DNA of 24,333 nt from a virus, in IMG/VR virus record IMGVR_UViG_3300025072_000046, positions 1-24,333 of that record. One strand, written 5' to 3'. A program made the translations under genes and the position numbers. The notes under the pieces were generated by a model. It made no database searches and was not told the DNA's origin. It saw nothing but the letters and a program-made list of their open reading frames with translations. Shown one piece after another: positions 1 to 24,333 of this stretch. The first letter of the stretch is position 1, and the number at the start of each line of letters is the position of its first letter.

Positions 1-23
1 AAGGTCCATCAGGACCTTTTTTT
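1..23. terminator. Intrinsic terminator, probably bidirectional
   Basis: A perfect 7-bp stem (AAGGTCC at 1-7 with GGACCTT at 12-18) has the loop ATCA and is followed by a T run to position 23. On the plus strand it would end a gene lying to the left of the window. On the minus strand the same stem follows the stop codon of the 35-814 gene, so it could also terminate that gene if the T run continues outside the window, which cannot be seen. Confidence 0.8.
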
Positions 24-34
24 ATTGGGTATTA

Positions 35-814
35 CTACAAACGTATGTTTCTTCCAACGTATGTTTTCCAAGCTTCACTCTTATCATATTTTTGGTTGAT
101 TTTTTCAACAACTTGTGAAGGCAATTCTTCTTTGTCCAAAAAGTCTTTAGTTATTTTACATTTAACAGATGTAATTTCTTCATTCACCAAAGAAACTTTA
201 GCTTTTAACTCATCGATTTGTTTTTGCAATTCTTCCTTTTCTTCCTGTACTTTAACGAACTCCACATTATTACTGAATTCCTCAGTCCAAGCTTCCTCAT
301 AGGTGTTAGAGGTAAATAAGGATACGTGATTTGTAGTGTAGTCACGGTTAATAACGTCTACCGAATTTAATAAGTTGGCATTTAGGTCTGTCATGAGTTG
401 AGAAATCATGTTAGTGGTTAACTCAGGAATACTATCTAGGAACTCTTGATATACCCTCTCGTACTTCTCCATCTTATTTTTTCTCGTACGAATTCCAGTG
501 AATTTAAATTCAAATCTTTTTGATTGATTTACGTGGTAGGTATTCTCCCCACCAGGACAGTCATTCGTATACTTACAAATTTTAATAAGGTCTGGATTGG
601 CAGACTTTAAAATATCTACAGTTTCTGATTTAAGTGTTACATATACTGTTAAGTGGTTAGAACGGTCCAGAACATATTCAGAGTCTACAACTTTTTCACA
701 GTTGTTTGGTGATACGTAAGTTTTAACCACAACGTCATTTTCGGTAATACCCTCTACTACGTTTAAAAACTTGTTTCCGTTCTCAAATAAACTTTCTATT
801 TTCTCTATTTTCAT
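35..814 (-). CDS. Unknown protein with C-terminal coiled coil
   Basis: A 259-residue protein that I do not recognise. The open frame extends upstream to 844, but I start it at 814 (MKIEKIESLF). The longer start would lie inside the -7 element of a clear host-type promoter (842-849), and the short start leaves a normal leader after that promoter. The protein is soluble, with no signal peptide or membrane segment. Residues about 185-225 are rich in E, K, Q and L with heptad-like spacing (around QEEKEELQKQIDELKAK), suggesting a coiled coil and oligomerisation. Two cysteines sit close together in the motif CKYTNDCPGG, but there is no full zinc-binding set. It is transcribed divergently from the HAD gene at 947 and is probably early, judging by its promoter. 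Function is unknown. Confidence 0.8.
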   Translation of the reverse strand: MKIEKIESLFENGNKFLNVVEGITENDVVVKTYVSPNNCEKVVDSEYVLDRSNHLTVYVTLKSETVDILKSANPDLIKICKYTNDCPGGENTYHVNQSKRFEFKFTGIRTRKNKMEKYERVYQEFLDSIPELTTNMISQLMTDLNANLLNSVDVINRDYTTNHVSLFTSNTYEEAWTEEFSNNVEFVKVQEEKEELQKQIDELKAKVSLVNEEITSVKCKITKDFLDKEELPSQVVEKINQKYDKSEAWKTYVGRNIRL

Positions 815-841
815 GTCTTTCCTTTGTCGTTTTGTTATGCA

Positions 842-873
842 CAAATATAAGGGATTTATGTCTAACTACCAAA
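842..873 (-). promoter_or_regulatory. Host-type (Bacteroidota sigma) promoter for 35-814
   Basis: Read on the minus strand: TTTG (870-873), a 20-nt spacer, then TATATTTG (842-849). This matches the known Bacteroidota vegetative consensus TTTG-N19/21-TAnnTTTG. The start codon at 814 lies 27 nt past the -7 element. It argues against the longer reading frame that starts at 844. Confidence 0.75.
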
Positions 874-892
874 TTAAACGTAAAGAATTATC

Positions 893-923
893 TTTATTTA
901 ATGATTTTTTTTTATTATATTTG
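893..923 (+). promoter_or_regulatory. Host-type promoter for 947 gene
   Basis: TATATTTG at 916-923 fits the Bacteroidota -7 consensus TAnnTTTG. The -33 position holds TTTA (893-896, 19-nt spacer), a partial match to TTTG. The ATG at 947 is 23 nt downstream. Confidence 0.65.
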
Positions 924-946
924 TGCTAAACAGTAAAAGACAATAA

Positions 947-1390
947 ATGAAATTAGCACTATTTGATTTTGATAACACACTATTCGAAACACCATATAAT
1001 GAAGACCCAAATTATATGGATAGGCCGCAAAGCCTTTCCACACGTAAATGGAAATTTAAACCAATTCTAGAAACAATTAACGCATATGAGATAAATTCAA
1101 CATGTGACAATACCAAACTTATACTACTCACTAACAGGATTAGTGATGTTTATTTAGAACTTAAATCTATATTAGAGTCCCACGGGTTGAGATTTGACGA
1201 ATATATGACCATTGTCGGGGTTGATGGGGACAGGTCCAAGGGTAACAGATTAAAATCCTTAATTGAAAAGTATGGTGTTGTTACTGAGGTAGAGTATTGG
1301 GAAGATAAGGATAAACATATCGTTGACGTTATGTCTATTATGGAGTCCTACCCTAACATTGCCCTTAAGATAAATAAAGTAACTATTTAA
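947..1390 (+). CDS. Small HAD-family hydrolase (SAK-type RNA-repair-like HAD)
   Basis: A 147-residue HAD-superfamily phosphohydrolase. HAD motif I (FDFDNTLF, nucleophile and general-acid Asp) is at residues 7-14. Motif II is LLTNR, near residue 60. Motif III is probably the Lys in the GNRLK segment. The acidic motif IV lies in EYWEDKDKHI near residue 127. The pattern of motif I followed by a P/W-rich stretch (TPYNEDP...RKW) and the C-terminal ED-x-x-x-H resembles the 'Swiss Army Knife' RNA-repair-associated HAD family, but this is a motif-level judgement. It has a host-type promoter, is probably early, and has no N-terminal extension, unlike the second HAD at 2172. Its last 8 bases overlap the 3' end of the convergent P-loop kinase gene and no terminator is visible between them. 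A phosphatase on nucleotide or nucleic-acid ends is the likely role; the substrate is unknown. Confidence 0.85.
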   Translation: MKLALFDFDNTLFETPYNEDPNYMDRPQSLSTRKWKFKPILETINAYEINSTCDNTKLILLTNRISDVYLELKSILESHGLRFDEYMTIVGVDGDRSKGNRLKSLIEKYGVVTEVEYWEDKDKHIVDVMSIMESYPNIALKINKVTI

Positions 1391-2036
1391 TTCTATTTAT
1401 ACTACCACTAGCTCTTTCACCAACACCCAAGTCGTGTGTATTATCTACAATCCAATAATTGTCTACCATAGGTATTAGGTCTTTAACTACCCGCCTAACT
1501 TTATCATGGTAATCTATAACCATATCTCTAGGTAAACTACGGTCACGCTCTTGATTTCTATTTAAAGCTTTATCTAGTTCTGTCACTACGTGGACAATAG
1601 TCACATTATACCCATTTTCTTTAGCTAGATTAATTACATCGTTCATGACCCCTCTTTGTCCACCACCCGCATCGTAAACTATGTTAGGCATGTGCCCTCT
1701 TTCTACTCCTATAAAATTCTTCAAAAACTTAATGGTTAAATTTCTAGGGTCTGATGTGGTGTGAGACATATCTAGTATTTTAGCGTACCCTTCTTCTGTT
1801 GAAATGTTTTCTTTCCACTGGTCCCCCCATAAATTTTTAGCTAACGAAACTCTATAGTTATCTACATTAAATTGTTTATAGTCGGGCAGGTCTATAAAAT
1901 TCTGGGTAACATAACTTTTGCCAGCTCCAGGACCACCAGCTATAATTACAAAATTACCCTTAGGGTTGTCAAAACCTACCATCTTTGACTCAACCAACAT
2001 CAACTTTTTAATTTTATTAATCTCTTTAAGTAACAT
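1383..2036 (-). CDS. P-loop kinase, T4 polynucleotide-kinase/zeta-toxin type
   Basis: A 217-residue P-loop phosphotransferase. Walker A is GGPGAGKS at residues 34-41. D59-x-x-R62 (in FNVDNYR) lies 19-22 residues after the Walker lysine, close to D35/R38 of T4 polynucleotide kinase, which bind the 5'-OH acceptor. D122 (IVYDAGGGQR) follows, then a lid-like R160-N-x-x-R164-x-x-x-x-P169 segment resembling RNSKRGTKAVP of T4 Pnk. I infer a 5'-OH polynucleotide kinase; other zeta-toxin-like kinases are an alternative. Upstream of the kinase core is a lysine-rich amphipathic N-terminus (residues 1-18) containing LVE at 14-16, a T4-style LxE prohead-protease site. A TATTTATA element sits 7 nt upstream of the start on the same strand. 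It is divergent from the HAD phosphatase at 2172, as if the two halves of Pnkp were split. Confidence 0.85.
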   Translation of the reverse strand: MLLKEINKIKKLMLVESKMVGFDNPKGNFVIIAGGPGAGKSYVTQNFIDLPDYKQFNVDNYRVSLAKNLWGDQWKENISTEEGYAKILDMSHTTSDPRNLTIKFLKNFIGVERGHMPNIVYDAGGGQRGVMNDVINLAKENGYNVTIVHVVTELDKALNRNQERDRSLPRDMVIDYHDKVRRVVKDLIPMVDNYWIVDNTHDLGVGERASGSINRIK

Positions 2037-2043
2037 ATCTACA

Positions 2044-2051
2044 TATAAATA
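2044..2051 (-). promoter_or_regulatory. TATTTATA late-type promoter motif (minus strand)
   Basis: The plus strand reads TATAAATA, so TATTTATA reads toward the 1383-2036 gene, whose start codon is 7 nt away. Its presence on the minus strand in front of a minus-strand gene supports a directional role. If it is a -10 element, the transcript would be almost leaderless. Confidence 0.5.
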
Positions 2052-2059
2052 TATTTATT
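2052..2059 (+). promoter_or_regulatory. TATTTATT late-type motif upstream of 2172
   Basis: TATTTATT lies directly next to the minus-strand motif, back to back. The next plus-strand start is at 2172, 112 nt downstream, so it would imply a long leader. The rest of 2060-2171 shows no other clear promoter, only AT-rich sequence and a very short MIYGMSYG frame. Confidence 0.35.
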
Positions 2060-2134
2060 AATAAGAATATTATAAAAAATATAATTACAAAATCGTGCCT
2101 ACCTAAGGATTAAAACTTTTAACGGTACTTATAT

Positions 2135-2147
2135 GATATATGGAATG
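2135..2147 (+). repeat. 13-bp direct repeat copy 1 (GATATATGGAATG)
   Basis: The sequence recurs exactly at 2888-2900. Both copies lie in the non-coding stretch downstream of a TATTTATW motif, on either side of the HAD gene. They may be the remains of a duplication or recombination; function is unknown. Confidence 0.5.
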
Positions 2148-2171
2148 TCCTATGGGTAAAATTTTAAATAA

Positions 2172-2840
2172 ATGAATTACATTAGAAGAATACTTAGAGA
2201 GTATACGGAACAACCTTTAAATGAGTTAGCTAAAACTAATCGTTTAATTCTTTTAGACGTGGACGACACACTACTTAAACCTACTGGAGTATACATCTAT
2301 AGAAACTTACCTTCAGATAGTGAAGAAGTGACTTTAACCCCGTACGAATACGGATTAGAACATGTAACGCAAGACACAAAACAATATTACGATTACCGAG
2401 ATTTTATGGACCCCGTAAAGACCCAACAGTCTATTGAAAAAGCAGAACCCATAGTAGCTAACCTATCTGTAATGGATGACTATCTAAAATTAGGACATCA
2501 GATTGGAATACTAACCGCAAGGTCTAACGAAGACATTGTATATGATGGGTTAAGACAATTCTTAATGTATAAAGACAGTAAGGGGAATTTGGTCCCAATA
2601 GGTGACAGGTTATCTAGAGAAAATGTGTACGCTATAAATGATATAGACCGAGTTAGGACTCTTGAATCGGAAACAGATTATGAAAAGAAAGCTGAGGTAG
2701 TAGAAAAACTTTTAACTAAGTATGATGAAATAGTTTTCATAGATGATGATATGAAAAATATTAAACAAATGAAACTATTAAAGAGAGATTTACCGGAAAA
2801 GCTTGCTAATAAATTATTTGTAATGCATGCTAAAGAATAA
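2172..2840 (+). CDS. HAD-family phosphatase with N-terminal targeting-like extension
   Basis: A 222-residue HAD-superfamily phosphatase. Motif I is DVDDT at residues 29-33 (nucleophile D29, general acid D31). Motif II is GILTARS near residue 115. Motif III is probably a Lys of the YEKKAE segment near residue 175. Motif IV is VFIDDDMKN near residue 190. It is like the 3'-phosphatase half of T4 Pnkp, and the neighbouring divergent gene encodes a Pnk-like kinase, so the pair may act together in end healing of RNA or DNA. The protein opens with MNYIRRILREYTEQPLNE before the HAD core. This basic amphipathic stretch contains LRE (8-10) and LNE (16-18), both of the LxE form that the T4 prohead protease gp21 cuts. 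I infer possible packaging in the head. The cap region between motifs I and II is about 80 residues and is not recognised. Substrate unknown. Confidence 0.85.
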   Translation: MNYIRRILREYTEQPLNELAKTNRLILLDVDDTLLKPTGVYIYRNLPSDSEEVTLTPYEYGLEHVTQDTKQYYDYRDFMDPVKTQQSIEKAEPIVANLSVMDDYLKLGHQIGILTARSNEDIVYDGLRQFLMYKDSKGNLVPIGDRLSRENVYAINDIDRVRTLESETDYEKKAEVVEKLLTKYDEIVFIDDDMKNIKQMKLLKRDLPEKLANKLFVMHAKE

Positions 2841-2853
2841 AGTCTTTAAGAAG

Positions 2854-2867
2854 TATTTATATAAATA
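2854..2867 (+). promoter_or_regulatory. Palindromic TATTTATATAAATA element
   Basis: A perfect 14-bp palindrome that contains the TATTTATA motif on both strands, 13 bp after the stop codon of the HAD gene. No start codon follows closely; the tail tube gene begins 122 nt later. It may be an accessory late promoter for the tail tube operon. On the minus strand it would face the 3' end of the HAD gene. Confidence 0.35.
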
Positions 2868-2887
2868 TAATAGCTTTTATGCTAGTA

Positions 2888-2900
2888 GATATATGGAATG
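2888..2900 (+). repeat. 13-bp direct repeat copy 2 (GATATATGGAATG)
   Basis: An exact copy of 2135-2147. It lies in the 149-bp gap between the HAD gene and the tail tube gene. The same gap holds a weak bulged stem (GGGTTAATC at 2917-2925 with GATT at 2931-2934 and AACCC at 2941-2945). Confidence 0.5.
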
Positions 2901-2948
2901 AGAAAAATAAAGTAAAGGGTTAATCTAGTCGATTTTTAAAAACCCGTA

Positions 2949-2956
2949 TATTTATT
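2949..2956 (+). promoter_or_regulatory. TATTTATT late-type promoter motif for tail tube
   Basis: TATTTATT starts 41 nt upstream of the tail tube ATG. It is followed by an A-rich leader typical of Bacteroidota translation starts. Confidence 0.5.
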
Positions 2957-2989
2957 AAGAAATAACAATACAAAACAAAAAAAACTAAC

Positions 2990-3478
2990 ATGGCTGACTT
3001 ATTAATGAAAATGCCCATACCGTATGAACCTAAAAAGAAAAATAGGTTTATCTTAAGATTCCCTTCTTCATTGGGCATTAATGAGTGGTATGTGGAAAGT
3101 ACTTCGAGACCTGCTGTTAACATTAATCCAGTAGAAATCCCTTTCTTAAACACTTCTACATATGTGGCAGGTAGATTTACATGGAACACTATTAGTGTGA
3201 CATTTAGAGACCCTATAGGGCCATCAGCAGCACAAGCTCTAATGGAGTGGGTAAGATTACACGCAGAATCAGTAACAGGTAGAATGGGTTACGCTGCGGG
3301 TTATAAAAAAGACATTGATTTAGAGATGCTAGACCCTACTGGTGTGGTTGTAGAAAAGTGGATAATGCAAGGGACATTCTTAACCGATGTAAACTTTGAT
3401 AGTTTGGGTTACAGTGATGATGCAATAGCTAGTATATCAGCAACTCTAAGACCAGATAGATGTATTTTAGTATACTAA
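2990..3478 (+). CDS. gp19: Tail tube protein (T4 gp19-like)
   Basis: A 162-residue protein, close to the 163 residues of T4 gp19, which forms the hexameric rings of the inner tail tube. Recognisable gp19-type features are the N-terminal KKNRFILRFP strand, the membrane- and cell-independent beta-barrel pattern, the SVTFRDPIGPSAAQALMEW segment near residues 69-87, the LEMLDPTGVVVEKW strand pair, and a C-terminal strand with aspartate- and serine-rich turns (FDSLGYSDD). The start ATG follows the A-rich leader AAAAAAAACTAAC. The gene is expressed alone: a late-type motif lies upstream, and a strong terminator follows 21 nt after the stop. This suits the high copy number needed for tube protein. 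Confidence in the family is high. Confidence 0.92.
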   Translation: MADLLMKMPIPYEPKKKNRFILRFPSSLGINEWYVESTSRPAVNINPVEIPFLNTSTYVAGRFTWNTISVTFRDPIGPSAAQALMEWVRLHAESVTGRMGYAAGYKKDIDLEMLDPTGVVVEKWIMQGTFLTDVNFDSLGYSDDAIASISATLRPDRCILVY

Positions 3479-3499
3479 TAGTATAAACATATTAAGATT

Positions 3500-3527
3500 A
3501 AGACCCACACTAAGTTGTGGGTCTTTT
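3500..3527. terminator. Intrinsic terminator between convergent genes
   Basis: AAGACCCAC (3500-3508) pairs perfectly with GTGGGTCTT (3517-3525), with A3509-T3516 adding a tenth pair. The loop has 6 nt and a T-rich tail follows on the plus strand. It ends the tail tube transcript. The stop codon of the minus-strand 3510-4139 gene lies in its loop (3510-3512). The minus-strand tail is less T-rich, so termination there would be weaker. Confidence 0.85.
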
Positions 3528-4139
3528 ATTTAATGGGGCTAAATTTTTATTTTTGGGATAAGGTTCTTCTCCCCATAAACAGTTTAATGTTTTATCGAAC
3601 ACTAGTAGGTATCGGTGTTTACGGTCACGAGCTCTCCACTTTCCTTTTTTTCCTTTCACGGGACCTCTTTGGTGTTTAACAAAAGAACCATCCTCCATTT
3701 CGAACCAAAAATCCTTTTTAAATGAAGTTAAACCGTAGTATTTGAAATTTGTCGCTTGATATATGAATCCCGTATGTAACGACGAATCAGCGTAGGATAA
3801 AATAGACTTTACCTCAGTTTTTTTTCTTAACAACTTAATTGATTTGGAAACAAACCAAGATAAAACATTTTTTTCTTTAATTGTGGGGCTAAGGCACAAT
3901 CTACCTAACTCATAAACACCCCCCTGTTCATCTCTCTTTAACCCAAAACAACCCTTTAATGTCTCAGGTACGGAAGGGGAGTGAAAGATGCAGACACCAA
4001 CCAATTCAGAGTCTTTATATAACCCAAAATTAAATCCACTTCTAAATCCTTTACTTTGTTTGTTTAAATAATGATATTGTGAAAGTATGGACTTACACAA
4101 ATCTTTACTTATCATTTGTATGTTATAGGTTTTATCCAT
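3510..4139 (-). CDS. Mom-like DNA modification protein (GNAT-type)
   Basis: A 209-residue protein with the signature of the phage Mu Mom family. Features are the YHYLN segment near residue 24, an ELVGVCIFHSP strand near 45-55, the core YELGRLCLSP near 85, a helix following NVLSWFVSKSI, and the family hallmark SYADSSLHTGFIYQATNF near 115-132. It ends with a basic KHRYL tail, also common in the family. Mu Mom has a GNAT fold and modifies adenine in phage DNA to a carbamoylmethyl derivative, which blocks restriction enzymes; the same role is inferred here. The gene is an insertion against the direction of the tail genes and has its own host-type promoter. A GNAT enzyme acting on another substrate is the alternative. 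Confidence 0.82.
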   Translation of the reverse strand: MDKTYNIQMISKDLCKSILSQYHYLNKQSKGFRSGFNFGLYKDSELVGVCIFHSPSVPETLKGCFGLKRDEQGGVYELGRLCLSPTIKEKNVLSWFVSKSIKLLRKKTEVKSILSYADSSLHTGFIYQATNFKYYGLTSFKKDFWFEMEDGSFVKHQRGPVKGKKGKWRARDRKHRYLLVFDKTLNCLWGEEPYPKNKNLAPLNKRPTT

Positions 4140-4153
4140 TATGATAATTATAG

Positions 4154-4188
4154 CAAAAATAAATTAAAAAGTACATAAAATAAACAAA
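4154..4188 (-). promoter_or_regulatory. Host-type promoter for the Mom-like gene
   Basis: Read on the minus strand: TTTG (4185-4188), a 23-nt spacer, then TATTTTTG (4154-4161), matching TAnnTTTG. The Mom-like ATG at 4139 is 14 nt further. The -33 element overlaps the ATG of the divergent 4188 gene. Confidence 0.6.
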
Positions 4189-4964
4189 TGGACCCAAGAG
4201 AATACTCAGACCCAACCCAAACGAACATACCATATGATGTGGTTCCTCTCCCGTCTAAAGGAATGTTCTACCAGAATAAGTTAGAGTCTGTAAAGGTAAC
4301 ATATTTAACCGCATCAGACGAAAACCTTCTCAGTTCTCCTAATATAGTAGAAAGTGGAAACATAATAGACGAATTATTAAGAAGAAAGATTTTAGGAAGT
4401 GAGGTGAATATTACAGAAATGTTAGAATGTGATAAACAAGCGGTTCTAATATTTTTACGTAACACTGCTTTCGGAGCGACATATGAGTTTACACTAACTG
4501 ACCCCAAAACAAAAGAATCCTTTAACCACACACACGATTTAAGTAGTGTTAGTATGAAAGAGTTTAATTTAATAGCGGACGAAAAAGGAGAATTTTCCTA
4601 CTCCCTACCCATAACTAAAAAAATAGTTAAATTTAAATTTTTAAGTTCTACACAAGAAACGGAACTATCAAACATAGACTCACAATATGAAGGTAGAATT
4701 TCACCTAAAGTTACAAGAAGACTGGAATATCTTATACAAGAGATAGAAGGTGAAAGAGACAAAGGTAATTTAGCACAAATGATTCAATCAATGCCAATAA
4801 AAGATTCTCAGGGGTTTAGAAACTACGTTAAAGACAACGAACCTGGGTTGGATTTAAAAGTAACAGTAAGGGCACCGTCAGGAGAAGAGGTCACAACTTC
4901 GGTTGTGCTTGGTGCCCATTTTTTTCGTCCTTTCTTCGGAATACAGGCAGGGCGTGCTGGATGA
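4188..4964 (+). CDS. gp26: Baseplate hub assembly protein, gp26-like (upstream frame)
   Basis: A 258-residue product of the zero frame. Features typical of T4-type gp26-like baseplate assembly proteins are the N-terminal PLPSKGMFY motif near residues 21-29, the VTYLTASDENLL segment, a D-rich LECDKQAVLIFLRNTAFGATYEF segment near 84-106, and a C-terminal LGAHFF that resembles the FF-ending tail of the family. T4 gp26 is an assembly factor for the central baseplate hub. No TATTTAT or host-type promoter is visible in the 48 bp upstream, although the terminator at 3500-3527 should stop read-through from the tail tube gene. The last 12 residues after FF are encoded in the overlap with a second frame, and a hairpin plus T7 run precedes them, so two products are likely: this short form and a fusion of about 310 residues. 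Confidence 0.8.
   Translation: MDPREYSDPTQTNIPYDVVPLPSKGMFYQNKLESVKVTYLTASDENLLSSPNIVESGNIIDELLRRKILGSEVNITEMLECDKQAVLIFLRNTAFGATYEFTLTDPKTKESFNHTHDLSSVSMKEFNLIADEKGEFSYSLPITKKIVKFKFLSSTQETELSNIDSQYEGRISPKVTRRLEYLIQEIEGERDKGNLAQMIQSMPIKDSQGFRNYVKDNEPGLDLKVTVRAPSGEEVTTSVVLGAHFFRPFFGIQAGRAG
4870..4925 (+). promoter_or_regulatory. UUCG-capped hairpin plus T7 run: candidate frame-change element
   Basis: An outer perfect 7-bp stem (GGGCACC 4870-4876 with GGTGCCC 4911-4917) encloses an inner perfect 6-bp stem (CACAAC 4892-4897 with GTTGTG 4902-4907) capped by the very stable C(UUCG)G tetraloop. One A and then seven T follow (4919-4925). It looks like an intrinsic terminator, yet it lies inside the gp26-like coding region and exactly where the reading must shift by +1 (or -2) to enter the downstream frame. 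It may act by ribosomal frameshifting or by hairpin-stimulated transcriptional slippage (T7 to T6). Confidence 0.65.
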
Positions 4965-5121
4965 AATCTATTATCTAGTAAAATTCGCAAATTTTAATCA
5001 CAAAGACTTAACAAATATGCCTGTTTATGAACGTAGGTATTATCTTAGTAAACTTATAGAAGAGTTTGACAAGAAAAAAGAAGCTGCAGAAAAACAAAAG
5101 AACAAGTCTGGAGGATTTTAA
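4903..5121 (+). CDS. Downstream frame, probably expressed as a fusion to the gp26-like protein
   Basis: This frame is open from 4870 (after a TAA at 4867) to 5121. Its only possible early starts are TTG 4903 or GTG 4912; the first in-frame ATG is at 5017, which would remove most of the protein. The encoded segment (EYRQGVLDEIYYL, NMPVYERRYYLSKL, then a charged Lys/Glu tail) looks like real protein: a helical domain resembling the small gp51-like or tail-assembly proteins found beside gp26 in T4-like phages. If reading shifts +1 after TTT TTT at 4920-4925, residues 1-246 of the gp26-like protein join VLSSEYRQG and about 60 more residues. Alternatives are independent TTG initiation, or an extra T in the assembled sequence (T6 would give one continuous gene). 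Confidence 0.7.
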   Translation: MCLVPIFFVLSSEYRQGVLDEIYYLVKFANFNHKDLTNMPVYERRYYLSKLIEEFDKKKEAAEKQKNKSGGF

Positions 5122-5136
5122 AAGTAGATAGTTATC

Positions 5137-5144
5137 TATTTATA
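5137..5144 (+). promoter_or_regulatory. TATTTATA late-type promoter motif for tape measure gene
   Basis: TATTTATA in the 34-bp gap after the downstream frame, 11 nt before the ATG at 5156. It is followed by TATAAAAAAG. Confidence 0.5.
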
Positions 5145-5155
5145 TAAAAAAGACT

Positions 5156-7219
5156 ATGGGACCACTAGATTTTACTAAAGCGTGGAAGAACTTAACTAAC
5201 GCTGAACGAACGAGCTTCGGTGGGACGGAAGCTGAATATATCAAAAATCAGAAAACACTCAAAAGTACTCAGTCTAAGTCCACCCAATCAAACGATAATC
5301 TAGCTGAAGGCCAAAACAAACTTAGTGGTATACTTAATAAAAATCTAGGACTATGGATTGACCTAAAAGATTCTATAGTAGGTGCCGAAGGTGCTCAATC
5401 TACCCTTAATAGTGTTACAAATATTGCGGTCGCTGCCCTAGAAAGAGAACAAAAAATACGTACTGAAATAGTTCAAGAGTTAGGGCAGGTGGGTGCCCTC
5501 CAACAAATGCAAAATGAAAATATTTTTCAAGCTTCAATAGAAGCTGAAAGATATGGTGTTACGTTAGACGAAGTATTAACCACAGTATCATCCCTAGCTC
5601 AACAAATGGGGAGAAATATGTTTATATCTGATGACGACATCGCTAGAGTAGCCATTTTTCAAAAAGCTATGGGTCTTACCAGTTCTGAAGCTGCAAATAT
5701 CTCTAAGTATTTCGACCAAATGGGATTCTCGATAGGAGAATCTATAGACAAGGGCAATGAAATGGCCACAGTTGCAAGACAGATGGGTGTTAATGTGGGT
5801 GATTTTATGAGTACAGTTTCATCTAATATGAAATTAATGAATACCTACAATTTTGCAGATGGTGTACAAGGGTTTGCAAAAATGGCCGCTCAAGCACAAA
5901 AATTAGGTATTAGTATGGAGACTACAGCTGCCCTTGCAGAAAAAGTAATGGACCCAGAAGGAGCTATAGAATTAGCGGCAAACTTACAAGTAATTGGTGG
6001 TGCTGTTGGAGACTTAGCGGACCCATTTAAAATGATGTACATGGCGACCAACGATTTAGCTGGTTTACAAGATTCCTTAGTACAGGCAGGACAAGAACTT
6101 GCGATGTTTAATGAAGAGACGGGTGAAATATCGTTTCCTCCGACTGCTCAGAGACAATTACGTGCTATGGCAGATGCTTTAGGTATGAATAAAGAGGAGT
6201 TTGCTTCGATGATTAAACTCCAAACAAAGTTTAAGTCAATGCAAAACCAATTCTCTTTTGAATTAGAAGGAAGAGAAGACATGCAGGAGTTTGTTACTAG
6301 TATGGCCAGTTTAAATCAACAAACTGGTAAATATGAAATTAAAGTTCCTGGTTTAGATGACGCAGTCGAAATAGAAGACCTAACATCTAAACAACTAGAC
6401 GCTTTAAAAGAAGTTCAAGACCAACAACAAATGACTGAAAAAGAGTTGATGGCGGAACAAACAGGTGTGTTAAAAAGCATTGAGAATAACACCAACGCTC
6501 TAAATACCGCATTATTGGGGGGTGTGATAGAAGGTTTAGATTTAAGTAAGGTTTCCGTAGACCTGAGTCAAGCTATTAATAAAGCTTTTAGTAGTGATGA
6601 ATTAGGTAAAATTAGTGATAATCTTGCAGGATTACTATCAAGTGGTATGGAAAATGTGTTTGGTACTGAAATGTCTAACATTACAGGAATGATTGGTGAG
6701 GGTGGTAATGTTATGCAAGCTCTCATAGGCACCGCTATGGGTGGAACAGGGGACATAATGGAATTAATGACCGAAGCAAGTAAAAAAGATTTTGTGGTAC
6801 AACAAGGATATTTTAAGATAAGTGAAGTAAAAGGGAAAGATGTAAATGATTTTAGTTTAGACCCTGGCAACACAAGAGCTGTTCTAACAGCAGATAGTGG
6901 ATTTTTAATACCTTCAGTAAACGATACCGTAAGTGGTGTTGATTTAACCGCAGGAGCAAAAGGAGCAAATTTAGGTTCCTTAGTTAGTGGTGGTGGAAGT
7001 GTTCCAGAAAAAACAATAAAAGTAGAGTTTACTGGAATACCCTCCAGAATCCCGATTGAATTAAACGGTAAAAATATGGGAGACTTTAATTGGAAAGGTC
7101 TAATAGGTGACAACCTATTCATGCAAAACTTAAAATCACAGTTAATAGAAACTAACCTAACTACCGCTTCAGGTATGAATAATGAAAGAGAGTTAGCTAG
7201 GTATGATAGTATGGTATAA
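5156..7219 (+). CDS. Tail tape measure / baseplate hub protein (gp29-like position)
   Basis: A 687-residue, largely helical protein rich in Ala, Gln, Met and Leu, without cysteine. It lies directly after the gp26-like gene, as the tape measure gene 29 does in the T4 hub gene cluster. The N-terminal third (about 60-130) is coiled-coil-like; a middle region has repeated helical segments such as AAQAQKLGISMETTAALAEK and ANLQVIGGAVGDLADP. The C-terminal part (about 580-670) becomes Gly- and beta-rich (TIKVEFTGIPSRIPIELNG), plausibly the end held in the hub. T4 gp29 has 590 residues. At roughly 0.15 nm per residue, 687 residues would suggest a tail of about 100 nm, which is inference. No membrane-spanning stretch is obvious. 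The call rests on position, length and composition. Confidence 0.75.
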   Translation: MGPLDFTKAWKNLTNAERTSFGGTEAEYIKNQKTLKSTQSKSTQSNDNLAEGQNKLSGILNKNLGLWIDLKDSIVGAEGAQSTLNSVTNIAVAALEREQKIRTEIVQELGQVGALQQMQNENIFQASIEAERYGVTLDEVLTTVSSLAQQMGRNMFISDDDIARVAIFQKAMGLTSSEAANISKYFDQMGFSIGESIDKGNEMATVARQMGVNVGDFMSTVSSNMKLMNTYNFADGVQGFAKMAAQAQKLGISMETTAALAEKVMDPEGAIELAANLQVIGGAVGDLADPFKMMYMATNDLAGLQDSLVQAGQELAMFNEETGEISFPPTAQRQLRAMADALGMNKEEFASMIKLQTKFKSMQNQFSFELEGREDMQEFVTSMASLNQQTGKYEIKVPGLDDAVEIEDLTSKQLDALKEVQDQQQMTEKELMAEQTGVLKSIENNTNALNTALLGGVIEGLDLSKVSVDLSQAINKAFSSDELGKISDNLAGLLSSGMENVFGTEMSNITGMIGEGGNVMQALIGTAMGGTGDIMELMTEASKKDFVVQQGYFKISEVKGKDVNDFSLDPGNTRAVLTADSGFLIPSVNDTVSGVDLTAGAKGANLGSLVSGGGSVPEKTIKVEFTGIPSRIPIELNGKNMGDFNWKGLIGDNLFMQNLKSQLIETNLTTASGMNNERELARYDSMV

Positions 7220-7241
7220 GTCTAAGATTTCTATTAACGAA

Positions 7242-7249
7242 TATTTATA
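7242..7249 (+). promoter_or_regulatory. TATTTATA late-type promoter motif for 7267 gene
   Basis: TATTTATA with 17 nt to the ATG at 7267, the same spacing as at the 19356 gene. Both motifs are followed by an AATAAG-type tail before the start. Confidence 0.5.
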
Positions 7250-7266
7250 TTAATAAATAAGACAAT

Positions 7267-10200
7267 ATGCCAGGGTCACCACAAAATAATAATTTTTCTT
7301 CATTAAGTTTTTCAGGTACTAAAGCACTTAGAGATTTACTTTTAACAAAAAATTTACCTAACCCAGAGGGTTTAGGTCCATATGGTAATTTTACTAACTC
7401 CACATACTCTATTGCGTCCTTTTCAGTTAAAGATGTTATAGACCAACCAAGTGTAGAAGTTAACTCGGAAATGTTTTTAAATAAACTTTATTTAAATAAC
7501 GCTTACGGGCCAGAAGGTGGATATTCGGATTTTATAAAAATATACACTACGAGTCAAGGTATAGCTAAGGTAAACGAAGGAGAGTATCCTGATTTTACCC
7601 CACCAGAGACTGGGGCAGGTTTATTTGGTGAAAACCCATTTAGGATTGTAGCTCGTTATTATTCACCAATGGACATACTATTAGGGGTAAGTGCGGAAGG
7701 ACTTTTATCCCAAACATTGTTACAGGACAGTCCACTACAACAAGCGGGAGCGAGACAGCTAAGGTTTGAATTTCAAGAAAGAATAGCACAAGAACTTTAT
7801 CAAGAAACAATTGGTAGACTTAGTTTTGTAGACGCATTACAAGACCCTATAGACGCTTTAGATATAGTTACGGGGAGACAACCCCTAATAAACAGAGATT
7901 ATACTATAACACAACCTAAATCACTCGTAGGACAAGGATTAGACTTTGTATCTAGACTGACGGGAATATATGTCCCGTATTCTTACATACCTGGAGATTA
8001 TTTTGAATTAGAACCACCTAGAGGACTAAGCAGCGTAGAAAAATCTATTTCTGACATTACAGGAATATTGGGAAGTTTAGTGGGAATACCACGGAGGAGA
8101 CAATCCCCTTCACAAAGATTTTTAGAATATACGGGAGGAGGAACAAAATCAAAACTTTTTAAAGCAATCAGATATAATAAATATGGGCCACAATATGGTG
8201 AAGGTGCACAGGCACAGACCGCAATTGGTGCTGCGTTTGGTGAAGTTATAGATTTTGTTGGGGGAGGTATTCTGGGTTTTGGTAATAACCCACCCAACCT
8301 ACCACAATATATTGGAGGGCCTAGAAATAGGATTGCCGACATGACAAGTCCACCAGATAACACATATGCGGGTAAAAATTATGTGCAAATGTTTGGTCCC
8401 GACGCGGTAGCGAAAGAGTTCGACTCTAACGAGTATGAATTTGGGATGCGAGGGAGAAACTATAGTGACCAAGGAAATGTCCCAGGGGGATTTACATGGT
8501 TTACGGATAAGACACCAGGAAGTGGATTTTTAAATAGTGTAGGTTCCTTATTTAACGCTAACGCTAATAGTAATAGGGTAGGACCACAGGAACCAGGAGC
8601 GACACAAGGGCCGGAAGGGTCTACAGATAATACCACACGGCATCAAGTACCAAACTCATACGACGACACCAAATCTACTAACTATAAATTTAGACAAGAC
8701 AGTCTTATGGACACTACCCAACAGATTATAGATTCAGTACCTAAAGGTGGTGCCGGTCTAAAATCTGTTTCTCACGCTATGAACCAGGTGAGTAAAGTTT
8801 TTAATGATGGTTATAAAGAATTAACAAAAGGTTCACGAGTTAAAAAATTTGTAAATACTGATGCAACATCAGGAGAGGGGATAGAGCAATCGAGAGAGTA
8901 CTGTAGGGTATGGACTAAAGATGTCCCTTATTACGCGTATGACAGACTGGTTAGGTTTAATATGAACCATAGAAAAGAAACATATTCTGTTTTAGATAGT
9001 CCTTACAATTTAAATATTGCACCCCACAGAACCGATGAAAGTGGTAAGGGGTCCAGTAACATTGTTGACGGTAAGGTTAAAAAATATATGTTTTCGTTGG
9101 AGAATTTAGCTTGGAGAACAAGTGGTGAACCAGGATTTACATATGATGATTTACCTTCCTGTGAAAAAGGGCCAAACGGAGGAAGAATTATGTGGTTCCC
9201 ACCATACGACTTAAGTGTAGACGAAGCGAGTTCAGCAAACTGGACTGAGAACAACTTTTTAGGTCGACCAGAACCAATATATACATATAATAATACAAAT
9301 CGTACAGGAAGTTTACGATTTAAAATCGTAGTAGACCACCCGAGTGTTCTAAACTTATTGGTTAGAAAAGAATTACAAAAGTTAGGACCTGAAGAAACAG
9401 ACGCTATTGTAGACTCTTTCTTTGCTGGGTGTAAAAAATATGATATTTTTGATTTAGCTAGAAAATGGAAACAGTTCTCAGTGAATGAATTAGAGTCCTT
9501 AAATGAACAACTTAACACTGCTGGATTGACAGACAGGGCCACTAGAGAAATTATAAATGAATCGGCAACTGAAAATCCACAGGAGACTAATCCCACACCA
9601 TTACCAGAATTACAATCAGGACTATACTTCTTTTTTGATAACGACTATCCAGACACTAATACCAACTCTACTACATCTACGGTAAGTTATGTTGCGTGTG
9701 CTGAAGGGAGTATGTCACAATTTGGCCAATACCTAGTTCCAGGAGCGAGTTCTTTTGAAGAATATATTAATAGTGCTAGTGAAGCTGATAAACCTGGTTT
9801 TAGAACCTTCTTCACAGAAGACGCGGGTAAAAATGGTGGCATTGGTTCGGGTTCAGCTTATGACCAATATAATAACGTATGGCCACAATTTGCTAGAGAT
9901 TTAAAACAGGTCTTAGATTCCGGTTTAAAAAATGTAACATTAATATTTGATGGTTCGTCAAGTTCTATCGCTACTTCCGCATACAATAAAAATCTTTCAC
10001 AAAGAAGACTGGATTCCGTAATTAAAATGTTTGACACTTATGAGATTGATGGGAAAAAAGCTTTTAAACAGTATAGAGAGGACGGTACGTTAAAAATACC
10101 TGATGGTAACTCCATGGGTGAGAGTCAATGTAACGTAGACACTGGTGGTACTGGTGAAGGTGAAGAGGGGCTTGGGTTAAATGAGACTGGTGTGATAGGG

Positions 10201-12402
10201 AGTAACACTACGACAGGAACAGTAAATAATTCTGGTCCAGTTTATTCCGCACCCGCGGCAGGATGTAGGTATGTTACCATATCTAGTATTGAATATGAAG
10301 ATATTGCACAACCAGAACCAGAACCGGAACCTAAACCTCCAGTGGATAGGAAACGAGTTAGGCCTATACAACAACAGGAACAACTTAATATAGAAAATGA
10401 CAAAAATACCCGAAGAGAAATAGCCAACAAAGTTCTAATGAAAATGGTTACCGAGTGTGATTATTTCGACATGATTCAAGAAGAGAATGAATTTATATAT
10501 GATTCTTTGAAACAAAAGTTTAAATTTTTTCACCCCGCATTTCACGCTATTACACCAGAAGGGTTAAACAGTAGGTTGACTTTTCTTAATCAGTGTGTTA
10601 GGCCAGGAGCGACCATCCCTACCGCCACCAAAAGTGGAACTTTAAACAGAAATGCAGACGCTAAGAACACATCATTCGGTGCACCACCAATATGTATTTT
10701 ACGAATTGGAGATTTTTACCATACAAAAATCGCTATAGACCAGGTGTCCTTTACTTATGATGAGAATCTATTGGATTTAAATCCAGAAGGTATTGGGGTG
10801 CAGCCCATGTTAGCTACTGTTAGTCTTAATTTTAAGTACATTGGAGGACAAGGGTTAAAAGAACCAGTCTCCCAACTACAAAACGCTTTATCCTTTAATT
10901 TCTTTGGTAATACTGAAATGTATGACGATAGAGCAGTTTTAACTGTTACGGATGACAATCCAGATGAAAAAGCGTGGATACAGGAGAACTCTGACTTAAT
11001 TGGTAATACTGGACTCCCAAATCCAGAAGGGACCGCAGACGAAACAGATGAAATAGATACTTCAGCAAATGACGGGATTACTATTGGTGATAGAACCAAC
11101 TCATTTGGGGGCACTACAGGACAAACGGGCACAATTAACTATAAAAACAACTGGGTAGACCTAAGTACCGCAGCATATGAATATATCAATAGTACTAATA
11201 ATGATATATTTGATTATGTGAAAAATCAAAATTATGTAGGTTTACAAATATTTTTCTCGGAAAAAGAAATGTTTGAAGGTGAGTATTATAGTGCGACTGC
11301 GGTCCCAGGAAGTTTTAATACTAATAATGGAAAACTAATAGGTAAGTCTAAAGGTTGGGAAACTAGACTAAAGGATTTGGAAGACCTTTATAAATTTAAA
11401 ATCACAGACGGTACGACCTATATTCAAAACATAGCTGTTGGGTTAACTTCATCACAAGAAGATAGTTTAAAAGAGTTTTTACAACACCAACTAGTTGATA
11501 GTATACGTGAATATGAGTACCAGTTCACCCAACTAGACCTAGATTTAAAAGCTAGCACCTTAAAGTATGTCAAACACATTAATTCACTTAATATTGTTAA
11601 TAAAGGTGGTGATGGGTATGGGGAAAACGGTAAGTGGACCACACTTAAGTTATCGGGAGGGACAGACGTTTATCCCACAGTTAATGGAGCGACCCCTCCC
11701 ACAAACACATTAGTAGAGTTAGGCGACGACTATAAAAACCTAACCAACTTAATTACTTTTTATAGTCAAATATATAACGGGGATAGTGCGGGGTTAATTA
11801 TTGGTAATACACTTCTTGATGTTGTGACAGCTAAATTAACTGCACCTAATCAATTTAGTGTTGGATGGGACAATATTAGTAATGACCTCAACTCTCCCAT
11901 TAGTGCGTCACTCACCCCCTTCATTATGGAATATTACTTATTTGGTAATAAATTAATTGACCAGGCCACTGTGGATTCATTAGTTAATACTAACATACAA
12001 CCATTTAAGGATAATAATAATAACTACGTGGGACAATCATCCTTTATAGGTGAAATGGTAGAAGCCTTATACCCACCACCACAAATGACGCCATTATGGG
12101 TAGACTGGTTTAAAAATGAAGTTTCTGAATACATAACACTTAACGAAGATTTCTATATAAGAAAATTTCTAGATATTAATGACGAATTTCTTACAAATGT
12201 AACACCCGAAGGTATTAGTACATTATCACAAGGATTAACTGAGTTATCATACCCCGCTAATTTAACTGACCTGAAAGATGATAAAAAACGAGAAATGACT
12301 TATGAACAGGTTACGGACCAGAGTATAGAAGCCGATATTAGGGTTTACTCGAGTAAGAGAAGTACGGGTCCTGACAGTAGTTTTAATTTAAAATTCTTTT
12401 AA
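7267..12402 (+). CDS. Large baseplate/tail structural protein with OmpA-like segment
   Basis: A 1711-residue protein. Residues 1-450 are rich in P, G, Y and F and unrecognised. About 530-720 forms a domain with NFLGRPEPIYTYNNTNRTGS, which looks like a beta-rich baseplate or tube-junction module. About 785-950 resembles OmpA C-terminal domains: it starts with GLYFFFDNDYPD and contains NVTLIFDGSSSS (889-900) followed by YN-x-NLS-x-RR (906-914). The Arg that contacts peptidoglycan in OmpA domains is retained (R913/R914), while the usual Asp of GHTD is Ser. A proline/glutamate linker (PEPEPEPKPP) near 1015-1025 follows. About 1090-1210 (FHAITPEGLNSRLTFLNQC, then FGAPPICILRIGDFY) looks like another tube-type beta domain. 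The gene lies after the tape measure gene and 2 nt before the gp53-like gene. I infer a gp48/gp54-like baseplate centre protein with a cell-wall-contact insertion; the exact T4 equivalent is unclear. Confidence 0.72.
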   Translation: MPGSPQNNNFSSLSFSGTKALRDLLLTKNLPNPEGLGPYGNFTNSTYSIASFSVKDVIDQPSVEVNSEMFLNKLYLNNAYGPEGGYSDFIKIYTTSQGIAKVNEGEYPDFTPPETGAGLFGENPFRIVARYYSPMDILLGVSAEGLLSQTLLQDSPLQQAGARQLRFEFQERIAQELYQETIGRLSFVDALQDPIDALDIVTGRQPLINRDYTITQPKSLVGQGLDFVSRLTGIYVPYSYIPGDYFELEPPRGLSSVEKSISDITGILGSLVGIPRRRQSPSQRFLEYTGGGTKSKLFKAIRYNKYGPQYGEGAQAQTAIGAAFGEVIDFVGGGILGFGNNPPNLPQYIGGPRNRIADMTSPPDNTYAGKNYVQMFGPDAVAKEFDSNEYEFGMRGRNYSDQGNVPGGFTWFTDKTPGSGFLNSVGSLFNANANSNRVGPQEPGATQGPEGSTDNTTRHQVPNSYDDTKSTNYKFRQDSLMDTTQQIIDSVPKGGAGLKSVSHAMNQVSKVFNDGYKELTKGSRVKKFVNTDATSGEGIEQSREYCRVWTKDVPYYAYDRLVRFNMNHRKETYSVLDSPYNLNIAPHRTDESGKGSSNIVDGKVKKYMFSLENLAWRTSGEPGFTYDDLPSCEKGPNGGRIMWFPPYDLSVDEASSANWTENNFLGRPEPIYTYNNTNRTGSLRFKIVVDHPSVLNLLVRKELQKLGPEETDAIVDSFFAGCKKYDIFDLARKWKQFSVNELESLNEQLNTAGLTDRATREIINESATENPQETNPTPLPELQSGLYFFFDNDYPDTNTNSTTSTVSYVACAEGSMSQFGQYLVPGASSFEEYINSASEADKPGFRTFFTEDAGKNGGIGSGSAYDQYNNVWPQFARDLKQVLDSGLKNVTLIFDGSSSSIATSAYNKNLSQRRLDSVIKMFDTYEIDGKKAFKQYREDGTLKIPDGNSMGESQCNVDTGGTGEGEEGLGLNETGVIGSNTTTGTVNNSGPVYSAPAAGCRYVTISSIEYEDIAQPEPEPEPKPPVDRKRVRPIQQQEQLNIENDKNTRREIANKVLMKMVTECDYFDMIQEENEFIYDSLKQKFKFFHPAFHAITPEGLNSRLTFLNQCVRPGATIPTATKSGTLNRNADAKNTSFGAPPICILRIGDFYHTKIAIDQVSFTYDENLLDLNPEGIGVQPMLATVSLNFKYIGGQGLKEPVSQLQNALSFNFFGNTEMYDDRAVLTVTDDNPDEKAWIQENSDLIGNTGLPNPEGTADETDEIDTSANDGITIGDRTNSFGGTTGQTGTINYKNNWVDLSTAAYEYINSTNNDIFDYVKNQNYVGLQIFFSEKEMFEGEYYSATAVPGSFNTNNGKLIGKSKGWETRLKDLEDLYKFKITDGTTYIQNIAVGLTSSQEDSLKEFLQHQLVDSIREYEYQFTQLDLDLKASTLKYVKHINSLNIVNKGGDGYGENGKWTTLKLSGGTDVYPTVNGATPPTNTLVELGDDYKNLTNLITFYSQIYNGDSAGLIIGNTLLDVVTAKLTAPNQFSVGWDNISNDLNSPISASLTPFIMEYYLFGNKLIDQATVDSLVNTNIQPFKDNNNNYVGQSSFIGEMVEALYPPPQMTPLWVDWFKNEVSEYITLNEDFYIRKFLDINDEFLTNVTPEGISTLSQGLTELSYPANLTDLKDDKKREMTYEQVTDQSIEADIRVYSSKRSTGPDSSFNLKFF

Positions 12403-12404
12403 TT

Positions 12405-12875
12405 ATGTCCAGATATTATAATAGATATACAGATTTTAATGTGAACGGCGAAAACCTAACTGTTCCGTTTATTAAATTACCTTCATTATCTTCAGATAAG
12501 AAAACAATATATAAAGTTAATAGGTCTAGGTTAGATAAACTAAGTGAACAATATTATGGAAGTCCATATTTTGGGTGGTTAATCTTACAAGCGAATCCTC
12601 AGGTAGGTGGGTTAGAATGGTATATAAAAGATGGGCAAGTATTGATTGTTCCGTATCCTTTAGTAGCTTCTTTACAAAACTATAAACAAGCGGTAGACGA
12701 CTATTTCTTTTTCTATGGTAAAAACTTACCCATGAATACCTATACGATACCTAACATCAACTCAACACCAATCACTTATGTGGCACCTGTAAGTAACAAC
12801 ACAACTGGAACACAAGGTACCATAAATACCACTAATGGTGGTATTGGGGGAAGTACGTATTCGTCTTCGTATTAA
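12405..12875 (+). CDS. gp53: Baseplate wedge protein, gp53-like with LysM domain
   Basis: A 156-residue protein. Residues about 35-88 form a LysM-like module: YKVNRSRLDKLSEQYYGSPY, then FGWLILQANPQ, then WYIKDGQVLIVPYP. This arrangement is the hallmark of T4 gp53, which holds neighbouring baseplate wedges together. The N-terminal strand (YYNRYTDFNVNGE) also fits. The C-terminal 45 residues are a Thr/Asn/Gly/Ser-rich low-complexity tail ending in YSSSY, probably flexible. The gene starts 2 nt after the stop of the 1711-residue gene and is followed 14 nt later by the hub gene, so the three are probably cotranscribed and translationally linked. Confidence 0.85.
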   Translation: MSRYYNRYTDFNVNGENLTVPFIKLPSLSSDKKTIYKVNRSRLDKLSEQYYGSPYFGWLILQANPQVGGLEWYIKDGQVLIVPYPLVASLQNYKQAVDDYFFFYGKNLPMNTYTIPNINSTPITYVAPVSNNTTGTQGTINTTNGGIGGSTYSSSY

Positions 12876-12889
12876 TTTAATGATTAATT

Positions 12890-15800
12890 ATGGCAAATGA
12901 AATTAGTAATGGTGACAACGTCTTAGTAGAATTTTCCGAGAACAACATCCTGTTGGTTGACCCAAGTAGAGTTTTTGAGGGAGGTAAAGTAAAGGATAGG
13001 TTAGTCGACTCAGAGAACCTAATTATATACGCTAGTTTAAAAGCCAGAGTAGTTCCCCGTAGTAAACTTATTGCGGGAGCAGGAGTAGATAACCCAACAC
13101 CAGAAGCTTTTGTCGATGTATTCGAAGGAGACATCAATTTTTTAAAACCAGAAGGTAAGAGTTATTATACCAGTGATTGGACCGACACTCAAACGGGAAA
13201 GGGATTTGCTACCGCAGGAGGTGCGTTAAACCAAAGAGTTCAAAACACGGTAACAGACCCACGAACTGGACAAGTGAGGGTGAGTGAGGAAATTAGTAAT
13301 AGGTTAGATTCGGAAGGTTTTGGAATTAATAATATATCTGTTACTTTAAATAGAGCCTTTACCCCGATTGTAAATATTACATTTACTGACGTTAGAGGAC
13401 AAACATTGTTCGAACAAGGCCCTAATTCACCCTATGCTGCGTTTTTCCAATTACCTTACCCCCTATTTAAATTAAAGTTAAAAGGGTATTATGGTAAAGC
13501 GGTAGAGTACCAACTCATGCTAGAAAAATTTAATGCGTCTTTTGATGCGTCTACAGGAAATTATAATGTTACGTGTAACTTTAAAGGTAGGGTTACAGCA
13601 TTGCTGGCTGACATCAACCTACAAGAAATGAGGGTGGCACCATATATGTTTTCGAGGTCTTATGAGGTAGATAATGGTGAAGACGAAAAAACTTCATTTT
13701 TCACTAGTAGAGGTAGACAAACTTTGAGTCAAGTATATGAAGCGTACAAGGCTAAAGGTCTTATCGATAATCGATTACCGGACCTAACGATTGACGATTT
13801 AATTGATAGGATTAAAGAGTTAGAAACCGATATAGAAAAAAAATTAAAAAGTTATAACTTAAATGCTTTAGATGATATTGAAAAATATGACAAATATAGT
13901 ACTGGATACCGAAATAAAATATTGGCAAGTGGAGGTTGGAGAGCCACATATATAGATACAGACATAAACTCGATTACGGGACCTCAGGTAGATGTAAAAA
14001 CTGATAAAGTTTATTACATGTTTAAAAAGGTATATAGGGATAATCCCGTAAAACAAAAAGACGCTTTTGAAAATTTAAAAAAGAGGATAAAAGAAGGTAA
14101 TGAGGGTCTTTTAGGTAATAAAACGTTTGGTACGGGGGGTGAACAAGCTATCCCCGTAGACATCAGGTATGAAGATTTATTGGCCGCTCCTCCGACAGGA
14201 TTTGAAGATAGCACTAATAGCTGGTTTACTTTTGAGATATTCGAAGAGAAAATAGGGAAAATAATTACCGTGTTCAACACTAAAAGAACCGAGATAGAAA
14301 AAACTTTAACTGCCGCGGTAAACACTGTAGTAGTAGAGTCACTAGGTTTCAACCCCACAGTAAGAAACATATTTGCTATATTTATTTCTCACGCGGATAC
14401 CTTTCTAAGGTTGATGGACGAAACCCACAACCAAGCCTTTGCTGTTAGAGAAGACCCTAACAGGTTAAACTCGATTAATGGTACGGGTAGCCCCAGTAGT
14501 ACTGATGAGGTTGTTATGGTATATCCCTGGCCTCATTACTACCTAGAAGAAACGGACGAAAACGGACCACAATATGTTAGCACTTACCCTGGGTCTACTA
14601 ATGTACTTGGACAAACTAAGGCTTACGACGCCACCCTTTGGCCTGAAGTTAACTTTGTGGAGGAATTTTTTAAAGCACAAGTAATAGGTAATGTGGATAG
14701 TAAACCCGAGTTTGCGTTAAATACCGTTGGTGGAAATTGGGTGCCTATCACCTCATTTGAGTTAGGAGAAGAACAGGTTTACATTAATAAATCTATAGTA
14801 CCATTCAACTATGAAATATGGGACCGTTCCATAGTCTTTTCATGTTTTTCTGGATTGTCTACACGACTTAAAGAAAACGTGGCAAAAAATACATTTTATG
14901 AACTAGCTAAGGTAGAAGCCGCTAACATCAAAGAGTACTTAACTGGGTTATTAGACCTTAACGAATTATTGAAAAACCAAACTTTCAACTACAATACGTT
15001 TTTAACTTACTTAAAAGAAATTTCACCCCTAAATAACTACCAACTACTAATTAGGGACCAATTTAATACACCATATATAAGACTTAAAAGTAATAGCGGG
15101 AGATTTACTCTAACACCCTTTAACACTTTTAAATCACTAACATACCAACTAAATAACGGGGAAATAGAGAGTTCTTTATCTACGTTAGATAATGTTTTGT
15201 CTTCTGGAAATGTTAGGGATAATAACATCTTGGAGACATTTCCATTTTCTCATTTTGTTTCAAACGACCCAAACACTTCTTGGACAGTAAATAATTTAGC
15301 TGCGGGACCACAAATATCTAGTTATGAGTCTTTAAATAGTATACAACAAAGTCTAGCATATCAACAAGACCAAAAAGTATTCGCTTCTATAATACCGGAC
15401 AATACCACATCTTCGGTATTGGAAGATATTCAATTTTATACTGACGCGGATTGGGCGTCTAAAACAGCTATAACAGATTTAGCGACTAAAATTGATACTA
15501 GATTTATCAATAATCAAAACACTAGAAATTCTTGGGAGGTTTTTTATGAAAAAGTACAACTCCAAACAGACAGTAGTTATGTGTGTAATCAAAATTTAGT
15601 CACAACAGAGGGAGACCTAGATTATGGAGATAATTATGAGGGGGAAATCTTCTCTAAACAAATTACTTCATTGTTGAATACCCCATACTTTATTAATAGT
15701 ATGGTCGAGGGTGTAGATAACGAGATTAATAATATTGACTCACCTTATAAGTCAGCCGCTTACCTATTCTTACATTCTTTACCCCTACCTACCTTAAGGG

Positions 15801-18800
15801 AAAAAACATTACTATCTAATCAGTCTACGTATAATTTATATGGTGACTATATCGCTAAAACTCTGAACCAGGTGTCCGCGACACATCCATTACCTAGTGC
15901 TTGGATTTTAAAATATGGGGCAATTTGGCACAGATATAAGGAGTTCATTAATAATAATACGGACTTTTTAACTTCGGTATGGACAGATTTCGACGCTAAC
16001 ACATATTTTAACAATGGTAGTGGTTTGGTGTACACATATGATTTAAATGTGGGTCCTAATAACAATTTAATGAGTTTCGGAGGACAGTGGTCCCCTACCC
16101 CCACGATGGACCAACTTAATTTAGGTTTTTACCCTGAACTAAACAACTATATTTATTATTTCGTTACTGGGGAGTTATTATATGACGGATTTAACATTAG
16201 TGGGTTCCCCATAACAGATAACCAAGTCAACCAACTTATAACCCAAGAAGCTTTATATTTAAAGAATGCGGAAGAATTAACCATAACCTCCTTAACGACG
16301 GACCCAATACAGACCAGAGCAAATTTTTGGTTTAACTACTACGATTTAACTATGGAGTCTTATTTAAGTGGTTATACTACGGAACAATATCTATTATTTC
16401 CGTGTGAAGGTGGAATGAAGAAATCCCAAGTGGAATTTGAAGTTAGTTCACCATATTCCTTAACTAATAACCCCAATGTAACTAATGGAGCGGCACGGCT
16501 TGTCTGGTCACTTTCTAACTACGGATATTTTGAACACCATCAGAACACTTTTCCACAACCAGACCAGTACCTAAAGAAAATAATGGTAGACCAAGAAGAA
16601 CAACTTTCTTTTAACATTACCAATAATGAAGAATATGCGTCTATTGAAGAATTATTTGACATATTTAGTCCCGAAATTTTAGATACGTTTGAAGGGTACT
16701 TCTTAAATTTTAGTGAGACGTTTAATGTTGACCCCCCCATTGCTTACGAAAAAGAAGACATAATGAGTCTAAATTTCCAACAGATAGTTAGGGAATTCTT
16801 AAAAATAGACCAAAATAAGGTTAACGATAGTCAAAGCAATACACAGTTAAGTTACAATTTAGGACAGACACAATTAAATAAAATTAATTCTACACTTAGA
16901 GAATTTCTAACCCACCAAAAGGCTTTTAATTTTTATAATCCTAAAGATATTAATCTAGAAGTGTTTAGAAGTTTGACACCTTCTTCAGGAGCAACACCAA
17001 CGGTCTCGTTTGGTAGGTATACGGGGAACTTACCACCAGATATAAGTTTAATTGATTCAACCACACTATATCTTGATGAATGGAAAGAATTAAGGAAACA
17101 GGTGGGGTTCTACACTAACTCACTCTCATCTGCTTACACATTAAACTTAATCTATAATGATAGTGGAAATTATGTTACTGAATTTTTTCGTGAGCTTAAT
17201 ATTGAGTTTAACGTACCTAATATAAAATTGTTAAGGAAAATAATTAGAATGTATGTGACCGTTAGAATTGATGCGGGGGCTACCGAGAATATTGACAATG
17301 TAGAATTCTTACAAAGAATAAAAACTGAAGTTGTAGAATCTTGGGAATTCTCCCAGTTCGATTTCCTTAACCAACTATTCATACAACTTAAGACGGTATT
17401 ACCACAGACAGCTGAAACTCAGATAGAGGAATTTACTGACAATTCCACTTATAATAGTGACGAAAATAAACTTGAACAATATCAAGTATTTAAGACTCTA
17501 AACGATAAGTGGATTTCAGGTGAGGAGTTTAGTAATAAATACCTATTTGAAGATTTTTTATTTTATGATGTGGCTAATAGAGATATTGGGGACAAAGCAA
17601 TAATAACCACGGATGCCATTAAAAGTTTCGGACACATTAATAACACCAATAAAAGTTTATTAACTATAATCGGTTCTTTACTACAAGGTAATTTCTTTAA
17701 CTTTATGGGGATGCCTTCCTATATTAATTTTTATGGGATGACATCTAATGGGGACACCCCGATACCTAAACTAAGCACACAAGACGAAGCAGACGCACTT
17801 TTTGGTACACATCTAGAAGTTGACACATTAGATTCAGGACCAAAATTTTTATGCCAATATGTTGGCCCACCATCTACACAGTTAGGTGGGGAACTCACCA
17901 AAAAGAGCAAATATGAAAACGATTCATTTATGTTGGGGAGAACCGTCCAAAACCCACTACTTTCTACCGATTATGACCCACAAAAAAATAATAAAGTTGT
18001 GGCGTTTGCCGTAGATTTTGGAATACAAAGTCAAGGTGTATTTAAAGGGATTAGTTTAGACCAAAGTGAATTTAAAAATACTTCCGAATCCTTTGTTGTT
18101 ACAGAGGCTATGGCACAATCCGCTAACGATAAAAGTATAATGACCCAAGGGCTCAGTTTATTTAATATATATAAAAGTCGTTCCTATACGTGTAAGATAG
18201 AAGCGATGGGGAACGTTTGTATCCAACCCACAATGTATTTTGAATTACGACACGTACCTATGTTTAGTGGGCCATACCTTATATTGGATGTAGAACATAA
18301 CATACAACCCAACACTATGACTACTACCTTTACTGGTGTTAGGGTCCCTTTCCACAAAATGCCTGAAATAAGTCAATTGGTGGCTAAGGTAAATCAAACA
18401 TTTTTAAATAAAGTAAGGAAGAAAGTTAAACAAGAAAAAGAAATTGCGAGAAAAGGAGGGTTTGAAGCTGAAAGTGATACTGAACTTGAATCAGTTAAAA
18501 AAGGAAATACTAATTTTATAGGTAGGGACGACGATAAGGTAGATTATATTATCATCCATGTTACAGCGGGTGTAGATTACGGTGCCGACCCTATCAGTAA
18601 CATCAATCAACAACATCTAAATCGTGGATTTGCGGGTATTGGATACCACTATCTAATATCTAGAGGTACCGGAGGTAGTAAACCAGACGGTACATTATAT
18701 GGTGCAAGACCTTATGGTAAGGTTGGAGCACACGTACTCGGACACAATGAAAGGTCAATAAGTGTGAGTATGATTGCTAATTGTGATAAAATGGGGACTT

Positions 18801-19306
18801 ATACTTCAGTTGGAGATTATGCGACAGATAAACAAAAGGATACATTAGAATGGACCTTATTGTATTTGTTATTTAAAGGTGGACTATTTAAAGTCAAGGA
18901 ATCCCAAACGGGCAGGTATGGGGTAATAGTTAAAACAGGTTCGGGAGACGAGTTGGTGGAAGACCCCACGGAAATTACAGACAATAATAAAGGGGTGGTC
19001 CCTAATTTATGGAAGAATGTCTTAAAAGGGCATAATAATTTTTCCAATAAGAGATGTCCATGTTTTAGAGTGGAGAGAGAATTGGAGGGTAGATTGGGGG
19101 TAAACCTAAGAAAAAAATTAGCGATAGTGGTAAATGAGTTAAATAGTATTGCACAATTTAACCCATTTAACAGTGATGAAACATCACAAGAAAAAATGAT
19201 AGACATTATAGGTTTAGGTAAAAGAGGAAGTGGTGGTGCTTATGTTCCTAGTCCGTGGGAGACCAACTCGGGACAATTTGGTGGAAACGATTTAGCTATG
19301 AACTAA
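12890..19306 (+). CDS. Giant baseplate hub-like protein with C-terminal T7-lysozyme-type amidase
   Basis: A 2138-residue protein. About 1-260 resembles a gp27-type hub domain (FFQLPYPLFKLKLKGYYGKA, then TGNYNVTCNFKGRV). The middle 1500 residues are rich in N, Y, F and T and unrecognised; about 1750-1830 (KSRSYTCKIEAMGNVCIQP, then FTGVRVP) looks like a second hub-type beta domain. About 1880-2090 is an N-acetylmuramoyl-L-alanine amidase (Amidase_2/PGRP fold). All five T7 lysozyme functional residues have counterparts: zinc ligands H1890 (IIIHVTAG), H2048 (GHNNF) and C2056 (RCPCF), and catalytic Y1919 (GYHYL) and K2054. Spacings H-to-Y (29) and H-to-C (8) equal those of T7 lysozyme (H17, Y46, H122, C130), while the middle is about 50 residues longer. 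I infer that it cuts peptidoglycan during tail penetration, replacing the gp5 lysozyme of T4. The last 50 residues are a Gly/Ser/Asn-rich tail. Confidence 0.82.
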   Translation: MANEISNGDNVLVEFSENNILLVDPSRVFEGGKVKDRLVDSENLIIYASLKARVVPRSKLIAGAGVDNPTPEAFVDVFEGDINFLKPEGKSYYTSDWTDTQTGKGFATAGGALNQRVQNTVTDPRTGQVRVSEEISNRLDSEGFGINNISVTLNRAFTPIVNITFTDVRGQTLFEQGPNSPYAAFFQLPYPLFKLKLKGYYGKAVEYQLMLEKFNASFDASTGNYNVTCNFKGRVTALLADINLQEMRVAPYMFSRSYEVDNGEDEKTSFFTSRGRQTLSQVYEAYKAKGLIDNRLPDLTIDDLIDRIKELETDIEKKLKSYNLNALDDIEKYDKYSTGYRNKILASGGWRATYIDTDINSITGPQVDVKTDKVYYMFKKVYRDNPVKQKDAFENLKKRIKEGNEGLLGNKTFGTGGEQAIPVDIRYEDLLAAPPTGFEDSTNSWFTFEIFEEKIGKIITVFNTKRTEIEKTLTAAVNTVVVESLGFNPTVRNIFAIFISHADTFLRLMDETHNQAFAVREDPNRLNSINGTGSPSSTDEVVMVYPWPHYYLEETDENGPQYVSTYPGSTNVLGQTKAYDATLWPEVNFVEEFFKAQVIGNVDSKPEFALNTVGGNWVPITSFELGEEQVYINKSIVPFNYEIWDRSIVFSCFSGLSTRLKENVAKNTFYELAKVEAANIKEYLTGLLDLNELLKNQTFNYNTFLTYLKEISPLNNYQLLIRDQFNTPYIRLKSNSGRFTLTPFNTFKSLTYQLNNGEIESSLSTLDNVLSSGNVRDNNILETFPFSHFVSNDPNTSWTVNNLAAGPQISSYESLNSIQQSLAYQQDQKVFASIIPDNTTSSVLEDIQFYTDADWASKTAITDLATKIDTRFINNQNTRNSWEVFYEKVQLQTDSSYVCNQNLVTTEGDLDYGDNYEGEIFSKQITSLLNTPYFINSMVEGVDNEINNIDSPYKSAAYLFLHSLPLPTLREKTLLSNQSTYNLYGDYIAKTLNQVSATHPLPSAWILKYGAIWHRYKEFINNNTDFLTSVWTDFDANTYFNNGSGLVYTYDLNVGPNNNLMSFGGQWSPTPTMDQLNLGFYPELNNYIYYFVTGELLYDGFNISGFPITDNQVNQLITQEALYLKNAEELTITSLTTDPIQTRANFWFNYYDLTMESYLSGYTTEQYLLFPCEGGMKKSQVEFEVSSPYSLTNNPNVTNGAARLVWSLSNYGYFEHHQNTFPQPDQYLKKIMVDQEEQLSFNITNNEEYASIEELFDIFSPEILDTFEGYFLNFSETFNVDPPIAYEKEDIMSLNFQQIVREFLKIDQNKVNDSQSNTQLSYNLGQTQLNKINSTLREFLTHQKAFNFYNPKDINLEVFRSLTPSSGATPTVSFGRYTGNLPPDISLIDSTTLYLDEWKELRKQVGFYTNSLSSAYTLNLIYNDSGNYVTEFFRELNIEFNVPNIKLLRKIIRMYVTVRIDAGATENIDNVEFLQRIKTEVVESWEFSQFDFLNQLFIQLKTVLPQTAETQIEEFTDNSTYNSDENKLEQYQVFKTLNDKWISGEEFSNKYLFEDFLFYDVANRDIGDKAIITTDAIKSFGHINNTNKSLLTIIGSLLQGNFFNFMGMPSYINFYGMTSNGDTPIPKLSTQDEADALFGTHLEVDTLDSGPKFLCQYVGPPSTQLGGELTKKSKYENDSFMLGRTVQNPLLSTDYDPQKNNKVVAFAVDFGIQSQGVFKGISLDQSEFKNTSESFVVTEAMAQSANDKSIMTQGLSLFNIYKSRSYTCKIEAMGNVCIQPTMYFELRHVPMFSGPYLILDVEHNIQPNTMTTTFTGVRVPFHKMPEISQLVAKVNQTFLNKVRKKVKQEKEIARKGGFEAESDTELESVKKGNTNFIGRDDDKVDYIIIHVTAGVDYGADPISNINQQHLNRGFAGIGYHYLISRGTGGSKPDGTLYGARPYGKVGAHVLGHNERSISVSMIANCDKMGTYTSVGDYATDKQKDTLEWTLLYLLFKGGLFKVKESQTGRYGVIVKTGSGDELVEDPTEITDNNKGVVPNLWKNVLKGHNNFSNKRCPCFRVERELEGRLGVNLRKKLAIVVNELNSIAQFNPFNSDETSQEKMIDIIGLGKRGSGGAYVPSPWETNSGQFGGNDLAMN

Positions 19307-19330
19307 TTCAGTGGTTTACAATTATTGTAA

Positions 19331-19338
19331 TATTTATA
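19331..19338 (+). promoter_or_regulatory. TATTTATA late-type promoter motif for 19356-20297 operon
   Basis: TATTTATA with 17 nt to the ATG at 19356, the same spacing as before the 7267 gene. It lies 24 nt after the stop of the hub gene. Confidence 0.5.
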
Positions 19339-19355
19339 TATAAAATAAGATTATT

Positions 19356-19562
19356 ATGAAAAACATAGAAAAAAATTTAGACACATTTCTAGGCAACAAA
19401 ACACAACCTAACAAAAATGTTAAGGTCGAAGAAGAAGGCTTTGAAGAAGTTTGTGATAAAGATACTGGGGAATGTACAACCGTTAAGTCGAAAGACGGAC
19501 TTATTGAAAGAGTCAATAAAAAAATAATCGTAGAAGACGGTAGAAGTCTTTTAATGGATTAA
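19356..19562 (+). CDS. Small acidic protein of unknown function
   Basis: A 68-residue hydrophilic protein, not recognised. It contains a compact CDKDTGEC motif (two cysteines 7 apart) near residues 33-40 and a basic/acidic C-terminal half (DGLIERVNKKIIVEDGR) that looks like a folded strand-turn unit. Its start follows a late-type motif, and the next gene begins 12 nt after its stop, so the two form a two-gene operon closed by the terminator at 20324-20357. Late expression suggests a structural or assembly role, but nothing in the sequence shows which. Confidence 0.75.
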   Translation: MKNIEKNLDTFLGNKTQPNKNVKVEEEGFEEVCDKDTGECTTVKSKDGLIERVNKKIIVEDGRSLLMD

Positions 19563-19574
19563 AAAAATATTAAA

Positions 19575-20297
19575 ATGGGTCGTAGAAAAGAAATTGAAAA
19601 TATTTTATCTGAAGAATTAAAAAGATTTAATCAGATAGGTGGGTATGTTGAAGGCCTACATGAACAATTTTTAGGTTTTAGTAACGTTAAAAGTGAATTG
19701 GGTGAGCAAGCAGAAGAGGGTGACGAAACTACAACTGATGATTCAGATGATTTAAATATTGAGTTGGAAGATACTACGGATACTGGTGACGATACAAACA
19801 CAGAAGAAAGTGGTGAGGATTTAAATATTGAGATGGACGACTTAGGTACAGAAGAAGATTTGGACTTAAATGAACCTAGTGGAAATTCAGAAGAGATTGA
19901 CGTTACCGACATAGTAACCATTACTAAAGAAACTGGTGAAAAAACGGAAGAGTTGGAAGGCACTATAGGAAAACAAAAAGATAGTATTGATTCTCTAATC
20001 TCTAAATTAGATGACCTGGAAACCAAACTAAATGGTATGGATAAAGTAATGGCGTCCATAAATGACTTAGAAGGTAAGATAGAAGAGTACAGACCACAAA
20101 CACCAGAAGAAAAACTAGAACTTCGTTACTTAGATAGTGGACCGTTTAACCAGTCACCTAAAAAATATTGGGAGGATAAAAAAGGAGATTTGAAGAAACA
20201 AAAAGACAAACATGAGTACGTATTAACTTCGGATGAAGTGGAGAACGTAAACGACAATGATATCAAAAATAGTTGGGCCTACAGTCCAGAAGATTAA
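19575..20297 (+). CDS. Acidic coiled-coil protein, probable late structural or core protein
   Basis: A 240-residue, very acidic protein. Residues 1-40 (MGRRKEIENILSEELKRF) form a basic amphipathic helix that contains LSE at 11-13, like the LxE sites cut by T4-type prohead proteases. Residues about 45-115 are a Asp/Glu/Thr-rich, low-complexity region with the unit DLNIE repeated (DDLNIELED, EDLNIEMDD). About 120-170 is a predicted coiled coil (SLISKLDDLETKLNGMDKV). The C-terminal 70 residues (RPQTPEEKLELRYLDSGPFN, then EYVLTSDEVENVND) look like a conserved folded tail. There are no cysteines. Acidity, coiled coil and the N-terminal LxE recall T4 prohead core proteins, but no homology can be claimed. 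It ends its operon just before a strong terminator. Confidence 0.75.
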   Translation: MGRRKEIENILSEELKRFNQIGGYVEGLHEQFLGFSNVKSELGEQAEEGDETTTDDSDDLNIELEDTTDTGDDTNTEESGEDLNIEMDDLGTEEDLDLNEPSGNSEEIDVTDIVTITKETGEKTEELEGTIGKQKDSIDSLISKLDDLETKLNGMDKVMASINDLEGKIEEYRPQTPEEKLELRYLDSGPFNQSPKKYWEDKKGDLKKQKDKHEYVLTSDEVENVNDNDIKNSWAYSPED

Positions 20298-20323
20298 TAA
20301 AATTAACCACATAATATTGGACA

Positions 20324-20357
20324 AAAAAAGGGGGAGGTCATTGACTTCCCCTTTTTT
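20324..20357 (+). terminator. Strong intrinsic terminator between late operon and replication operon
   Basis: A long stem in which the run AAAAAAGGGGGAGGTC (20324-20339) pairs with GACTTCCCCTTTTTT (20343-20357) including two G-U pairs. The loop is 3 nt. A and T tracts flank the GC core, so it could work on both strands. Confidence 0.88.
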
Positions 20358-20371
20358 GTGTATTATATTTT
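20341..20371 (+). promoter_or_regulatory. Host-type promoter candidate for gp32-like gene
   Basis: TTG (20341-20343), a 20-nt spacer and TATATTTT (20364-20371), a one-base mismatch to TAnnTTTG. The -33 part lies in the loop and stem of the upstream terminator. The leader to ATG 20409 is very A-rich (AAAAAAAAAAACAA). Confidence 0.5.
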
Positions 20372-20408
20372 CACATATAAAACTTTTAATTAATTAAAAA
20401 AAAAACAA

Positions 20409-21290
20409 ATGGGCACTTTAGACGCAATTTTAAAACAATACGAACAAGGACAAGTTCAAAGTAACGGACCGAAAAATAATATTAGTAGAGAAGACAGACT
20501 TAAAAAATACTTCGCTACTTATCTACCACAAGGAGAAAAAGAAGGTGAACGTAATATCAGAATTCTACCTACTAGTGATGGTAGTTCACCATTTAAGGAG
20601 GTGTTTTTCCATGAAATCCAAGTGGACGGTAAGTGGGTAAAATTGATGGACCCAGGAAAGAACGGTGACGGTTCACCAACAGGTGATAGGAGTCCACTAA
20701 ATGAAGTGGAAGAAGCACTTAAATTAACTGGTAACCAGAAAGACAAAGACATCGCTAGACAATACCGTTCTAAGAAATTTTACATTGTTAAAGTGATTGA
20801 CCGTGACGCAGAAGATGACGGCGTAAAATTTTGGAGATTTAAATGGAATTATAAAGGTGATGGTGTAATGGATAAGATTATCCCTATCTTTCAAAAAAGA
20901 GGAGACATTACAGACGCTAAAGAAGGTAGAGACTTAACTTTAATGTTAAAATCAGTACCACTTCCTAGTGGAAAAGGCAATTATACGGTTGTATCTATGG
21001 TTATGGCTGAAGACCCATCCGTATTGGCGGGAGATGAAGCTACAACTAAAGAGTGGTTAGGAAATGTAGAAACATACAAAGATGTTTACGCACAAAGACC
21101 TGTAGAATATTTAGAGGCTGTATCTAGAGGGGAAACACCAGTTTGGGATACGGACCTTAAGAAATATGTTTATGGTGATACTGAATCTAGCATTGATATG
21201 GGTGGAAACACACCTCAGTCACCTATTAACACTACTACTACAGTAGACCCACAAGCAAACGACTCAGAGTCTGACGATTTACCATTCTAA
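20409..21290 (+). CDS. gp32: Single-stranded DNA-binding protein, gp32-like, zinc-less
   Basis: A 293-residue protein with the layout of phage gp32-type SSBs: an N-terminal Lys/Gln-rich cooperativity-type arm (MGTLDAILKQYEQ), a core with RNIRILPTSDG and FFHEIQVDGKWVKL near residues 49-80, YRSKKFYIVKVIDRD near 118-132 and FWRFKWNYKG near 140, and a long disordered acidic C-terminus. T4 gp32 binds zinc through three Cys and one His in the core; this protein has no cysteine at all, so the zinc site is lost. It ends in DDLPF, like the DDDIPF tip by which bacterial SSB recruits partner proteins. It is the first gene of the replication operon, 12 nt ahead of the recombinase gene. It should coat single-stranded DNA during replication and recombination. 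Confidence 0.85.
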   Translation: MGTLDAILKQYEQGQVQSNGPKNNISREDRLKKYFATYLPQGEKEGERNIRILPTSDGSSPFKEVFFHEIQVDGKWVKLMDPGKNGDGSPTGDRSPLNEVEEALKLTGNQKDKDIARQYRSKKFYIVKVIDRDAEDDGVKFWRFKWNYKGDGVMDKIIPIFQKRGDITDAKEGRDLTLMLKSVPLPSGKGNYTVVSMVMAEDPSVLAGDEATTKEWLGNVETYKDVYAQRPVEYLEAVSRGETPVWDTDLKKYVYGDTESSIDMGGNTPQSPINTTTTVDPQANDSESDDLPF

Positions 21291-21302
21291 TAGTAAAAAC
21301 TA

Positions 21303-22298
21303 ATGGCAATTAAGAAAAAAAGTTTTAAAGACATTAAAAGTAAGTTTTCTAAGAAAGCTTCCTTCAAACCAGACAGGTTTTTTGATTTGGGGGATGCGTT
21401 CTTAGACGCAACTGGTCTACCAGGTCCAGCTATGGGACACATTAACATGTTTTTAGGGCATACCGATACTGGTAAAACAACTGCTTTAGTTAAAACAGCG
21501 GTAGACGCTCAGAAAAAAGGGATTCTACCCGTGTTTATAATTACAGAACAAAAATGGGATTTTGACCACGCTAAATTAATGGGTTTAGATTGTGAAATGG
21601 CTGAGAACGGAGAGTGGGACGGGTTTTTTCTATTCAATAATGAGTTTCAATACATAGAACAAATCACCGACTACGTCAATGAGTTATTAGATGCTCAAGA
21701 AAGTGGTGAATTGGAATATGATTTAGTGTTATTATGGGACTCAGTAGGTTCTGTCCCGTGTAAAATGACCTTTGACGGTAAAGGTGGTAAACAACATAAC
21801 GCGAGTGTATTATCAGATAAAATCGGTATGGGAATAAATCAAAGGATTACCGGTTCTAGAAATACGAATTCCACACAATTAAATACACTGGTTACCGTGA
21901 ACCAACCCTGGGTAGAATTACCGGACAATCCCTTTTCACAACCTAAAATCAAAGCTAAAGGGGGAGAATCACTATGGTTAAATTCAACCATAGTGTTTTT
22001 ATTTGGTAATCAGAAGAACTCTGGAACCTCTAAGATAACAGCTACTAAAGATAAAAGAAAAGTTAAATTCGCGACACGAACCAAAATATCAATTATGAAA
22101 AACCACGTTAACGGTTTGGGGTATGAGGACGGAAAAATACTAGTAAGCCCACACGGATTCCTTAAGGGTAAGGACGCTGGAGAAGAAAAAAAATCAATAG
22201 AAGGGTATAAGACTGAAAATTCTGAGTACTGGAAAGACATTATAGGTTCTGATGGAGATTATAACTTAGCAGTTGAAGAAACTGGTGAAATATTTTAA
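21303..22298 (+). CDS. uvsX: RecA/UvsX-like recombinase
   Basis: A 331-residue RecA-family ATPase, shorter than T4 UvsX (391). Walker A is GHTDTGKT at residues 52-59, catalytic Glu is E82 (ITEQKW), and Walker B ends with D146 (LVLLWDS). The DNA-binding loop region (QHNASVLSDKIGMGINQRI) and an NQPWVELP segment, equivalent to the RecA Gln switch, follow near 170-215. The Lys-rich N-terminal helix (MAIKKKSFKDIKSKFSKK) fits filament formation. The C-terminal region from about 270 is a short winged-like domain. It forms filaments on DNA coated by the gp32-like protein, whose gene is directly upstream, and drives strand exchange and recombination-dependent replication. The FKBP gene starts 12 nt downstream after an A-rich leader. 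Confidence 0.9.
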   Translation: MAIKKKSFKDIKSKFSKKASFKPDRFFDLGDAFLDATGLPGPAMGHINMFLGHTDTGKTTALVKTAVDAQKKGILPVFIITEQKWDFDHAKLMGLDCEMAENGEWDGFFLFNNEFQYIEQITDYVNELLDAQESGELEYDLVLLWDSVGSVPCKMTFDGKGGKQHNASVLSDKIGMGINQRITGSRNTNSTQLNTLVTVNQPWVELPDNPFSQPKIKAKGGESLWLNSTIVFLFGNQKNSGTSKITATKDKRKVKFATRTKISIMKNHVNGLGYEDGKILVSPHGFLKGKDAGEEKKSIEGYKTENSEYWKDIIGSDGDYNLAVEETGEIF

Positions 22299-22309
22299 AT
22301 TAAAAAAAA

Positions 22310-22756
22310 ATGGAAGAAAATATGGTAAAAGTAGAAAAAGGTAACAAAATTAAAGTACATTATACTGGCACTTTAAATGATGGTAATAAATTTGATAGTT
22401 CCCACGATAGAGGGCAGACTCTAGATTTTGAAGTCGGTACTGGTCAGATGATAAAAGGATTTGATGAAGGTGTAATAGGTATGGAAGTAGGTGAGACTAA
22501 AGACTTACACCTAAAGCCAGAGGACGCTTATGGACTAAGAAAAGAAGAAGCTCAAACAGAAGTTCCTAAGAAGGCACTTCCATCAGACTTTAACCCTAAA
22601 ATTGGGGAAACAGTTCAGGGTCAAACAATCGATGGAAGGCCGATTTTAGCGAAGGTTAAAGAATTACAAGAAGATAAGGTAATTTTAGATTTGAACCACC
22701 CATTAGCAGGTGAAGAACTTAATTTTAATATTGAGTTAATAGAGATAGGAAAGTAG
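22310..22756 (+). CDS. FKBP-type peptidyl-prolyl isomerase, SlyD-like
   Basis: A 148-residue FKBP. Core residues are clear: VHYTGTL (16-22), FDSS (28-31), and GQMIKGFDEGVIGM (45-58, with the conserved Val-Ile-x-G of the active site). A SlyD-type insert-in-flap chaperone domain occupies about 70-125 (EDAYGLRKEEAQ, then PKIGETVQGQTIDG) and the core returns with LDLNHPLAGEELNF. The histidine-rich metal-binding tail of E. coli SlyD is absent. ATG 22310 is preferred to 22322 because it follows the A-rich leader TTAAAAAAAA. Phage FKBPs are uncommon, and this one sits between uvsX and the nuclease gene, so it may help fold or assemble replication proteins. It was probably taken from a host slyD-type gene. 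Confidence 0.9.
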   Translation: MEENMVKVEKGNKIKVHYTGTLNDGNKFDSSHDRGQTLDFEVGTGQMIKGFDEGVIGMEVGETKDLHLKPEDAYGLRKEEAQTEVPKKALPSDFNPKIGETVQGQTIDGRPILAKVKELQEDKVILDLNHPLAGEELNFNIELIEIGK

Positions 22757-22780
22757 TGTTTAATTTGATAATAAAACAAA

Positions 22781-23797
22781 ATGTTAAAGACATTAGTTGT
22801 CGATGGTAATAGTGTATTACAAACAGGATTTCACGGAGTAAAGGATTTTTACCACAATGATAAGCATTTTGGAGCTATTTTCTATTTCCTTAACACTCTT
22901 AAGAAAAATTTAGAAAAAGAGCCCTACGATAAAGTAGTTGTCTTCTGGGACGGTAAAAAAAATTACAAATATCGTAGGGATTTATACCCACCATATAAAG
23001 TAAAAGATAAAAAAAGACTAGACAAAGACAAAGTTGACGACATGTTTCGTCAAAAAAACAGAATATCACAATACCTAGAAGAGTTTTTTGTCAGACAAGG
23101 AGGGTACGGTAGTTGTGAAGCGGACGATTGTATTTCATACTATTGTAAACATTCTCCCCAAGAGAGCAAGACAGTTCTGACAAATGATAAAGACCTATTA
23201 CAGTTAGTAGACCAGATAACGACAGTCTATCTTACTCATACTGACACCCTAGTCACATATGAAGATAAAATTAAAATAGGTAAACTCCCATTAATGATTC
23301 CTCCATGCAACATCCCAACCTTTAAAATTTTATTAGGTGATAGAAGTGACAATATCAAAGGAATTATGTACTTTGGTGAAAAGTCTTTAATTAAACATTT
23401 CCCAGAAATAGAAATAGGTAGGGTGTCTATAGAAGAAATATTAAATAAAACTAGGGGCATACTATCCACTGGAAATAAAGATAGAGGATTAAAAAATTTA
23501 TCGGAAGGTGTTTCGTCGGATGGAAGAAAGGGGGAAGATTTTTTTGAAGTTAATGAAAAAATAATAGATTTGACTAATACATTTTTAACTGAAGAAGCAA
23601 AAACCGACATAATAGATTTAATAAATGAACCTTTGGACCCTGAAGGTAGAGAGAAAGAAAATGTAGTACAGATGATGAAAGAAGATGGGTTATTTACTGT
23701 ACTACCTAAAAAAGATGATAGTTGGACATCTTTTATCCACCCATTAATACAACTAAGAAATAAAGAAATTAACTATTTTAAAATACAAAAAAACTAA
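22781..23797 (+). CDS. rnh: 5'-3' exonuclease / RNase H, T4 Rnh-like (FEN family)
   Basis: A 338-residue nuclease of the 5'-3' exonuclease (FEN) family. Metal-binding acidic residues appear in order: D8 (VVDGNS), D57 (VVFWDGKKNYKYRR), E113/D115/D116 (CEADDC), D136/D138 (LTNDKDLLQL) and the GDRSDNIKGI helix-hairpin-helix region near residues 188-198. The basic YKYRR-x(4)-PPYK segment is the arch that threads 5' flaps. T4 Rnh (305 residues) removes RNA primers from lagging-strand fragments; the same role is expected here, beside the gp32-like protein and recombinase. About 200-300 is an extended charged region, longer than in T4 Rnh. The start follows ATAAAACAAA. The next gene begins 2 nt after the stop. 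Confidence 0.88.
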   Translation: MLKTLVVDGNSVLQTGFHGVKDFYHNDKHFGAIFYFLNTLKKNLEKEPYDKVVVFWDGKKNYKYRRDLYPPYKVKDKKRLDKDKVDDMFRQKNRISQYLEEFFVRQGGYGSCEADDCISYYCKHSPQESKTVLTNDKDLLQLVDQITTVYLTHTDTLVTYEDKIKIGKLPLMIPPCNIPTFKILLGDRSDNIKGIMYFGEKSLIKHFPEIEIGRVSIEEILNKTRGILSTGNKDRGLKNLSEGVSSDGRKGEDFFEVNEKIIDLTNTFLTEEAKTDIIDLINEPLDPEGREKENVVQMMKEDGLFTVLPKKDDSWTSFIHPLIQLRNKEINYFKIQKN

Positions 23798-23799
23798 AA

Positions 23800-24249
23800 A
23801 TGGAAGACAAAAAAATAACAAAGTTTGAGTTCCTGCTAACATTAGATGACCACATTATCTGCCAACGATTTTTTAATGTGAAGGGATACCGACCCAAAAA
23901 CCTAAAGTCGGTAGATTTATATGAAACCGTGGAATACATGAAAAACCAAGTATCTAGGTCATTAAAAATGAAATCTATGGATTATTTATTATCCATTTAT
24001 AACCCCTATACTTGTGCTGTTAACCTCTCAGAACAAGACCGTGAAAACGGAACCAAAGAAGAATTCAGTATCCATATAAAATTGAACAATGAGATAGTAA
24101 TGCATAGGGTTTTTCCAGCTTGGGTCTACCCTGGAAAGGTAAGGTATACGGTAGACATTAGACCCTTTATTTCATCATTTTTAGGGGACTTAAGTGACGT
24201 GTTATCAACCGAAAATGTGGAAAGAAAATATTTAGAAACGACTCTTTAA
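23800..24249 (+). CDS. Unknown protein of the replication operon
   Basis: A 149-residue protein I do not recognise. It starts with a beta strand and a conserved-looking core (FEFLLTLDDHIICQRFFNV), then a helix (VEYMKNQVSRSLKMKS), and a second beta region (FSIHIKLNNEIVMHRVFPAW). It has no metal-binding, nucleotide-binding or membrane motif. It lies 2 nt after the RNase H-like gene and before the partial gene at 24286, so it is cotranscribed with replication genes. A small accessory or regulatory subunit of the replication machinery is a guess from context only. Confidence 0.75.
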   Translation: MEDKKITKFEFLLTLDDHIICQRFFNVKGYRPKNLKSVDLYETVEYMKNQVSRSLKMKSMDYLLSIYNPYTCAVNLSEQDRENGTKEEFSIHIKLNNEIVMHRVFPAWVYPGKVRYTVDIRPFISSFLGDLSDVLSTENVERKYLETTL

Positions 24250-24252
24250 TAG

Positions 24253-24260
24253 TATTTATT
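24253..24260 (+). promoter_or_regulatory. TATTTATT motif upstream of the last gene
   Basis: TATTTATT, 25 nt before the ATG at 24286. If the partial gene is a replication gene, this copy does not fit a purely late role and may be a chance match. Confidence 0.3.
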
Positions 24261-24285
24261 AATTACCCAAAAAGATTTAAAATAG

Positions 24286-24333
24286 ATGAAAGAGAGTAAG
24301 AGTTTTGGTTACCTAGGGCACACGTTTCAAGTC
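24286..24333 (+). CDS. Partial CDS running off the window, possibly replicative helicase
   Basis: An ATG at 24286 opens a frame to the end of the window and encodes MKESKSFGYLGHTFQV. The FGYLG-x-x-FQ pattern resembles the N-termini of phage DnaB-type helicases (T4 gp41 class), and the position after the SSB, recombinase and RNase H genes fits. With 16 residues visible, the assignment is tentative. Confidence 0.4.
   Translation, partial: MKESKSFGYLGHTFQV

Follow-up and report, generated by a model that had tools for sequence, protein, structure and literature searches.

Phage lambda makes its tail assembly chaperones gpG and gpGT as a short and a long form with a common N-terminus, by means of a -1 frameshift in a gene placed between the tail tube and the tape measure. 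A review describes such a frameshift as widely conserved 'except T4' (PMC5009743). T4 carries gp26 and gp51 as two complete paralogous genes, and in cyanophages gp26 is accompanied by a gp51 stub; according to a 26-genome comparison from 2010, cyanophage gp51 has ~20% of the usual length and a similar C-terminus and was viewed as shortened, the word 'frameshift' being absent from the main text (PMC3037559). Stable hairpins near the 5' side of a shift site have been linked to the +1 direction (Cho 2013; Huang 2018) in reporters for which hairpins were designed at sites of the Ty1 type and at CUUUGA. The reported effects are stimulation of +1 frameshifting in yeast, with upstream hairpin effects that grow with stability and a -1 shift reduced more at 2 nt than at 5 nt (PMC3639245), and hairpin-driven +1 at CUUUGA in E. 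coli lysate, only without release factor 2 (PMC6321510). Finally, in the Roseiflexus IS630 element a stem stands directly 5' of a slippery run and the frame change consists of one base lost (Penno 2015, via PMC5009743).

The DNA analysed here, referred to as the window, is a 24,333-base IMG/VR virus record, from whose letters the stems, the run and the frames were read directly. We read this locus, from its sequence, as a lambda G/GT-type tail assembly chaperone frameshift in T4-type phages. It is similar to the lambda pair in its predicted short and long forms with a common N-terminus and in its position between tail tube and putative tape measure genes, and differs from it in that the shift would be +1 and not -1 and in the presence of a 5' hairpin. 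The phrog_150/PF12322 family is common to the window protein, T4 gp26/gp51 and the cyanophage gp26/gp51 stub, although T4 has two genes and cyanophage-type phages a -1 shift. Unlike the designed reporter hairpins, the element in the window is natural and covaries, and unlike in IS630 the run is dispensable across the family. The features are as follows:

2990-3478, + strand: tail tube protein gene, upstream (phrog_4542, 1.9e-29)
3510-4139, - strand: Mom-like DNA modification gene, between the tail tube and chaperone genes (PF25680, 5.4e-29; phrog_1384, 3.3e-37)
4188-4964, + strand: zero-frame gene, short form of 258 aa, proposed tail assembly chaperone 'G' (PF12322/phrog_150; relatives)
4870-4876, + strand: 5' arm of the outer stem, GGGCACC (direct reading; covariation in 24 sequences)
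4892-4907, + strand: inner hairpin, CACAAC-TTCG-GTTGTG (direct reading; in several relatives an inner stem in another register is drawn)
4911-4917, + strand: 3' arm of the outer stem, GGTGCCC, with 2 nt between its end and the TTT TTT codons (direct reading; covariation)
4919-4926, + strand: shift site, a T7 run followed by C, read as CAT TTT TTT CGT in the zero frame (direct reading; relatives)
4927-5121, + strand: +1-frame extension, 64 codons and stop, gp51 C-terminal-like 'T' segment (homology, pN/pS)
4188-5121, + strand: predicted fusion product P0001, 310 aa, gp51-like long form, proposed 'GT' (profile match, structure model)
5156-7219, + strand: tape-measure-like gene by position, 687 aa, directly downstream (no convincing family match)

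An earlier note on this DNA had described nested stems with a UUCG loop followed by A and T7 inside a gp26-like gene, and direct reading confirmed them: an outer stem of 7 bp (4870-4876 with 4911-4917) and an inner one of 6 bp (4892-4897 with 4902-4907, loop TTCG at 4898-4901), then A at 4918 and the T7 run at 4919-4925. The zero frame reads CAT (from 4917) TTT TTT CGT and ends in TGA at 4962-4964; 36 nt (4926-4961) separate the run from this stop, and not 40 as had been stated. The +1 frame is open from 4870 to 5121 with no ATG before 5017, as the note had it; the non-ATG start codons TTG 4903, ahead of the run, and GTG 4954 are also in this frame. Skipping one base after TTT TTT yields ..AHFFVLSSEYRQ.. 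and a fusion of 310 aa, so that the pair proposed in the note, a short gp26-like protein and a fusion of ~310 residues joined by a one-base frame change at the run, is supported at the sequence level. A -2 shift (AHFFFVLSS) was also considered and set aside; the CTT TGG sites of relatives could not re-pair at -2.

A first scan of viral contigs gave 19 distinct loci, which further scans and phage records increased to 150 usable ones (numbered with an L below); the best 80 of at least 599 matches to one viral-contig query were taken. T4 and S-PM2-type loci were counted separately, and L002 (match identical to that of L001), L016 and L071 (truncated where their contigs end) and L031 and L035-L037 (re-fetched loci) were left out. 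Because the same genome occurs twice in some cases (e.g. L013/L119, L015/L118, L026/L158) and the window stands beside near-identical contigs, a separate count was kept of the 100 loci that are distinct over the upstream region and site. Contigs ending within the extension were scored as open to their end (e.g. L053, and L127 with 24 codons).

The earlier note had proposed comparing the run, the hairpin and the frame arrangement across relatives, and the latter two turned out to be conserved. Past the site, the +1 frame stays open longer than the third frame in 148 of the 150 loci, with medians of 68 and 16 codons, respectively, counted on open frames whose products are deduced from the genes; two loci depart from this, L028 with an open -1 frame and L097 with two long frames (71 and 76 codons). 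The zero frame stops 3-25 codons past the site (median 6). A codon able to re-pair forward, UUU or CUU onto UUU/UUC, is present in all 149 loci besides L028, as the second codon in 147 and as the first in L020 and L029. Six or more T are found in 96 of the 100 distinct sites, and four of these 100 in the wider family have no such run: L020 (TTT CTA), L021 and L116 (TTT CTT TGG) and L027 (TTC TTT CGT), all with the +1 junction kept. Of the 62 Phe representatives, 61 use TTT as the first codon (42.6 expected), and the zero-frame A-site codon is mostly CGT or TGG. The CUU U slip offered by CTT TGG in L021 and L116 is that of the prfB (release factor 2) +1 site, from which the window differs in that its A site holds no stop codon and no close Shine-Dalgarno sequence was recognised.

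Some individual loci depart from this picture. In a 595-kb uncultured phage (LR756511; L028:2501-3271) the frame that stays open at T TTT TTC is the -1 one, even though the locus was found with +1-type queries, which suggests that the direction of the shift can flip. The +1 extension of L012 (4677-4874) ends early (..YYLNNLI), ~20 residues shorter than in close relatives, and is a variant or a sequence error.

The downstream frame, which the earlier note had regarded as protein-like, evolves as protein: over codons 11-55 past the shift in 10 loci of the window clade (45 pairs), pN/pS is 0.217 in the +1 frame vs 1.157 and 1.068 in the other two. The short form scores 23.5 bits against PF12322, below the cut-off of 24.5 (relative L018 reaches 50.3 bits), and matches phrog_150 with E 1.4e-7 over profile positions 10-227, while for the fused product the match improves to E 5.7e-10 and extends over positions 10-278 of 282; the extension segment matches phrog_634 (E 0.0037). 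T4 gp26 (208 aa) covers positions 14-235 of the phrog_150 profile and T4 gp51 (249 aa) positions 13-280, the latter also carrying the phrog_634 segment. Since gp26 reaches only position 235 and gp51 continues to 280 with this segment, the two T4 paralogues look like the short and the long form as separate genes, and we infer that they arose through duplication of a frameshifting gene.

The annotation of cyanophage S-PM2 gives gp51 as a stub of 57 aa, whose frame is open back through the last gp26 codons, in -1. With S-PM2 as the only query, 701 phage records show a gp26 match, and nine genomes were read, S-PM2 and eight of the 701: S-PM2, S-SRM01, P-SSM2, P-SSM4, Caulobacter Cr30, Sinorhizobium N3, Aeromonas AS-szw, Vibrio PG216 and Vibrio 1.255.O. 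In all nine, the -1 frame continues for 54-63 codons beyond the stop. The site is U UUU UUC or U UUU UUU in eight, Vibrio 1.255.O being the one without it, and GGAGGG stands 9 nt upstream of the heptamer in four (S-PM2, S-SRM01, P-SSM2 and Cr30). Cyanophage-type gp51 'genes' fall within the -1 extension of gp26 (L160:4182-4361; L168-L175). When profiles were compared with hhalign, with E-values that hold for single comparisons, the +1 extensions matched the -1 stubs (95.0%, E 3.7e-8) and these stubs the C-terminus of T4 gp51 (98.0%, E 2e-13); the direct match of the +1 extensions to the T4 gp51 C-terminus was weaker (59.6%, E 8.9e-5, likewise for a single comparison). The extension is thus homologous to the gp51 C-terminus, linked to it through the cyanophage-type stubs.

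The 54 nt upstream of the site, taken from L001 with the same sequence as the window, fold at -22.8 kcal/mol, where synonymous-codon shuffles average -13.1 (z -2.7, p 0.017). Over 81 nt the excess relative to dinucleotide shuffles was weak (z -1.23, 20 of 200 shuffles as good), and the minimum-energy model retains the outer stem and draws the inner part otherwise. This single-sequence signal is modest and covariation is the stronger evidence. In an alignment of 24 distinct relatives with TTT TTT CGT, gap-free over 66 nt, 87.5% of the outer-stem cells are paired, compared with 37.5-45.2% in slid registers, and 25 cells are doubly changed vs a shuffle mean of 6.7; none of 500 shuffles, which ignore relatedness, reached 25. 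Columns 12 and 51, both synonymous third positions, hold A-U in 17 sequences, C-G in 3, G-C in 2, G-U in 1 and another combination in 1. Two of the five covariation measures fell within the shuffle range (79 and 267 of 500), and the Rfam search returned just two sub-threshold matches. All seven outer pairs form in 9 of the 24 relatives, the outermost in 19 and the inner five in 21 (not in L122, L123 and L147), these five being the only ones shown by the consensus fold. The distance from stem base to TTT TTT, 2 nt in the window and wherever the stem is full-length but as much as 4 nt elsewhere, is for this reason not universal. Across the family, the upstream 54 nt are more stable than synonymous shuffles (mean z -1.00, SE 0.16, 65 representatives), with 26% at p < 0.05. 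Among the run-less relatives, no 5' hairpin excess was detected in L021 (p 0.74) or L116 (p 0.49) and a weak one in L027 (p 0.15).

AlphaFold2 was applied to the fusion, with an alignment that included 34 unchanged translated stretches of relatives. The model reached a mean pLDDT of 91.3 and a pTM of 0.76, lower around the junction (pLDDT 75 for residues 241-250 and 82 for 251-260), and the extension is helical in it (250-266 and 279-307). At E 0.001 or better, 56 viral models match, including baseplate hub proteins, not all 56 being named. Neither the PDB sequence search nor Foldseek against PDB at E 0.001 gave a match, and with VIA-align no solved chain reached Z 5 against the whole model. 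With low-confidence stretches removed, VIA-align ranked first the HK97 tail assembly chaperone 2ob9 (Z 5.5, 78 aligned, 4.1 A) and second YqbN 3klu (Z 5.3, 83 aligned, 3.6 A), presumably a prophage chaperone, both below the level at which the tool is trusted. These matches, including the weak one to the solved HK97 chaperone, do not suffice to claim a shared fold.

Taken as a whole, the long fusion product is well supported by sequence, and we consider it likely that it is made by a ribosomal +1 slip at TTT TTT C, helped by the 5' hairpin, as the gp51-like long form of a G/GT-type chaperone. Most ribosomes would terminate at 4964 and release the 258-aa gp26-like form, while some would slip one base forward, with tRNA-Phe in the P site re-pairing from UUU to UUC on the second TTT, and make the 310-aa form. 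The hairpin, with its base 2 nt before the slip codons, is probably a stimulator: it would fold behind the ribosome, pull on the mRNA and favour a forward slip, in the manner of an internal Shine-Dalgarno duplex at other sites. If lambda gpG/gpGT is a guide, the short form may coat the tape measure protein and the extension may recruit the tail tube protein; in T4, genes 26 and 51 would encode the pair. Counting against a ribosomal slip, the A-site codons CGT and TGG are no known strong pause, and the lysate precedent leaves a gap in the analogy because in the window a sense codon occupies the A site. An internal Shine-Dalgarno sequence was weighed as the stimulator and set aside: although GGAGAAGAGG is part of the outer loop, complementarity does not exceed chance at any of the 17 gene starts inspected.

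The earlier note had proposed a different agent for the same fusion, namely hairpin-driven slippage of the RNA polymerase, in which the nascent hairpin would melt the RNA-DNA hybrid at the U-run and some transcripts would lose one U. Several observations agree with it. The stem base is 1 nt before T7 in the window and at least 2 nt before T6 in relatives, and the review describes for Roseiflexus IS630 an adjacent GCGGGC/GCCCGC stem and one base lost, in the same direction (PMC5009743); since the T-run is under selection, with six or more T in nearly all distinct sites, and the geometry matches that of a known slippage hairpin, slippage is possible in the window clade. The preference for TTT at codon 1 suits polymerase slippage or tandem/E-site effects as well, because TTC would still permit a P-site slip at codon 2. 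T6, however, is short for polymerase slippage. The +1 junction, moreover, persists without the run in L020, L021, L027 and L116; L020 has an adjacent hairpin (p 0.010), yet TTTCTATTC. The -1 sister branch also speaks against slippage, with canonical ribosomal heptamers in eight of the nine genomes read and GGAGGG upstream in four. The four run-less junctions and the U UUU UUY of the -1 branch are the reason why we clearly favour the ribosome, leaving the polymerase as a rather unlikely cause.

Other explanations would do without a frame change or give it a secondary place. It is improbable that the downstream frame is expressed as a separate protein from its own start. Cyanophage gp51 is annotated as a separate short gene, GTG 4954 and ATG 5017 are in frame in the window, and ATG, GTG or TTG occurs within the first 20 +1 codons in 34 of 64 representatives; but these codons hold no ATG in 53 of the 64 and none of the three in 30, the frame remains open upstream across the shift site, the fusion extends the match to a single profile, and T4 gp51 has both parts in one chain. 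The terminator-like shape of the stem, followed by A and T7, could also mean that the hairpin is mainly a partial intrinsic terminator that lowers downstream expression. A terminator scan of the window did not include it among its calls, probably because the outer loop exceeds the length that the scan allows. We hold this very improbable for a hairpin located inside a gene and ahead of a tape-measure-like one, whose register to the shift codons is kept and whose sister sequences have only T6, preceded by GAG in most. As for an error of sequencing or assembly in the run, or a decayed gene, in what would truly be one continuous gene, homopolymers are error-prone, but the T7 or a T6 variant with the same frame offset recurs in many separately assembled contigs and in the isolates RM378, SP-15, Mel-JY01 and LIS04, and the extension is under purifying selection, which leaves this explanation hardly any weight.

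The gene order in the window is tail tube, an inserted Mom-like gene, the proposed chaperone gene and the tape-measure position. In L021 and L029 the gene after the gp26/extension region is annotated as a tape measure; in L171 such a gene comes one position later. Rhodothermus phage RM378 (L025) is an exception: its gp26-like gene has the same C-T7-GG site, and an inverted tail tube gene (3352-3858, - strand) comes next, not the tape measure. A terminator-like hairpin at 3500-3525 lies beside the Mom-like gene of the window. Farther downstream, an ORF of 2138 aa (12890-19306, + strand) has a C-terminal part that is amidase-like by eye.

Shine-Dalgarno complementarity at the 17 gene starts inspected is not above background (mean longest stretch 3.24 vs 3.27) and their leaders are A-rich (57% A in 20 nt). 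These facts, together with the six phage records to which the window protein matched, four of them from Flavobacterium phages, led us to infer a Bacteroidota host as likely, and in such a host the hairpin could take the place of the Shine-Dalgarno duplex that assists the shift at other +1 sites. To the broader proposal we give an even chance: that in Shine-Dalgarno-less (Bacteroidota-type) phages a natural hairpin takes over from this duplex and drives the +1 shift, and that T4 gp51 and gp26 are the same pair after duplication, T4-type phages being no exception to the conserved frameshift.

The general kind of system is already known from lambda G/GT. Among the matches listed, titles and abstracts of the open-licence PMC literature held no description of a gp26-gp51 frameshift, which is no proof of absence. 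As far as this literature goes, what appears to be new is the T4-type version, with a +1 group (at least 599 viral-contig matches to one query), a -1 shift in cyanophage-type phages, a pair divided between two genes in T4 and a 5' hairpin that covaries.

The finding would offer a reason for the truncated look of cyanophage gp51 genes, as these are portrayed in the 26-genome comparison (PMC3037559), and the annotation of public phage genomes may need correcting, given the 701 records with a gp26 match to the S-PM2 query alone. The element would be a case from nature in which a covarying 5' hairpin goes together with +1 frameshifting. If the proposed reading is true, it would also give a role to the essential gp51 of T4, a protein 'of unknown function', as the long form of the pair.
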